DNA of 59,149 nucleotides, taken from contig JACNFR010000047.1 of the NCBI GenBank assembly GCA_014384555.1, positions 1 to 59,149 on the forward strand, read 5' to 3'. The notes under the pieces are model-generated. The model was not told the origin of the DNA. It did no database searches and saw nothing but the letters and a program-made list of their open reading frames with translations. Positions within the stretch are counted from its first letter, which is position 1. Every line of letters starts with the position of its first letter. Shown here one piece after another: positions 1-59,149 of this stretch. The position numbers and the translations under genes were made by a program. The DNA comes from Candidatus Nitrosopumilus sp. (GTDB lineage: Archaea > Thermoproteota > Nitrososphaeria > Nitrososphaerales > Nitrosopumilaceae).

Positions 1-1
1 A

Positions 2-583
2 AAATCAATGTCAAATGATGCACTTTTAGCAGTTAAAGAAAATAATTTGGATTTAGCACAAGAAGTGATCAATACAGATGACGAAGTAGATAGATTCGGA
101 TTTTATATCATTCGTCAATTAAAAATTGCAATACAAAATGAACATATTTTAAAAGAGATGGGTTTTAGAAATGCCAGAAATTGTTTAGGATACAGATTAG
201 TTGTAAAAAATATAGAAAGGACAGGTGATCATGCCGCATTTATTGCAAAAGATCTTTTAGAATTTAAAAAATCAATTAAAAAAGAAATTTTAGAAAAACT
301 TCAGGAAATGAATGATTTTTCATTGAATGTGTTAGATGAATCATGCTTGGCATTATTCAAAGAAGATTACTATCAGGCTGAAAAAATTATCAAAAAAATA
401 GAACAAATTAGTAAATTTGAGAAGAAAATCAAAGATGCCTCAAAATCAATAAAGGGCGATGAAGAGATGTACAGGGTTAGAAGATTAGCCGAAAATATAA
501 GAAGAATTTCAGAATATGCCAGTGATATTGCAGAAATTGTGTTAAATATGAATATAGAAAAAACTTTGAAAAAAACGGAATAA
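2..583 (+). CDS. PhoU-like domain protein, 5' end cut off by the window
   Basis: The frame is open to the left edge, so the visible 191 residues are probably the C-terminal half of a longer protein. The sequence is almost all helical, with a conserved stretch around residues 55-85 (RNCLGYRLVVKNIERTGDH) typical of PhoU bundles, which bind metal clusters and modulate phosphate uptake or signalling. Archaeal relatives often carry an N-terminal AbrB/SpoVT DNA-binding domain; that part would lie outside the window, so its presence is unknown. The stop is 9 bases before hflX on the same strand. The family call rests on pattern recognition of the helical repeat. Confidence 0.72.
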   Translation, partial: KSMSNDALLAVKENNLDLAQEVINTDDEVDRFGFYIIRQLKIAIQNEHILKEMGFRNARNCLGYRLVVKNIERTGDHAAFIAKDLLEFKKSIKKEILEKLQEMNDFSLNVLDESCLALFKEDYYQAEKIIKKIEQISKFEKKIKDASKSIKGDEEMYRVRRLAENIRRISEYASDIAEIVLNMNIEKTLKKTE

Positions 584-592
584 TGTATCAAA

Positions 593-1708
593 ATGGACAA
601 AGCGATTCTAATTACATATGATAAAGAAGATGCCATAAATGAGGCAAAGGGGTTATGCGAAGCTGCAGGATATGAAGTAGTCCACATAATTCGACAAAAT
701 TATCTGCAAAAACCAAAGTATGGGATCAGTGGTGGAGTTCTAGAACAATTACGTGAGATGGCGGATAAAATTAGACCAGATGTAATAGTGTTTGATGAAA
801 TTCTAAAACCCAGTCAAAATTATAATTTAGCAACGGAACTACAAAGAGAAGTTTTAGACAGAGAAGGATTGATTCTTGAAATTTTTGAAAGCAGGGCATC
901 TAGTTCAGAATCAAAATTACAAGTCAAATTAGCACAATTAAGATACGAAATGGTTAGGGCAAAAGAAAAAGTTCGTCTTGCTAACATGGGAGAGCAACCA
1001 GGGTTTATGGGAATAGGACAATTTGAGATTGATGTTTACTATAACGATATTAAACATAGAATGCAGACAGTAAAAAAGAAACTTGAGAAAGCTGGAAAAC
1101 AAAGAGAACTTCACAGACAAGGCAGAAAAAGGATGGGATTTTCAACAATTTCATTAGCAGGATATACATCTGCAGGAAAAACAACATTGTTTAACAAAAC
1201 TACAGGTGAAACAAAAGCTCAAAGTAAAGAATTGTTTACAACACTTTCTACCACTACTAGAAGAATTACAATTAATCAAGAACCAGTATTAATTGCAGAT
1301 ACAGTTGGATTCATCAGTAAATTACCTGCATATATGATAGATGCGTTCAAATCAACATTAGAAGAATTAACTTATACAGATATCATTATTCTAGTAATTG
1401 ATATTAGTGATTCACAATTAGAATTAAGGAAAAAATTTGCAAGCTGCATGAGAACATTGGATGAATTAGGAGTTAAAAAAGAAAAAATAATTTTTACGTT
1501 AAATAAATCAGATTTAATGAAAAAAGAGCAAATCGATTATAAAAAAGAATTACTAAATTTAACTGAAAATGAAAAAGTAATTTCAGTTTCTTCAAAAACA
1601 GGTGAAAATATAGATGAGTTAAAAAAAATAATTGAGAATTTCATAATGAACAAAAATCCATATAAATATAAAAAAAATCAATGGGAAGGTAAAACATATG
1701 ATAATTGA
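593..1708 (+). CDS. hflX: GTPase HflX
   Basis: Ribosome-associated GTPase of 371 aa. The N-terminal HflX domain (about 1-180) contains the glycine-rich segment near residue 140 ([14 protein letters not shown]) and a coiled region. The G domain follows: P-loop GYTSAGKTT near residue 190, G3 DTVGF, G4 NKSD and G5 SSKTGEN. In bacteria and archaea HflX binds the large subunit and can split or rescue stalled ribosomes. It ends inside the start of trm56 (11-base overlap), so the two are probably translated from one message. Length and all G motifs are normal for the family. Confidence 0.95.
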
Positions 1709-2231
1709 AGTTGTCAGGATAGGACAACGCGTTGTAAGAGATGACAGAGTTACAACTCATGTTGCGTTAGTTTCAAGATCTTTTGGAGCAGAAAAAATAT
1801 TCATGACAGAAGTGAATCCAGAAATTAAAGATACTTTAGAAAAAATCAACAATACATGGGGAGGAAATTTTATTGTTGAATTTATCGATAACTGGAAATC
1901 GGTGGTAAAAAATAAAAAAAAAGAGGGCTTCAAAATAATACATCTATCAATGTATGGTGAAAAAATTAATGATGTTCAAGAACAAATCCATGTGGAAGAA
2001 AAAATTTTAGTGGTAGTTGGTGCAGAAAAAGTTCCAAGAGAAATTTATGAATTAGCTGATTATAACGTAGGAGTAGGAAGTCAGCCTCATTCAGAAATTA
2101 GTGCATTAGCTATATTATTAGATAGAATCCAAAATGGAGAACAATTTGAAAAAACATTCCCAAACGCCAAAAGAAAGATCATACCTACAAAAAATGGCAA
2201 AAACGTCGAAGTAAATGAGAGAAGGGATTAA
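1698..2231 (+). CDS. trm56: tRNA (cytidine(56)-2'-O)-methyltransferase Trm56
   Basis: Archaeal SPOUT-family methyltransferase of 177 aa that methylates the ribose of C56 in the tRNA T-loop. The N-terminus ([19 protein letters not shown]) is the family signature. The SAM-binding knot lies at about residues 100-145 ([19 protein letters not shown], then [19 protein letters not shown]). Its start ATG lies within the last codons of hflX, and tfe begins 19 bases after its stop, giving a translation/transcription-factor run hflX-trm56-tfe. Length is typical and no missing residue was noticed. Confidence 0.93.
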
Positions 2232-2250
2232 TACTAGAAACTTGAAGTGA

Positions 2251-2772
2251 TTGAAGTTGGTAGACAAATACGAAGATCCTTTTGTTAGAATTGCATCAAT
2301 GATTGGTGGCGATGAATATCTCAAAGTAGCAAGATCTTTACTAAAAGCAGAAGATGCAACTGATGAAGAAATTGCTAGTTCTACAGGTCTTAGAATCAAT
2401 ATGGTAAGAAAAGTATTGTATGATCTATTTGGAAAATCCCTCATTACAGGAATCAGAGTAAAAGATGAACGAAAAGGATGGTTTGTCTATAGATGGAGAA
2501 CTAGAAGAGAAGAAGTTGAGCATTTTATTGAAAATCAAAAGAAGAAAATTGATGAAAGATTACAACAAAGATTAGATTATGAAAATGCTTCAGATTTCTA
2601 TCATTGTGGAAATGAAGACTGTCCAAGAGTAACATTTGAAAATGCTCTTGATGGAATGTTCAAATGTCCATCATGTCAAAATGTTTTGAATCTAAAAAAG
2701 AATGATAAATCTAAAAAGGCATATCAAAAGAAAATTGATGAAATCAAAAAAGATATGCAACAAACTTTTTGA
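2251..2772 (+). CDS. tfe: Transcription factor E alpha subunit (TFE)
   Basis: General archaeal transcription factor, related to TFIIE-alpha, which helps RNA polymerase open the promoter. The 173-aa protein has an N-terminal winged helix (about 1-90, with ATDEEIASSTGLRINMVRK as recognition region). A charged linker follows, then a C-terminal zinc ribbon at about 122-145 (CGNEDCPR...CPSCQN). The start is TTG; the next in-frame ATG would cut into the winged helix. It closes the hflX-trm56-tfe run. Confidence 0.93.
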   Translation: MKLVDKYEDPFVRIASMIGGDEYLKVARSLLKAEDATDEEIASSTGLRINMVRKVLYDLFGKSLITGIRVKDERKGWFVYRWRTRREEVEHFIENQKKKIDERLQQRLDYENASDFYHCGNEDCPRVTFENALDGMFKCPSCQNVLNLKKNDKSKKAYQKKIDEIKKDMQQTF

Positions 2773-2852
2773 TTGATTTTTAAAATTAGATTAAATAGAA
2801 AATTTGAAAAATGGGTTACTAGAATAAATAGGAGAAAATCGTCGGAATATCC

Positions 2853-4244
2853 TTGAGTCAAATATCTACAGTAAATCCAACTACTGAAGAAGAAATTGAA
2901 ACGTATTCACCAATGGACAAAAATCAGGTATTTGAATTAGTAGGAAAAGCAAAAAGAGCATATCCAGAATGGAAAAAAGAGTATGAGAAACGTAAAAGTT
3001 ACATTTACAATTTAGTAGAATATCTAAAGAAGAATAAAACAAGACTTGCAACAGTGGCTACATCTGAAATGGGTAAACCACTCAAAGAATCAATTGGAGA
3101 AGTTGAAAAATGTGCATGGGCTTTAGAATTTTATGCAGATCATGGAGATAGTTTTCTTTCTGATGAAGTATTAAACACGGATGCAAGGAAAAGTTTCCTA
3201 ACTTTTGAACCACTAGGGGTAATAGGCTCAATCATGCCATGGAATTTTCCTTATTGGCAAGCATTAAGATTTGCAGCTCCATGTTTAATGGCAGGAAATG
3301 TGATTGTCATGAAACCATCTAGAGTAACAATGCAATCAGGTATTGAAATTGAAAAAGCATTTACTGAATCAGGAATGCCTGATGGAATTTTTCAAACAGT
3401 AGTTGGAAGTGTAGAATCTGCAAATCATCTTATAGATTCAGATGTCAATGCTGTTACATTTACTGGCAGTACTAATGCTGGTGCAAAAGTAGGTGAAAGA
3501 GCTGCCAAAAATTTGAAAAAATGTGTATTAGAATTAGGTGGAAGTGATCCTTTCATAGTACTAGATGATGCAATTATTGAAAAAGCAGCAGAAGGTGCTG
3601 TAAAAGGTAGATTCATCAATTGTGGTCAAAGTTGTGTTGCATCAAAAAGATTTTTCGTTGGAAAAAATATTGCAGATGAATTTATTGAATTGTTTATTAA
3701 AAAAGCATCCCAGCTCAAAATAGGAGATCCTATGTCAATTGAAACAGATATCGGTCCGTTATCAAGTAAAGATGGTTTAGAAACAATTTCAGGAATTGTT
3801 GAAGACGCAAAAGAAAAAGGTGCTGAAATTCTTTTAGGAGGTTCTGAAATGGATGGAAAGGGATTCTTCTACAAACCAACAATTCTTAGAAACATTAAAC
3901 CAAACATGAGAATAGCACAAGAAGAAACTTTTGGGCCAGTAGCTCCAATTACAATTGTAGAAAATGAAAGTGAGGCAGTAAAATTAGCTAATGAAAGTGA
4001 ATTTGGTCTAGGTGCAAGTATTTGGACAAAAGATCTTGCCAAGGCAGACAAGATGTCAAGACGAATAGAGTCAGGAATTGTTAGTGTTAATAACGTGGTA
4101 ATTTCAGATCCAAGAATTCCATTTGGAGGAATTAAACATAGTGGATTTGGAAGAGAGTTATCAAGATATGGTATGTTAGAGTTTGTTAACTTGAAATCAG
4201 TTAGATTTTATGATAATTTAACACATCATCACTATGTTGAATAA
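2853..4244 (+). CDS. NAD(P)-dependent aldehyde dehydrogenase (succinate-semialdehyde dehydrogenase-like)
   Basis: 463-aa ALDH superfamily enzyme that oxidises an aldehyde, or reduces an acyl-CoA in some branches. Visible catalytic residues are Asn131 (PWNFPYW), Lys154 (MKPS), Glu227 (ELGGSDP) and nucleophile Cys261 (NCGQSCVASKR). The overall pattern is closest to GabD-like succinate-semialdehyde dehydrogenases. The start is TTG; an AT-rich box A (about 2822-2832) lies near 26 bases upstream, consistent with a leaderless transcript. Ammonia-oxidising archaea fix carbon through succinic and malonic semialdehydes, so a role near that cycle is possible. That is inference; the substrate cannot be read from sequence. 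Confidence 0.9.
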   Translation: MSQISTVNPTTEEEIETYSPMDKNQVFELVGKAKRAYPEWKKEYEKRKSYIYNLVEYLKKNKTRLATVATSEMGKPLKESIGEVEKCAWALEFYADHGDSFLSDEVLNTDARKSFLTFEPLGVIGSIMPWNFPYWQALRFAAPCLMAGNVIVMKPSRVTMQSGIEIEKAFTESGMPDGIFQTVVGSVESANHLIDSDVNAVTFTGSTNAGAKVGERAAKNLKKCVLELGGSDPFIVLDDAIIEKAAEGAVKGRFINCGQSCVASKRFFVGKNIADEFIELFIKKASQLKIGDPMSIETDIGPLSSKDGLETISGIVEDAKEKGAEILLGGSEMDGKGFFYKPTILRNIKPNMRIAQEETFGPVAPITIVENESEAVKLANESEFGLGASIWTKDLAKADKMSRRIESGIVSVNNVVISDPRIPFGGIKHSGFGRELSRYGMLEFVNLKSVRFYDNLTHHHYVE

Positions 4245-4265
4245 TTTATTTTCTATTTAAGAAAA

Positions 4266-4565
4266 TTATTCTTCTGATTCATCATCAAATTCTTCATCAT
4301 CTTCTAAATCATCCTCATCATCACATTCTTCCAATTCAACATATGTTGGATTCCCATCATCTCCAAAGAAGATTTCTACACAAGTGTCAGTAGATAAAGT
4401 TGAAACCAAAGTTTCAGTCAGTTCTTTAGGAAAATTTCCTAATCTACTCGCATCTGATGAATATCTATACGTGGTAATTTCGTCATCATGGTAAAAATCA
4501 ACTTCAATGTCACCATTAGCAAATTTTCTGACTGTAGTTACTTGACCAAATATGCTATGAGCCAA
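4266..4565 (-). CDS. Small protein with extremely acidic C-terminal tail
   Basis: 99-aa protein that I do not recognise. The first 75 residues look like a small beta-rich domain (SIFGQVTTVRKFANGDIEV), possibly OB- or barrel-like. The last 23 residues are nearly all Asp/Glu. It starts 2 bases after the stop of the upstream hemerythrin-like gene, so the two are likely one transcript. It faces the aldehyde dehydrogenase tail to tail. An acidic tail could mimic nucleic acid or bind a basic partner, which is speculation. Confidence 0.7.
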   Translation of the reverse strand: MAHSIFGQVTTVRKFANGDIEVDFYHDDEITTYRYSSDASRLGNFPKELTETLVSTLSTDTCVEIFFGDDGNPTYVELEECDDEDDLEDDEEFDDESEE

Positions 4566-4567
4566 TT

Positions 4568-5125
4568 CTAGTTACCTTGCTGAGATACATCTTTTGTAAG
4601 ATTTTCAGCTAATTGTTCATAATGTTCTCTAGTTTTTCCAAGTTCATTTAGTTTAGATTTTTCAATTTCAGAAAGTTCATTGTCAACTTTTTCAGAAACA
4701 TATTGCAATCTCGCCTCAGCCATCATGAATAATTTATTGTTCTCTTTCCACAAATGTTCAGTGATATGTTCTGTGTACTCTTGCATATCACTAATTAGTT
4801 TAGTTGAATCTCCTGATAAAAGATATTCTTTTGCAGATTCTTCCATTTGAGCACCAATTTCTCGTGAACGCTGATGATCAATTAACATCATGGCAATTGG
4901 TCCCATATTGGTAGGTAATCCAGCTTTTTCTAATGCAGGAAACAAGGATTTTTCTTCTTTACTATGATGGCAAACATCTGTAAAGTTTTTTGAAAAATCA
5001 ATTACAGGTAACAGAATAGATTCAGGAATTTGTTTATCGTCATTTAATAATTGGATAGTGGATTCCATTGCTTTGATAACTTTTTCAATTAATTCATGAT
5101 CGCGTCTTAGTGATGTAGTTGACAT
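4568..5125 (-). CDS. Hemerythrin-like (HHE) domain protein
   Basis: 185-aa four-helix-bundle protein with hemerythrin-type metal ligands in order: His10 (RDHELIE), the CHHSKEEKSLFP motif (His54, Glu58), His84 (DHQRSRE), and a late His pair (EHITEHLWKENN). Such proteins bind a di-iron centre and sense or carry O2, NO or iron. A charged C-terminal coiled stretch follows from about residue 140. It is first in a two-gene unit with the acidic protein downstream. Confidence 0.85.
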   Translation of the reverse strand: MSTTSLRRDHELIEKVIKAMESTIQLLNDDKQIPESILLPVIDFSKNFTDVCHHSKEEKSLFPALEKAGLPTNMGPIAMMLIDHQRSREIGAQMEESAKEYLLSGDSTKLISDMQEYTEHITEHLWKENNKLFMMAEARLQYVSEKVDNELSEIEKSKLNELGKTREHYEQLAENLTKDVSQQGN

Positions 5126-5221
5126 GATTATTTTGAATTAAATCCAATATCTATACTTTATTCATTTTAAAAAATAATTAAAAGATAGAAATGAGTTAAC
5201 GAGGTTCGTTAACATGTGGGT

Positions 5222-5569
5222 TTAACGATTAGAAAGGCTGTTTGCTTTTACAAATGCCCAAATCTTTTTAGTCATTTCACTTGGTGCAATTGCTTTCTTA
5301 CCAAATACTTGTTCTACAGTTTCAGAACGTCCTGCAAAACTGATTGCATATCCACCAAATGCTGGTTTTTTAGCTTTTGATTTAGTTGCTTTCTTTTTTG
5401 GTGCTGCTTTTCTTTTTGGTGCTGCTTTTCTTTTTGGTGCTGCTTTTCTTTTTGGTGCTGCTTTTCTTTTTGGTGCTGCTTTTCTTTTTGGTGCTGCTTT
5501 TCTTTTTGGTGCTGCTTTTCTTTTTGGTGCAGCTTTTCTTTTTGTTGTAGTTTTCTTTTTTATTGCCAA
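5222..5569 (-). CDS. Lys/Ala/Pro-repeat basic protein with C-terminal half-SWIB-like motif
   Basis: 115-aa, extremely basic protein. Residues 10-60 are tandem copies of the hexapeptide KRKAAP, a histone-H1-like tail expected to bind DNA non-specifically. The final 30 residues (VEQVFGKKAIAPSEMTKKIW, then AFVKANSL) resemble the first half of a SWIB/MDM2 domain. It stands alone, with its own upstream gap, between the hemerythrin unit and the riboflavin cluster. It is likely a nucleoid protein. Repeat number may vary between strains because the encoding DNA is a perfect 18-bp tandem repeat. Confidence 0.78.
   Translation of the reverse strand: MAIKKKTTTKRKAAPKRKAAPKRKAAPKRKAAPKRKAAPKRKAAPKRKAAPKRKAAPKKKATKSKAKKPAFGGYAISFAGRSETVEQVFGKKAIAPSEMTKKIWAFVKANSLSNR
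5395..5545. repeat. 18-bp in-frame tandem repeat coding for KRKAAP
   Basis: About eight near-perfect copies of an 18-base unit (GCTGCTTTTCTTTTTGGT on the plus strand) lie inside the basic-protein gene. Copies are almost identical at silent positions, which points to recent slippage expansion. Whole-unit gains or losses keep the frame. Confidence 0.9.
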
Positions 5570-5605
5570 TTTCTTGTAATCTTATTTCAAATAACGTATA
5601 ATAAC

Positions 5606-6262
5606 TTACACTTTTAGATAATTCAATACAAGATGATTTTTGAGCCTCTTGATTGATTTAAGTTGTAGTTTAGGGGATTTTGAAATATTATCAAATCCAT
5701 TACCCTGCACTAATGAAATTGCATCTTTTCCTCCAATTAGAAAAGGTGAAAGAGTGATTATTAATTCATCAAAAAGATTTTGCTTTATGAATTCCCAATT
5801 TACAGTTCCTCCACCTTCAATTAGAATTGTTGTAATTTTTTTCTCTGAAAGTTTTTTTAATAATAATTTTATATTTACAGATTTTTCTCCTACACTAATT
5901 ATTTCAACAGGAAAATTATTTAGTTTTTGAAGATTGGATTTTGTAATTTGTTTAGATACTGCAATAATGGTAGGAACTTTGTTGGATGTTTGTAATATTT
6001 TTGATTTTACTGAAATTTCGCCTTTAGAATCAAGTATTATTCTGATAGGATTTTTTCCTCTAGCATGACGTACAGTCAATAAAGGATTGTCTTTCATCGC
6101 AGTATTTTTTCCAATTAGTATTCCATCAACTTTAGTTCTAAGTTTATGAAGTCTAACAAAATCTTCAGTAGAAGATAGTTTAGAATTACCGGTTCTAGTA
6201 GCAATCTTTCCATCAATAGATATTGCTGCACTTAGAATAACATATGGTTTAGATTTTTCCAT
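5606..6262 (-). CDS. arfC: 2,5-diamino-6-ribosylamino-pyrimidinone 5'-phosphate reductase (ArfC/RIB7 type)
   Basis: 218-aa protein matching the C-terminal (reductase) domain of RibD. It has N-terminal YVILSAAISIDGKIATRTGN, the RTKVDGILIGKNTAMKDNP NADPH-binding stretch, and C-terminal ILIEGGGTVN. It reduces the ribosyl side chain of the riboflavin precursor to ribityl. As in other archaea and fungi it stands alone, without the zinc deaminase domain of bacterial RibD. It overlaps the upstream amidohydrolase by 14 bases and is the last gene of the riboflavin operon. Confidence 0.92.
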   Translation of the reverse strand: MEKSKPYVILSAAISIDGKIATRTGNSKLSSTEDFVRLHKLRTKVDGILIGKNTAMKDNPLLTVRHARGKNPIRIILDSKGEISVKSKILQTSNKVPTIIAVSKQITKSNLQKLNNFPVEIISVGEKSVNIKLLLKKLSEKKITTILIEGGGTVNWEFIKQNLFDELIITLSPFLIGGKDAISLVQGNGFDNISKSPKLQLKSIKRLKNHLVLNYLKV

Positions 6263-7439
6263 GTACTATTTTCCCTCCAATCATTACAGCCTTAATTGTA
6301 GATTCAGATGCTCTATGAACAATAGATGCATGTGGATTGTGCATTGGTTCTAGATCTAATGCATGTTTATCTAGAAAAATACAATCAGCTAGATATCCAG
6401 ATTTAATTATTCCAATATTTTTATTTATGATTTTTCCACCATTTACAGTAGCCATCTTAAGAATCTCTTTTGGTTCAATTCTTTTTTTGTGTAGTCCCAT
6501 AGTTACTTTCCAAATAAAATCCATTTCTCTAAACATATCTGGTGAGTTAATCATCACATTATCTGTGCCTAATCCTATTGTACAACCAGATTTTTGCATT
6601 AATTCAATGTCAGGAATTCCTTCTGCAAGGGATGAATTGGCTCTTGGACAAATTACAATGCCTCGAGTTTTTTTAGATGCTAAATGAAGATCAGATTTTG
6701 ATGCATATGTCATATGAATAAGAAAGTCAGGCTTTAGAGATAAGGCCCTTATTGTTTCAGATTTTCCAGTCATTTTTTTTGATTTGGTAATACTTTGTTT
6801 AGTTTCAGATGAATGGATTGCTCGAATTTTTGATACTTTAGAATAGTAATTCAACACAGAGTTACTATTTTCATTTGCACCACTGACACCTATGCCATCA
6901 CATTTTCTGAGTAATGATAGGAATTCAGCGGATTTTGTGCTAGGAAATGATGAATTTTTTTTAATTTCTTTAGGATCCTGATAAAATTCCATGCGCCCTA
7001 AAATTATGGAACGTATTGGAATATCAGATGTTACTTTTTTTAGTAAAGTTACTCCATCTAATCCACCCTCTCTGAAATCAACAAAAGTGGTAATTCCTTT
7101 TCTAATCATAGAATAACATGTATTTTTCATAAAATTTCCGAGATGCTCATTTGAAGTGTTTTTGAGGATTTTTGATTTAGCACCAAACACAGGATGAATC
7201 TTTTGATTGACTGTTTTATCTAAAGAAATGTCTTTTCCAATTGAATCTCCAACATGTGTATGTGCATTAATGAATCCAGGAATCATTAGTAATCCTTCAC
7301 AATCTATAGATTCTTCTTTTAGATTTGGTTTAATTTTTGATTGGATTTTTTTAAATTTATCATTTTGAATTTGTACATCAGTATTTAAAATAAAATCTAA
7401 ATCTTGTCCGGATAATATGCTGAGATTTTTAATTAACAT
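6249..7439 (-). CDS. Amidohydrolase-superfamily deaminase (COG0402-like) inside the riboflavin operon
   Basis: 396-aa metal-dependent amidohydrolase. Visible metal and catalytic residues are His60-x-His62 (NAHTHVGD), His209-x-x-Glu212 (IHSSET), His242 (IHMTYAS) and Asp293 (LGTDNVMINSPD). The HxxE pair, in which Glu shuttles a proton, is typical of deaminases such as cytosine or S-adenosylhomocysteine deaminase. The gene overlaps arfA upstream (7 bases) and arfC downstream (14 bases), so it belongs to the riboflavin transcript. Archaeal riboflavin synthesis needs a deaminase after ArfC that has had no assigned gene as far as I know. This is a strong positional candidate; nucleoside deamination is the alternative. 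Confidence 0.88.
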   Translation of the reverse strand: MLIKNLSILSGQDLDFILNTDVQIQNDKFKKIQSKIKPNLKEESIDCEGLLMIPGFINAHTHVGDSIGKDISLDKTVNQKIHPVFGAKSKILKNTSNEHLGNFMKNTCYSMIRKGITTFVDFREGGLDGVTLLKKVTSDIPIRSIILGRMEFYQDPKEIKKNSSFPSTKSAEFLSLLRKCDGIGVSGANENSNSVLNYYSKVSKIRAIHSSETKQSITKSKKMTGKSETIRALSLKPDFLIHMTYASKSDLHLASKKTRGIVICPRANSSLAEGIPDIELMQKSGCTIGLGTDNVMINSPDMFREMDFIWKVTMGLHKKRIEPKEILKMATVNGGKIINKNIGIIKSGYLADCIFLDKHALDLEPMHNPHASIVHRASESTIKAVMIGGKIVHGKI

Positions 7440-8185
7440 GATAATTCATAAACTTCAGGTTTTTCTTTGCCTGAATCTCGAATTTCCCTTATAGTATCAA
7501 GGGATTTTGTGGCTAATTTTACTGCCTCTCTACCTGTGTTTGCATTACCTATCCCACAATTCAAAGAAATTTTATCATTATTTTTTATCATATTGATAAA
7601 AGACTGTACAGATTTTTTTGCTTCATCATCTGATACTACCATAAAATTATCACCACCCATAAAAAATGTAAGAGAATTTTTTTCTAAAAAGAATTTAGAC
7701 ATTTTTGAATATAACTCAAAGATTACTGATGAAATTTCATATGGAGAATCAGTTTTTCTTCTGGAAGTAAGATCATCTACATCCAAGTGCATTATAGAGA
7801 TTTTGGAATCAGATTTCCCATTAATAAAACCAAAAATATTATGTTCTGTGTTTAAAATGATTTTATTTTTCTTTCCTTCATATGCTTTCAAGTTTGCATC
7901 AAATGGAGTATTTCCAATACCAATTGATATGGTTAATCTAATGTCAAATAATTTTTCAAGTGCTTCTTGAATTTCAATATGATCTTCTAAATCTAAACCA
8001 TTTGAAACCACAAAAAATTCATCAGCCCTGTTTAGAAAAACTATGCAATTCTTTTCAGAAAATAATTTTTGCACTTCTTTGTAGAGTGAAGCTTGAAGCA
8101 TTTGGAGTTCATGTTCTCTATCACTGCCCAAAGTCAAGGTCCAAGGACCATATTCTGTAATTTTTAAGATGCTTAGTTGAATCAT
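7433..8185 (-). CDS. arfA: GTP cyclohydrolase III (GTP cyclohydrolase IIa, ArfA)
   Basis: 250-aa archaeal enzyme that opens GTP to the formamidopyrimidine (FAPy) nucleotide, the first step toward riboflavin and F420. The N-terminus MIQLSILKITEYGPWTLTLG is the family signature. Two duplicated GGDEF-like halves are visible, each ending in a glycine motif (SIGIGNTPFDAN; NCGIGNANTGREA), with GGDNFMVVSDDE in the second. It overlaps ribH by 4 bases (ATGA type) and the amidohydrolase by 7 bases. Confidence 0.93.
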   Translation of the reverse strand: MIQLSILKITEYGPWTLTLGSDREHELQMLQASLYKEVQKLFSEKNCIVFLNRADEFFVVSNGLDLEDHIEIQEALEKLFDIRLTISIGIGNTPFDANLKAYEGKKNKIILNTEHNIFGFINGKSDSKISIMHLDVDDLTSRRKTDSPYEISSVIFELYSKMSKFFLEKNSLTFFMGGDNFMVVSDDEAKKSVQSFINMIKNNDKISLNCGIGNANTGREAVKLATKSLDTIREIRDSGKEKPEVYELSC

Positions 8186-8598
8186 TTCTGTATCCTTTTT
8201 AATTCATCAGATATTTTTACAACAGCTTCTACAGCACGTTCTGCAACGGGTCTAATTCTAGCATAGGCATGTCTTTCTTGCATTCCAGGACCAGAAATTC
8301 CTAAAGAAACAGGTTTTTGATATTTTAATGATAAATCAGTTAGAGCCTTGGCTACTGCATGTGATATCACCTCATCATGTTTGGTTTGACCTTTAATGAT
8401 AGCACCCAAAGTAACTACTGCGTCAATGTCTTTTTTATTCAATAGTGAATCCACAATGATAGGCATGTCATAGGCTCCAGGAACCATAGAAATATGTGAG
8501 ATTTTTAATTTCATAAAATCTGCTTTTTCTTTGGCTATAGCAAGCATCCTAGATGTCACTTCTTCATTAAATTCCGAAACTACTATTGCAATATTCAA
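8182..8598 (-). CDS. ribH: 6,7-dimethyl-8-ribityllumazine synthase
   Basis: 138-aa enzyme that condenses 3,4-dihydroxy-2-butanone 4-phosphate with the ribitylamino-pyrimidinedione. Motifs are N-terminal IAIVVSEFNEEVT (aromatic position), VPGAYDMP, and GAIIKGQTKHDEVISHAV with the catalytic His (KHDE). It lies 2 bases after ribB and overlaps arfA by 4. Length fits an archaeal lumazine synthase. Confidence 0.95.
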   Translation of the reverse strand: MNIAIVVSEFNEEVTSRMLAIAKEKADFMKLKISHISMVPGAYDMPIIVDSLLNKKDIDAVVTLGAIIKGQTKHDEVISHAVAKALTDLSLKYQKPVSLGISGPGMQERHAYARIRPVAERAVEAVVKISDELKRIQK

Positions 8599-8600
8599 AA

Positions 8601-9266
8601 CTATTTCACCTTGGCGTATTCTAAAAGCTCTTTTCCATCAATTAATGGAATTCCATTTTGCTTTGCAAATTTTTCAGCCTTTTCCACAGACAATGCAGAA
8701 TAAGTTTCAGCATCCATCATTTCACATATAGCAGTTACAGGAGTCAAACCTGCAATCTGTGCTAAATAAACAGACATTTCTGTATGTCCCTGACGGGCAG
8801 CTAACAAACCTTTGGATGCAATCAATAATGGAACATGCCCTGGAGTTTTAAAAGATGATGCAAATTTTTTCTGTTTGTTTTCAACATTGCAGAGTTTTGC
8901 CATCTCATTAATTGTTAGTGACCTATCTTTATCAGTAATTCCGGTGTATGTCTGATAATGATTGATTGATAGTGAAAAAGTAGGGTGATCACCATAAGGT
9001 GCCAAGCCCATAATCATTTCTTTATTTGAGATAGAAGATTCTGAAAGAATTTCATGCATATATTGTAAATCTAAAGACTTTGCAAGATTGTTATCAATTG
9101 CAATACATAGTAATCCACCAGCATTTTGACGCATTCTTGCAACATGCTCAGGTGTTACAAATTCTGCAGCTACAACCATATCAATTTCATTTTCTCTTCC
9201 AGCAGAATCAAATAATAAAACAAATTCTCCACGCTTCAAAGATTGTAAAGCAGATTCAAGTGACAT
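8601..9266 (-). CDS. ribB: 3,4-dihydroxy-2-butanone 4-phosphate synthase
   Basis: 221-aa enzyme that makes the four-carbon unit of riboflavin from ribulose 5-phosphate. Visible motifs are GRENEIDMVVAAEF (acidic metal-site region), TPGHVPLL and RQGHTEMSV. It is monofunctional, without the GTP cyclohydrolase II domain of many bacterial fusions, matching the separate arfA here. A box A (TTTATAAT on the minus strand, 9288-9295) lies about 26 bases before the ATG. It is therefore probably leaderless and the first gene of ribB-ribH-arfA-amidohydrolase-arfC. Confidence 0.95.
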   Translation of the reverse strand: MSLESALQSLKRGEFVLLFDSAGRENEIDMVVAAEFVTPEHVARMRQNAGGLLCIAIDNNLAKSLDLQYMHEILSESSISNKEMIMGLAPYGDHPTFSLSINHYQTYTGITDKDRSLTINEMAKLCNVENKQKKFASSFKTPGHVPLLIASKGLLAARQGHTEMSVYLAQIAGLTPVTAICEMMDAETYSALSVEKAEKFAKQNGIPLIDGKELLEYAKVK

Positions 9267-9287
9267 ATGAAAAAACTCGTTAATCTA

Positions 9288-9342
9288 ATTATAAAGTTTA
9301 CTAAAAAACTGGTAATTACCACTAAATTTGTAGATAATTACC
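9288..9342 (-). promoter_or_regulatory. ribB promoter with paired GGTAATTACC-type sites
   Basis: Box A TTTATAAT (9288-9295) is spaced for a leaderless ribB start. Just upstream are a perfect 10-bp palindrome, GGTAATTACC (9311-9320), and a near copy, GATAATTACC (9333-9342). The sites are 22 bases apart, about two helical turns, in good position for an operator. RbkR is a known archaeal riboflavin regulator, but whether it exists here is not visible. Confidence 0.5.
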
Positions 9343-9343
9343 T

Positions 9344-9928
9344 TTATTTCAGAATATATTTTCCGAGGATGTCAGTTTCAATATTAACTTTATCGCCTAC
9401 TTTTTTGGTATGAAAATTTGTCACTTCAATAGTATGAGGAATTAATGATACTGATGCAAGAGAATTTTTGATATCAACCACAGTTAAACTAATTCCATCT
9501 ATTGCAATAGAACCTTTTTTCACAACGAATTTTGATAATTTTTTGGGAACTTCAAACCAAACTTGTACTTCTTTTGGTTTTTTTAGAATTTTTTTAATTA
9601 TTCCCACACCATCAACATGTCCTAAAACAAAATGACCTTCTAATCGATCACCTGCTTTTAAACTGCGTTCAATATTTACAATTCCTCCAACTTTTAGATT
9701 GCCAAGATCTGTTTTTTTGGTGGTTTCTTCAATCATTTCAAAAAGACAATTAGATTTTGAAAGTTTTGTTGCAGTTAGACAAACTCCATTTAGAGCAACA
9801 CTTTGCCCAATTTTTAATCCCTTTGCATGTTTTCCTAAATTTATTGACATTTCAATTGCACTTCTATTCTTAGTGTTTTTAGAAATTTTTTCTACCTTAC
9901 CAACTCCCTCAACTATTCCAGTAAACAT
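9344..9928 (-). CDS. ribE: Riboflavin synthase, bacterial (RibE, alpha-subunit) type
   Basis: Dismutates two lumazines into riboflavin. The start MFTGIVEG is the invariant N-terminus of the family. A box A (about 9951-9959) lies near 26 bases before it, so I chose the ATG at 9928 rather than one 15 bases upstream. The 194-aa protein shows the duplicated beta-barrel domains: GQSVALNGVCLTAT in the first, GSIAIDGISLTVVD in the second, and GHFVLGHVDGVG between them. This is the bacterial/eukaryotic enzyme, not the lumazine-synthase-like archaeal RibC. It has its own promoter and leads the riboflavin cluster. Confidence 0.95.
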   Translation of the reverse strand: MFTGIVEGVGKVEKISKNTKNRSAIEMSINLGKHAKGLKIGQSVALNGVCLTATKLSKSNCLFEMIEETTKKTDLGNLKVGGIVNIERSLKAGDRLEGHFVLGHVDGVGIIKKILKKPKEVQVWFEVPKKLSKFVVKKGSIAIDGISLTVVDIKNSLASVSLIPHTIEVTNFHTKKVGDKVNIETDILGKYILK

Positions 9929-9973
9929 TATGGATTCTATCATGTTTGTCTATAAAATTATTTAGATAATATG

Positions 9974-10675
9974 TTATTTGTTAGATTTTTCAAATTCATC
10001 TTGACAAAATTGATGAAATACGGAACATTTGTTTTCTTTGGCATCATTTTTGATTTTTTCCATGTCTTTGTTAAGAACACCTTGAGCAGCTAAAAATGCA
10101 TCATCAGATATCCCTAATTTTTCAAACAATCTAGATTTAGCAATGGGTAATTCTTTTAATTTTGAATCAATTGTTTGGGCCATGTCATAATAGATTATTG
10201 CGTCTTTGTATTTTCCAAGATGGCTTAAAGAAATTGCTTTATTCATTAGTGCAGTAATATCATTTGGATCTATAACTAGAGCTGTATCATAACATTCCAA
10301 AGCATCTTGATGACGATTTAATTCATTAAGTGACAAGCCCATGCTGTTTAGAGCCCAAATATCTTTTGAATCAACGGAAAGGATTTTTTGGCATAATTCT
10401 AGGACTTGATCATATTTTTTTAGATTTTCTAGGGCATAGATTTTATTTTTTAGTGCATAAGTATCTGAATTTTTAATTTCTAGAACCTTATTGCAATAAA
10501 CTATTGCCTCATCAAATTTTTTCAAATAAATTAAAGATAGTGAGATATTTTGTAAAGCAACCATATCATTTGGGATTTTTTCTAGTAAATTTTTACAATA
10601 TTCATACATCTCATCATATTTTTGAGCATTAAACATCCTGGTTATGACATTTGAAGGATCAAGAAGATCAACCAT
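9974..10675 (-). CDS. TPR repeat protein
   Basis: 233-aa protein built of at least five 34-residue tetratricopeptide repeats, for example AIVYCNKVLEIKNSDTYALK and ALECYDTALVIDPNDITALM, from about residue 20 to 185. A charged tail with Cys and His residues follows. TPRs are protein-docking modules and the partner is unknown. No signal peptide or membrane segment is seen. It lies 45 bases upstream of ribE on the same strand, but ribE has its own promoter. Confidence 0.85.
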   Translation of the reverse strand: MVDLLDPSNVITRMFNAQKYDEMYEYCKNLLEKIPNDMVALQNISLSLIYLKKFDEAIVYCNKVLEIKNSDTYALKNKIYALENLKKYDQVLELCQKILSVDSKDIWALNSMGLSLNELNRHQDALECYDTALVIDPNDITALMNKAISLSHLGKYKDAIIYYDMAQTIDSKLKELPIAKSRLFEKLGISDDAFLAAQGVLNKDMEKIKNDAKENKCSVFHQFCQDEFEKSNK

Positions 10676-10746
10676 TTTACTATAATCTATTAAAAATCCA
10701 TCATCTTTAATCTATTCTAAAAATAACAAATGAAAATAACGCAAAA

Positions 10747-10890
10747 TTATTTTAAAATTTTACGTAGTGATTCATTCAATACTTTAGAATAGCTATACGA
10801 TGATTGTTCTTGTTGAATCATTTTTGCTTGACGTAATCTTAATTTCTTATCAAGATCATCATCAATCATTATTGTTACACGTTTACTCAT
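10747..10890 (-). CDS. Small ribbon-helix-helix (CopG-like) DNA-binding protein
   Basis: 47-aa reading frame. It starts MSKRVTIMIDDDLDKKLRLR, the classic ribbon strand plus first helix of a CopG/Arc repressor. A second helix with SYSKVLNESLRKIL follows. This is the minimal length for a dimeric RHH regulator. It stands alone with short gaps on both sides and has no toxin gene next to it. Its target is unknown. Confidence 0.72.
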   Translation of the reverse strand: MSKRVTIMIDDDLDKKLRLRQAKMIQQEQSSYSYSKVLNESLRKILK

Positions 10891-10960
10891 TTCTAACAAT
10901 ATGAACATAGTAATTTTTCAATATAACATTATGTGAAAAGTTCCAATAATGGGAAATTAT

Positions 10961-11311
10961 TTAATTTTGAATCATGGAAATTACTTGGTCCATCTTGAAT
11001 GGTTTTTGGATCAAAGGAATATCAAGTTTTTCTATTTTTTCTTCAGTTGAAAAACTTCCATCAGCAGTTACTGCAATAATTCGTGCTTTGGGATTCATCT
11101 CATGAATTTTTTTGATGGCATAAAATCCACTACCATTTGGCATGTTTAGATCAATTAGTACAACATCAGGTTTAGTTTCTTTAAATAATTTTACAGCTGT
11201 AATTCCATCAAATCCATTACCGATCACTTTGATATCATTTTCTTCAAGAAATTCACTAAACAATCTAACTGTATCTTCATCATCATCAATTACTATTACT
11301 GATTTAGGCAT
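10961..11311 (-). CDS. Single-domain response regulator (CheY-like receiver)
   Basis: 116-aa receiver domain starting MPKSVIVIDDDEDTVRLF. The acidic pocket DDD, the phospho-acceptor Asp in VLIDLNMPNGSG, the Thr/Ala switch VTADGS and the conserved Lys in IQKPFK are all present. There is no output domain, so it would act by protein contact or as a phosphate relay. The reading frame could begin 45 bases earlier, but homology starts here. It is divergent from the 11369 gene and shares its AT-rich promoter region. No histidine kinase is in the window. Confidence 0.88.
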   Translation of the reverse strand: MPKSVIVIDDDEDTVRLFSEFLEENDIKVIGNGFDGITAVKLFKETKPDVVLIDLNMPNGSGFYAIKKIHEMNPKARIIAVTADGSFSTEEKIEKLDIPLIQKPFKMDQVISMIQN

Positions 11312-11368
11312 ATCTAGACATAATACATAGACCAGTGCTTTAATATTTTCCATCAATCAAAAAATATC

Positions 11369-11980
11369 ATGACTGGAATAGATAGAATGGTTGCAACCTC
11401 ATTATCATCTGAAATCAAAAAAAATCTGGATGCAGAAATTCTCAAAAAAGTTGAACGAGAATTATTTTTACAACATGGTATGTCAATAAAGCTGTCAATA
11501 GAGCATTTTGAAAAATTTTCAAGTGTTCTTAGAAAAAATTCTAACATAGATGTCAATAAATTTGAAAAAGAATGTATTGAAAAAATTCTTAAAATTAAGA
11601 AAAATGGTGAAAAATATTTAGTTACTATAATTGATTTAGATTTGAAAAATTTAATTTTAGAATTATTTGGTGAAATAGAATCAAGGAAAATAATTTCTTC
11701 TCTTTTAGAAAATGAATATATCATTCCTCAGATTCTTAAAGAATCAAAAATTCCTAAAACATCTGGATACAGAAAAATTGAAAATTTAATTCTTAATGGA
11801 TTATTTATTGAATCTGGTAAAGTTCTTAGTGAAAGTAAAAAAATATCCAAACTACAATGTATTTTTGAAAAAATAAAAATAGATATTAAAAAAGGAAAAA
11901 TTACTGTTAGTGGAATTATTGATAAAAAAATGTTTGAAAAGAGCACAAGTATGAAATCTACTTTAGAAGTACTAGAATAG
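11369..11980 (+). CDS. Winged-helix transcription regulator-like protein
   Basis: 203-aa protein with no firm family call. Residues about 105-150 (LLENEYIIPQILKESKIPKT, then SGYRKIENLILNGLFIESG) read as a winged helix-turn-helix. The N-terminal part is helical and the C-terminal 40 residues are lysine-rich beta. The box A TTTAATAT (about 11339-11346) is 26 bases before the ATG, indicating a leaderless start. It is divergent from the response regulator, so the pair may form a regulatory unit. Confidence 0.68.
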   Translation: MTGIDRMVATSLSSEIKKNLDAEILKKVERELFLQHGMSIKLSIEHFEKFSSVLRKNSNIDVNKFEKECIEKILKIKKNGEKYLVTIIDLDLKNLILELFGEIESRKIISSLLENEYIIPQILKESKIPKTSGYRKIENLILNGLFIESGKVLSESKKISKLQCIFEKIKIDIKKGKITVSGIIDKKMFEKSTSMKSTLEVLE

Positions 11981-11999
11981 ATAAAATTTATGAAAAATA

Positions 12000-12854
12000 T
12001 TACTTGACAAGTTCTAAAAGCGCTTTAGCCTGTTTGAAATGTACCTCATCTATCATTTTTCCATCAACTGTGGTGGCACCCTTTCCTTTCTTTGTAGATT
12101 CAAGATAAATTTTGCATACTTTTTCAGCCCACAATATTTCATTTTTGTTTGGATGAAACAATTTGTGTACAACAGAAATTTGATCAGGATGTATGATACT
12201 TTTCCCAGTATAGCCTAGGCTTTTTCCCAATTTACAGTCTTTTTCTAACCCTCTAGAATCTTTAAGATCTTGCCAGATTGAATCAAACACAGCTACGCCT
12301 GCTGCATGTGCATCAACAGGTATTTTTCTTCTAGAATATTTTTCTCCTTCAGAATCTTTTGTATATTCTACTCCTAAATCATTTAAGAGATCAAAAACGC
12401 CAAAAACTACAGCAGAGACCCTTTTTCCAAAAGATGCAATGTTATAGGTATTCACTACTCCTTCTGTAGATTCAATTGATGGGATAATTTGAATTGGTTT
12501 TAGTTTTTTAGTTTTTTCTAAACTAGATAGAATTTTTTCAATTTTTTTCATTTCTTTAATATTATTTACTTTAGGGATCACAATTCCATCAATTCCTTTT
12601 TGGACAATTTCTTTAAGGTCAGACGGAATTTTTCCAGAACTTGGAGAATTTGTCCTAACAAAAATTGAAGATTTGTATAATTTTCTAGAGTTTAGTGCAG
12701 ATTTGATTAATTTTCGTGCCTTTACTTTTTCATTATCAGGAACGGAATCTTCTAAATCAAAACAAACAATATCAGCTTGGAGGCTTTTTGCTTTTTCTAA
12801 GAATCTGGAATTATTTCCAGGAACAAAAATTAGGCTTCGAAAAAGCTGAGTCAT
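12000..12854 (-). CDS. CitE-like HpcH/HpaI aldolase family lyase
   Basis: 284-aa TIM-barrel lyase related to the citrate lyase beta subunit and malyl-CoA or citramalyl-CoA lyases. Family motifs are RSLIFVPGNNSRFLEKA, VCFDLEDSVPDNEK (metal-binding acidic pair), FVRTNSPSSGK, IIPSIESTEGV and GYTGKSIIHPDQI. No citrate lyase alpha or gamma gene is nearby, so it is probably not part of a citrate lyase complex. It lies 7 bases after the MDR reductase gene, suggesting a joint acyl-CoA role. Confidence 0.87.
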   Translation of the reverse strand: MTQLFRSLIFVPGNNSRFLEKAKSLQADIVCFDLEDSVPDNEKVKARKLIKSALNSRKLYKSSIFVRTNSPSSGKIPSDLKEIVQKGIDGIVIPKVNNIKEMKKIEKILSSLEKTKKLKPIQIIPSIESTEGVVNTYNIASFGKRVSAVVFGVFDLLNDLGVEYTKDSEGEKYSRRKIPVDAHAAGVAVFDSIWQDLKDSRGLEKDCKLGKSLGYTGKSIIHPDQISVVHKLFHPNKNEILWAEKVCKIYLESTKKGKGATTVDGKMIDEVHFKQAKALLELVK

Positions 12855-12861
12855 TAAATGA

Positions 12862-13941
12862 CTAAACGCCCTCGGGCTTCATTAAGATTTTTCCGAACAT
12901 TCCTTTTCCGGTTAACATCTTTGTGTGAGCCTCGGCTGCTTGTTCAAATGTATATGTTGAATCAATTGCAGCTTTGATTTTTCCTTGACCCATCCAGTAA
13001 AGGGCTTGATCAAGTTCGGCTTTAGTTCCTTGTGTTGAACCCAAGATATTAGTTCCTTTAAAGAACACATGTCTAAGATCGGTTTTTGCGTTGTAACCAG
13101 TGGTTGCTCCACATGATACAAGGGTTGCACCATACTTCAGTAATTGTAGTTGCTGATTCCAGTGTGTTTCACCAATGTGATCAAATGATAAATCAATTCC
13201 TGGGGCTTCGCCTTTTCTCTTTGCAATTTCTTTTGAAATCTTAAAGACTTCTTTGCTCCAATCTTCTTTTCTATGATCTACTGCAAAATCGGCCCCAAGT
13301 TCTAGGCATTTGTCTAGTTTGTCAGGACTTGCAGTTGCAATTACATCACAATTGTATAATTTTGCAATTTGAATTCCAAAGCTTCCAACTCCAGAACCAC
13401 CACCCATAATCAAGACAGTTTGTCCAGGAGTAATCTTGGCTCTGCCAACTAGCATGTGCCATGAAGTTAGAATTGTCATTGATGCAGCAGCTGCTTCATC
13501 ATATGAAACTCCTTCAGGAATTTTTGAAACGTTTACTTCAGGAAGATGAGTTACTTCTTGGAATGCTCCCCAAGTTGGACCAGTTTGGAATCCCCAAATG
13601 GTTCTCTTAATACAATCAAATTCTCGACCGTCAGTACATGCTTTACAAACTCTACAAGACATGTTAGAGTGAGATACTACTCTATCACCAACTTGAATAT
13701 TTTTAACATCCTCACCAACTGCGATAACATCACCTGCAGCATCAGAACCTGATACGTGTGGTAATGGAACTGGAACTGGAACTCCACGCATTCCCCAAAT
13801 ATCATTATAATTCAGAGCGGCAGATTTCACTGAGAAAACTACTTCGTCTGATTTTGGTTTTGGGTCATCTATATCCTGGACTTTAAGGATTTTAGCATAA
13901 TTATCATCTGGTGCGTATTCATTGTATACAACGGCTTTCAT
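12862..13941 (-). CDS. Zinc-containing MDR-family reductase (acryloyl-CoA/crotonyl-CoA reductase-like)
   Basis: 359-aa medium-chain dehydrogenase/reductase. The structural zinc site is complete (Cys96, Cys99, Cys102, Cys110). The catalytic-zinc Cys is replaced in LNYNDIWGMRG (around 43-51), as in quinone and enoyl-CoA reductases. The Rossmann motif is GGGSGVGSFGIQ near 180. The NYND pattern is like crotonyl-CoA carboxylase/reductase and archaeal acryloyl-CoA reductases. It is a reasonable candidate for the enoyl reduction step of the 3-hydroxypropionate part of carbon fixation, which is inference. It forms a unit with the CitE-like lyase. Confidence 0.85.
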   Translation of the reverse strand: MKAVVYNEYAPDDNYAKILKVQDIDDPKPKSDEVVFSVKSAALNYNDIWGMRGVPVPVPLPHVSGSDAAGDVIAVGEDVKNIQVGDRVVSHSNMSCRVCKACTDGREFDCIKRTIWGFQTGPTWGAFQEVTHLPEVNVSKIPEGVSYDEAAAASMTILTSWHMLVGRAKITPGQTVLIMGGGSGVGSFGIQIAKLYNCDVIATASPDKLDKCLELGADFAVDHRKEDWSKEVFKISKEIAKRKGEAPGIDLSFDHIGETHWNQQLQLLKYGATLVSCGATTGYNAKTDLRHVFFKGTNILGSTQGTKAELDQALYWMGQGKIKAAIDSTYTFEQAAEAHTKMLTGKGMFGKILMKPEGV

Positions 13942-13982
13942 GTATGAATAGAATTTCTTTCTAAATTTATATTTTTTCTGTA

Positions 13983-14264
13983 TTATACTCGATTTATCTT
14001 AAAATCTCGTTTTGGTTGCTGTGCTGATAGCAAAATTTGTTTTAATTGCTCATCAGTGAGTCGACCAGGGAGTTTTCCTTGAGTCGCCATACCGATCAGA
14101 TATTGTTCAACCATATCTGATAATTCAGGTTTTACCATTTTGATATTATTTAGTCTCATTCGGGCTTCAGGAGTTAGGACTTGCTTTAGAATTTGCTCTT
14201 TTTGTGCAGCTAATTCATGATTAGTATTATCGATAGGTGGTTCATTGGATTCTGGAAAACTCAT
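13983..14264 (-). CDS. PDCD5-like DNA-binding protein
   Basis: 93-aa helical protein of the archaeal/eukaryotic PDCD5 (TFAR19) family. Diagnostic segments are QILKQVLTPEARMRLNNIKM and VEQYLIGMATQGKLPGRLTD, then EQLKQIL. Archaeal members bind DNA and may have a chaperone-like role. It follows rps19e by 7 bases, a classic archaeal gene pair. Confidence 0.92.
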   Translation of the reverse strand: MSFPESNEPPIDNTNHELAAQKEQILKQVLTPEARMRLNNIKMVKPELSDMVEQYLIGMATQGKLPGRLTDEQLKQILLSAQQPKRDFKINRV

Positions 14265-14271
14265 TTTGAAT

Positions 14272-14724
14272 CTAAGAGTATATCTTCAATTGTGGAGTTT
14301 CAACGATTAGTTCTTTAAGAATTTCAGTTGATAGTCTGTCAAGTTTTTGCATTCCTTGTTTAGAAATTTTACGTCCTTTCTTCTCTACTTTTTCTACGTA
14401 TCCAAGTTTTTCTAAACCTTGAATTGCATTACGAATAATTTTACCGCCAGCATCTTTATGATGAGCAGCTCCATATCCAGATGGTTTACCGCCACCATAA
14501 TCATTTCTTAAAGCATTAATTCCAATAGGACCATTAAGGTAAATTTTTCTCATAATTGAAGCGCATCTTGTATGCCACCATTCTCTATCTTGAGGAGGTT
14601 TATCTGCATGAGCACCAGTTTTGACAAAGGGTATCCAAGAAGGTGCAGGAATATCTTCACTCTTTAGTGCTGTAGATAGTCTTTCTATCAATACATCTGC
14701 TGGTACATCGTATACCTTAGCCAT
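14272..14724 (-). CDS. rps19e: 30S ribosomal protein S19e
   Basis: 150-aa archaeal/eukaryotic small-subunit protein. Signature stretches are VYDVPADVLIERLSTALK, DREWWHTRCASIMRKIYLNG, GINALRNDYGGGKPSGYGAA and ALEKLGYVEKVEKKGRKISK. Length and order are normal. It heads a two-gene unit with PDCD5. Confidence 0.96.
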   Translation of the reverse strand: MAKVYDVPADVLIERLSTALKSEDIPAPSWIPFVKTGAHADKPPQDREWWHTRCASIMRKIYLNGPIGINALRNDYGGGKPSGYGAAHHKDAGGKIIRNAIQGLEKLGYVEKVEKKGRKISKQGMQKLDRLSTEILKELIVETPQLKIYS

Positions 14725-14922
14725 AAATTCAAAAACTCGATAATCGTCTTATAAATCATTGAGATATTGAGTTTGGTTTGTTCAATATAATTAAGCACAA
14801 ATTCTTAGATCGGTGATAAATTTTCTCAATTTTGATTTAAAAAACACAAAGAAATTATTCATACAAATTATCAGTATTATCTAAATATTATTTTAGAAAA
14901 CTCAATTCAATTAGAATTGTCA

Positions 14923-14944
14923 CCAGGCAATAATTAATTGCTGG
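14923..14944. terminator. Imperfect inverted repeat downstream of the 14967 gene
   Basis: CCAGGCAAT and ATTGCTGG flank a short A/T loop with one bulged base. The element lies just past the stop of the minus-strand exported-protein gene and about 200 bases before rps19e. It could be a transcript-end hairpin. The rest of the 14725-14966 gap is AT-rich promoter-like sequence, and I see no gene in it. Confidence 0.35.
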
Positions 14945-14966
14945 TCTTAAATTCTAATTTTAAATT

Positions 14967-16574
14967 TTAATTGATTACTCCTTGACTAATTAAAAATTCT
15001 ATTCCTTTAACAAAATCACTTTCAGAAATCAAGTCATCTGCCCACCATCCAGCATTATTTTTTATCCAGGATGGAATTTCTTGAGAATCTGTTGATTTGG
15101 ATTCCATGACTGGAATATTGATAATATTTTCATTGATCAGAAACTCAATGGATTGAATAAATTCTTGATCACCAACAATTCCATCTGCCCACCATCCAGC
15201 ATTATTTTTTATCCAGGATGGAACAATTTCAGTTTTGTTTTCTTTAATCATGTCAAAATTAAGACTAAAGTCAGATTTTGAAGTGAAATATTTTTCAAAA
15301 TTATTAGAATCATGGCCAATTAAAATTATTTTTAATTGATATTGTCCAGCAACAGAAACTTCAACAGATTCTTGATAAATTCCATGAGGAGTTAAAATGC
15401 CAAGATAAGTATCAGAAATTCCTATATTTGACCAAATCTCTTTTCCAGAGGAATCAGTAATACTATATGCAAACAAAATATCTTTTGCAGGTTTATTATT
15501 TACATCAAAGAAAGAAAACGTGAGTGGGATTTTTTCACCTGTTTTTAATTTAGAATCCCAGGATACTTTTGCATTAATACCATTTTCAAATATAAAATCA
15601 AGTTCATTGAGATCAATTTGTACACCAGGTAAAATTTCTATTTTAATTTGATTATTGTCATTTTTGAAATTTATTTGATTTTTAATTTCTAAAAATTCTT
15701 CATTGGGAATATTTATTCTAACAATATTTTGATCTGGATTTGAAATTTCAAAATCAAAATAATTGTCTTTAATTTGTATACCTTCTACAAAAACATCAAC
15801 GTCATACCCTTGCTTGAAATGTGGGAAATCCTTTTGTAATAACACTATTTGATTTATACTAGAATCATGATGATGCTCACTGAAATCATGGAAGATTTCA
15901 TATGAAATTTTATTTGTTGATTCATCATAATTGAAATTTGAAATTTCGTCGTTGTGGGATTTTATTGATATTGGAAATTCCTGGGCGTTTGCAATCGTGA
16001 TTGGAAACGTGTATTTTTCTGGAAGATGTAAGAAAGTTTCAAACAATAGATCTTTTGCGGTCATTGTCTTTGGATTTGTTGCCCCTACAATGGAAACTTG
16101 GATGTTATATTGTCCACTTTTATCAAAAACAGGGCCCTGGATTACAGGTAATGAATTGCCTCGGGCATAATATGCTCCAGCTATGGCATGTTTTTCACCA
16201 TAATATTTGGTACATTTCCATAGATTTTCATCATAACATACTGATGTAGGTTTAATTTCTAAATCTAATTTGCCATCATCATCAAAAAAGTATTCATTAG
16301 CAACTAGAGTACCTTCATGAAAAATCTGAACTCGATATGTAACACTTTGGATATTTTTATTGGTCTCACTATCAAAAAATCTAATTGACAAATTGGCACT
16401 TTTAGAATCCCCATAAACGAAATCTTCTGGAGTAAGAATTGTGGTCAGAGCTACTCTCAATCCATCAAAATCTATTGGCGGTGCAAGAGCCCCGGAGTGA
16501 TGTTGTGCATAGGCAGGAGTTATTGAAATTGTTACCAAGCCTACTAGAATTAACAAAATGATCTTTGAAATCAC
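14967..16574 (-). CDS. Exported protein with two C-terminal [11 protein letters not shown] modules
   Basis: 535-aa protein with a signal peptide (to about residue 23, ITPAYAQHHSG), beta-rich body and two C-terminal modules (about 448-486 and 498-535). Each module reads [13 protein letters not shown] plus a helical FIQSIEFLI-type tail. The mature N-terminus (HHSGALAPPIDFDGLRVAL) and mid-region 'isNFnYDes' match three other proteins in this window, so it belongs to one paralogous family. A 42-bp stretch is identical in both modules. The body is probably Ig-like and extracellular. Function is unknown; surface attachment of the modules is a guess. Confidence 0.82.
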   Translation of the reverse strand: MISKIILLILVGLVTISITPAYAQHHSGALAPPIDFDGLRVALTTILTPEDFVYGDSKSANLSIRFFDSETNKNIQSVTYRVQIFHEGTLVANEYFFDDDGKLDLEIKPTSVCYDENLWKCTKYYGEKHAIAGAYYARGNSLPVIQGPVFDKSGQYNIQVSIVGATNPKTMTAKDLLFETFLHLPEKYTFPITIANAQEFPISIKSHNDEISNFNYDESTNKISYEIFHDFSEHHHDSSINQIVLLQKDFPHFKQGYDVDVFVEGIQIKDNYFDFEISNPDQNIVRINIPNEEFLEIKNQINFKNDNNQIKIEILPGVQIDLNELDFIFENGINAKVSWDSKLKTGEKIPLTFSFFDVNNKPAKDILFAYSITDSSGKEIWSNIGISDTYLGILTPHGIYQESVEVSVAGQYQLKIILIGHDSNNFEKYFTSKSDFSLNFDMIKENKTEIVPSWIKNNAGWWADGIVGDQEFIQSIEFLINENIINIPVMESKSTDSQEIPSWIKNNAGWWADDLISESDFVKGIEFLISQGVIN

Positions 16575-16614
16575 AATTGTAGATAATTTCAGGTTGTTAA
16601 AATATAATTGTTAA

Positions 16615-16917
16615 TCATTGAGATATAATTTTGCGATAAGTATGCCCACACAAGTTACAAGAAATTCTGATCGACTTGACAGATGCTCTTCCTAAACGGA
16701 TTCTAGAATTTATCCCAGGTGCCATAAAGGATTTGCATTTTTTACAAAAAACCATTCTCAGATAATATGGCATTCGGATTTTGTGTCGGGTGCTAATTCT
16801 TCTAGCAATAGCAGCTTGTCTCTGAGAAAGTACAGGATTTGTCTTTGCATTAATAATTGCATTTTCAATAAGAATCTCCATTCTTTCCATTGCAATTTTT
16901 TTTGCTCCAAGTTTCAC
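16615..16917 (-). CDS. rnp4: RNase P protein component 4 (Rpp21/Rpr2)
   Basis: Zinc-ribbon subunit of archaeal RNase P, which trims tRNA 5' ends. The core has RISTRHKIRMPYYLRMVFCK, paired CxxC (FCKKCKSFM; CNLCGHTYR) and basic residues between. A longer frame reaches 16998 but would overlap the tRNA gene. The GTG at 16917 gives the expected archaeal N-terminus (KLGAKKIAMERMEIL), with AGGA six bases upstream, so I use that start (100 aa). It lies about 50 bases downstream of tRNA-Gly on the same strand. Confidence 0.9.
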   Translation of the reverse strand: MKLGAKKIAMERMEILIENAIINAKTNPVLSQRQAAIARRISTRHKIRMPYYLRMVFCKKCKSFMAPGINSRIRLGRASVKSIRISCNLCGHTYRKIISQ

Positions 16918-16968
16918 AATAATTCCTAAAACTACACCTAAAAATTGGTTCTTATAATAATTGAAAAA

Positions 16969-17042
16969 TGCAGTCAGCGGGATTCGAACCCGCGTCACAG
17001 GGTTGGAAACCCCGAATACTAACCAGGCTATACTATGACTGC
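16969..17042 (-). tRNA. tRNA-Gly (anticodon UCC)
   Basis: Full cloverleaf on the minus strand: acceptor GCAGTCA/TGACTGC, D stem GTAT/GTAT, anticodon stem CGGGG/CCCTG with loop TTTCCAA (anticodon TCC), T stem GCGGG/CCCGC with loop TTCGAAT, and discriminator A. The 3' CCA is not encoded and no intron is present. It reads GGA (and possibly GGG) codons. Confidence 0.95.
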
Positions 17043-17064
17043 AATGAAATGCAAATTTTATTTC

Positions 17065-17736
17065 CTACATAAAAATGGTTTTTTCGTACTCATAGAGCAT
17101 TCTAGCAACTACAACATGTCCTTCAAAGGATTCATCACCAACTGAATAGAGATCTGTTATTTTATTTTCAACTGAATTAGAGAAATGTCCCTTTTGGAAT
17201 CCGCCAAGAACAATACAAGCATCATCAGTTATCTCTGTTGCAATTTTTTCATATGTACTCTTTGCACCTTTTGTTGAAAATCCAATTACTTTGGAAGGGT
17301 TAATCTCATCAATTAGTTCAGAAAATGTTTTTTCTTCAATTTTTAATAAAAGATCATCATCTTTTGTTGTAATACTTTTTTCCTGATATAATTTTTCTAT
17401 CACACCTTCAAATCTGTGATATGATTTAGGAATGTGAACATTTTCACCAAATGATATCACTTTGTCATCAAGTGTATGAACAAAAAGCTTCATTTTGTTT
17501 TTAAGATATAATGGAATAGTTGTAGCTTCTAGTATTGAAAAGTGAACTAGATCTGGTCTGCCTCTTTTTAATTCATTTTCAATTCCTTTCATAGCTGCAA
17601 AATGCCATGAATTATCAAGCAAGATTTCTGATGGATGCTTTCCAAGTTTTCTTGCATGTGAAACTATTGATGGATGATATTTTAACTCAGTTGGAACAAG
17701 TTCTAATGAAGATTCAGATAAGATTAAAGAAATCAT
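17065..17736 (-). CDS. nep1: Ribosome biogenesis pseudouridine methyltransferase Nep1 (Emg1)
   Basis: 223-aa SPOUT enzyme that N1-methylates a pseudouridine in small-subunit rRNA. Motifs include LLDNSWHFAAMKG, KRGRPDLVHFSILEA, VHIPKSYHRFEGVIEKLY and the C-terminal knot IVLGGFQKGHFS. It begins 1 base after the stop of the upstream TIM-barrel protein gene (17738) and ends 22 bases before the tRNA, so the stretch may be one transcription unit with rnp4. Confidence 0.94.
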   Translation of the reverse strand: MISLILSESSLELVPTELKYHPSIVSHARKLGKHPSEILLDNSWHFAAMKGIENELKRGRPDLVHFSILEATTIPLYLKNKMKLFVHTLDDKVISFGENVHIPKSYHRFEGVIEKLYQEKSITTKDDDLLLKIEEKTFSELIDEINPSKVIGFSTKGAKSTYEKIATEITDDACIVLGGFQKGHFSNSVENKITDLYSVGDESFEGHVVVARMLYEYEKTIFM

Positions 17737-17737
17737 T

Positions 17738-18856
17738 TTAGTTTATCATCTGAATTTGCTTCTTAAATTCATTCCAACTTGATTTAGGATTACCATCGTT
17801 GTTGATCAACCCAGCACTACAGATGTAGTTGCTTAATCTTTCAGCTACATGTTCACTGCTTCCAAAACCAGAGCCACCAACAATTAGTGTGTCATCTCCT
17901 ATTGTGGGTGCTTCAACTATGCAAGTTCCGTTTGGTCTGTCATACTGCCTATACCAAGTAAAAAATTCTATTTTTGCTTCATTTTCAGTATAGAATTCAA
18001 AAGATTTTTTTAAAAATTCTTTTTGCATGTCTTCGCTTCCTCCAACAAAATCAGATGTACTCCAGCTAATCTCAAAAACTCCTACAGGTTTATCACCTGC
18101 TAAATCAAAAACTTGCTCCAGTTCTTCTTTTGCTTGTGCAGGGGTTTTTACAATATCATTTAGACTATCAACTGGAGAATAAGAAAAAGCAACAAAATCA
18201 CCAATAGACAAATCAGTTACAATGTATCGCAAGTTTTTGTTCAACACCTGATGTAGTGCAAACGAATTTCCTATTTTTACATCAGGATGCTTTTCTTTTA
18301 TTTCATCATAAACTCCATTGAATAGTTCTTTGTACACAGGAATATTTTGCTCATAAAATCTAAATTGCGATTCTGTTTGTCCTCCAAGAATTACTGTATC
18401 TACAATATCATACCTTGACAATATTTCATCAAGTACACTAACTACTCTGTCTTCACCTATAGAATTAAGAGATGGTTTGCCGATCCAATTAGGAAAAGGT
18501 CCAAGTGTTTCGCCATTGATTATAGAAAAGTACAGAGTGACTTTGAGATTATTTTTTTCATTCAACCCCATCAAGATATCTGATTGTTTCCAATCAAATT
18601 CCCCACGTACTGGCTCAACTAAATTCCAAAACAGATAGACATTACTTCTACCAATTTTAGCGTCAGAAGCTTCAGAGTAAGCCTCATCTAATTCTTGTAA
18701 GGTTGTGGATTGATTTGGAGAATTAATTACTAGGCCAATTTTTTCATTTGTTTGTTGAGGAGAAATGATATCAATATCAGAAATGCTCAAAACAAGAATT
18801 GTCATACCAATAATTGCCCCTATGCCTACTATTACGCCTAGGAATTTTTTATCCAT
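17738..18856 (-). CDS. Membrane-anchored TIM-barrel (glycoside-hydrolase-like) protein
   Basis: 372-aa protein with an N-terminal membrane segment (about 6-26) and an extracellular domain that reads like a glycosidase barrel: YLFWNLVEPVRGEFDWKQSD, TLYFSIINGETLGPFPNWIG, VILGGQTESQFRF (possible acid/base), GVFEISWSTSDF (possible nucleophile) and FFTWYRQYDRP near the end. No specific GH family can be assigned. C-terminal Cys residues may form disulfides. It abuts nep1. Confidence 0.75.
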   Translation of the reverse strand: MDKKFLGVIVGIGAIIGMTILVLSISDIDIISPQQTNEKIGLVINSPNQSTTLQELDEAYSEASDAKIGRSNVYLFWNLVEPVRGEFDWKQSDILMGLNEKNNLKVTLYFSIINGETLGPFPNWIGKPSLNSIGEDRVVSVLDEILSRYDIVDTVILGGQTESQFRFYEQNIPVYKELFNGVYDEIKEKHPDVKIGNSFALHQVLNKNLRYIVTDLSIGDFVAFSYSPVDSLNDIVKTPAQAKEELEQVFDLAGDKPVGVFEISWSTSDFVGGSEDMQKEFLKKSFEFYTENEAKIEFFTWYRQYDRPNGTCIVEAPTIGDDTLIVGGSGFGSSEHVAERLSNYICSAGLINNDGNPKSSWNEFKKQIQMIN

Positions 18857-18902
18857 ACAGAATGAAAAATAAAAGAAAGTAAAAGAGTTGTGATTCTGTT
18901 AT

Positions 18903-21554
18903 CTATCCAGAAGTACAACCACTGTATCCACATTCGATGCAGATACTACAACCTTCTACGAAAACTAGATTGTTTTTACATGTAGGACACAATCTGTCTT
19001 CAGAAACTTCTTCAACTTTTGGAGGTTCTAGTTTGATTTCTTCGTCGTGAACTTTTAATGCAAGTGAAGCATTGACTTGAGACTTGATGTATGGATTTGT
19101 TATGTTTTCAGTAACATAAGCAGTCATGTATTCACTTGGTGAAACTTCAAAGATCTTTGTTGCATTTTCACTTGTCATGTGAAGAACTTGTTTATGTCTA
19201 GAGCCGTCACGATAAACAGTCATTCCTTTTAGGCCGATTTCGTGTGCTAATAGATATGCAGATTTTACATCTTCTACTGTTACATCATATGGCATGTTGA
19301 TTGTTTTTGCAATTGCATTTCCAATCCAATCTTGCCATACACCTTGAGCCATAAGATGATCAGCCCAATGAATATCCATTGCTGTAACAAAGACATCTTG
19401 CATCCATTGTGGAATCTCCTCTAGTCCTTTCAATGAACCATAATTGTCTGCAATCTTTTCAAGAATTTCATCAGTGTAGATACCTTCTTCTTTTAGGGCT
19501 TCTTCGAGAATCTTGTTTGTATAGAAGAATCTTCCAACAGTAACTCTCTTCTCAAACACTAGAGCAAATGCAGGTTCCATTCCGTTTGAACAGTCTGCAA
19601 TCATAGATAGTGTTCCAGTTGGTGCTACTGTAGTAGTCAAGACATTTCTAATACCATGTTTTTGGATTTTCTCAATGAGTGGATCCCATTCATAGGAGTG
19701 AGAATCTTTTGATTTCTCATAGTAACCTGAGACTGGAATCTTTCCTTCTGGAAATTCTGTCTTTGAACAAAGTGGGAATTCGCCACGAGCATTAGCAAGT
19801 GCGACACTTTCTTCCATTGAATAGTATGTTAGGGCTTCAGATAGTTTTGATTGTAGTTCATAGCCTTCTTTAGAGTTGTATGGGATTTTGAGTCTGTATA
19901 ACAGATCAGCTACTCCCATTACTCCTAGTCCAATTCGTCTAGACTCTTTTGAGGCTACATCGATTTCTGGAACTGGATATTTATTTACATCAATGATGTT
20001 ATCCAAAAATCTCGTTGTCTTTCTGATTATCTCTTCATATCCTTGCCAATCAAATTCATAAGATCCATCGGCTTGTCTTTTTGCAAGATTTACCAAGTTG
20101 ATAGAACCCAAGTTGCATGATTCGTATGGATAGAGACTTTGTTCACCACATGGATTTGTTGCTCTTAGTGGTGCTTGTCTTGCTTTGGCAAATACATTGT
20201 ACTTGTTAATTTGATCAAAGAAGATCAAACCAGGTTCTGCGCTTTTCCATGCAGATAATGCAATGAGATCAATTAGTTGATGTGCATTGATTTCTTTTAC
20301 TGGTTTTCTATCACGTGGACTACGTAAGACATAGTTGCCATCAGTTGTGTTTACAAGTGCATGCCAAAAGTCTTCCCAGATACCAACACTTACGTTAAAG
20401 TTTTCTAAAACTCCAGGCTCTGTTTTGTTTGTGATGAATTTTTCAACATCAGGATGCCATGTTTCAATGATTCCCATGTTTGCACCACGTCTTTTGCCAC
20501 CTTGTTTTACAACTTCAGTGACAGTGTTGATAATATTCATGAAAGATACAGGACCTGATGCAACACCAGAGGTTGATGCAACAATATCACCTTCTTCACG
20601 AAGATCAGAGTAATTAATTCCAACTCCACCGCCAGACTTGAAGATTAATGCTGCATCGGAAGTTGATTTCATGATTTCTTCCATGCCATCATTCATTCCA
20701 AGTACAAAGCATGCTGAGAGCTGTCCTAGTCTTCCACCTGCATTCATCATTGTTGGTGAATTTGGTAGAAAGTCTTGTCCAGTCATCATTGTGAAATATT
20801 CAGTAATTTTATCTGAATAACTCTCAAGCTTCTTTTCTGCTAGTAGTGTCAAAAGATCTTTGAAACTTACTTTCATCTGACCTTTATTTGCAAGGGTCAC
20901 ATAGTGATTGATTAAAGATCTAAAATGCCATTTGTTGAAGAAATAATCTCCGACTTTGAATTTATAATCAAAGGCATCTAGTTTTTCAAGATAAGATTTT
21001 GCTTCATCAGTATCCTGTTTGTTATGTCCTGATTTGTCAAATATTTGTGAATCATATAACATATCACCAATTCCGACTAGAATTGCGACTCGCTCAAACA
21101 TTTGAGTTGGAGATTCAATAATCTCACTTTTGGAATTTCTGAAAAGGTATCTTGAGGCTAGAACTCTTAAGCAGTTCAAATCAAATTTCTTGGAAACTGG
21201 ATCAAGGGCCTTTAGATTTAAAACCTTCATTTTTTCGTCTCGTAATTTTCTTCTCTCGTGTCTGTAGACGATGTACGCTTTTGCGATATCGCTATTGCCG
21301 CTATCGATTAAAGTTGACTCTACAATATCTTGAATATCTTCAACTGTAGGTGATCTAGAGCGGGTAAAGCCCTGCTCCAATAACTTGTTAACTACATCCT
21401 CTGCTAGTTTGTCGGCAACGCCACGGTCGGCTTTAGAGGTGGCTGCCAATGCCCGATAAATGGCATTTGAAATTTTATCTTTATTGAAAGCCGTAACTAC
21501 GCCACTGCGCTTACGGATCTCACTGATCGTATTTTCTATTTGTGAATTGTCCAT
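18903..21554 (-). CDS. nrdJ: Adenosylcobalamin-dependent (class II) ribonucleotide reductase
   Basis: 883-aa enzyme that makes deoxyribonucleotides using B12. An N-terminal ATP-cone (about 15-100, VVTAFNKDKISNAIYRALAA) gives allosteric control. The core shows GGGVGINYSDLREEGD, NPCGEQSLYPYESCNLGSIN and APTGTLSMIADCSNGMEP. The C-terminus carries redox/zinc cysteines CPTCKNN...CIECGYSGCTSG. The ATG is preceded by GGGGAG at a good ribosome-binding distance. The gene upstream on the same strand is an NrdD-like protein with an HTH, a likely regulator. B12 dependence suits the cobalamin synthesis known in ammonia-oxidising archaea. Confidence 0.95.
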   Translation of the reverse strand: MDNSQIENTISEIRKRSGVVTAFNKDKISNAIYRALAATSKADRGVADKLAEDVVNKLLEQGFTRSRSPTVEDIQDIVESTLIDSGNSDIAKAYIVYRHERRKLRDEKMKVLNLKALDPVSKKFDLNCLRVLASRYLFRNSKSEIIESPTQMFERVAILVGIGDMLYDSQIFDKSGHNKQDTDEAKSYLEKLDAFDYKFKVGDYFFNKWHFRSLINHYVTLANKGQMKVSFKDLLTLLAEKKLESYSDKITEYFTMMTGQDFLPNSPTMMNAGGRLGQLSACFVLGMNDGMEEIMKSTSDAALIFKSGGGVGINYSDLREEGDIVASTSGVASGPVSFMNIINTVTEVVKQGGKRRGANMGIIETWHPDVEKFITNKTEPGVLENFNVSVGIWEDFWHALVNTTDGNYVLRSPRDRKPVKEINAHQLIDLIALSAWKSAEPGLIFFDQINKYNVFAKARQAPLRATNPCGEQSLYPYESCNLGSINLVNLAKRQADGSYEFDWQGYEEIIRKTTRFLDNIIDVNKYPVPEIDVASKESRRIGLGVMGVADLLYRLKIPYNSKEGYELQSKLSEALTYYSMEESVALANARGEFPLCSKTEFPEGKIPVSGYYEKSKDSHSYEWDPLIEKIQKHGIRNVLTTTVAPTGTLSMIADCSNGMEPAFALVFEKRVTVGRFFYTNKILEEALKEEGIYTDEILEKIADNYGSLKGLEEIPQWMQDVFVTAMDIHWADHLMAQGVWQDWIGNAIAKTINMPYDVTVEDVKSAYLLAHEIGLKGMTVYRDGSRHKQVLHMTSENATKIFEVSPSEYMTAYVTENITNPYIKSQVNASLALKVHDEEIKLEPPKVEEVSEDRLCPTCKNNLVFVEGCSICIECGYSGCTSG

Positions 21555-21564
21555 TATAATCTCC

Positions 21565-21656
21565 CCGCTAAGGTTAGAAATAATATGGATATAACTTGTG
21601 TGCTCGAAAAATTTTGATCTTGCTCCGCTATTAGGTCAATATTTTTAACACCGCTA
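21565..21656 (-). promoter_or_regulatory. nrdJ upstream region with three TAGCGG repeats
   Basis: On the minus strand TAGCGG occurs at 21651-21656, 21625-21630 and 21565-21570. The first two are 26 bases apart and bracket a TATA-like TTAAAAATATT. The third overlaps the nrdJ ribosome-binding site (TAGCGGGGAG). The hexamer is rare in such AT-rich DNA, so the cluster looks like an operator set. The rest of the 21555-21768 gap holds several TGATC motifs but no gene. Confidence 0.45.
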
Positions 21657-21768
21657 CTATGAACATCATACTGGCATAACATTCATGACAGTTGACGATG
21701 ATCGCAACATCTGAAACTGATCAAAAAAATTTAGAAAATGATCGGAACTAGTTTATCATTTACGATTT

Positions 21769-23961
21769 TCAGACAACGTAAGGTGACTTGCACTTTGGAC
21801 ACTTGTCATCAAACTGTTCATCTTTGAAACCACACTCACCACAAATTGAAGTGTGTCTTACAAGTTTGAAAGAAGGTGTAAGTTCTGAGGTTTTCTCTAT
21901 TGATTTTTTGATATCCTCAACCTTTGCATTTTTATCAATATCTAATGTGACTAGTAATCCACCGTTGAGTAATTTTGAGAGTTTGTTACACTCTAAGATA
22001 GGCTCACTTTTGAGAGTATAATTAGAAACTTCTGATGCTTTGATCACTACGCCTTGAGAATAGAAATCAGCATCCATTGAATTTAGAGTGGAATTTTTGC
22101 CATATTTTTCACCGTCAAGTGTTGCAAATCTCACAGAACCTTCAGTTTCAGTCATGGAAATGGCTACTGTGTCGCCTAATTCTTTACCTTTTTTGGCACC
22201 CACATCAACTGCAGTTTCAATGACTTTGTGAAGGATATCTCGTCCTTCCTTGTTATCTTGGAATCCAAGTATGTTAAAGACGGATTCTTTGAGTCCTACC
22301 AAATTTACAACTAAAGATACGGAGCTTCTTTGCATGTATTGGGTATTTTTTGCAAGGATTGGATTTAGTCCTCTTCGTGTAAGATCAGAGATTTCTTTCT
22401 TTCTTAGTGCCATAGAAGCTAAAGCTGGTTTCATTAGCAAAGCAAGTCTTGCTCTAAAATAAGTTTCATCTTTGTTTGATTCAAATGCTAATCTTGGAAG
22501 ATTGATTGAGACAGATTGTAAAGTAATTGAAAGTGGACCAGAAGCTTTTGTGGATCCATTTGTAATTCCATAACTTGATGTTTGGCCTTTAGCAAACATT
22601 ACTTTTCCACCAATGGAAAGAATTTCTGCCACTGCTTGTGAAACATCAGATACTTTTCCTTTTTCAGAATCAATGATTAATCCAATTTTTGGAATTGGTG
22701 TAATCTTGACATAATTTTTGTATGCATTTATAATCGAAGTAATTATTTTTGTATCAGTTCCTAATTGTAAACGAATTGAAATGTTAGTGCTAGTTTTATT
22801 ATATTTTGAAGTTGTTGATGCAGTTGCAAATGCATCAGTTAACTTTAGTTCAAGTTCTGGAAGTGACTTCGAGTGTTTTGTAAATAATGAAACAAATCCA
22901 TCAAGTACAATTTCTTGTGAAGCTTCTTTGGAAAGAAGAGCAATGACTACAGATAGTGAACTTGTAATTTCATCAAGTTGTTTTGATGCAGGAATCCTTG
23001 ATACATTAAGATATTTTCCACCAAGATCAACTCCATCTTCAATTAATTCTTTAATGTTTACAAAGATTGTATCAGGAATCATTGACCATATTCCAGGATT
23101 AGAAATATGCAAGTCACCAGAAAGATGAGAGTCTGCTACATCTTTTGGTAAAACGTTTGTAAGAAGATGTTCTGCAAATACTCTCTGTCCAGTGTTAAAC
23201 AAGAGTCCCTCAGCGCCATTATCTACATCATCTAAATTAGAAATCATCTCTTGAACATCATAAACAGGCAAACCTAGGCGTGCGAGTTTGTTCCTATATT
23301 CTTCATGTCCGTGCTCAAGCAGGACAGAATTAACCATTTCACGAATTAGTGCACCTGTAAGATATGTAGTCTGATATTTGTAAATTCTATTTTCAACTTC
23401 TTCAGTAATTTTTTGTGCTAGTTCTAATGGAAGGCTTCCTTCACGGACAAGAGATTGAATAATTTTATGAGAATTGAATTCCTCAATAGATTCAGAGGAT
23501 GTTCTAACATACATTTTTCCACTTTCAATTATTGATCTTTCTTCAATTTGTCTTGCCAAACTTAGAACAAGTTTTCCAAGATTTGTAATGGTGTAACGTC
23601 TTTCAGATTTATTTAATGCAACAAGTGATTGTCTAAGTAATTTTCTCAAGTGATATGCAAATTTACCACTTTCTTTTTTTGATTTGAACCCTGCAAGGGA
23701 TTTTAATTCTGAATAAGTCAATGGGCCTTTAGAATTTAGGATTCTAAGAATATCAATTCTATTTGGACTGGCCATTACAGAAAAGATCATTCTGACACGT
23801 TTTGAAGTAGATTGTAAGATTCCACCTCGTTTTGGATCTGAATCATCATCCATATCAGAGTCTAAATCTGCATCTAGATCTGAATCATCAATATCGGTAT
23901 CCAAATCTGCACCTAAGTCAGGATCAATATCTAATTCTAATTCCTCTTTGCTTAGTTTCAA
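21769..23961 (-). CDS. HTH + ATP-cone + NrdD-like protein without glycyl-radical tail (putative dNTP-responsive regulator)
   Basis: 730-aa protein in four parts: an Asp-rich leader (about 1-45), an ArsR-type winged helix (about 52-125, MASPNRIDILRILNSKG), an ATP-cone (about 150-235), and a body resembling anaerobic ribonucleotide reductase NrdD (KDVADSHLSGDLHISNPGIW). It ends in a CGECG...CPKCK zinc site. NrdD needs a C-terminal glycyl-radical loop after that site; here the chain stops at once, so reductase activity is unlikely. The start is TTG with GAGG 6 bases before it. It lies just upstream of nrdJ on the same strand. A nucleotide-sensing repressor is my inference. Confidence 0.82.
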   Translation of the reverse strand: MKLSKEELELDIDPDLGADLDTDIDDSDLDADLDSDMDDDSDPKRGGILQSTSKRVRMIFSVMASPNRIDILRILNSKGPLTYSELKSLAGFKSKKESGKFAYHLRKLLRQSLVALNKSERRYTITNLGKLVLSLARQIEERSIIESGKMYVRTSSESIEEFNSHKIIQSLVREGSLPLELAQKITEEVENRIYKYQTTYLTGALIREMVNSVLLEHGHEEYRNKLARLGLPVYDVQEMISNLDDVDNGAEGLLFNTGQRVFAEHLLTNVLPKDVADSHLSGDLHISNPGIWSMIPDTIFVNIKELIEDGVDLGGKYLNVSRIPASKQLDEITSSLSVVIALLSKEASQEIVLDGFVSLFTKHSKSLPELELKLTDAFATASTTSKYNKTSTNISIRLQLGTDTKIITSIINAYKNYVKITPIPKIGLIIDSEKGKVSDVSQAVAEILSIGGKVMFAKGQTSSYGITNGSTKASGPLSITLQSVSINLPRLAFESNKDETYFRARLALLMKPALASMALRKKEISDLTRRGLNPILAKNTQYMQRSSVSLVVNLVGLKESVFNILGFQDNKEGRDILHKVIETAVDVGAKKGKELGDTVAISMTETEGSVRFATLDGEKYGKNSTLNSMDADFYSQGVVIKASEVSNYTLKSEPILECNKLSKLLNGGLLVTLDIDKNAKVEDIKKSIEKTSELTPSFKLVRHTSICGECGFKDEQFDDKCPKCKSPYVV

Positions 23962-24075
23962 TATTGCCTCTATAGTTAAGGAGTAAATAAGACTTGTGAC
24001 TAGATTACAAGATCATATTTTAGATCATATTTCTTAAAAATATAAAAAAAGATCTTTATTGAAGATCAATTTGTA

Positions 24076-24237
24076 TTAATTTTCTTGAACATCAAGGGAA
24101 AATTCAGACGTTGAAAGTCTCTGTCCACATGATGGACACTTTCCGTTTGTTGGATTAAGTACATCTTTTAGAGATTTTAGCATCTTCATGTTTGTGATCT
24201 TTTCTCCGCATTTACCACATGTAATTTCTACTGACAT
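24076..24237 (-). CDS. 53-aa zinc-ribbon microprotein
   Basis: Short frame starting MSVEITCGKCGEKITNMKML, with CxxC near residue 7 and a second CxxC (KCPSCGQR) near 34-37, enough for one zinc ribbon. It has no recognised family and stands alone between the HTH-NrdD gene and the DUF35 gene. The paired CxxC spacing and sensible composition support it being real. Confidence 0.65.
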   Translation of the reverse strand: MSVEITCGKCGEKITNMKMLKSLKDVLNPTNGKCPSCGQRLSTSEFSLDVQEN

Positions 24238-24307
24238 GGATATGATAAAGTATGTAAAATAATTAAGAAACGATTTTGATTTTTATTAATAATTCAAGCA
24301 AATTATT

Positions 24308-24673
24308 TTACTGTTTTTCAATGAGGATTCCGCGTTCATCAAAACCACCAATTTTGGCCCTTGTCCCAACAGGAAGATCATCAGGAGTGGCAATATTTGG
24401 CATAAATCCAGAAATTCTCAAATCTGTATTATCTACTTGCATAACAACAAAGGCATATGGAGTGTATTTTTCAAAGCCTGCAGGGGCTACAGTGATAATA
24501 GTATAAGTGGCAACTGAGCCTACGCCATCCAAAACAGTGTCCTCAAATCCCTTGCTACCACATTTTAGACAATAATATGCAGTAGACAAATGAAGAAATC
24601 CACAATCAGTACATTTGTGAGTTAAGAGTTTGCCTTGTTTGGCATATTCAATAAGTTGTTCTTCAATAGTCAT
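24308..24673 (-). CDS. DUF35 zinc-ribbon/OB-fold protein, thiolase partner
   Basis: 121-aa protein starting MTIEEQLIEYAKQGKLLTHK. It has a rubredoxin-like zinc ribbon (CTDCGF...CLKCGSKG) then an OB-fold (GVGSVATYTIITVAPAGFEK). Such proteins form complexes with thiolases or HMG-CoA synthase in archaea and help channel CoA thioesters. A longer frame starts inside the thiolase gene; the ATG at 24673 directly follows the thiolase stop and fits the family, so I use it. Confidence 0.88.
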   Translation of the reverse strand: MTIEEQLIEYAKQGKLLTHKCTDCGFLHLSTAYYCLKCGSKGFEDTVLDGVGSVATYTIITVAPAGFEKYTPYAFVVMQVDNTDLRISGFMPNIATPDDLPVGTRAKIGGFDERGILIEKQ

Positions 24674-24674
24674 G

Positions 24675-25838
24675 TTATACACTTTGGAATACGTGAACAG
24701 CACAACTTGCACCAGTTGCACCAAAGTTATGGGTTAAACCAATTTTTGCATTTTTAACAGTTCTTTCACCAGCTCTTCCAGTTAGTTGATCAAATACTTC
24801 TACCACTTGTCCAACACCTGTTGCTCCAATTGGATGTCCTTTTGATTTAAGACCACCTGAAGGATTAATTGAAATATCAGAATTTAAGCTTGTTCTGCCT
24901 TCACGAACAGCTTGAACACCTTGTCCTTTATCAAAGAATCCCAAGTCTTCAGTATCAACTACTTCTGCAATTGTAAAGCAATCATGTCCTTCTGCAAAGT
25001 CAATATCTTTTGCAGTGATACCTGCCATTTTGTATGCATCTGCTGCTGCAAGTTTTGTACTAGGAATTGTTGTCATGTGTTCACGTCCTTGCAATGCAGC
25101 TGGTGAACCGCCTCTACCAGAACCAGTAACTTCAATGTAATCGCCACCATGTGCTTTTGCAAACTTTTCAGAACAAAGGATAACAGAACTTGCACCATCA
25201 GAGAATGGACAGCAATCATAAAGTTTTAGCGGACTTGCAACTACTGCTGAATTCATTACATCATCAACTGTAATTTTCTTTTGCATGTGAGCTTTTGGAT
25301 TAAGAAAACCATTATTGTGATTCTTTACTGCAACTGCTGCAAAATCTTCTTCAGTTGCATCAAACTCTGTCAAGTAAGCTCTTGCCATAGATGCAAACAA
25401 TCCTGGAAATGATGCACCTGCTTGACCTTCATAGAAAAAGTCAGAACAATATGCAAAGTAAGTTGTAGTCCATTCAGTTCCGGTGTGAGTTACTTTTTCA
25501 ACACCGGTAACAACAAGACAGTCATAAAATCCGGCTGCAACATTGGCATATGCTTCTCTAAATGATACAGAGCCACTGCCACATGCAGATTCTATTGTTA
25601 ATGATGGTTTATCGGGAATTCCTAATCTACTCATTAAGACAGGGCCAAGATGAACTTGTTTATCAGCTACGCCGAAGACGTTTGAGATGTAAGATGCTTG
25701 TATCTCTTTTGGGGAAATTCCTGCACTCTCTATGGCTGAAACTGATGCCTGAGTAGTAATATCTGCAATACTTTCACTTAATTTTCCATATTTGGTGCTA
25801 CCAGCGCCAAGAACACAAACCTTTTCCACAAATGTCAC
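24675..25838 (-). CDS. Acetyl-CoA C-acetyltransferase-type thiolase
   Basis: 387-aa archaeal thiolase (SCP2-like branch). The nucleophile is Cys86 (ESACGSGSVSF); the C-terminal catalytic region has SGGLKSKGHPIGATG with the active His, and a late Cys (FGATGASCAVHVF). It forms a two-gene unit with the DUF35 partner. In ammonia-oxidising archaea a thiolase of this kind splits acetoacetyl-CoA at the end of the hydroxypropionate/hydroxybutyrate cycle, while the same complex can also feed mevalonate synthesis. Either direction fits the sequence. Confidence 0.92.
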   Translation of the reverse strand: MTFVEKVCVLGAGSTKYGKLSESIADITTQASVSAIESAGISPKEIQASYISNVFGVADKQVHLGPVLMSRLGIPDKPSLTIESACGSGSVSFREAYANVAAGFYDCLVVTGVEKVTHTGTEWTTTYFAYCSDFFYEGQAGASFPGLFASMARAYLTEFDATEEDFAAVAVKNHNNGFLNPKAHMQKKITVDDVMNSAVVASPLKLYDCCPFSDGASSVILCSEKFAKAHGGDYIEVTGSGRGGSPAALQGREHMTTIPSTKLAAADAYKMAGITAKDIDFAEGHDCFTIAEVVDTEDLGFFDKGQGVQAVREGRTSLNSDISINPSGGLKSKGHPIGATGVGQVVEVFDQLTGRAGERTVKNAKIGLTHNFGATGASCAVHVFQSV

Positions 25839-25885
25839 TGACCCATTTCCCTATAAAAATTGTTTTAGTAAATTCATCATAGAAA

Positions 25886-26353
25886 ATGCCAAGAAGAAAA
25901 TCTAGTGTCAAAACTGTTCAGATCAAAAAACCGATCATGCGGCATGTAGTCAAAACTACAAAGTCACGAACAAGTATCTTCAAAAAAGAGATCATTCAAT
26001 ATTTTGATAGTAATGGATTTCTTTCATGGTCATCTAAAGAGAGAAAGTACATAATTCTTGGAACAAATTCTCCTAAAAATGGACTAGTACCATGTCCGGA
26101 ATGCAAACTTGGAGAATTGATGGTAATCAAAAATAAAGCTACAAGAAAGCGATTCATGGGTTGTTCGAACTTTTACGGTGGATGCAAAGCATCATCACCA
26201 TTATTGCAAAAAGCAAGAATGCGAGCAATGAAAATGCCATGTGATGTATGTAAATGGCCAATGATAATTTTTCGTTACTCAAGAAATCAAAAATGGACAA
26301 AACAATGTGGCAATTTTAATTGTAAAAGTAGAAAAACTAAGCCTTCAAAGTAG
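25886..26353 (+). CDS. Topoisomerase-type zinc-finger protein
   Basis: 155-aa basic protein with an N-terminal Lys/Arg-rich stretch and two zinc ribbons: CPECKLGELM...FMGCSNFYGGCK (about 72-105) and CDVCKWPM...CGNFNCKSR (about 118-150). Both look like the C-terminal DNA-binding fingers of bacterial topoisomerase I, but no topoisomerase domain is present. It is probably a single-strand nucleic-acid binder. It overlaps the convergent nitrilase gene by 17 bases at the 3' end. Confidence 0.8.
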   Translation: MPRRKSSVKTVQIKKPIMRHVVKTTKSRTSIFKKEIIQYFDSNGFLSWSSKERKYIILGTNSPKNGLVPCPECKLGELMVIKNKATRKRFMGCSNFYGGCKASSPLLQKARMRAMKMPCDVCKWPMIIFRYSRNQKWTKQCGNFNCKSRKTKPSK

Positions 26354-27143
26354 GATAAACATCTGTTCTTCTGTTTTTAAGTAATGGTAAAAGTTTTCGT
26401 GTTTGTTTTACTTTATTCAAATCGATTTTTACAAAACTGATTCCTTGCTTCTTTTTCATGTCAAGTAATATTTTTCCATAAGGATCTACAACTAAACTTC
26501 GTCCACAGTAAATATTTCCAACTTGATCCGGTGCAATAACATAACATCCATTTTCAATTGCACGTGTTTTGTTAATTGTTATCCAATGTTCTTCTTTCAT
26601 GTATCCTTTAACCCAAGCAGATGGTGCAACTAAAACTTCAGAGCCTGCTGCTGCAAGTGATCTTGACATTTCGGGGAATCTTAAATCATAACAGATCATC
26701 ATTCCTATTTTTCCAACAGATGTTTGGATTGGTTTTGTAATTTTTGAGCCTGATATCATTTTGTCAGACTCTCTAAATCCTAATGCATCATAGAGATGAA
26801 TTTTACGATAAGTTGAGATTACCTTGCCTGTTTTGTCAATTACAAATGCAGTATCATAAACTCTATCTTTTTTTCTGCTCTTCTCATAAAATGAACCAAC
26901 AACTTGGATTTTATTTTCTTTTGCTGCCTTTGCAATTTTACTAACAAAGTCTCCATTAATTGTTTCAGATAAATTTGCAAGTTGTTTTGAGGTTTGAGAT
27001 GAACTTGTGTAAAACATCATGAATTCTGGGAATGCACAAAGAGTTGCATTTTTTGATGCAGCTTTAGAAATGTATGAGATAATTTTTTTTAGATTAGTTT
27101 CTTTACTAGTTGATGCTTTGAATTGAATCACTGCCACTTTCAT
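26337..27143 (-). CDS. Carbon-nitrogen hydrolase (nitrilase superfamily)
   Basis: 268-aa enzyme with the catalytic triad visible: Glu40 (CAFPEFMMF), Lys in YRKIHLYDA (about 118) and Cys in MICYDLRFP (about 152). The sequence is most like Nit-type omega-amidases and N-carbamoyl or deaminated-glutathione amidases; the substrate is not determinable. The closing GRSLVVDPYGKIL segment is family typical. It has its own upstream gap with an inverted repeat. Confidence 0.88.
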   Translation of the reverse strand: MKVAVIQFKASTSKETNLKKIISYISKAASKNATLCAFPEFMMFYTSSSQTSKQLANLSETINGDFVSKIAKAAKENKIQVVGSFYEKSRKKDRVYDTAFVIDKTGKVISTYRKIHLYDALGFRESDKMISGSKITKPIQTSVGKIGMMICYDLRFPEMSRSLAAAGSEVLVAPSAWVKGYMKEEHWITINKTRAIENGCYVIAPDQVGNIYCGRSLVVDPYGKILLDMKKKQGISFVKIDLNKVKQTRKLLPLLKNRRTDVYPTLKA

Positions 27144-27269
27144 GGAATTGATTAATCACATCACAATAAAAGGATAAACTTGTGGTACAAATCAGAAATG
27201 TACCATTTTCTTATTATGCAAATTCAGTGTATACAATACAAACCGACCATAGTGTGTATGTCATCCCCT

Positions 27270-27292
27270 GACTGGAGGGATATTTTCCAGTC
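27270..27292. promoter_or_regulatory. Inverted repeat GACTGGA-N9-TCCAGTC
   Basis: A perfect 7-bp inverted repeat with a 9-base spacer lies between the tautomerase stop and the nitrilase start (both minus strand). It could be a terminator hairpin for the tautomerase or an operator for the nitrilase. No gene is seen in 27144-27310. Confidence 0.4.
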
Positions 27293-27310
27293 AAATATTT
27301 TTAAAAATAA

Positions 27311-27487
27311 TTAAAGTTGGTTTCCTGCTAAAAACCAATTTTCCTTAGGATTGTCTTCAAAAACAACAATTACGTGATTCTCTTTTGTTTTTAGAATCTC
27401 AACTGCGGATTTTGTGATTGCTTTGGCATATTCGTCTTTTTGCTCCTGAGTTCTTCCAGGATACATTGACACTGTAATCAAAGGCAT
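27311..27487 (-). CDS. 4-oxalocrotonate tautomerase family protein
   Basis: 58-aa protein starting MPLITVSMYPGRTQEQKDEY. After Met removal, Pro1 would be the catalytic base that defines the family. Length, the helix following residue 14 and the C-terminal HVIVVFEDNPKENWF strand fit the usual roughly 60-residue monomer that assembles as a hexamer. The substrate is unknown. It follows the rhomboid gene by about 33 bases on the same strand. Confidence 0.85.
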   Translation of the reverse strand: MPLITVSMYPGRTQEQKDEYAKAITKSAVEILKTKENHVIVVFEDNPKENWFLAGNQL

Positions 27488-27520
27488 GCATTGTTCAGAA
27501 TATTTCAGCGATTTATTCTT

Positions 27521-28279
27521 TCAATAGTCAGGCCTGTAACCATATCTTGTTCCATAGGTATAGTCAGAACTGTGTGTTTTCTTGTACAGGTATCCAGTTG
27601 CAAATCCTATTGCAAATCCCCCAATGTGAGCCATATACGCAACACCGCCACCTGCAACACCGAATCCACCTATGAAAAACGGTAATAGATTTTGAAAGAC
27701 CAACCAAAATGGCAAGAACCATCTTGCTTGGATATGCATCATTCTCCAAAAGAATCCCAACATGAGAAAAGTGGTTATTCTAACTCTAGGGAACATTGCC
27801 AAATATGCGCCAAGTACGCCAGATATTGCCCCTGATGCGCCTACTGCAGGAATGGAACTTGTCGGATCAATTACGATGTGAGCTAAACCCGCACCGATTC
27901 CCCATCCAAGATAAATTAAAAGAAATTTTGCTTTGCCAAACTTTAGTTCAATGTTATCGCCAAAGATCCACAAAAATAGCATGTTACCACCCAAGTGCAT
28001 CAAACCACCATGCATGAAAATAGAACTAAATAATGAAATGTACGGCATGTCAGGACATGAAATTCCAGGTTGTATAACAGATGAAAAACTAGTGACACAG
28101 CTTGGAACTGCACCCCATTCAAAGAACATCAATGCAGCTTGTTGATTAGAAAATTCCCAAAATTGACCAGTTACAGCTATTTCATACAGAAATATTACAA
28201 CATTCATGACGATTAGAGCAATAGTTACTTTTGGTTTGAATCCAGGAGGATGTGGATTTTCATCACGTAATGGTAGCAT
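27521..28279 (-). CDS. Rhomboid family intramembrane serine protease
   Basis: 252-aa polytopic membrane protein. The catalytic Ser is in GASGAISGVLGAYL (GxSG) and the catalytic His in MAHIGGFAIGFATG. The L1-loop region and HGGLMHLGGNMLFLWIFGDN motif are present. Six membrane helices are expected. The N-terminus (MLPLRDENPHP) matches many archaeal rhomboids. Substrates are unknown; the many single-span surface proteins in the window are possible targets. Confidence 0.93.
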   Translation of the reverse strand: MLPLRDENPHPPGFKPKVTIALIVMNVVIFLYEIAVTGQFWEFSNQQAALMFFEWGAVPSCVTSFSSVIQPGISCPDMPYISLFSSIFMHGGLMHLGGNMLFLWIFGDNIELKFGKAKFLLIYLGWGIGAGLAHIVIDPTSSIPAVGASGAISGVLGAYLAMFPRVRITTFLMLGFFWRMMHIQARWFLPFWLVFQNLLPFFIGGFGVAGGGVAYMAHIGGFAIGFATGYLYKKTHSSDYTYGTRYGYRPDY

Positions 28280-28504
28280 TAGTTATTTAGCTTGAATGAA
28301 ATTTGTATAATAAGATTATTCAGTTTTGAGTTTACATTATTAAAAATTTCATCAATTTAAAAAAAATAAGATGAGAAACCGGTACTATTATGACTCCTCC
28401 GTTTCTCACCTAACTATGGCCTGTATGATAGTATTATACTTCAATAGATAAAAACAGAATTGGTACATTCGTAGGATAAACTGGTATGAATAACAAAGAA
28501 TAGA
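28280..28504. other. Intergenic stretch with an 8-bp inverted repeat
   Basis: This 225-base gap holds the rhomboid promoter at its left end. It also has an inverted repeat TGAGAAAC (28372-28379) / GTTTCTCA (28401-28408) around a 21-base loop. I see no C/D-box motifs, tRNA or reading frame. It could be the transcript end of the broken gene to the right or a small RNA. Confidence 0.35.
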
Positions 28505-28736
28505 TTATACTTGTAAAATGCCATTACTGATCAAATATTGAATTCCTTGTACAAAGGCTTGATCATCTATTGCACCTTCTGCCCACCAGCCTGCATTGTT
28601 CTTAATCCAAGAGGGGATTTCATTTCCTGATGTTCCTTCGGATTCAGTTTGTGGAATATCTAAAATGCCATTACTGATCAAATATTGAATTCCTTGTACA
28701 AAGGCTTGATCATCTATTGCACCTTCTGCCCACCAG
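28505..28736 (-). pseudogene. 3' remnant of a [11 protein letters not shown]-module exported protein
   Basis: Minus-strand reading frame coding for one and a half C-terminal modules ([20 protein letters not shown], a linker, then [11 protein letters not shown] and the same helix), ending ISNGILQV-stop. The 5' part is missing: at 28737 the sequence switches abruptly to a plus-strand von Willebrand domain. The modules are closest in style to the other family members in this window. It is either a real deletion/inversion scar or an assembly join. Confidence 0.8.
28514..28589. repeat. 76-bp perfect direct repeat, copy 1 (copy 2 at 28661-28736)
   Basis: The 76 bases at 28514-28589 recur without a mismatch at 28661-28736, 147 bases apart, which equals one protein module (49 residues). 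Copy 2 ends exactly where the sequence jumps to the vWA gene. Confidence 0.9.
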
Positions 28737-29357
28737 GATGCTGCAAAAGATGCAATTAGTAATCTAGTAACAAAAATTGGTCAGCAAAACAATGTGGGAG
28801 TTGTTTTATTTGAATCAGGAGCAACTACAATCTCATATCTTTCACCTGATAAAGAAAAGACTGTAAATGCAATTTCATCAATTGAGCAAGGTCAAGGAGC
28901 TACTGCAATAGGAGATGGATTAGCATTGGGAATTGACATGGCTTCTTCAATTCCTGACAAAAAAGGTATCATAATTTTACTCAGTGATGGTGTTCATAAT
29001 TCAGGATTAATTACACCAGAAGAGGCAATAGATTATGCAAAAATTAACAATGTTCAAATTCATACAATTGGTTTAGGTTCAGTTGAACCAGTTTATCTAA
29101 GAGATGACATCTATGGAGAACCACAATATGCACAATTAGATGAAGATACTCTTGTTTTAATTGCACAAGAAACAGGTGGAAAATATTACAAATCACTTGA
29201 TGAACAAACACTCAATGAAATATTTTTCACTCTAAGTTCCAATCTTGAATATGAAATGGAATATTCAACAATTAGAGATTGGTTCATAGCTGCTTCGATA
29301 GGGTTGTTACTAATTGACGTATATGTTATTTATGGCAGATATAGAATAGTCGTATAG
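28737..29357 (+). pseudogene. 5'-truncated von Willebrand factor A (BatA-like) membrane protein
   Basis: The open frame runs from the junction (DAAKDAISNLVTKIGQQNN) through the second half of a vWA domain, including GATAIGDGLALGIDMASS (a MIDAS-type Thr region), IILLSDGVHNSG and IHTIGLGSVEP. It ends with a C-terminal membrane helix (about the last 25 residues). The N-terminal strand with the DxSxS metal motif is missing. A GTG at 28794 could restart a 187-aa product, but it would lack half the domain. Intact relatives sit next to MoxR ATPases; none is here. Confidence 0.78.
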
Positions 29358-29361
29358 ATTT

Positions 29362-30615
29362 CTATACAATTATTATTTTTCTTTTAACGAGATTCTCAAT
29401 TATATTTAGAAACTCGTCATCTGAAATTTTTTCCTCAGACCACCATCCTGCAGAATTTTTTACCCAAGAAGGGATACTCCATTGTGATTCTGAAATTACA
29501 TTTCGTTCAGGAACAGAAACGATTTGTTTTTCAAACAAAAAGTCTATTCCTTCAAGAAATTCTGAATCAGAGATTTGGTTTCTAGTCCACCAATCAGCAT
29601 TAGTTTTGATCCATTGGGGAATTTTTGGCATCTCAGGTGGCAATCCTTTGTCAAAACCTGAAATTTTGAGCGTACCTTGTGAAGTAGGTCCCACAGTAAA
29701 TGCAACATGCCAGAATCCCATCTCATCTATGCTTTGAATAAAATCAACAGGCTCATCATTTAGTGTAACAGTAAATTTTTCATTTCCTGAGATTGGAGGA
29801 AACTCAAAATTAGCATATGTCTCTAATGGATAGCTATTATACCCACGAATACTCATTGTTGTTCCTTTCTCATCAAACTTTGCAGCAGAATACCATGCCC
29901 CTGAGTCATATCTGAAATTAAAGTCACCACCATTTTTCTTTGCAGTTACAGGAATTACTGTAGTATCAACGGGTGCAAAACAAGAGTAGAATCTAACAGG
30001 TTCAGAAACAGAAGGATCAGGATATATCGTAAAGTTTAGAATTTCTCCAGATTCAATTTTTTCAATTGGTTTGATATTTTGAGCAACATCTAAGATATAT
30101 TTTTCATAGCCATGAACAATCGCAAATATTTTAGGATTGTATACTGTTTGATTTCCAATGTTTTGTATTCTTCCAGTAACATGACCATCATCATGAGTTA
30201 TCAAAGTTTTATCATAGATAATCTGTATAGGGACAGAATTTTTTTTAGTTTTAGAATACTCTAATTCAGCATTTAGTAAGACAGGATTATCACCATGAAT
30301 CTCTGGAAATTTTAATTTAAACGGAATATCAGTCATTGCAGGTATAGGTACATGATGTAATGTATGAGTAATTTTTTTCTGATCATTGTCAATAACAGAT
30401 ATTGTAATTGTTGGAATTAATGCAAAATCATTTTGATTTTTTACATTTCCAACAACAGTATAAACTCCTTCATAATCATAATATCCAGCATATTCACTAT
30501 TGGGTATGAAAACATCAGCATAAGCAATTGTAGGAAATAACAGAAGAAAGAATAATCCTAAAAATATAGGAATAGTTAGTTGTGAAATTTTAGAAGGAGT
30601 TGAAAATATCTTCAA
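29362..30615 (-). CDS. Exported protein with two C-terminal WW modules
   Basis: About 417 aa. The N-terminal hydrophobic segment ends TIAYADVFIPN, a likely signal peptide. The body is beta-rich (VVGNVKNQNDFALIPTITIS, like proteins with CARDB/FxLD-type domains). Two modules close the protein: PQWIKTNADWWTRNQISDSE and PSWVKNSAGWWSEEKISDDE. Modules here are diverged from each other. I prefer the TTG at 30615, which gives a clean signal peptide and only a short overlap with the regulator; the frame extends to 30660. Confidence 0.75.
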   Translation of the reverse strand: MKIFSTPSKISQLTIPIFLGLFFLLLFPTIAYADVFIPNSEYAGYYDYEGVYTVVGNVKNQNDFALIPTITISVIDNDQKKITHTLHHVPIPAMTDIPFKLKFPEIHGDNPVLLNAELEYSKTKKNSVPIQIIYDKTLITHDDGHVTGRIQNIGNQTVYNPKIFAIVHGYEKYILDVAQNIKPIEKIESGEILNFTIYPDPSVSEPVRFYSCFAPVDTTVIPVTAKKNGGDFNFRYDSGAWYSAAKFDEKGTTMSIRGYNSYPLETYANFEFPPISGNEKFTVTLNDEPVDFIQSIDEMGFWHVAFTVGPTSQGTLKISGFDKGLPPEMPKIPQWIKTNADWWTRNQISDSEFLEGIDFLFEKQIVSVPERNVISESQWSIPSWVKNSAGWWSEEKISDDEFLNIIENLVKRKIIIV

Positions 30616-31090
30616 ATCCAGATGTTGGTTTCTCAAGTAAGCTTGGCCTATAGTCCTCAATTAATTTATCTATAAGATCTCTTGCTTTAATATGATATCT
30701 CTTTTTGAGATGTACAATTTTTATTTCTACTAATTCATCCTCTACAATCTGTGAGAGATATAGTGAAACAGTTGATGGGGATTTTTTAACTGCTTTAACT
30801 AATTCAGAAAATTCTAAACCGTCATTTTCTATCAATGCAAGTAACAAATCACGCGGAGTTTGTTTTCGTAAAGCTTTGATTACAACAGATTCAGCTTCAG
30901 TAATTTGTGGTGGATAAAATCTTGCTTGTCTTGGTCCGCGATTAACTTTAATAATTCCACTTTTTTCTAGTTTTCCTAAATAATGACTTAGAACTCCATT
31001 TTTCAATCCAGATGAACGCATAATTTCACGGAACTGAATTCCAGGATTTTTTTCTATAATTTGTTGAATTTGTGAATCTCTATCAGTCAT
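30590..31090 (-). CDS. Tandem winged-helix transcription regulator
   Basis: 166-aa protein with two wHTH units: residues 1-65 (IQFREIMRSSGLKNGVLSHY, then LGKLEKSGIIKV) and 75-140 (LEFSELVKAVKKSPSTVSLY, then LSQIVEDELVEI). This resembles archaeal double-wHTH regulators of membrane or surface genes. It is translationally coupled to the membrane protein upstream (8-base overlap) and overlaps the exported WW-module gene downstream, so it may control that unit. No ligand domain is seen. Confidence 0.83.
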   Translation of the reverse strand: MTDRDSQIQQIIEKNPGIQFREIMRSSGLKNGVLSHYLGKLEKSGIIKVNRGPRQARFYPPQITEAESVVIKALRKQTPRDLLLALIENDGLEFSELVKAVKKSPSTVSLYLSQIVEDELVEIKIVHLKKRYHIKARDLIDKLIEDYRPSLLEKPTSGFEDIFNSF

Positions 31091-31502
31091 TTCTAAACAC
31101 TCCTAATGCCAGTAATCCCAATGTCACAAACGTCAATAAATGTCCTACCTCAGAGATAGACATTATATCAAAATCAAAGACAGTAGGCCATGTGGCATCA
31201 ACTAGTAAAACAACTTCGGCTCCAATGAAATTTGCAAATGCTACTGCACTAAGTAAGAGTCGTTTTGTTCTTAGTCTGTAATATGCAAAACCTGCAAGAA
31301 CTGTAATGAATACAGCAAGTGTGATTCCTCCAACATGTAAGAAAATATGTGCAAGATGATAACCATGAAGCAAGTGAGGAACAATAATTGGTAAAGCCAA
31401 AATTGCAATTACGCCAGTAACTACAATAGAAAACAGAGTTGATTTCCTTTCAAGTATTGTTTCAGGCCTAAACAATGTGATCAAAATTACCCGATTATTC
31501 AT
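31083..31502 (-). CDS. Four-helix membrane protein
   Basis: 139-aa protein with four predicted membrane helices (about 24-44, 52-75, 84-102, 112-135) and a His-rich loop (PHLLHGYHLAHIFLHVGG) that might bind metal or heme. No family is recognised. Its stop overlaps the start of the regulator gene. A membrane sensor paired with the wHTH protein is a possibility. Confidence 0.7.
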   Translation of the reverse strand: MNNRVILITLFRPETILERKSTLFSIVVTGVIAILALPIIVPHLLHGYHLAHIFLHVGGITLAVFITVLAGFAYYRLRTKRLLLSAVAFANFIGAEVVLLVDATWPTVFDFDIMSISEVGHLLTFVTLGLLALGVFRND

Positions 31503-31538
31503 TTAAAGCGACTGGTTCATTTCTCGAACTAGAGTCGA

Positions 31539-33089
31539 TCAAACACGAATGATTCCTTTTTTGATTAAAAACTCCAATCCCTGAACAAAGGTTTCATCAT
31601 CTATCTGACCATCTGCCCACCACTCTGCATTGTTTCGAATCCACGAGGGAATCTCTTTAGTTTCTGTAGTTTCTTGTTGTGTCTGAGGAATTACAATGAT
31701 GTTATTTTTTATCAGATATTCAATTCCTTGAATGAATGTATTGTCATCAATTTGTTCTTCAGACCACCACAATGCATTGTTTCGAATCCAATCAGGTATT
31801 GAAATCTCATTTTGATTTGTAACTCGATCAATTACAATAGGAATTGTAGTCTTTGCAAGATTGTTACCATCTAAATTATTAAAATTCAGATTAACAATTC
31901 CTGTAATATCTTCAGGAATCATAAACTCTGCTATATCATGTTGATCTTTAGAATCATTACTAGTTCCACTCTGCTCAAAAATTATTTTTTCATTTTGAGT
32001 AACTGAAAAATCATAAGTTGCAGAAACAGGTCTATTCTTTAAGAAAATGTCAGTTATATCAAAAAGTATCTTTGCATTTGAATCAGATGTTAAATTCTCA
32101 GGTTCCATAGATGCTAAAATTCTAAACTGCCCATTTTCTGTAACTGAGCTTAAATGAATATAATCACGATCTGGTTTTATTACAAAATTCATTCCATTTT
32201 GATTAGAGCCATTTTCAAATACGTTTAGTAATTCTTTTTGATAAATAATAAAATGGACTACACGTCCATCAGAAAAAAAGTCATCAATAGTTACAATATC
32301 ATCAGATAGTTTGACTCCATTCACATGCATTGAAAATCCAGATACCAGCAAATCACCAAATGTTTTTGGAATTACAAGTTCTTCATGAACAACAGAAGTT
32401 TGTTCTATGTTAGATTCACTCCATTCAAAAGGCATAGAAAAACTAATTTCTTTTAAATTAGAATCATATTGGAAATTTGAAATTTCATCATAATATGTGA
32501 CTACATCAATATTTTGTTCTCCAAAATTTGGATCAACAAAGTCATGTCTTGTAGTTTGGGCAATAGATATTCCTGCATTAAAGAAAAGTGGCTCTTCTAA
32601 TTTTTGGGAATAGTCATCAGCTGTGAGTATATTAATATCAAATTTGTATAATCCACCTTCACTGAGTTTTGGCCCCTTTACATGAACCATTCTGCTTTCA
32701 AATCCCAGTAAAGAGCCAAAAAGTCCATTGTTAGTCTCTTCTTCAATTATAATAGAATCAGAATCTTCTGATACAAAATTAAAAACTATGAATCCATTAT
32801 CTGCTTTGAACTCTTGCTCAAACAGAAAAGTTTCACCACGATGAGATTTCACCAAAAAAGTAACATCACGTAATGTAACTTTAGAATCAAAATCAATCAT
32901 TGAGATAGAAATTTGTTGATCATCATTTGTTTCAGGATCACTTTTTGAAGATGAAAGTTCCAAGGTGACTTGTTTTCCGTTAAAGTCTACAGGAGGAAAA
33001 GTTTCACTCCCCACTCCATGACCAAATGCATAATCAAATGCAAACAAGGATGAAAATATCAGAATAGCAAATAAAAATAAATTTTTCAA
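31539..33089 (-). CDS. Exported paralogous-family protein with two WW modules
   Basis: About 516 aa. I start at TTG 33089, directly after the small gene's stop, because this gives a perfect signal peptide (KNLFLFAILIFSSLFAFDYA then FGHGVG); a longer frame would overlap that gene by 110 bases. Family features: mature HGVGSETFPPVDFNGKQVTL, mid-region YYDEISNFQYDSNLKEISFS followed by PFEWSE, then VVHEELVIPKTF. It ends with modules PDWIRNNALWWSEEQIDDNT and PSWIRNNAEWWADGQIDDET. Function unknown; likely at the cell surface. Confidence 0.8.
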   Translation of the reverse strand: MKNLFLFAILIFSSLFAFDYAFGHGVGSETFPPVDFNGKQVTLELSSSKSDPETNDDQQISISMIDFDSKVTLRDVTFLVKSHRGETFLFEQEFKADNGFIVFNFVSEDSDSIIIEEETNNGLFGSLLGFESRMVHVKGPKLSEGGLYKFDINILTADDYSQKLEEPLFFNAGISIAQTTRHDFVDPNFGEQNIDVVTYYDEISNFQYDSNLKEISFSMPFEWSESNIEQTSVVHEELVIPKTFGDLLVSGFSMHVNGVKLSDDIVTIDDFFSDGRVVHFIIYQKELLNVFENGSNQNGMNFVIKPDRDYIHLSSVTENGQFRILASMEPENLTSDSNAKILFDITDIFLKNRPVSATYDFSVTQNEKIIFEQSGTSNDSKDQHDIAEFMIPEDITGIVNLNFNNLDGNNLAKTTIPIVIDRVTNQNEISIPDWIRNNALWWSEEQIDDNTFIQGIEYLIKNNIIVIPQTQQETTETKEIPSWIRNNAEWWADGQIDDETFVQGLEFLIKKGIIRV

Positions 33090-33090
33090 A

Positions 33091-33297
33091 CTACGTCCAC
33101 TTGTTTGGATCTTTTTTACGGATTTCTTTTCCATCAATTGTAATTTGATCTTGTTCTTCAAAAACAGTATGCCATTTTCCATTATCTGGAAAAATTTCAT
33201 TCATCTCTTTTACTTTATCACTAGTTGGTGCTTTGTTCATTAAAGCTCCCCATCTCATGTTAGGTACTTTTGGCATGATGTCATTGATGTCTTTCAT
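33091..33297 (-). CDS. Conserved-looking 68-aa hypothetical protein
   Basis: Starts MKDINDIMPKVPNMRWGALM and ends KEIRKKDPNKWT. It is soluble, charged and has no recognised motif. Composition looks coding. The downstream exported protein can start immediately after its stop, giving a neat two-gene unit, so I favour it over the overlapping extension of the 31539 frame. Confidence 0.6.
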   Translation of the reverse strand: MKDINDIMPKVPNMRWGALMNKAPTSDKVKEMNEIFPDNGKWHTVFEEQDQITIDGKEIRKKDPNKWT

Positions 33298-33330
33298 TAT
33301 ACTATCACTTAACAGAATTTATTTAAAAAC

Positions 33331-35037
33331 CTATGATTGAATTCTCATAATTCCTTCTTTAATCAAGAATTGAATGCCTTGAATGAATGAATCATCATCA
33401 ATTTGTCCTGCTGCCCACCACTCTGCATTGTTTTTAATCCAGCTAGGAATATTATTTGAGTCAGAACCAGAACCTTGAGTGGTTGGAGGAATTTTTAGAA
33501 CATCTTCTTTAATTAAATATTGAATACCTTGGACGAAAGAATTATCATCAATTTGTCCTGCTGCCCACCACTCTGCATTGTTTTTAATCCAGCTAGGAAT
33601 TGGTGTTTTTTCAGGAACTGTAGGTGTACTAGTAGAACCTGGACCAATTTCAATAATTGCTGAACCAATTCCAGCATATGTTGGATCATAATCTAATCCA
33701 GTTCCATAAACTAAAATGTCAACTCTAATTTGGCCAGCAGATGGAACATAGATTCTTTGAACATCCAATCCTTCAATGGATGTAATTCCAGGACCAAGTA
33801 AATCACCACCATCATTTCGTGTTATTTCATTATCAAATTCATCTAAAACAACATAAGCATATTTTACATCTCTGATTAAACCTCTATTTTCATCAAAGAA
33901 TGTAAACTCGAATGGAATTTCTTGATTTGCACCATATTTTCCATCCCATGCAATGTTTACAGTGGTTGGAACTTGTTCATAGTTTGTAGTATCTACAAGA
34001 TAAAATTCAGTAGAGCTTTTTGATACTTCATCTAATGGAACTAATTTTAAATCCATCTTAGTTTTGTCATAATTACTTGAACCTAATTTTTCATTAATTT
34101 TTTGTAATTCATTTTTTGTAATTAAGAAATGAACAATGTTTGTATCATCATATGAGTATGGATCATTTAGTAATGCTCTTTGATCAATTTCTACACCGTT
34201 AACATATCCTTTGAATTGTTTTCCTTCGGCATAAGGTGCAAATGTCTTTGGAACTCTGACTTCCTCATGTACTACTTGTACTAAATCAACATAGTCTGGA
34301 CTCCAATCAAATGGCATATCAAATGAGATTGAGTTATCTGATGTATCAAATTTAAAATTATCAACATCATCATAGTATGTTTTTACAATAACAGGAATTT
34401 CTTCAGCATTTGCTGTTTGGAAAGAAAAGTTTTGTTCTTGTGCAACACTGACAAAAGTTTCGTAACTTAGCAAATTAGCAAGTACAGTTCTTGGGCTAGT
34501 AGCTGCTTCAATGTCAACTCTGATCTTGTATAGTCCGCCCTTTACAAATATTGGACCTGTAATTGATGGTCTTGCACATATATCCAAATTATCATCAGTA
34601 CATTCAGCTCCTTGTACAAATAAAGCACCAGGAGCACTCACATGTTGAGAACCACCATAAGTTGAACATTGATGAAGTTCGGTTTGATTGCATCCGGTTT
34701 GTGGTTTAATTTTAACATCTAATCTACCATCCATATCATAAAACAAATTTCTAGCTAAAAGTTCACCACTTTGCCAAACTTCTATTCTGTATGTTACTTT
34801 TTCAAGATTTTCATCAGTTAATGTATCAAAGAACCGTACTTGCATGTTAGCAGAATCAATATCACCTACTGTAATATCAGATGGACTTAACTGTGTACGA
34901 ACTGTTACTTCCATATCACCAAAAGATAATGGTTCAGCTTGATCTCCTCCAAGTCCATGTCCAAATGCATCAGGAAAGACAGAAACAATTGAGAAAATAC
35001 CAATTATTGAAATGAATAATGCAATATTACTATACAA
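33331..35037 (-). CDS. Exported paralogous-family protein with two WW modules
   Basis: About 568 aa. A TTG at 35037 has a box A (TTTAAATA, about 35061-35068) 26-27 bases upstream, so a leaderless start there is better than the ATG at 35124, which lies in the box A of the divergent gene. Signal peptide ends [11 protein letters not shown]. Family features: [57 protein letters not shown]. Extra Cys pairs occur near residue 130-150. Both C-terminal modules read [18 protein letters not shown] and share an identical 57-bp stretch (33394-33450, 33544-33600). Confidence 0.82.
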
Positions 35038-35153
35038 TACAAAAATTGTATCAATTCCATATTTAAAGATGGCATAGTATTTCCATGCGTGACAATTTTT
35101 TTCATTTAGAAATACAGAGTACAACTTTTATTTCAGGTTTTGAAAGTTAAATT

Positions 35154-35972
35154 ATGAAATTTTTACTTGCATTATTACTAATTCCATTGTTAATTATTCC
35201 AGCATTTGCTGAATCACAAACTTTGAGAACAGACAAAGGAGCAATTGATGTTAATTTATCATATGATGATATAGAACCAAATGTTCAAACAAAAATAAAT
35301 ATTGATTTTTTAAATCCTGTGACACAAAAAACTCAAGAACATATTGACTATACTGTATCTGTAACAAAAGATGGTCAACAAGTGTTTGGACCAATCCCAC
35401 TTACTCATACTTCAGTAGGAACTGTAAAAATTCCAATTGAATTCAATCAAGGTGAAGGTGTGTATAAAATGGATTTTGAAATAGAAGGAATTTTGTTTCA
35501 ACCACTTCCAACTGAAACAGTATCATTTGATATTACAGTAGGTGATGCACATGCTCAAACAGTACCTAACAATGATGTTCCACCAACTGAAGAAAATGGT
35601 GGCTGCTTAATTGCAACAGCAGCATATGGTTCTGAAATGGCACCACAAATTCAACAATTACGAGAGCTTAGAGATAATACTGTTTTATCAACAAAGTCAG
35701 GAATTGCTTTTATGACAGGATTTAACCAATTTTATTATTCATTTTCTCCAGGTGTAGCTGATTTTGAAAGAGAAAATCCAGTTTTCAAAGAAATGATAAA
35801 AGTAGGATTAACTCCAATGTTATCATCATTATCATTACTAAATCATGTAGATATTGATTCAGAACAAGAAATGCTAGGATATGGTATCTCCATAATCCTG
35901 CTAAATATTGGAATGTATGTTGGAATTCCAGCTTTTGGAATTCTAAAGTTGTACCAATTTAGAAAAAACTAG
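35154..35972 (+). CDS. Exported CFI-box-type membrane-anchored protein
   Basis: 272 aa. Signal peptide to about residue 19 (IIPAFAES), an Ig-like domain (30-130), then the motif GGCLIATAAYGSEMAPQIQQ followed by LRELRDN. This occurs near the C-terminus of many archaeal surface proteins (the CFI-box pattern), and a hydrophobic C-terminal helix (about 245-265) follows. The conserved Cys may be a lipid or sorting attachment site, though that is not established. Box A at about 35125-35132 is 26 bases before the ATG. Confidence 0.8.
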   Translation: MKFLLALLLIPLLIIPAFAESQTLRTDKGAIDVNLSYDDIEPNVQTKINIDFLNPVTQKTQEHIDYTVSVTKDGQQVFGPIPLTHTSVGTVKIPIEFNQGEGVYKMDFEIEGILFQPLPTETVSFDITVGDAHAQTVPNNDVPPTEENGGCLIATAAYGSEMAPQIQQLRELRDNTVLSTKSGIAFMTGFNQFYYSFSPGVADFERENPVFKEMIKVGLTPMLSSLSLLNHVDIDSEQEMLGYGISIILLNIGMYVGIPAFGILKLYQFRKN

Positions 35973-36029
35973 TTCTAATTCTGAAAATTCCAGTGAAGTT
36001 TTTATGTATCCATCCAAGTAATTTGTCTA

Positions 36030-36926
36030 ATGAAGACTAAAGCAATTAGCTCTTTCTTCGTACTATTTGCTATCGCAGCAGGTATTGTCGCTATGACACC
36101 AGCTGCTTTTGCAGATCATTCAGAAGTCACAATCGAACCAGCCGCAGGTTCTGGTGCACCAGGTTGTGAAGACACAGCAGAAGGATGTTACATTCCAAGT
36201 ACTGCAACAGTAGATGTTGGTGGTGTTGTAATCATGACAAATACTGATAGTGCAGCACACACATACACATCAGGAACACCAGATGGTGGGCCAGATGGCG
36301 TATTTGATACAAGTCTACTAATGGTAGATGGCTCATACGAATGGACTCCAACAACTGTAGGTGAATATCCTTACTTCTGTATGGTACATCCTTGGATGCA
36401 AGGTTTGATTATAGTACAAGAAGTAGAAGCTGCTGAAGATGATCACGGAGATGATCACGGAGATGATCACGGAGATGATCACATGGATACTGACGGTCAT
36501 TTGATCACAGAATCATCTGCAACAGGTATGATGTCTGACGGAACACAAGTTTCAGTTTGGACTTCTGAACCAATGGCAGGTGAGATGATGGAAATTCATG
36601 TAGAATTTGAAGATTCTGAACATGTTAACCATGACATTACTGTTACACAAAATGGTGAAACAGTATTAGATGACATGGGAGCACATCATCACGAAGGATC
36701 AGGTATGCACACAACAGCACCACTAAGTTCTTCTGATCCAGTAGACATCACAATTACCTTCCAAGGTTATGGTGTCGATGATCCTAAAACAGGACCAATT
36801 GGTGAAGAAGTCGTATTTTCAAACGTTGTCCCAGAATTTGGTACAATTGCAATGATGATACTAGCTGTCGCAATTATAAGCATCGTAGCAGTAACTGCAA
36901 AATCTAGAGTCGTTCCAAGATTTTAG
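36030..36926 (+). CDS. Plastocyanin-like blue copper protein with His-rich linker and PEFG sorting tail
   Basis: 298 aa. Signal peptide ends AAFADHS. The cupredoxin domain (about 30-132) has type 1 copper ligands His77, Cys117, His120 and Met123 (CMVHPWM). A linker of DDHG repeats (about 137-150) may bind more copper. A second beta domain follows, and the C-terminus is VVPEFGTIAMMILAVAI plus basic residues, a PEFG-type archaeosortase signal. Ammonia oxidisers use such cupredoxins in place of cytochromes for electron transfer. It sits next to copper genes. Confidence 0.93.
   Translation: MKTKAISSFFVLFAIAAGIVAMTPAAFADHSEVTIEPAAGSGAPGCEDTAEGCYIPSTATVDVGGVVIMTNTDSAAHTYTSGTPDGGPDGVFDTSLLMVDGSYEWTPTTVGEYPYFCMVHPWMQGLIIVQEVEAAEDDHGDDHGDDHGDDHMDTDGHLITESSATGMMSDGTQVSVWTSEPMAGEMMEIHVEFEDSEHVNHDITVTQNGETVLDDMGAHHHEGSGMHTTAPLSSSDPVDITITFQGYGVDDPKTGPIGEEVVFSNVVPEFGTIAMMILAVAIISIVAVTAKSRVVPRF
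36438..36482. repeat. 12-bp tandem repeat coding for DDHG
   Basis: GATGATCACGGA is repeated three times exactly, then a partial copy, inside the cupredoxin gene. Unit gain or loss would keep the frame and change the number of His residues. Confidence 0.9.
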
Positions 36927-36940
36927 GAATACCTCTTTTT

Positions 36941-37570
36941 CTATTTTCTTTTTATTAGTGAAACAATTGCCAAGATGATAGCTGCTGCTGCAATTGATAA
37001 TCCAAGTATTGCAAAGTCATAAGCTTGACCACCATCATATGAAACATCAGTTTCGCCTGACTTTAGTTTAGAAACATCTTGTTGTAAAGATGAAATTGCA
37101 TTCTTTAGCGCAGCAACATCGGCTGTCCCTTCACTACTAGAAGGTGGAAAATCTAAGACTGCTGTAGGTTCTACATCTTCAACTGGAATTTTAATATCAA
37201 TTGGAGTACCACGAATTTCTCCTTTGAGTTCTATCAAATAGGTTCCTGTTTTAGTAGGGATTATTGGTGAAAAATAATATCCAGGTTTTGGATCAGAATT
37301 TACATCAATTTTTTTAGATGCTCCTCCAAACATTACAGTTGCATCAACATCTTTGAAAACACTAGTAATTCCAGTAAATGTGCCTTCTTTTTCTCCACGT
37401 TCAATGAATTTGAGAACAATATCATTTCGTATACCTACAACAGGTGGTTCAATTCCCCATCCGGCCTCAATTTCATATTGTTCAACATGGACGGTGGTAT
37501 GTGCAAAAGATGGTGCAATCATTCCAACTGAAAATAATAAACCGATAATGGCAAAAAGTGCTATCTTCAT
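36941..37570 (-). CDS. Exported membrane-anchored protein beside the copper genes
   Basis: 209 aa from ATG 37570 (MKIALFAIIGLLFSVGM); upstream ATGs would only lengthen the signal peptide. Cleavage after PSFA leaves HTTVHVEQYEIEAGWG, with an N-terminal His as in many copper-site proteins. Ig-like domain, a conserved-looking SDPKPGYYFSPIIPTKTGTY, coiled stretch (ALKNAISSLQQDVSKLKSGE) and C-terminal membrane helix with KRK follow. It is divergent from the CopC-CopD fusion with about 100 bases between. A copper role is inferred from neighbours only. Confidence 0.75.
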   Translation of the reverse strand: MKIALFAIIGLLFSVGMIAPSFAHTTVHVEQYEIEAGWGIEPPVVGIRNDIVLKFIERGEKEGTFTGITSVFKDVDATVMFGGASKKIDVNSDPKPGYYFSPIIPTKTGTYLIELKGEIRGTPIDIKIPVEDVEPTAVLDFPPSSSEGTADVAALKNAISSLQQDVSKLKSGETDVSYDGGQAYDFAILGLSIAAAAIILAIVSLIKRK

Positions 37571-37672
37571 TGTTATCATTTCATTATAAGACATTATTAT
37601 CTTTACGTGGATTGGTACAAAGACCGAATACATGAAAACTGTTTAAATTGTCAATAGTGACCTGAAGATTAA

Positions 37673-40453
37673 ATGCAAAAGTTTCTAATTGTTTTGTTGG
37701 TTTTATCATTTATTTCAATTCCATTTGCAGCAGCCCATCCATTTACAGAAGAAACTATCCCAAGCTTAACAACTAACACACCTGCCGGAACTACAGAAGT
37801 AATCGTATTTTTTTCAGAACCAGTTGACATAAACTTTAGTGAACTTAGAGTACTTGACAATAATGGAAATCAGATAGATAACAAAGATACCAATTACTAT
37901 GATGGGGAATTATCCCTAATTGTTACGACACCACCTTTAGAAGAGGGGGTTTATACTGCAACAACCAAAGTCCTATCCAAAGTTGATGGACATCTTGTTC
38001 CAGGTGCATTCTTGTTTGCAGTTGGTGATGCCATTGTTCCTCCATCCATGCTAGGAGTGGAAAGATCATCAGAACTCATATTTTTACCTGAGGCAGGTGC
38101 AAGATTTCCAGGAATTGTGGGCCAAACAATTGTTTTAGGAGTTGTGATTGCATCTCTATTCATTTGGGGAACACAAAACAAACATTCTATCAAAGAAGAG
38201 TTGGAAAAAATTGAAAGTATTCATCATGGAAAATTTATGTCGCTTACTGGAATTGGTCTTGGTCTAGTTTTTGTTTCAGATATTTTGATGATTGCAGTAC
38301 AGACCATACGATTAGAAACATCTCCATTAAATGCAATTCAAACTGATTTTGGAAACGTATGGCTAATCAGAATGATAATCACGATAATTTTACTAGGAAT
38401 TTGGTTTGGCTTAGATAGAAAAAAAAGTCTATCAAAAAAGAATCAAATTCCATTACTTGTAATGTCACTTACATTAATTGCTACTTCAAGTCTTATTGGA
38501 CATGGAGCAGCTAGTGGAGAAACACCTGCACTGCTACTAGATTACATTCACAACTTGGTTGCTGCAGTATGGATAGGTGGAATATTCTATTTTGTATTCA
38601 CTTTATTGCCAACATTTTCACAACTCAAAGAGTCAAACAGAGAAAAAATGAGTTTGGTTCTCATTCCGAGATTCTCAATTGCATTTATCATTGCAGTAGG
38701 GATTGTAATCATTACAGGACCAACACTAATGTGGTTCCTAGAAAGCGATGTAGTATTAATCACTGAATCAGTGTACGGTCAATTAATCATTCTAAAAATT
38801 ACAATTGCAGCAATCATGGTAGGATTGGGCGGGTTTTTCCAGTTTAAAGTACAAAAAAATGCTGAAAAGAATTTCTCATCAGGAAAAATTTCAGTTCATA
38901 AAAAATTAAAAAAATCACTCAAAGTTGATGCAGTGTTAGGAATTATCCTTCTTGGAGTTGTTGCATTACTAACTAATGGAACACTCCCTGCAGGTGAAAT
39001 TCAAAAAGTGGATGCTCAAGAAATTGTTTATGGCTTTAAGACCATAGAATTTACTGAAAATACAAAATTTGACATTGATATCTCACCATTTTCTAGCGGC
39101 ACAAATACAATTCTAGTAAAAGTAAGTGACTTTGATGGTAAACCATTAACTGATTCAAATCAACTAAAAGTCAAAGTTTCAAATCCATCAAAGAGTATTT
39201 CTCCAATTGAAATTCCTATGGAAGTTGTAAAACAAAGTGAGAATAGAGCAACTGAATTCCAAGGAGAACTAACATTTGGATTTTCAGGAGAATGGCTAGT
39301 AGAAGTTGAAGCTCAAAGAACTGAGAATGTAAATGAATCAAAATTATTGAATTTGCTTGTAAAACCAAGACTAGCAGACATTCAAACTCAAATTATTGAA
39401 TATGAATTACCAGAAGATGCAAAACCTCTTTTCCCGCTATATGATGGAAATAATTCAATTTGGATCAGTGATGTATCAGCCCCTAGATTGTGGCAATTTT
39501 CACTTGATACTCAAGAATTTTCTTCATATTCATTTGACGGATTAACTACAACATTTCTAACACAAGACAATGAAGGAAATATTTGGTTTACAGATACTCC
39601 GGCAAATCAAATTGGGTTCATTGATCCTGTAACAAAACAAATTACAACAAAGACAATTCCGAAATTAGATCCAGTAATTTCAAAGAATACACCACTATTC
39701 ATCAAAGCAGATTTTGATGGAAATATTTGGATTACAATTGTAAACAAAGACAGAATTGTAAAATATTTTCCAGATAATGATGAATTTGAAGAAATTGTAT
39801 TATCAGGAAAAGAAAATCTACCATTTGCTTTAGCACTTGATGCAGATGGAAAAATTTGGTTTACAACAACTGGTGCAGGTAACATAGGATACATTGATCC
39901 AAAAGACAATAAGGTAACTCAGTTTTCAAATGAACCGCCTTTACAAGGACCTGAGGCTTTGCTCTTTGATGATGATGGGAATCTATGGATTGCAGAACAC
40001 ACAGGTTTGGCCATTACCAAATTTAACCCAGTTTTAGAGACATTTGATAGAATTTCTGTGCCTAATGATGAAGCATTACCATTTGGAATGACATTTGATA
40101 GATATGGAAACATTTGGTTTGCACAACATACCATAGATGACATAGGAGCATATGATCCTGACAATAATGATTTGATTGAAGTTCCTGTTCCATCAGAAAC
40201 AACATTTATTCAGTTTATGACAACAGATGGAAATGAAAATGTATGGTTTGTTGAGCAGCAATCAAACAAAATTGGAACAATAAAGATGACTGAGATTCCT
40301 GTTATTACATCACAAATAGAATCAAAGAATATTGAAATTAAATATACAGAACTTGTATCACCATTAATTGCTTTAGGAATTATTGCAACATCATTATTTT
40401 ATGTTAAGAGCATACAAGATAAAAGAAGATTAAATTCTTTGATTAATTCTTAG
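37673..40453 (+). CDS. CopC-CopD-beta-propeller fusion (copper handling)
   Basis: 926 aa. Signal peptide ends FAAAHPF, leaving His at the mature N-terminus as in CopC. The CopC domain (about 22-118) includes KVLSKVDGHLVPGAFLFAVG. CopD-type multi-span membrane region (about 150-445) has LIGHGAASGETPALLLDYIH and NLVAAVWIGGIFYF. An Ig-like segment comes next, then a streptogramin-lyase/NHL-like propeller (about 590-900) with repeated NIWFTDT, KIWFTTT, NLWIAEH, NIWFAQH and NVWFVEQ blades. A final membrane helix follows. Probably imports or senses copper; the propeller's ligand is unknown. Confidence 0.9.
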   Translation: MQKFLIVLLVLSFISIPFAAAHPFTEETIPSLTTNTPAGTTEVIVFFSEPVDINFSELRVLDNNGNQIDNKDTNYYDGELSLIVTTPPLEEGVYTATTKVLSKVDGHLVPGAFLFAVGDAIVPPSMLGVERSSELIFLPEAGARFPGIVGQTIVLGVVIASLFIWGTQNKHSIKEELEKIESIHHGKFMSLTGIGLGLVFVSDILMIAVQTIRLETSPLNAIQTDFGNVWLIRMIITIILLGIWFGLDRKKSLSKKNQIPLLVMSLTLIATSSLIGHGAASGETPALLLDYIHNLVAAVWIGGIFYFVFTLLPTFSQLKESNREKMSLVLIPRFSIAFIIAVGIVIITGPTLMWFLESDVVLITESVYGQLIILKITIAAIMVGLGGFFQFKVQKNAEKNFSSGKISVHKKLKKSLKVDAVLGIILLGVVALLTNGTLPAGEIQKVDAQEIVYGFKTIEFTENTKFDIDISPFSSGTNTILVKVSDFDGKPLTDSNQLKVKVSNPSKSISPIEIPMEVVKQSENRATEFQGELTFGFSGEWLVEVEAQRTENVNESKLLNLLVKPRLADIQTQIIEYELPEDAKPLFPLYDGNNSIWISDVSAPRLWQFSLDTQEFSSYSFDGLTTTFLTQDNEGNIWFTDTPANQIGFIDPVTKQITTKTIPKLDPVISKNTPLFIKADFDGNIWITIVNKDRIVKYFPDNDEFEEIVLSGKENLPFALALDADGKIWFTTTGAGNIGYIDPKDNKVTQFSNEPPLQGPEALLFDDDGNLWIAEHTGLAITKFNPVLETFDRISVPNDEALPFGMTFDRYGNIWFAQHTIDDIGAYDPDNNDLIEVPVPSETTFIQFMTTDGNENVWFVEQQSNKIGTIKMTEIPVITSQIESKNIEIKYTELVSPLIALGIIATSLFYVKSIQDKRRLNSLINS

Positions 40454-41261
40454 AAAGTAAACCGCTAGCTTTTATTCCCATTGTTCCTGCAAGTAGACCA
40501 ATTGAAATCAAAACAATTGTTCCAGCAGGAGTAATATCAAAGACATAGGAAACGAAAATTCCTGCAACTACAGAAAATATTGAAAAACTAACTGAGATTA
40601 TTGCAGTCTGTTTGAATCCTCTTCCATACATTATTGCTGAAACATTTGGAATTACAAATAATGCAGAAATTAGTAAAACACCAACTAGTTGTATTGATGT
40701 AACAACAGTAATTCCAGCCATAAACACTATGAGATAATTTATCTTCTCTACTGGAATTCCACTAACTTTAGCTTGCTCTTCATTAAAAGTAGAATAGATT
40801 AGCTGTCTAAACAATAACGCAATTACAATCAAAATTCCTACAGTTAAGAACAAAACAAGAATAGTATCATCAACACTGACTAGCAATATACTTCCAAACA
40901 GAAAACTAAAGATATCAAGCGTAAATCCTCCAGACAGGCCTATAATTACAAGTCCAATTGCTATTCCCGAGGATAAAAGTACGGCTACGGATGCGTCTCC
41001 AGATATGTTGAATCGGTCTTTAATTTTTGTAATAACTAATGCACTAACAATTGAAACAGCATAAGCTGTCCACAGAGGATAAACTCCTGCAAGCAAGCCA
41101 ACTGCAACACCACCAAAAGACGCATGTGCAATTGCATCTCCAAATAATGAATATCTTCTTAGAACAAGAAATAATCCAACAACAGAACAAAGAATTGCAA
41201 TAGCAATACCAGAAATTAATGCTCTATGCATAAAACCATAGGTTAGGATTTCAAAAGACAT
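40443..41261 (-). CDS. Metal ABC transporter permease (ZnuB family)
   Basis: 272-aa polytopic permease of the zinc/manganese/iron ABC-3 family, about eight membrane helices. Family stretches: SVVGLFLVLRRYSLFGDAIA, HASFGGVAVG and TFNEEQAKVSGIPVEKINYL. It follows the ATPase gene by 2 bases, and its 3' end overlaps the convergent CopC-CopD gene by 11 bases. The metal is not set by sequence; zinc, manganese or nickel are possible. Confidence 0.93.
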   Translation of the reverse strand: MSFEILTYGFMHRALISGIAIAILCSVVGLFLVLRRYSLFGDAIAHASFGGVAVGLLAGVYPLWTAYAVSIVSALVITKIKDRFNISGDASVAVLLSSGIAIGLVIIGLSGGFTLDIFSFLFGSILLVSVDDTILVLFLTVGILIVIALLFRQLIYSTFNEEQAKVSGIPVEKINYLIVFMAGITVVTSIQLVGVLLISALFVIPNVSAIMYGRGFKQTAIISVSFSIFSVVAGIFVSYVFDITPAGTIVLISIGLLAGTMGIKASGLLSKN

Positions 41262-41263
41262 GA

Positions 41264-41983
41264 TTAATGATGGTGCATATGTTCCTGCATTGAAGCTTCA
41301 GAATATTGTTTAACAAGATCATCATTAGAAAAGAAATCTTCAGATTCTCCATGGAAGAATAGCGTACGATTTAGACAAGCTACATGATTTGCTAACTGAT
41401 TAACAGCATCAAGATCATGAGATGACCAAATAATTGTGATATTTTGTTTAGAATTTAATTCTCGCAATATGCTATAAAATAACTCAATACTTTGTTGATC
41501 AATTCCCGTGACAGGTTCATCTAGAATCATTAATTTTGGTTTGTGAACCAAAGCTTTTGCAATAAAGACTCTTTGTTGTTGACCGCCAGATAATTCACCA
41601 ATTCTTCTATCACCCAACTCATGAATCCATAACTGCTGTAAAATCTCATCAATTCTATCTGCATCAGATTTATTTTGCAGACCCATCCTAACGACATCTT
41701 TTACTGTAACAGGAAAATTTTTTTCAAAAATTGGTTTTTGTGGAACATATCCAATTTGTTTTAGATAATTTTTTGATTTACGAATATCTTTACCAAAAAA
41801 ATTGATTGTTCCTTCATAGTCAGTATGCAGACCCAACATTGCAGCAAACAATGTAGATTTTCCTGCACCGTTAGGACCAATGATTCCTAGAAAATCACCT
41901 TCATTGACTTCAAAACTAACGTTGTCTAATGCTTTAACATCAGGATATTTTACAGTAAGATTTTTGATTTCTACTACTTTCAA
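41264..41983 (-). CDS. Metal ABC transporter ATP-binding protein (ZnuC family)
   Basis: 239-aa ATPase with Walker A GPNGAGKST, signature LSGGQQQR, Walker B LMILDEP and the switch His (SSHD). The C-terminus ends in HMHHH, a metal-binding tail. It is first of the ATPase-permease pair and is divergent from the NikR-like regulator 143 bases away. The substrate-binding protein is encoded separately at 43198. Confidence 0.93.
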   Translation of the reverse strand: MKVVEIKNLTVKYPDVKALDNVSFEVNEGDFLGIIGPNGAGKSTLFAAMLGLHTDYEGTINFFGKDIRKSKNYLKQIGYVPQKPIFEKNFPVTVKDVVRMGLQNKSDADRIDEILQQLWIHELGDRRIGELSGGQQQRVFIAKALVHKPKLMILDEPVTGIDQQSIELFYSILRELNSKQNITIIWSSHDLDAVNQLANHVACLNRTLFFHGESEDFFSNDDLVKQYSEASMQEHMHHH

Positions 41984-42126
41984 AATAATTCTCCTGTGAT
42001 ATATTCAGAGTTATCCATCAAAGTTTGTGTGTTCATGCTCAAAAAATACATGAATTATTAATAAATTTATAAAATTATAATAATTTTAGCTACTAAACTT
42101 ATAAGATAATTAATAACATCAGCAGT

Positions 42127-42510
42127 ATGCCAATTGTTTCAATTTCATTAAACGATGAAATTCTCTCTGAATTAGACAAATTACGATCAAGTATGGGTTT
42201 CTCAGGTAGGTCTGAGGCCATTAGAGCAGGAATTAGAGCATTTGTTACAGAAGAAAAACAAAAGTCAGATTTGTCTGGTAATATTCATGCAATTCTCTTG
42301 GTAGTACACAATGATGAGTTTGATCATGTTGTGTCTGGCATAACTCATAATTTTGAAGATTTGATTATAACTCATCTTCACAGCAAAATTGAGAAAGAAA
42401 AGTGTATGGAGCTTTTTGTAATTGACGGGGATGCAGAGAAAGTTTCAATCATGACAAAAGATTTTCAGACAAACAAAAACATGGATACTGTTAAACTAGT
42501 AGCCATATAA
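42127..42510 (+). CDS. NikR-like metal-responsive ribbon-helix-helix regulator
   Basis: 127 aa. The N-terminal RHH domain (MPIVSISLNDEILSELDKLR, then GFSGRSEAIRAGIRAF) is followed by an ACT-like metal domain with THLHSK (His-x-His) and CMELFVIDGD. These parallel the Ni-binding HxH and Cys of NikR, with two extra residues between. It lies between znuC and the znuA-like unit, so it is likely their regulator. Whether it answers to nickel or another metal is open. Confidence 0.88.
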   Translation: MPIVSISLNDEILSELDKLRSSMGFSGRSEAIRAGIRAFVTEEKQKSDLSGNIHAILLVVHNDEFDHVVSGITHNFEDLIITHLHSKIEKEKCMELFVIDGDAEKVSIMTKDFQTNKNMDTVKLVAI

Positions 42511-42586
42511 AATCAATCTCAAACATATCTGCCTATTATATTCTGAAATGGACAAGGCATCATAAGTCATAAAAAAAGTATACAAT

Positions 42587-42808
42587 TTATTTTTTCTCAA
42601 GCCATGCCTTTTGCTTGTGATCTGTAATCCACTGTTCTGCCATAAGAAGTAATTTATCAACATCAACATTTTTTGATTTTAGAGATATTGCAAAATTGTT
42701 GTTATGAGTAGATGAAGAATCATTTATTTCGATTCTAAGATCATTTGTAGTTTTTTCATCTTTATCGGATTTTTTTATTTTCAAATTATCACCTTTATTA
42801 CAATCCAT
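42587..42808 (-). CDS. Small hypothetical protein, last gene of the znuA unit
   Basis: 73 aa from ATG 42808 (MDCNKGDNLKIKKSDKDEKT), overlapping the stop of the 55-aa gene; a longer frame would run further into that gene. Charged N-terminal half, then an amphipathic helix (VDVDKLLLMAEQWITDHKQK). No family recognised. Tight overlaps put it in one transcript with the metal-binding protein. Confidence 0.55.
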   Translation of the reverse strand: MDCNKGDNLKIKKSDKDEKTTNDLRIEINDSSSTHNNNFAISLKSKNVDVDKLLLMAEQWITDHKQKAWLEKK

Positions 42809-42965
42809 CCCAGATGTACTTAGTCTCTTTTGCCATCTTTTCAGAGATTGGCCTATTTCCATTTCGAAACAAATCAGTAGCCTCTTGTTTTGTTAAAATT
42901 CTCTTGTGTACCAATAAATGCAATAAAGCAATCATACGATTATTTTCTTCTCTAGGATAAGGCAT
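42798..42965 (-). CDS. 55-aa small protein in the znuA unit
   Basis: Starts MPYPREENNRMIALLHLLVH, with the ATG overlapping the upstream TAA (TAATG), a coupling arrangement. The sequence KRILTKQEATDLFRNGNRPI looks like a short helix-turn-helix-like segment. No family recognised. Its presence is supported by the overlapped starts and stops on both sides. Confidence 0.6.
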   Translation of the reverse strand: MPYPREENNRMIALLHLLVHKRILTKQEATDLFRNGNRPISEKMAKETKYIWDGL

Positions 42966-43207
42966 TATGCTACAGCCGTCCGTTTTGTAAGGGCTTTTTC
43001 TGGTTCAATGTGAAGCTCTTGTCCACTTTCACCTGATCTGAATGAAATTCTTGCACCTTTTTCAAAATGATATGTCTCAAGATGTTGATTATCAGTAAAA
43101 ACCAATAATTTAGCTTGAGGTTTGGTTGCAAGCCAAGTCAAATTATTATTTATTAATCCCAGAATTTTCCAATCTCCAGGTTTTGGAATGTGAGTTGTCA
43201 AGAACAC
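42965..43207 (-). CDS. 80-aa small protein in the znuA unit
   Basis: Beta-rich small protein (PGDWKILGLINNNLTWLATK, then LLVFTDNQHLETYHFEKGA) with His residues; no family recognised. It begins at GTG 43207, or TTG 43201 whose TTGA overlaps the stop of the binding-protein gene. Second gene of the four-gene unit. Confidence 0.6.
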   Translation of the reverse strand: MFLTTHIPKPGDWKILGLINNNLTWLATKPQAKLLVFTDNQHLETYHFEKGARISFRSGESGQELHIEPEKALTKRTAVA

Positions 43208-44454
43208 TCTAATGCAATCTTGAGGTTATCCATATTTGCTCTCATTTTATCAAAGTATGTTGTGTCTGAACTATCTTTGTCTGAAAGGGACTCTAATGGA
43301 CTAAACAATAGAATATCACCTCCTAATTCAGAGGCTAATCTTTCAGCTAGTTTTGCATTTCTATTTTCTTCTGTAAAGAAGTATTTGATGTCATTTTCTT
43401 CTGCAAAGTGAATTAGTTCTTCAATATCCTTGGCAGTTACAGGAGTTTCAGGACTGAACTCCTGTATTACTGCAAGGGTGTGAAGGTTGTATCTCTCTGC
43501 AAAATACGAAAATGCATTGTGGAATGGAACAAACGTGTCCTTTTTGCAGGAAGATAACTCCATTCTTATTTCTTGATCCAGTGTGTCTAGTTTATTGGCA
43601 TAAGAAATAGCATTATCATGGTAGATTTCTGCATGCTCAGGATCAGATTGTGCCAAGTGACTTGCAATAGTCATAACCTGAGATTTTGCCAAAATTGGAT
43701 CAAGCCAAATGTGTGGGTCATAAACATGATCCAACTCTAATTCTTCATCATGTGTATCTTCATATTCTTCATCATGAACGTCTTCACCAGAAACAAGATG
43801 GTGGATTTTTTCTATTCCTTCAGAACCTTCAATGTGTCCTTCTTTGATTTCATGTAATTGCATCTCAATATCTTCAAGAATGTTTGACCTATGTTCGTGT
43901 CCATCACCTTCATGTTCATTGAGTGTTTGTTCGATAGATTCGATTGTCTGTGATTCATTAATGTGACCATGTTCAAATTCTTCAATTGTGTGTGCGATTT
44001 CTTCTAAGAATTCTTCAGTATGCTCATCGTGTTCTTCATCTGTACTATGAGCACCATGATCATGTTCTTCCCCTTCTAAAAGGGCAATTCCTTCAGAAGA
44101 ATCAACTAGTACAAGATGTGAAAAGTCAGATACGGATTTGATTTCGTCAATAAATGGTTCAAAATCAGCACCATTGTAAACTAGCATATCTGCTTTAGTC
44201 AAATCAACAATAGTTTTTGGCCCTAACTCAAATGCGTGAGGATCACCATTTGGAGGGATTAGTGATCTAACCTCTACTGCATCTCCAGCAACATTTTGAG
44301 TGAATTGTTGTAATGGATAAAATGTTGTATAAACTACAAACTTGTCTTCAACTGGAGCAACTTCATTTTGTGACTCACCTAATGTCAAAAATACTGCAAT
44401 GATTACTGCTACAGCAATTCCTCCTCCAATTATTGCTATTTGTGAGCCTTTCAT
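43198..44454 (-). CDS. Metal ABC transporter substrate-binding protein (ZnuA-like) with long His/Glu-rich insert
   Basis: 418 aa from ATG 44454 (KGSQIAIIGGGIAVAVIIAV membrane anchor); the longer frame adds an unlikely leader. Cluster A-I metal-binding fold with ligands His73 (NGDPHAFE), His248 (YDPHIWLDP), a His in PFHNAFSYF and an acidic ligand near FTEENRN. The His-rich loop is about 115 residues (128-243), far longer than the usual few dozen. It holds two helical repeats ending in HEGDGHEH and SGEDVHDEE. Probably binds several metal ions outside the cell and hands them to ZnuBC. Confidence 0.9.
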   Translation of the reverse strand: MKGSQIAIIGGGIAVAVIIAVFLTLGESQNEVAPVEDKFVVYTTFYPLQQFTQNVAGDAVEVRSLIPPNGDPHAFELGPKTIVDLTKADMLVYNGADFEPFIDEIKSVSDFSHLVLVDSSEGIALLEGEEHDHGAHSTDEEHDEHTEEFLEEIAHTIEEFEHGHINESQTIESIEQTLNEHEGDGHEHRSNILEDIEMQLHEIKEGHIEGSEGIEKIHHLVSGEDVHDEEYEDTHDEELELDHVYDPHIWLDPILAKSQVMTIASHLAQSDPEHAEIYHDNAISYANKLDTLDQEIRMELSSCKKDTFVPFHNAFSYFAERYNLHTLAVIQEFSPETPVTAKDIEELIHFAEENDIKYFFTEENRNAKLAERLASELGGDILLFSPLESLSDKDSSDTTYFDKMRANMDNLKIALECS

Positions 44455-44620
44455 GCCTAAAATGCTTAAAATGTTATTAATAAATCTGTAATTTCTTAAT
44501 AATTCGTTATATCCTAAATTCAAATAATTATTAAAAATTATTAAGATACTTAATAACAAATTTTTGCATATTATTAATCATAGGAAATTCAATAAATACA
44601 GAAAATTTCAAAAATAATGC

Positions 44621-44722
44621 ATGTCAAAAATTGTAAAATGTCCAACATGTGATTGTCACATTGTTGTAAATGATAATGGAAAAGCAGAATTCTGTATCAA
44701 AAATGAAAATAGAATAAACTAA
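44621..44722 (+). CDS. 33-aa cysteine-rich microprotein
   Basis: MSKIVKCPTCDCHIVVNDNG followed by KAEFCIKNENRIN. CxxCxCH plus a later Cys could bind one metal ion. It lies alone, divergent from the ZnuA-like gene and overlapping the end of the next gene by 4 bases. Too short to prove; the Cys pattern makes it more than chance. Confidence 0.42.
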   Translation: MSKIVKCPTCDCHIVVNDNGKAEFCIKNENRIN

Positions 44723-46083
44723 TTGAAGGTAAGAGCATTATGTTTTCTAGTGAATGATATTATTCCAACTAGAGAAATAACAAGTATCAAAATTGCAATA
44801 GTACCAAATTCAGGTACAACAACTAGAGCAAATTCAGTTTCTTGTCCGGTATTTCGAATATTTTCAAATTTAATTATTGTTGGACCTGTTTGATCTTCAG
44901 AGAAAGTAAATTTTTCAAATTCTCCACCAACTTGTGCCAATCCAGATACACGATGAATTTCCTGACCATTTTGGATAATCACAAATGTGTAATCAGAACT
45001 TCTCAGAGGATCATTTGTTCTTCCATCTCTGATTGTAAAAATAAAATTAGTAGGAACATCAGGTTCGACATTTAATGGATCCCATGACAAATTAATTTTG
45101 AAATCTTCACTTTTTGTATAAGCTTCTAAAGGAAATGCAATGTCAGTACTAGTTGATAATGTAAATGACATATTATCAGGCAAGGATTCATTAGATTTTT
45201 TCATTTCATTTTTCAAAAATCGTAAATGATCCTGTAATAGAACAAGATGAACTATTCTTTCATGATCTTCTGTATAATCATCAACTGATACTGATGATTT
45301 GAATAATTCAACTCCATTTACATATGCAGAATAACTTGGAGACAAAAATTCTACAAATTCTTTTGGAAAATGAGTCTCTACATGAACAACAGAGACATGA
45401 GACATTTGTTTTTCACTCCAATCAAAAGGCATTTCAAAAGTGACTTCTTTAGCCTCAGAATCGTAATTAAAATTAGATATTGTGTCAAAATAGGATTTTG
45501 AGCGGAATTCAACATCATTGTTTTCATCATCTTGTTCTATGAAAGAGACAGTCTCAATCAGGCTCAAATCTGCATTATAGATGCCAGAATCCTCTATGAT
45601 ATTGGTAGGCTCGTCAATTGTTCTCACTTCAATCTCAAAATTATACAAGCCACCTGTAACAAACAATGGTCCTGAAATCTCTATTGGATTTGATTCAGTT
45701 CCATGCCAAGCACCAAGCAAAGAGTCTTGTTCACCATGAATTGTTATTTCAGAATCTTCAGTTGGGGTAACAATGATTGGCAAAACACCATTTTCTGCAA
45801 AGAAATAATTTCTAAAAATCATTTCATCTTTATGAAATAATCCAATGAGAAAAGTTACATTTTTTGCATTTTCTTTGGTTTCATCTTCAGTTGCAGTAAT
45901 TGTAATTTGATCCTGTTGATTTTCAAAATACATTGGCATTTCTACTGAAATGGATAATTCTTTTCCTTGTACATTAACTGATGAAATTGTATCAATACCA
46001 AATCCATGTCCATAAACACTACTTGCAGGAAATAACAAACTTGCAACAATTACAAATATTCCAAAATTTTTTATCGACATCAT
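44719..46083 (-). CDS. Exported paralogous-family protein with PEFG C-terminal sorting tail
   Basis: 454 aa. Signal peptide ends SSVYGHGFG. The body matches the WW-module proteins: VNVQGKELSISVEM, YFDTISNFNYDSEAKEVTFE, PFDWSEKQM, SVVHVETHFPKEF, YVNGVELF. Instead of WW modules it ends VVPEFGTIAILILVISLVGI plus basic residues, an archaeosortase-type signal. It shows that WW pairs and PEFG tails are alternative endings on the same body. Role unknown; cell surface. Confidence 0.83.
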   Translation of the reverse strand: MMSIKNFGIFVIVASLLFPASSVYGHGFGIDTISSVNVQGKELSISVEMPMYFENQQDQITITATEDETKENAKNVTFLIGLFHKDEMIFRNYFFAENGVLPIIVTPTEDSEITIHGEQDSLLGAWHGTESNPIEISGPLFVTGGLYNFEIEVRTIDEPTNIIEDSGIYNADLSLIETVSFIEQDDENNDVEFRSKSYFDTISNFNYDSEAKEVTFEMPFDWSEKQMSHVSVVHVETHFPKEFVEFLSPSYSAYVNGVELFKSSVSVDDYTEDHERIVHLVLLQDHLRFLKNEMKKSNESLPDNMSFTLSTSTDIAFPLEAYTKSEDFKINLSWDPLNVEPDVPTNFIFTIRDGRTNDPLRSSDYTFVIIQNGQEIHRVSGLAQVGGEFEKFTFSEDQTGPTIIKFENIRNTGQETEFALVVVPEFGTIAILILVISLVGIISFTRKHNALTFN

Positions 46084-46790
46084 TATACTGTTAATAATTC
46101 TTCAACTCGTTTAATTAGTCCATCCATAGATGTCGCCTCCAAAATAGGTTGAAGTTCATTAGGATCCTTAGCTCCTATTGCAGATAATGAGTAAATGTAA
46201 TCAATTGTGGGCGTATCAGTGTTAAGATAGTATTGTTCCAAAACATGATCTAATGAATGTGCATCAACAACTTGAGGTAATGCTTGTTTAATGATCTTCT
46301 TTTTCCATAATTCAACTAATGATTCCCATTTTTCAAGTGTAATGTTCTCATCAATTTCAGGAATCATTTCAACTTCAGCTTGAATGTACATTTTTTCTTC
46401 TGTTCCAATTTTTTCATGAATTTCAGAAATTTCTTGGTGTCCTTCAACTGATAGTGGATCATAATTTGCAGGTTGGGTAATTGATGGAGGAATAATTCTT
46501 TTAATTCTAAATGAATTTCTTCCTAGAGTTTCAATATGTAATTGTAATCCATCAATTTCTACATCTTCACACTTTGAAATTTTAGCAATAGTACCTACTA
46601 ATTTGGGAGAGTTCCAACCATTAACAGAATTATTTTCATCAATCAAGCATACTCCAAATTGACCATCACCAATCATACAATCATCAACTAGTTGTTTGTA
46701 TCGAGGCTCAAAAATACGAAGAGGTAATTCTTGTCTTGGAAATAATACCAAGTCTAAAGGAAATATAGGAATAATTTTAGTTTCAGTCAA
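46083..46790 (-). CDS. Stand-alone Lon N-terminal substrate-binding (LonSB) domain protein
   Basis: 235 aa beginning KIIPIFPLDLVLFPRQELPL, then RIFEPRYKQLV, the LonSB/PUA-like signature. No AAA or protease domain is present. A helical C-terminal half follows. Such proteins may feed substrates to, or act apart from, Lon. The start codon lies 52 bases downstream of pyrB on the same strand; its stop meets the start of the PEFG protein gene. Confidence 0.88.
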   Translation of the reverse strand: MTETKIIPIFPLDLVLFPRQELPLRIFEPRYKQLVDDCMIGDGQFGVCLIDENNSVNGWNSPKLVGTIAKISKCEDVEIDGLQLHIETLGRNSFRIKRIIPPSITQPANYDPLSVEGHQEISEIHEKIGTEEKMYIQAEVEMIPEIDENITLEKWESLVELWKKKIIKQALPQVVDAHSLDHVLEQYYLNTDTPTIDYIYSLSAIGAKDPNELQPILEATSMDGLIKRVEELLTV

Positions 46791-46842
46791 CTAATGATAT
46801 TAAAACGTCTCTAGATATATGGAATACGGATTTTCTAAAAAA

Positions 46843-47772
46843 CTAAAACCCATTTTCATTTAAAATCATACCCAATAGAGCAGAACGTGTATGTTTTCCA
46901 TATTCAGCTTGTTCAAAATATTTGGCATTTTTTGTTTTATCAACATCAGCTGAAATTTCATCTATTCTTGGTAGTGGATGTAAAATTATTGAATCATCTT
47001 TCATTCGCTTTAGCATGTCTAATCCTACAACATAACTTCCTTTAACTTTGAGATATTCTTCTTCATCAGGAAATCTCTCTTTTTGGATTCTTGTAACATA
47101 GAGAACATCTAGTTCATCAAGATGTTCTTCAATATCAGTAGTTTCAGTAAAGTCTAATTTCTTTTTAATTTCAAAAGTTGAATCAGATCTTATTCGTAAT
47201 GATTCAGGAGAAATTAATCTAACATCAACATCATAGTTTCCTAAACCATGTAAAAGAGAGTAAACAGTTCGTCCATACTTTAGATCACCTACGATTCCAA
47301 TTTTTAGACCATCGATCTTTTTCTTTTCTTTCTTTATTGTAAACAAGTCTTGAATTGCCTGAGTTGGATGTTCTTCAGTCCCACTACCTGCATTAATTAC
47401 AGGTTTATCAGATATTTCAGATGCAAATCTACTTGAACCATCTAAAGCATGACGTAAAACTAGAACATCTGAATAAATCGACATTATTCTAACAGTATCT
47501 GCAAGACTTTCACCTTTCTGGGTAGATGAAGATGTTATATCAGAAATTCCTAAAGAATTTCCACCTATTGAGGCCATAGCAGAATCAAAACTAAGACGAG
47601 TTCTGGTGCTTGGCTCGTAAAACAAATATCCCAAAGTACTGCCTTTACAAATTTCCCTTCTATCTGAAGGGTTTAGTTTCATAATTTTATCAGTTGATGT
47701 AAAGATAGATTCTAGTTGATCTTTTGTATAGTCCTTAATTGAGAGGATATCTTTTTGATAGAACTCGTTCAT
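46843..47772 (-). CDS. pyrB: Aspartate carbamoyltransferase catalytic subunit
   Basis: 309-aa enzyme of pyrimidine synthesis. Carbamoyl-phosphate site FYEPSTRTRLSFDSA, loop SSTQKGESLADT, HPTQAIQDLFTI and C-terminal LHPLPRIDEISADVD are all present. Length is normal. It is divergent from its partner pyrI with only 41 bases between start codons. Confidence 0.96.
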   Translation of the reverse strand: MNEFYQKDILSIKDYTKDQLESIFTSTDKIMKLNPSDRREICKGSTLGYLFYEPSTRTRLSFDSAMASIGGNSLGISDITSSSTQKGESLADTVRIMSIYSDVLVLRHALDGSSRFASEISDKPVINAGSGTEEHPTQAIQDLFTIKKEKKKIDGLKIGIVGDLKYGRTVYSLLHGLGNYDVDVRLISPESLRIRSDSTFEIKKKLDFTETTDIEEHLDELDVLYVTRIQKERFPDEEEYLKVKGSYVVGLDMLKRMKDDSIILHPLPRIDEISADVDKTKNAKYFEQAEYGKHTRSALLGMILNENGF

Positions 47773-47813
47773 TCTTTCAATAATATATACAGGTGACTAT
47801 ACAAAGTATTCTG
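47773..47813. promoter_or_regulatory. Back-to-back pyrB/pyrI promoter
   Basis: A plus-strand box A (AATAATATATAC, about 47779-47791) is 26-27 bases before the pyrI ATG. A minus-strand TTTGTATA (about 47797-47804) is 26-27 bases before the pyrB ATG. Both genes can thus be leaderless, and the two boxes share a 41-base gap. Confidence 0.5.
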
Positions 47814-48275
47814 ATGGAACAGTCCGACCTTATGGTTCGACGAATAAAGGAAGGTACTGTAATTGACCATATAGACGAAGGCAAAGGTCTTCAGGTGCTT
47901 AATGCATTACGAATCGATGGTAAAGATGGTAGTCTAATTACCATAGCCCTCAATGTTCCAAGTGGTAAATTTAAGAAAAAGGATATCATCAAAGTTGAAA
48001 ACAAGTTTCTAAAAGACGATGATACCAACAAGATAGCAGTAATTGCACCAACAGCTACAATCAACATGATAAAAGAATACAAGCTTGTTGAGAAGAGAAG
48101 AGTGGCATTACCTAATGAGATTGATAGAATTTTCAGATGTTCAAATCCTGATTGCATTACAAACAGTACTGAGCACATAGAATCAGTAATGGATGTAATT
48201 GACAAGAAAGGAAGAGTTCTCAAATGTAGATATTGTGCCAGAGTTTTAGATGTTAACAAGCTAAAATATAATTAA
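47814..48275 (+). CDS. pyrI: Aspartate carbamoyltransferase regulatory subunit
   Basis: 153 aa from ATG 47814. The N-terminal nucleotide-binding domain (MVRRIKEGTVIDHIDEGKGL) is followed by a zinc domain with four Cys (RCSNPDC...CRYCAR). It binds ATP/CTP to tune PyrB. The ATG at 47814 fits the box A spacing; a GTG at 47793 is an alternative. Separate divergent placement from pyrB is unusual. Confidence 0.95.
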   Translation: MEQSDLMVRRIKEGTVIDHIDEGKGLQVLNALRIDGKDGSLITIALNVPSGKFKKKDIIKVENKFLKDDDTNKIAVIAPTATINMIKEYKLVEKRRVALPNEIDRIFRCSNPDCITNSTEHIESVMDVIDKKGRVLKCRYCARVLDVNKLKYN

Positions 48276-48312
48276 ATAATTATTTAAAAATTTGAAAAAT
48301 ATGTAGTTTGGA

Positions 48313-48621
48313 CTATTGTCCTAAGATGATAAACATCATAACTATACCGTAGATTGCAATGGATTCGACCATACCTACGAAGATGAATACTTTTGACTGT
48401 AGTGCTGGATTCTCACTAATTACTGCAAGTCCTGCTGCACCTACTTGACCAAGACCAATACCTGCACCGAAAGCTGCTAGACCGAAAGCTAATCCTGCAC
48501 CGAGAATTTTGAATGAGTCAGAACTTCCTGCTGCATCGCCTTCTGCAGCGTATGCAACTCCAGTAGATCCAATAACGGATATTACTGCTGCTGCCAAAAG
48601 TAGTAAAACGATAGGTTTCAT
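48313..48621 (-). CDS. atpK: A-type ATP synthase subunit K (proteolipid c-ring)
   Basis: 102 aa from MKPIVLLLLAAAVISVIG, a leader-like first helix ending GVAYAAEGD, followed by the two-helix hairpin FGLAAFGAGIGLGQVGAAG and FIFVGMVESIAIYGIVMMF. The ion-binding Glu is in MVES. It is the last gene of the ATP synthase operon. The extra N-terminal helix may be cleaved, as in some archaeal proteolipids. Confidence 0.93.
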   Translation of the reverse strand: MKPIVLLLLAAAVISVIGSTGVAYAAEGDAAGSSDSFKILGAGLAFGLAAFGAGIGLGQVGAAGLAVISENPALQSKVFIFVGMVESIAIYGIVMMFIILGQ

Positions 48622-48676
48622 TTTCTGATCAGACTCTCTCAAATCCATATTTAAATCATGATAATAAAATTACAGT

Positions 48677-48802
48677 TTAACTGAGTGCTTTCTTTTTGAA
48701 AGCGGCTAAATCATCTTTGATTGATTTTGAGAAATCCTCATGATCTTTTTCTATAACTTTTTTAGAGTTTTCAAGTAATTTTTTTATTTCTTCTTTTGCC
48801 AT
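48677..48802 (-). CDS. 41-aa helical microprotein within the ATP synthase operon
   Basis: MAKEEIKKLLENSKKVIEKD, then HEDFSKSIKDDLAAFKKKAL: one charged amphipathic helix. Its ATG lies 2 bases after the stop of atpD (48805), with atpK about 55 bases downstream. The frame and position make it part of the operon. It could be a much reduced peripheral-stalk subunit H or a regulator; no homology can be judged by eye. Confidence 0.62.
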   Translation of the reverse strand: MAKEEIKKLLENSKKVIEKDHEDFSKSIKDDLAAFKKKALS

Positions 48803-48804
48803 TA

Positions 48805-49434
48805 TTATCTACTATCCATCTTTGCCTTCACTTTTTTTAACTTTGCGAATTCTTCTCTTTCTCTCTCTTCAAGAGTAGAGAGAATGAAACGAATATTTTC
48901 TTTGTATTGAGGAATAATGACATTTTCAAGAGCATTTAGCAATTTTTGTGTCTTTTCTAATGCTTTTGCAAGACTGAAAATAGAATTTTCATATTCTGCT
49001 GCTTTACAAATTTTTGGCATCAATTCTTTGATCTGTTTTGATGCTCTATCAATTGAAGAATTTGTATCTGCAAATCCATAAGGCATTGATTTTGTATCTT
49101 TTTCAGTTACAGTAAGTGCAGGAATTTTTACATCAACTACTCTTCTAACATGAACTTCTACTTCCATAACAGGAGGAGTGGATTCTGCAACAGAGTCAAC
49201 AGTGTTAGTACCTAGTGCAAGATATGCTTCGTTTACTGATTTGTAAATATCTTGTAAAGGATCCCAAATTCCACCTCTTGCTTTAGATGCTTCCTGAATC
49301 ATTTCTTCAATATTTTTTAAGAGAACTTTACGTTTATCATCTAAAATTTGCTGAACCATAACAGCAATTTGTGTAGATTTTTTATATTTGAAAAGTTCAA
49401 TCTTTGTTGCTGCAACGTTTTGTCCAAATGACAT
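48805..49434 (-). CDS. atpD: A-type ATP synthase subunit D (central stalk)
   Basis: 209-aa coiled-coil rotor shaft. The N-terminus (ATKIELFKYKKSTQIAVMVQ) and C-terminal helix (LENVIIPQYKENIRFILSTL) are family typical. It follows atpB by 4 bases. Confidence 0.92.
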   Translation of the reverse strand: MSFGQNVAATKIELFKYKKSTQIAVMVQQILDDKRKVLLKNIEEMIQEASKARGGIWDPLQDIYKSVNEAYLALGTNTVDSVAESTPPVMEVEVHVRRVVDVKIPALTVTEKDTKSMPYGFADTNSSIDRASKQIKELMPKICKAAEYENSIFSLAKALEKTQKLLNALENVIIPQYKENIRFILSTLEEREREEFAKLKKVKAKMDSR

Positions 49435-49438
49435 TCAG

Positions 49439-50824
49439 TTACTCTTCCTTGTAATATTTTTCTACGTACTTGTCTTTGATTTTAGTAATCTCATTCCTTG
49501 GTAATTTTGATACAATCTTCCACATGAGATCAAGTGTTTCTTCAATTGTTCTATTCTCATCAGTTGCTTGTGTAAGGAATTCTTTTTCAAAAGTATCACC
49601 AACATCCATGTATTTGAGGTCAATTTCAGTCAGGCCAGCTTTACCTACAATACCTGCAAGTGCTCTTACTTCTTGTGCCCTAGAATATGCATCATAAACT
49701 TGGTTAGAAACTTCACTGTGATCTTCTCTAGTACTTCCTTCACCAATTCCGTCTTTCATCAGTCTACTAAGACTAGACAAGATATTGATTGGTGGATAAA
49801 CTCCTTGTCTGAACAAATCTCTACCAACTACAATTTGTCCCTCAGTAATGTAACCAGTAAGGTCAGGAATTGGGTGAGTGATATCATCAGATGGCATTGT
49901 TAAAATTGGAACTTGTGTAACACTGCCTTTTCTTCCATTGAGTTTTCCTGCTCTTTCATAAAGTGTTGAAAGATCAGTGTATAGATAACCAGGATATCCC
50001 TTTCTTCCAGGAACTTCTTCTCTTGCTGCACTAATCTCTCTTAGTGCCTCTGCATAGTTTGTCATATCAGTAATTACAACTAGAACGTGCATTCCTAAAT
50101 CAAATGCCAAATATTCTGCTACAGTTAATGCTACACGAGGTGTGATGATTCTTTCAATTGCAGGATCATCTGCTGTATTTAGAAATAGAACACTTCTTTT
50201 GAGTGCACCAGATTCTTCAAGACTTCTTCTGAAATATTCTGCTTCACTGTATTGCACACCAATTGCTGCAAATACTACAGCAAAGTCATCTTGTTTTCCA
50301 ACAACACTTGCTTGTCTTGCAATTTGTGCTGCCAAAAGATTGTGAGACATACCAGAACCAGAAAATATTGGAAGTTTTTGTCCTCTAACTAGAGTCATCA
50401 ATCCATCAATTACAGATACACCGGTTTGAATGAAATCTTTTGGATATTCACGTTGTTCTGGATTCATTGGTTCTCCGTTAATGTCTACAAATTTATCAGC
50501 AATTGGATCTGGTAGTCCATCTTTTGGTCTTCCTAATCCATCAAATACTCTACCAAGTACCTCTTTGGATACTGGCATTTCCATAACTTTACCTACAAAT
50601 TTTGCTTTAGTTCCAGAAATTGATAATCCAGTTGTTCCTTCGAAGACTTGGACAATTGCTTTACCATTTCCTACTTCGAGAACTTTGCCTAATCTTCTTT
50701 CACCTTCAGTAGTTTCAATTTCAACTAGTTCATCAAATGCTGCACTTTCAACATCATCTACAACAACTAGTGGACCTTTGATTTCTGCAATCTTACTATA
50801 CTGAACTCCACCTTCTGCTGTCAA
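49439..50824 (-). CDS. atpB: A-type ATP synthase subunit B (non-catalytic)
   Basis: 461 aa. Beta-barrel N-terminus ([20 protein letters not shown]), [20 protein letters not shown] in place of a full Walker A, and [20 protein letters not shown]. It forms the regulatory half of the A3B3 head. Its start overlaps the stop of atpA by 4 bases. Confidence 0.96.
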
Positions 50825-52599
50825 TTTGATACCTTCACTCCTGAAATTGATTTGAATTGTTCTTGCATATCCTTATCTAATTGTTCAAGTTTTGGCATCT
50901 CATCATCTTTGACATCCATTCTTGCTTTAAGTAAACTGCTTACTACACCGAGTTCACGAATGTCAGATAGTGCTGTACCTTCTTTGAGTGCTTGTTGTCC
51001 CTTTTTGTAAAAGTCAACTAATAATTTCATTAATTTGAATTGTTTTTCTGGACTACAGTAAGTGTCGACATCATCAAATGAATTTTGTTGTAACAAACCA
51101 ATCTTTACCATTCTTGCAACTTCAAGAATTAATTTTTCTTCATCAGGTAATGCTTCAGGACCTAAGAGTCTGACAATTTCTTTTAATGTATCTTCTCGTT
51201 GTAGAATACCATAAGTTTCACTTCTAATGCTAAACCAATCTTCACTAATGTTTTCACTCCACCATTTTGCAATATCTGCAAGATAACCAGAATAGCTGTT
51301 CATCCAATTAATTGATGGGTAGTGTCTAGAGTATGCAAGTTTTGCATCTAATGCCCAGAAAGTTTTGATAAATCTCATTGTGTGAGTTGTAACTGGTTCT
51401 GTAAAGTCACCACCGGATGGAGATACAGCACCAATCAAAGTAACAGAGCCATCACGTTCTGGACTACCAGATGCTTGAACACGACCTGCTCTTTCATAAA
51501 ATTCTGCTAATCTAGATGCTAAGTATGATGGATAACCTTCTTCTGCAGGCATCTCTTCTAATCTTCCACTCATTTCTCTAAGTGATTCAGCCCATCTACT
51601 TGTAGAATCTGCTACAAGTACAACGTCTTTACCCATATCTCTGTAATATTCTGCAATTGTGACACCAGTGTAGATACTTGCTTCTCTTGCTGCTACTGGC
51701 ATGTTACTAGTATTTGCGACAAGGACAGTTCTATCCATTAATGGTTTTCCACTACGTGGATCTTTAAGATGTGGGAATTCAACTAGTACTTCAGTCATTT
51801 CATTTCCTCTTTCACCACAACCAATGTAAACAACAACTTGAGAATCAGCCCATTTTGCAATCTGGTGTAATGTAACAGTCTTTCCTGTTCCAAATGCTCC
51901 AGGGATTGAACCGGTTCCACCTTTTGCAATTGGGAAGAAAGTGTCAATGACACGTTGTCCGGTTAAGAGGGGTACAGTTGGATCATATCTTTTATTGTAA
52001 GGACGTGGTTTTCGTACAGGCCATCTGTGATACATTTTGACTGGGATTGATTGTCCATCTTTCTCAGTAGTGGCCATTACAGTTTCTAAATCATAATCTC
52101 CTTCAGATACAAGGTTTGAAAGTTTTCCACCTGGATGATCTGGTGGAAGCATAATAGGGTGATCGATAAGATCAGTTTCTTTAACAGTTCCAATAATATT
52201 TCCTGCAGAAACTTCATCACCATTACTTACTGATGGAATAAAGTGATATTTTTTTGTCATATCAACTGCAGTAGTTGTAATGCCCCTTCCAATGAAAGAA
52301 CCAGATGCTTTAGATAATTCTCTTAGTGGTCTTTGAATTCCGTCATAAAGTTGTCCAATGATTCCAGGACCTAATAATACACTAAGTGGGTTTCCAGTAC
52401 CAACTACAGGCTCTCCTGGTTTTAATCCACTTGTTGATTCGTATACTTGAATAAATGCTACATCGCCTGTAAGTCTAATAACTTCGCCTACTAATTTTGA
52501 ATTTCCTACAGTTACAGTCTCATACATTTTTGCATCAGACATACCGTCTGCTCTTACAGCTGGGCCACTTACCCAAACAATTCTACCTTGAGCTGCCAT
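50821..52599 (-). CDS. atpA: A-type ATP synthase subunit A (catalytic)
   Basis: 592 aa. Walker A GAFGTGKT, the catalytic Glu in [12 protein letters not shown], the non-homologous insert typical of A/V-type A subunits (about 110-190), and [20 protein letters not shown]. It starts 3 bases after the end of atpE. The A-type organisation and the neighbouring subunits identify an archaeal synthase. Confidence 0.97.
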
Positions 52600-52602
52600 T
52601 TT

Positions 52603-53250
52603 CTAATTTCCCACTCCGAATTTTGCTGCAATATCTTTCCTAATTAAAGGCTTCAGACGTTCAATTCTGGCATCAAGAGTATTATCAAATGTCATTGCTC
52701 CATCCTTAGACTTGATGATTACGCCGCCAATACATTCAATGGTATCTGATGATAGTTCAGATCCAGGAAATCCAGATAGCGTAGATTGAACAACATCACG
52801 ATCTTTAGAATTTGCAGATACTATAACTTCAGATGTACCCAAAATTCGGGTTGATTCATCTAATAATGATTTAATCAAATTTGCATAATCACCACTGCGA
52901 TCATTATTTGTAATTTGGTCTAATGCCTTTACAAAGACCTTATCAACAGATGCTTCTAATGCCAAAAGTTGTTTATTTCTGGCTTCAATATCAGCGCCAC
53001 CAATAATCTGTTTTTCAATTTTATCTGCTTCTTTCTTGCCATCTGCAATAATTTTGTCATATTCTTTTCCTAGTTTAGGAATAGCATCATCAAGAGTCTG
53101 AGTTGTGTCATTTAAAGCAGATTTTATACTAGATTCGATCTCTTTTTGTGTTTGATTAAGAATTTTATCAATAGTTTGTTCTAGAGCAAGATTTGCCAAT
53201 GGGTGGCATTTATTCATAATAGATTTTAATGTTTGGGAATGAATAGACAA
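52603..53250 (-). CDS. atpE: A-type ATP synthase subunit E (peripheral stalk)
   Basis: 215 aa: a long N-terminal helix (SALNDTTQTLDDAIPKLGKE, about 10-95) and a C-terminal globular domain ending CIGGVIIKSKDGAMTFDNTL, then DARIERLKP. It pairs with subunit H in known A-ATPases. It leads the operon E-A-B-D-(41 aa)-K and is divergent from subunit I. Confidence 0.9.
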   Translation of the reverse strand: MSIHSQTLKSIMNKCHPLANLALEQTIDKILNQTQKEIESSIKSALNDTTQTLDDAIPKLGKEYDKIIADGKKEADKIEKQIIGGADIEARNKQLLALEASVDKVFVKALDQITNNDRSGDYANLIKSLLDESTRILGTSEVIVSANSKDRDVVQSTLSGFPGSELSSDTIECIGGVIIKSKDGAMTFDNTLDARIERLKPLIRKDIAAKFGVGN

Positions 53251-53294
53251 ATTCAGAAAGATATTAAAATCAAAGAAATTACCGATGGATTATC

Positions 53295-55394
53295 TTGGTT
53301 GTGGCCGATCTAAAGCTTGGAAGTTTGATTTTACCAAGAAGTGACTCTCCAAGAGCAATTTCTAGATTAACTGAATTTGAATGGTTTCACAAAATAGATA
53401 CTGAAAATGACATAGTCACACCGGAAATTGATGATTTACTATTGGATGCTCAGCAAGTTTACCAATCTATCGATGATGTGGTTAAAGGACTAGGAATTCC
53501 TCCAATGGTGGGAATTTTAGAGATTATGTTCAAAGGCACAACAATCAAGAAAAAAGATTATGAAATTGATGAAATAGAAGGAATGGTTGGTGACCTTAAA
53601 AAAAGAACACCAGCAATTATTGATGAACCATCTAAACTTTTAGAGGAACAAGCATCAACAAAACGCTCACTTGAAGAATATACATCACTTAAAGAAACAT
53701 TGGAAATTGCCAAGAAGCTAAACATTGATCTTTCAGGATTTGGATTGATGAAGTATTTTTACACAAATCTCTTTGTCATAAACTCTGCAGACTTTGAAGA
53801 AATTAGTAGGGCATTGGAAGGAATTACATTTTATAAATACGAACTAGCAAGTAAAGAGAAAGCAGCAATTCTTGTAATTTCTAGCACATCTGATTCTGAT
53901 AAAACCCTCAAAGTACTAAGAGGATTCAATGCAAATCCATTTGTAATTCCAGAAGGAATTTCTCAAATTCCATCTGAAGCATATGCATTAGCAGAATCAA
54001 AAATCAAAGAATTAACTGAGAAACAAAAAACAAATACAAAACAAATTGCAAAGATTACAAAAAAAATTAGACGCGATATTCTAGCAATTCATGAAGAGGC
54101 TCATGTGGCCAAAGACGTTCTAGAAACAGTTAGAAAACCAGCAGGAACAAAGCATTTTGCAGTAATTCAAGGATTCATTCCATCTAAAATGGAGGAGAAA
54201 TTTAAAAATTCAACTAAACAATGGATGTCAGTAGTTGAAGATATCACTGATCCAAAATTAAAAGAACAAATTCCAACATTATTTGATAATAAAAAATTCG
54301 TAAAAACTTTTGAAGTAATTACAGAAAGTCAAGGCATTCCAAAGCACGGTGAAGCAGATCCAACTCCAATGATTGCTCTAATGTGGCCAATTTTCTATGG
54401 ACTAATGTTTGCAGACATGGGCCACGGTCTATTACTAATGGGAATGGGATTATTATTCAAATTCAAAGGACAAGGCACACTTTCAAGATGGGGCATGTTA
54501 ATTGCAATATCTGGTGCTTCAGCTGCAATAGCAGGTGTTGGTGCAGGTGAGGCCTTTGGATTCCATCTGGATCATATGGGACCATTAGAAGGCTTGTTAG
54601 AAGAAGGTGGAGCATTGCATTCAGTTAGTTGGATTGTAGGTATTCTTAGTGTAGCAGAATTAACATTTGATCAAGTCATCAATATACTCAAAGTTTCATT
54701 ATTCATTGGAATTGTTCACTTGGTTTGGGCAATGGTTCTAAGAGTGAAGAGATTAGCTTCAGAAGGTCACAAATTTGTTATGTTTATGGAAGCAATTCCT
54801 AACATTACACTTTACGGCGGAATTGTCGTCATCATGATGTGTGCAATTGGAGCCAATTATGATGTGATGAACATGTATTCCAAAGTTCATACTGAATCAG
54901 TTCCATGGGTTACAATGTTCTTAGGAGAATGGGCAGAAGTGTGGATAATTACAAGAATTGCAGTTGTGATAATTATTACATCAATGGTATTAATGATAGT
55001 TGGCGGTGTAATGCATGCCAAGAAACATCCTGAAGATGGAGGTTCGGCGGCAAATGTGATTATGGAAGTATTTCTTGGAAAAACAGTAGAAAGTTTAGCT
55101 CACACAATTAGTTATGCTCGATTAGGAATTATGTTACTTGTACACGCCGCATTGCTCATGACAGTCAACAATGCATTCCAATCATTGGGCGGTGCAGAAT
55201 CAGGTGCAGCAATGGCAATGATCATTGGAGGCAACTTGGGAATTATGATGATCGAAGGATTAATTGTGTATATTCAGTCTCTCAGATTGCACTTGTACGA
55301 ATTCTTTACAAAATGGTATGATGGTGGTGCACAACCATTTAGACAAATTAGACCAGAGTTGATTTACAATCAATTCGTTTGGAAAAAAAAATAA
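53295..55394 (+). CDS. atpI: A-type ATP synthase subunit I (stator a)
   Basis: 699 aa: cytoplasmic half (about 1-350, with coiled coils) and membrane half with about seven helices. The key Arg lies in LAHTISYARLGIMLLVHAAL; PIFYGLMFADMGHGLLLMGM and LRLHLYEFFTKWYDGGAQPF are diagnostic. The start is TTG 53295 or GTG 53301. It faces away from atpE across 44 bases, so stator and head genes have back-to-back promoters. Confidence 0.94.
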   Translation: MVVADLKLGSLILPRSDSPRAISRLTEFEWFHKIDTENDIVTPEIDDLLLDAQQVYQSIDDVVKGLGIPPMVGILEIMFKGTTIKKKDYEIDEIEGMVGDLKKRTPAIIDEPSKLLEEQASTKRSLEEYTSLKETLEIAKKLNIDLSGFGLMKYFYTNLFVINSADFEEISRALEGITFYKYELASKEKAAILVISSTSDSDKTLKVLRGFNANPFVIPEGISQIPSEAYALAESKIKELTEKQKTNTKQIAKITKKIRRDILAIHEEAHVAKDVLETVRKPAGTKHFAVIQGFIPSKMEEKFKNSTKQWMSVVEDITDPKLKEQIPTLFDNKKFVKTFEVITESQGIPKHGEADPTPMIALMWPIFYGLMFADMGHGLLLMGMGLLFKFKGQGTLSRWGMLIAISGASAAIAGVGAGEAFGFHLDHMGPLEGLLEEGGALHSVSWIVGILSVAELTFDQVINILKVSLFIGIVHLVWAMVLRVKRLASEGHKFVMFMEAIPNITLYGGIVVIMMCAIGANYDVMNMYSKVHTESVPWVTMFLGEWAEVWIITRIAVVIIITSMVLMIVGGVMHAKKHPEDGGSAANVIMEVFLGKTVESLAHTISYARLGIMLLVHAALLMTVNNAFQSLGGAESGAAMAMIIGGNLGIMMIEGLIVYIQSLRLHLYEFFTKWYDGGAQPFRQIRPELIYNQFVWKKK

Positions 55395-55409
55395 AATTAG
55401 AAAAAAAAT

Positions 55410-55574
55410 CTAATCGTTTTTAGCTTTGTCGTGTCCTTTCTTGGCAGCATCTTTTGTACCATCATAGGCTTTAGTGCCTACTTCTGCACCTTTTTCAATT
55501 CCTTGTTTTCCAAGATCGGTTCCTTTCTCAACACCTTTTTCTGCAGTGTCTTTGATTTTCTTTAAAAATCCCAT
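55410..55574 (-). CDS. 54-aa Lys/Gly/Glu repeat protein (LEA-like)
   Basis: MGFLKKIKDTAEKGVEKGTD then repeated KG-x-x-x-G-x-K-like units to the end (DAAKKGHDKAKND). It looks like a short disordered or amphipathic 11-mer-type protein, reminiscent of LEA-like stress proteins. It faces the end of atpI tail to tail. No family is assigned firmly. Confidence 0.6.
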   Translation of the reverse strand: MGFLKKIKDTAEKGVEKGTDLGKQGIEKGAEVGTKAYDGTKDAAKKGHDKAKND

Positions 55575-55606
55575 ACAATTACTGTGTAAATTCGTAAATA
55601 AATGAT

Positions 55607-56401
55607 TTAGTTATTTTCATAAAGATTTACCGTAACTTTGGTAGTCCATGGTTTTAGATTATCAGGGAAGATTACCAACAAACCACTGTCTTTTTTGAGA
55701 TTATCACATGTGCCACTAAAACTTTGTTTGTTTTGTCCATAGCAACCTGATTCAGTGTAATAATCAAATTTAGAATTTACAAAATTTTCACGTTGAATAG
55801 GTGAGGCAACAAAATACACATCAAAACCCAAATCTTTGTTATCAGTTTTTACACTATAATTGTACGATGTAGTATCCTTTGATGTGCAAATTGGAAAAAA
55901 TTGAGCATATCCATTTTTGATTTTTGATTGTTGTTCTGAATTATTATAATTTTTATTTTCAATATCTGGGTAAACAGAAGTGTTAGGATCTATACTTAGC
56001 TGTTGTCCTTGAACATATTCTATCTCATGTCTTACTGTATCTACAGCTTTTCTATACAACATTGGTTGCCATTCTTCCTGACAATCACTAAATTCGTGCT
56101 TTAATTCTACATATGATTTGTCATTAATTTCATGAAGTTGATTTGTATTGTATTCTTTAGATTCTGCATGAAATACTTGATTGACATTATTGATTTTGTC
56201 TGATTTGTGCCAAGTGTTTGTAACTTCAAAAATTATATTTTTTGAATCACTTTGCCATTCAGATAGTAAATGAACATATACAGAATATTTGTTTATCACC
56301 TCTTGAGTTTCTGATGTAAAAATTAGATGGCCATAAAACATGTTTAGAAAGATTATAGAAAATGCAAGAATTGGAATAATTGCGTAGAAAATTTTTTTCA
56401 T
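55607..56401 (-). CDS. Membrane-anchored extracellular hypothetical protein
   Basis: 264 aa: N-terminal membrane segment (MKKIFYAIIPILAFSIIFLN), then a soluble domain with scattered Cys (about 107, 171, 220, 231) that may pair. Asn/Gln-rich and polar, with YGQNKQSFSGTCDNLKKDSG near the end. I do not recognise it. A 28-aa zinc microprotein is encoded just upstream on the same strand. Confidence 0.65.
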   Translation of the reverse strand: MKKIFYAIIPILAFSIIFLNMFYGHLIFTSETQEVINKYSVYVHLLSEWQSDSKNIIFEVTNTWHKSDKINNVNQVFHAESKEYNTNQLHEINDKSYVELKHEFSDCQEEWQPMLYRKAVDTVRHEIEYVQGQQLSIDPNTSVYPDIENKNYNNSEQQSKIKNGYAQFFPICTSKDTTSYNYSVKTDNKDLGFDVYFVASPIQRENFVNSKFDYYTESGCYGQNKQSFSGTCDNLKKDSGLLVIFPDNLKPWTTKVTVNLYENN

Positions 56402-56418
56402 TATGAATATCTAAAAAA

Positions 56419-56505
56419 TTATTTTTTATTGATATCTGTTCCGCAATGAACACAGAAATAACTTCCATTAGGAGTCCAATAGTGCTCACAGTCAGAATTG
56501 GTCAT
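56419..56505 (-). CDS. 28-aa zinc-finger-like microprotein
   Basis: MTNSDCEHYWTPNGSYFCVH then CGTDINKK. The C-x-H and C-x-x-C(G) pattern with aromatic residues between is like a half zinc ribbon. It ends 18 bases before the 55607 gene's start on the same strand. Short, but composition and Cys spacing suggest a real product. Confidence 0.48.
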   Translation of the reverse strand: MTNSDCEHYWTPNGSYFCVHCGTDINKK

Positions 56506-56592
56506 ATCCAATAATGAAATTTTTAATTCATTATCTTCAAAGATTGAGATTTTATACTAAAAACAAAAATTAATTCACTAGTTTATTGTGCT

Positions 56593-56657
56593 CAAATGGG
56601 CTCACGGGGATTCACCTACTGTTTCGGGGATAGAAATGGACGCAGTTAAGCATGAAA
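56593..56657. repeat. Intergenic repeat, copy 1
   Basis: Core CACGGGGATTCACCTAC, then GGGGATAGAAATGGAC and AAGCATGAAAT. It matches two other copies in the last 3 kb with the same order of blocks. It lies in the gap before the DUF4377 gene; that gap otherwise holds only promoter-like sequence. Confidence 0.7.
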
Positions 56658-56699
56658 TTATCAGTAATGCATTTCTATGGTGTATCAAGGATTATTTTC

Positions 56700-57323
56700 A
56701 TGAATAAGGGCATTTCAATTGGCATAGGGATTGGGGTTGCAGTCATAGTTGCCATAGTAGCAGGGAATTTCCTTGTTCAAGATAATTCAGAATTTGCAGG
56801 TACAGTAACTGAACCTACATCTACCATAACTCAACAAGAACTAAAAACAATGATAGATAATTGGATGAGCAATCCTGATGAAGATGATACAAATCAACGT
56901 TTAGAGATTATGAAGGCATATTACACATTTGAAGAATCAGGACATAATCTAACCCAAGATCAAGAAGGGCTAACTTTGATGAATCAGATTAGAAAGATGA
57001 TAAGTCTTGATGTTCCTAAAGTAGAACTTGACCAATTAAGAAATGAAATTCGCATAGAACTTGGATTAGAACCACTATTTGATACAAAGATTCTGTATGT
57101 TGATTCTAAACTAGTTGATTGTGTTGGAGTTGGACCACAACAATGTATGTTAGTTAGAGAAAATCCTGATTCAGATTGGGAGATGTTTTATGAAAACATA
57201 GAAGGATTTGAGTATCAAGAAGGAACACAGTACAAGATAGAAGTAATGATTACGGATGTTGAGAATCCTCCAGCAGATGCTTCTTCATTAAAGTATACCT
57301 TAGTTGAAATTATGAGTCCGTAA
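56700..57323 (+). CDS. Membrane-anchored DUF4377-like protein
   Basis: 207 aa from ATG 56700 (MNKGISIGIGIGVAVIVAIV), chosen because the membrane anchor begins there; the frame extends 48 bases up into the intergenic repeat. A helical middle (ITQQELKTMIDNWMSNPDED) precedes a C-terminal domain of about 75 residues with VDSKLVDCVGVGPQQCMLVR and IEGFEYQEGTQYKIEVMI. This pattern I associate with DUF4377, a small extracytoplasmic domain of unknown role. Confidence 0.72.
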   Translation: MNKGISIGIGIGVAVIVAIVAGNFLVQDNSEFAGTVTEPTSTITQQELKTMIDNWMSNPDEDDTNQRLEIMKAYYTFEESGHNLTQDQEGLTLMNQIRKMISLDVPKVELDQLRNEIRIELGLEPLFDTKILYVDSKLVDCVGVGPQQCMLVRENPDSDWEMFYENIEGFEYQEGTQYKIEVMITDVENPPADASSLKYTLVEIMSP

Positions 57324-57420
57324 AGGCCTGAACCAGTTTTGTACAAAAGAGAAGTTCCACTGGCAACGCATGTATCAAAATCTAATTTCTTTTTTGGGCC
57401 CAGTCACCAAATTGGGAACA

Positions 57421-57493
57421 AAAATGGGCCCACGGGGATTCACTTACCATTTTGAGGATAAAAATGGACAAAATAGGCATGAAAATAGGATTT
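57421..57493. repeat. Intergenic repeat, copy 2
   Basis: CCCACGGGGATTCACTTACC, GAGGATAAAAATGGAC, then ATAGGCATGAAAATAGGATTT. It is the best preserved of the three copies and lies between the DUF4377 gene and the 55-aa gene. The 57324-57507 gap has no other feature. Confidence 0.75.
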
Positions 57494-57507
57494 AGAATTA
57501 GTTGAAA

Positions 57508-57675
57508 TTACTTTAATTCATCAAGTAAATCTTCGTCTTTTTTGAAGATCCATGTAAGGCCAATCATATCTGATGCAGTTATTCTAGATGAAATGGGATT
57601 TTCAGATTTACGCTTAACCAGAGAAATAGACTGGTTTTGGACAAGTTCATGTTTGTATTGTATTAAAGTTGACAT
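57508..57675 (-). CDS. 55-aa hypothetical protein
   Basis: MSTLIQYKHELVQNQSISLV, then KRKSENPISSRITASDMIGL and an acidic end (KKDEDLLDELK). No motif is recognised; the middle may form a short helix-turn-helix. It stands alone between repeat copies 2 and 3. Composition is compatible with coding, but evidence is limited. Confidence 0.48.
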   Translation of the reverse strand: MSTLIQYKHELVQNQSISLVKRKSENPISSRITASDMIGLTWIFKKDEDLLDELK

Positions 57676-57952
57676 GATTTAGATATACAAAATTTACTTA
57701 AAACATTAACGAACAAATGATCCATAAAGGTTTGAATTATTTTTGTGGATAGTTTTGAGTGTATTAGTGAATAATAAAAATTGGATCTTAAGATCAACAA
57801 CGATTAGTTATTTGATGACAGTTCCAATTGAATTTAGTATTCAAAAATAGTATTTAGATCATACTGATCATTCATACTATTTTCTTTTAAGATAAATTTT
57901 TCAAATCAGTAATGGTTTTCTACAAGAATTATCTACTAGTTTACCATCGTCC

Positions 57953-57980
57953 AAAGATTGGGTATTTTGACCCAATCTTT
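57953..57980. terminator. Perfect 11-bp stem hairpin
   Basis: AAAGATTGGGT and ACCCAATCTTT flank a 6-base loop. It is the strongest inverted repeat in the window and lies downstream of the rhodanese gene (minus strand), so it may end that transcript. The surrounding gap 57676-58138 holds this hairpin, repeat copy 3 and AT-rich promoter-like DNA, and I see no gene. Confidence 0.55.
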
Positions 57981-57998
57981 CATTATCAGATTACACAT

Positions 57999-58060
57999 CA
58001 CGAGGATTCGGCCACCTTTTTGGGGATAAATGAACCTAATTAGGCATGAAAATAGGATTT
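57999..58060. repeat. Intergenic repeat, copy 3
   Basis: CACGAGGATTCGGCCACC, GGGGATAAATGAACC, then TTAGGCATGAAAATAGGATT. The right half is identical to copy 2 for over 20 bases; the left half is more diverged. Confidence 0.7.
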
Positions 58061-58138
58061 TAAAAATTAAGATAGTTTTCCAAGTATGCTCAATGCAGTG
58101 CTATATTTTTCAGGGGTTATCCATAGTCTTTTGTAAAT

Positions 58139-58915
58139 TTATTTTTCTACAGGAAGATCTAATTTATTTCCCCATTCCCCCCAAGAACCAAGATAAACTC
58201 GAATATTTTCAAATCCCAATTTTTTCAAAACCAAAAAGGAATTGGCAGCCCTATATGCCCCCTGACAATATGTAACAATTTCAGTATCTTTGGGGTAATC
58301 ATACATTTTAGATAAATCATCATTATTTTTGAAAGTGCCATCCTCATTGAGATTTTGGTTCCAATCAATATTGATAGAATTTGGAATATGGCCAGATTGA
58401 GCCGCGCGGATCGTAGTTCCATCGTATTCACCAGTAGAGCGAGCATCAAGGATTTTCAAATTATCTAGATTATCTCTAATGTATTCAAATCCTGAAATAA
58501 TATCGGGATTAATTTTTCCTGAAAATTTAGATGGTTTGAAACCATTAGGTTTTGTCTCAAGGGACAGATTCTCTTTTTTCCATTTTGTAATTCCTCCATC
58601 TAGCATGAAGACATTTTGATGTGAAAAATACATCAGCATCCAAACACCCCTAGCTGCCAACATTCCAGAAACTGAATCATAAAAGATGACTTTTTTCTCA
58701 GGAGTTACTCCAAGAAAGGAAAGTAGATTTTGAGTTTGATTATTAAAATTTTTAATTCCTTCTAGAGTCGTATCAATCCAATGAAATGCAAATAGATCCA
58801 AATGAACAGATCCTGGAATATGACCTTCAGAATATTCTTTGAAAGAACGAGTATCAGCTATGATAACATTAGGATCATTTAGAATTGAATTTAGTTCATT
58901 TGTAGAGATTAACAT
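58139..58915 (-). CDS. Two-domain rhodanese (thiosulfate/3-mercaptopyruvate sulfurtransferase)
   Basis: 258 aa from ATG 58915 (MLISTNELNSILNDPNVIIA); the longer frame starts within the next gene's 3' region and is unlikely. The first rhodanese domain has FYDSVSGMLAARGVWML, with Asp in place of the active Cys, as is normal for the structural half. The second has YCQGAYRAANSFLVL with the catalytic Cys. It moves sulfur between thiosulfate or mercaptopyruvate and acceptors. Confidence 0.92.
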   Translation of the reverse strand: MLISTNELNSILNDPNVIIADTRSFKEYSEGHIPGSVHLDLFAFHWIDTTLEGIKNFNNQTQNLLSFLGVTPEKKVIFYDSVSGMLAARGVWMLMYFSHQNVFMLDGGITKWKKENLSLETKPNGFKPSKFSGKINPDIISGFEYIRDNLDNLKILDARSTGEYDGTTIRAAQSGHIPNSINIDWNQNLNEDGTFKNNDDLSKMYDYPKDTEIVTYCQGAYRAANSFLVLKKLGFENIRVYLGSWGEWGNKLDLPVEK

Positions 58916-58985
58916 GATTTGAATAAAATGATCAAATGTAAATGGATTTGGATTAAAATAAAAAGAAGAAAAAAAGGGTTTTTTT

Positions 58986-59149
58986 CTATTCGTTAACGTA
59001 TGCTCTTTCGCCATGCTGTGCCAAATCGAGACCAATCTCCTCTTCTTTAGGAGTGACTCTGATTCCGCCAGGCCATACGGCATCCATTACTTTGAGGATT
59101 ACAATTGTAACACCAAAGGCATAGCCTATTGATATTGCAGCACCAATGA
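58986..59149 (-). CDS. amt: Ammonium transporter Amt, C-terminal end only
   Basis: The frame enters from the right edge and ends at 58986. The last membrane helix (IGAAISIGYAFGVTIVILKV) is followed by RVTPKEEEIGLDLAQHGERA and YVNE-stop. The GLDxxxHGExAY tail is the hallmark of Amt/AmtB proteins. It brings in ammonium, the energy and nitrogen source of the presumed host. The 5' part is outside the window. Confidence 0.9.
   Translation of the reverse strand, partial: IGAAISIGYAFGVTIVILKVMDAVWPGGIRVTPKEEEIGLDLAQHGERAYVNE

Follow-up and report, generated by a model that had tools for sequence, protein, structure and literature searches.

The deaminase step of archaeal riboflavin and F420 synthesis is an unfilled position, and the locus described here raises the question of whether an amidohydrolase encoded within a riboflavin operon occupies it. 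The window, that is, the whole stretch of 59,149 nucleotides analyzed, comes from Candidatus Nitrosopumilus sp., and its compact, overlapping operon makes this step testable in abundant ammonia oxidizers. According to Graupner et al. 2002, as cited in PMC8305020, archaea reduce before they deaminate. The original prediction offered the amidohydrolase (AH) as the missing deaminase and knew of no gene assigned to this role. On the latter point it has to be corrected, as Rodionova et al. 2017, according to Table 6 of PMC8305020, predicted MJ0699/HVO_2483 for a gap in the riboflavin pathway. The relevant part of that source lists an arfB candidate (HVO_1235) separately and still carries the phosphatase (EC 3.1.3.104) as an open gap; because these two functions are entered separately there, MJ0699/HVO_2483 would by elimination be the deaminase candidate. 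Neither experimental proof for this prediction nor a published demonstration of deaminase activity in the AH family was found in the literature searched. Like MJ0699/HVO_2483, AH is a candidate for filling a gap in the riboflavin synthesis of archaea; what sets it apart is that it comes from Nitrososphaeria and belongs to a complete operon of overlapping genes. The deaminase idea itself is not new, and the AH of the window is most fittingly described as a well-supported representative of a family with a predicted function.

AH lies on the minus strand at 6249..7439 and, in the list of open reading frames of the window, starts with ATG and encodes 396 amino acids. It is a COG0402-type amidohydrolase (NF005552/PRK07213) and the proposed 2,5-diamino-6-(ribitylamino)-4(3H)-pyrimidinone 5'-phosphate deaminase. 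The gene order is ribE-ribB-ribH-arfA-AH-arfC, with every gene on the minus strand: ribE (9344..9943; NF006767/TIGR00187) for a riboflavin synthase of the bacterial type with two lumazine domains, ribB (8601..9266; TIGR00506) for DHBP synthase, ribH (8182..8598; TIGR00114) for lumazine synthase, arfA (7433..8185; PF05165 GCH_III, 168 bits) for GTP cyclohydrolase III, and arfC (5606..6262; TIGR01508, 201.5 bits against a cut-off of 186), whose product consists of the reductase domain alone and carries no deaminase domain. As originally described, AH overlaps its neighbors at both ends, sharing 7 nt with arfA (7433..7439, minus strand) and 14 nt with arfC (6249..6262, minus strand).

Both overlaps are conserved in 80 related genome loci, the first in 80/80 and the second in 77/80. 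Among the same loci, arfA stands immediately 5' of AH in all 78 and arfC immediately 3' in all 74 with enough contig, and the complete ribE-ribB-ribH-arfA-AH-arfC set was found in 70/70. With neighbors and overlaps conserved in this way, the gene arrangement around AH is more than chance, and we infer from the 7-nt overlap that arfA and AH may be translationally coupled. Folding of the RNA just 5' of the operon (9944-10000) gave no structure (z = 0.67). Just 3' of arfC, at 5222-5569, lies an open reading frame of 115 amino acids that is Lys/Ala-rich and histone H1-like and is based on an 18-bp repeat (AAPKRK), of which it has about 9.7 copies.

What kind of enzyme AH may be is indicated by its family and its active-site residues. 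AH matched NF005552 (PRK07213, "chlorohydrolase") with 333.2 bits, above the curated cut-off of 294, and no second match to this family was found in the host genome. Its domain matches are to Amidohydro_1/3 only, with 126 bits to PF01979 (Amidohydro_1) over residues 52-392. The HxH, HxxE, His and Asp set on which the original prediction relied is present as H60xH62, H209xxE212, H242 and D293-N294, and each of these residues is unchanged across 31 diverse relatives; H60, H62, H209, E212, H242 and D293 are also found in 48/48 members of a wider family set that includes relatives down to 21% identity. At the level of sequence, these residues confirmed the assignment of AH to the COG0402-type, mononuclear-metal deaminase class of the amidohydrolase superfamily. 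MJ0699, which we take to be an NF005552 member, very likely belongs to the same family as AH. Haloarchaeal plasmid proteins also have NF005552 as their best family and contain all of the signature residues, with scores of 245-270 bits that fall below the 294 cut-off. While the family name "chlorohydrolase" implies a dechlorinase, the context of AH is that of a riboflavin/F420 deaminase.

Structure modeling pointed to the same class. The AlphaFold model, made from an alignment of 45 close relatives, has a pLDDT of 70, with loops 67-87, 294-298 and 361-384 below 50, and these loops hold or border some of the signature residues. The best Foldseek matches of the model were all of the COG0402 deaminase class, with E values down to 1e-19, and included guanine and adenosine deaminases, triazine hydrolases and the isocytosine-specific deaminase Vcz (7ww2, 8is4). 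The substrate proposed for AH contains a 2-amino-4-oxo-pyrimidine ring, and it is from this ring that isocytosine and guanine deaminases take off the amino group. Vcz resembles AH in fold and metal-site class and acts on this same core; however, the two are about 18-19% identical when structurally aligned, the substrate of Vcz is a free base, and we know of no pathway link for it.

Compared to its paralogues, the AH family possesses a distinct set of residues. D65, K88, E124 and N294 occur in 48/48 family members and are absent or almost absent from the paralogues (one of which has Glu at position 124), and R266 and R376, found in 45/48 members, are likewise family-specific. Position 88 bears on the idea that AH is an adenosine-type deaminase of the DadD-like kind, acting on SAH, MTA or 5'-deoxyadenosine and residing in the operon incidentally. 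By profile, the closest solved relative of AH is TM0936 (1p1m, 2plm; 134 bits), which shares the catalytic set and which we take to be an MTA/SAH deaminase. Furthermore, AH is the sole NF005552 match of its genome, and an AdoHcyase-family protein was found in 12/12 genomes tested, the host included; in principle, the host protein could be an S-inosylhomocysteine hydrolase that needs such a deaminase. However, Glu84 of TM0936, which presumably contacts the nucleoside ribose, aligns with K88, so that this mark of MTA/SAH deaminases was not found in AH; Lys stands at this position in all 48 members and Glu/Asp in 12/13 paralogues, and D65, E124, N294, R266 and R376 also set the AH family apart from TM0936. 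In addition, separate SAH/MTA-deaminase-like paralogues, which form a clade of their own (99% SH-aLRT), are present in genomes such as G173, G244, G088 and G109, and the one in G109 lies beside an AdoHcyase-family gene. The genes with which AH co-occurs are those of riboflavin synthesis. With its separate paralogue clade and K88 against it, an adenosine-type activity is disfavored, and we consider it very unlikely.

The co-occurrence was determined in 300 genomes of Thermoproteota (in the GTDB sense, as inferred from the families seen). AH was searched with a profile of 31 AH sequences, on which family members scored 173 bits or more and the paralogues, mostly longer proteins, 170 bits or less. 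RibB (PF00926) was found in 111 of the 300 genomes, and 110 had a GCH III that exceeded the cut-off; AH was present in 110/111 and 109/110 of these, respectively. The sole exception, G074, has a divergent AH copy of 155 bits that a tree places inside the AH family. Conversely, AH without RibB was seen only in G019, G103, G109 and G234, the last of these genomes being 62% complete and AH in G103 lying at a contig end. The co-occurrence gave a Fisher p of ~1e-75, a value that ignores the shared descent of the genomes. Counting against the deaminase role, good ArfC homologues occur without AH in some genomes, among them G160, G115, G080 and G094 (L164); GCH III and RibB are also absent there. Apparent second copies of GCH III, which may stem from duplication or from contamination, at G068:C9:5396-6860 (with a second RibB as well) and G245:C31:239-934, are not accompanied by a second AH.

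In bacteria, the N-terminal domain of RibD removes the same 2-amino group. This domain is unrelated to AH, as it has a cytidine-deaminase fold, and no domain of that fold was found in AH. The original prediction expected AH to accompany the riboflavin genes in genomes that lack a RibD-type deaminase, and the near one-to-one pattern agreed with this; a bifunctional RibD (deaminase fusion) exceeded the family cut-off in none of the 300 genomes. The good ArfC matches in these genomes covered the reductase half and nothing more. No PF00383 protein at all was found in the RibB-bearing genomes G197, G088, G173, G067, G125, G095 and G250, and the only one of the host genome is ComEB/dCMP-deaminase-like.

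Another explanation would leave the true deaminase elsewhere and give AH a role in repair or salvage of other pyrimidine or flavin-related compounds, such as isocytosine, FAPy-derived compounds or damaged intermediates. COG0402 enzymes are promiscuous, and the nearest folds of AH, which include isocytosine, guanine and triazine hydrolases, are compatible with such an activity. An accessory role would, however, not be expected to produce so close a correspondence with RibB across 111 genomes, nor to retain AH in cofG-cofH operons that are found without RibB. We therefore regard this explanation as improbable to a high degree and favor AH as the deaminase of the pathway.

The neighborhoods of AH in other lineages bear on the same issue. 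For 16 of the 18 AH-bearing families, AH is linked to riboflavin/F420 pathway genes in at least one genome; the families without a seen linkage are f24 and f9, the latter represented by one 3.7-kb contig. Orthologues are thus found mainly within such loci rather than mostly outside them, in keeping with the original prediction. On the other side, AH lies away from pathway genes in G277, G060, G113, G282, G137 and the inspected f24 genome loci. Beyond the ammonia oxidizers, the arrangements vary: ribB-x-ribH-arfA-AH in f21, arfC-arfA-ribB-x-ribH-AH with a convergent creatininase gene in f18, AH divergent from ribB-x-ribH-arfA in f5, AH-arfC-creatininase in G182, arfC-AH in f35, AH-arfC in f30 and f53, arfA-AH in G095, and ribB-x-ribH-AH in G224; in G286, AH is 2.9 kb from arfC. 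Whereas the window encodes a bacterial-type RibE, other Thermoproteota operons have, between ribB and ribH, an unassigned open reading frame of about 155 amino acids (L221:916-1383), probably the archaeal RibC.

These arrangements also bear on the earlier suggestion that AH might instead substitute for ArfB, hydrolyzing the formamide of the ArfA product (the FAPy nucleotide). AH lies directly 3' of arfA and overlaps it, and, as had been noted, the operon of the window contains no creatininase-type ArfB. This absence does not extend to the genome, in which a separate gene at G000:C60:4087-4725 encodes a creatininase-family protein (PF02633, 169 bits). A protein of this family was found in 44/50 genomes surveyed, and in G182, G020, G208 and G226 creatininase and AH share one cluster, which places both functions side by side. 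Furthermore, AH has the active-site set of COG0402 deaminases, and no PF02633 creatininase domain was found in it. In G109 and G019, AH accompanies arfC-cofG-cofH even though neither GCH III nor GCH II was found. The substitution for ArfB was therefore rejected, and we judge it extremely unlikely.

The latter two genomes carry AH-arfC-cofG-cofH (L161:8556-12772 and L162:8744-13031, with TIGR03550/TIGR03551 over cut-off), and RibB was also not found in them. The substrate of CofH is 5-amino-6-ribitylaminouracil, which is likewise a riboflavin precursor (PMC8498797). Because AH stands with arfC, cofG and cofH in two lineages without RibB, it would serve the common route to this compound. Between ArfC and CofH, the remaining steps are deamination and dephosphorylation, and since AH is of the deaminase class, the deamination step would fall to it. 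Displacement by GCH II (RibA) in lineages without GCH III was considered and rejected, as PF00925 was absent from all 50 genomes tested; G109 and G019 apparently make the F0/F420 precursor without a known GTP-opening enzyme.

Taken together, operon, phyletic distribution, neighborhood pattern and family-specific residues give good support to AH as the missing deaminase of archaeal riboflavin and F420 synthesis, a predicted activity to which we assign a probability of about 0.86. The main proposal of the original prediction thus gained support from the linkage to riboflavin loci, the close co-occurrence, the lack of a RibD fusion in the genomes surveyed and the missing adenosine-type glutamate. 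AH would be a hydrolytic deaminase that depends on a metal, within the COG0402/TRZ-ATZ class, and would take the 2-amino group off the isocytosine ring in the product of ArfC, 2,5-diamino-6-ribitylamino-4(3H)-pyrimidinone 5'-phosphate or possibly its dephosphorylated form. The product would be 5-amino-6-ribitylaminouracil (5'-phosphate), the common precursor of riboflavin and the deazaflavin F0/F420. One metal bound by H60, H62, H209 and D293 may activate water, with E212 and H242 as the putative acid/base pair, and the ring and ribityl phosphate may be read by K88, R266, R376, D65, E124 and N294. Of these, K88, R266 and R376 are candidate phosphate readers that are family-specific, and the model is of low confidence in its active-site loops.

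If the activity is confirmed, the "chlorohydrolase" family, present in every RibB-bearing Thermoproteota genome sampled (in one as a divergent copy), would be re-annotated, and Archaea and Bacteria would turn out to perform one and the same deamination with unrelated folds that each had recruited. A wider proposal, which we put forward tentatively and hold to be somewhat short of probable, is that AH, as a deaminase dedicated to the 2-amino-pyrimidinone (ribityl phosphate), had a single, early origin in Archaea, where it would be the general equivalent of the N-terminal domain of bacterial RibD and would supply both flavin and F420 synthesis. In the AH-arfC-cofG-cofH lineages that lack a known GTP cyclohydrolase, it would work with some other initial, GTP-opening enzyme.

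A further arrangement, cofH-AH-HAD phosphatase, was observed in G234. The HAD-family phosphatase gene (PF00702; L163:7766-8347) lies about 10 bp 3' of AH, with cofH on the 5' side. Promiscuous ARAPDP phosphatases known from other organisms are HAD enzymes (PMC12051542), and in this lineage the protein encoded at L163:7766-8347 is a candidate for the phosphatase (EC 3.1.3.104) that is still missing.
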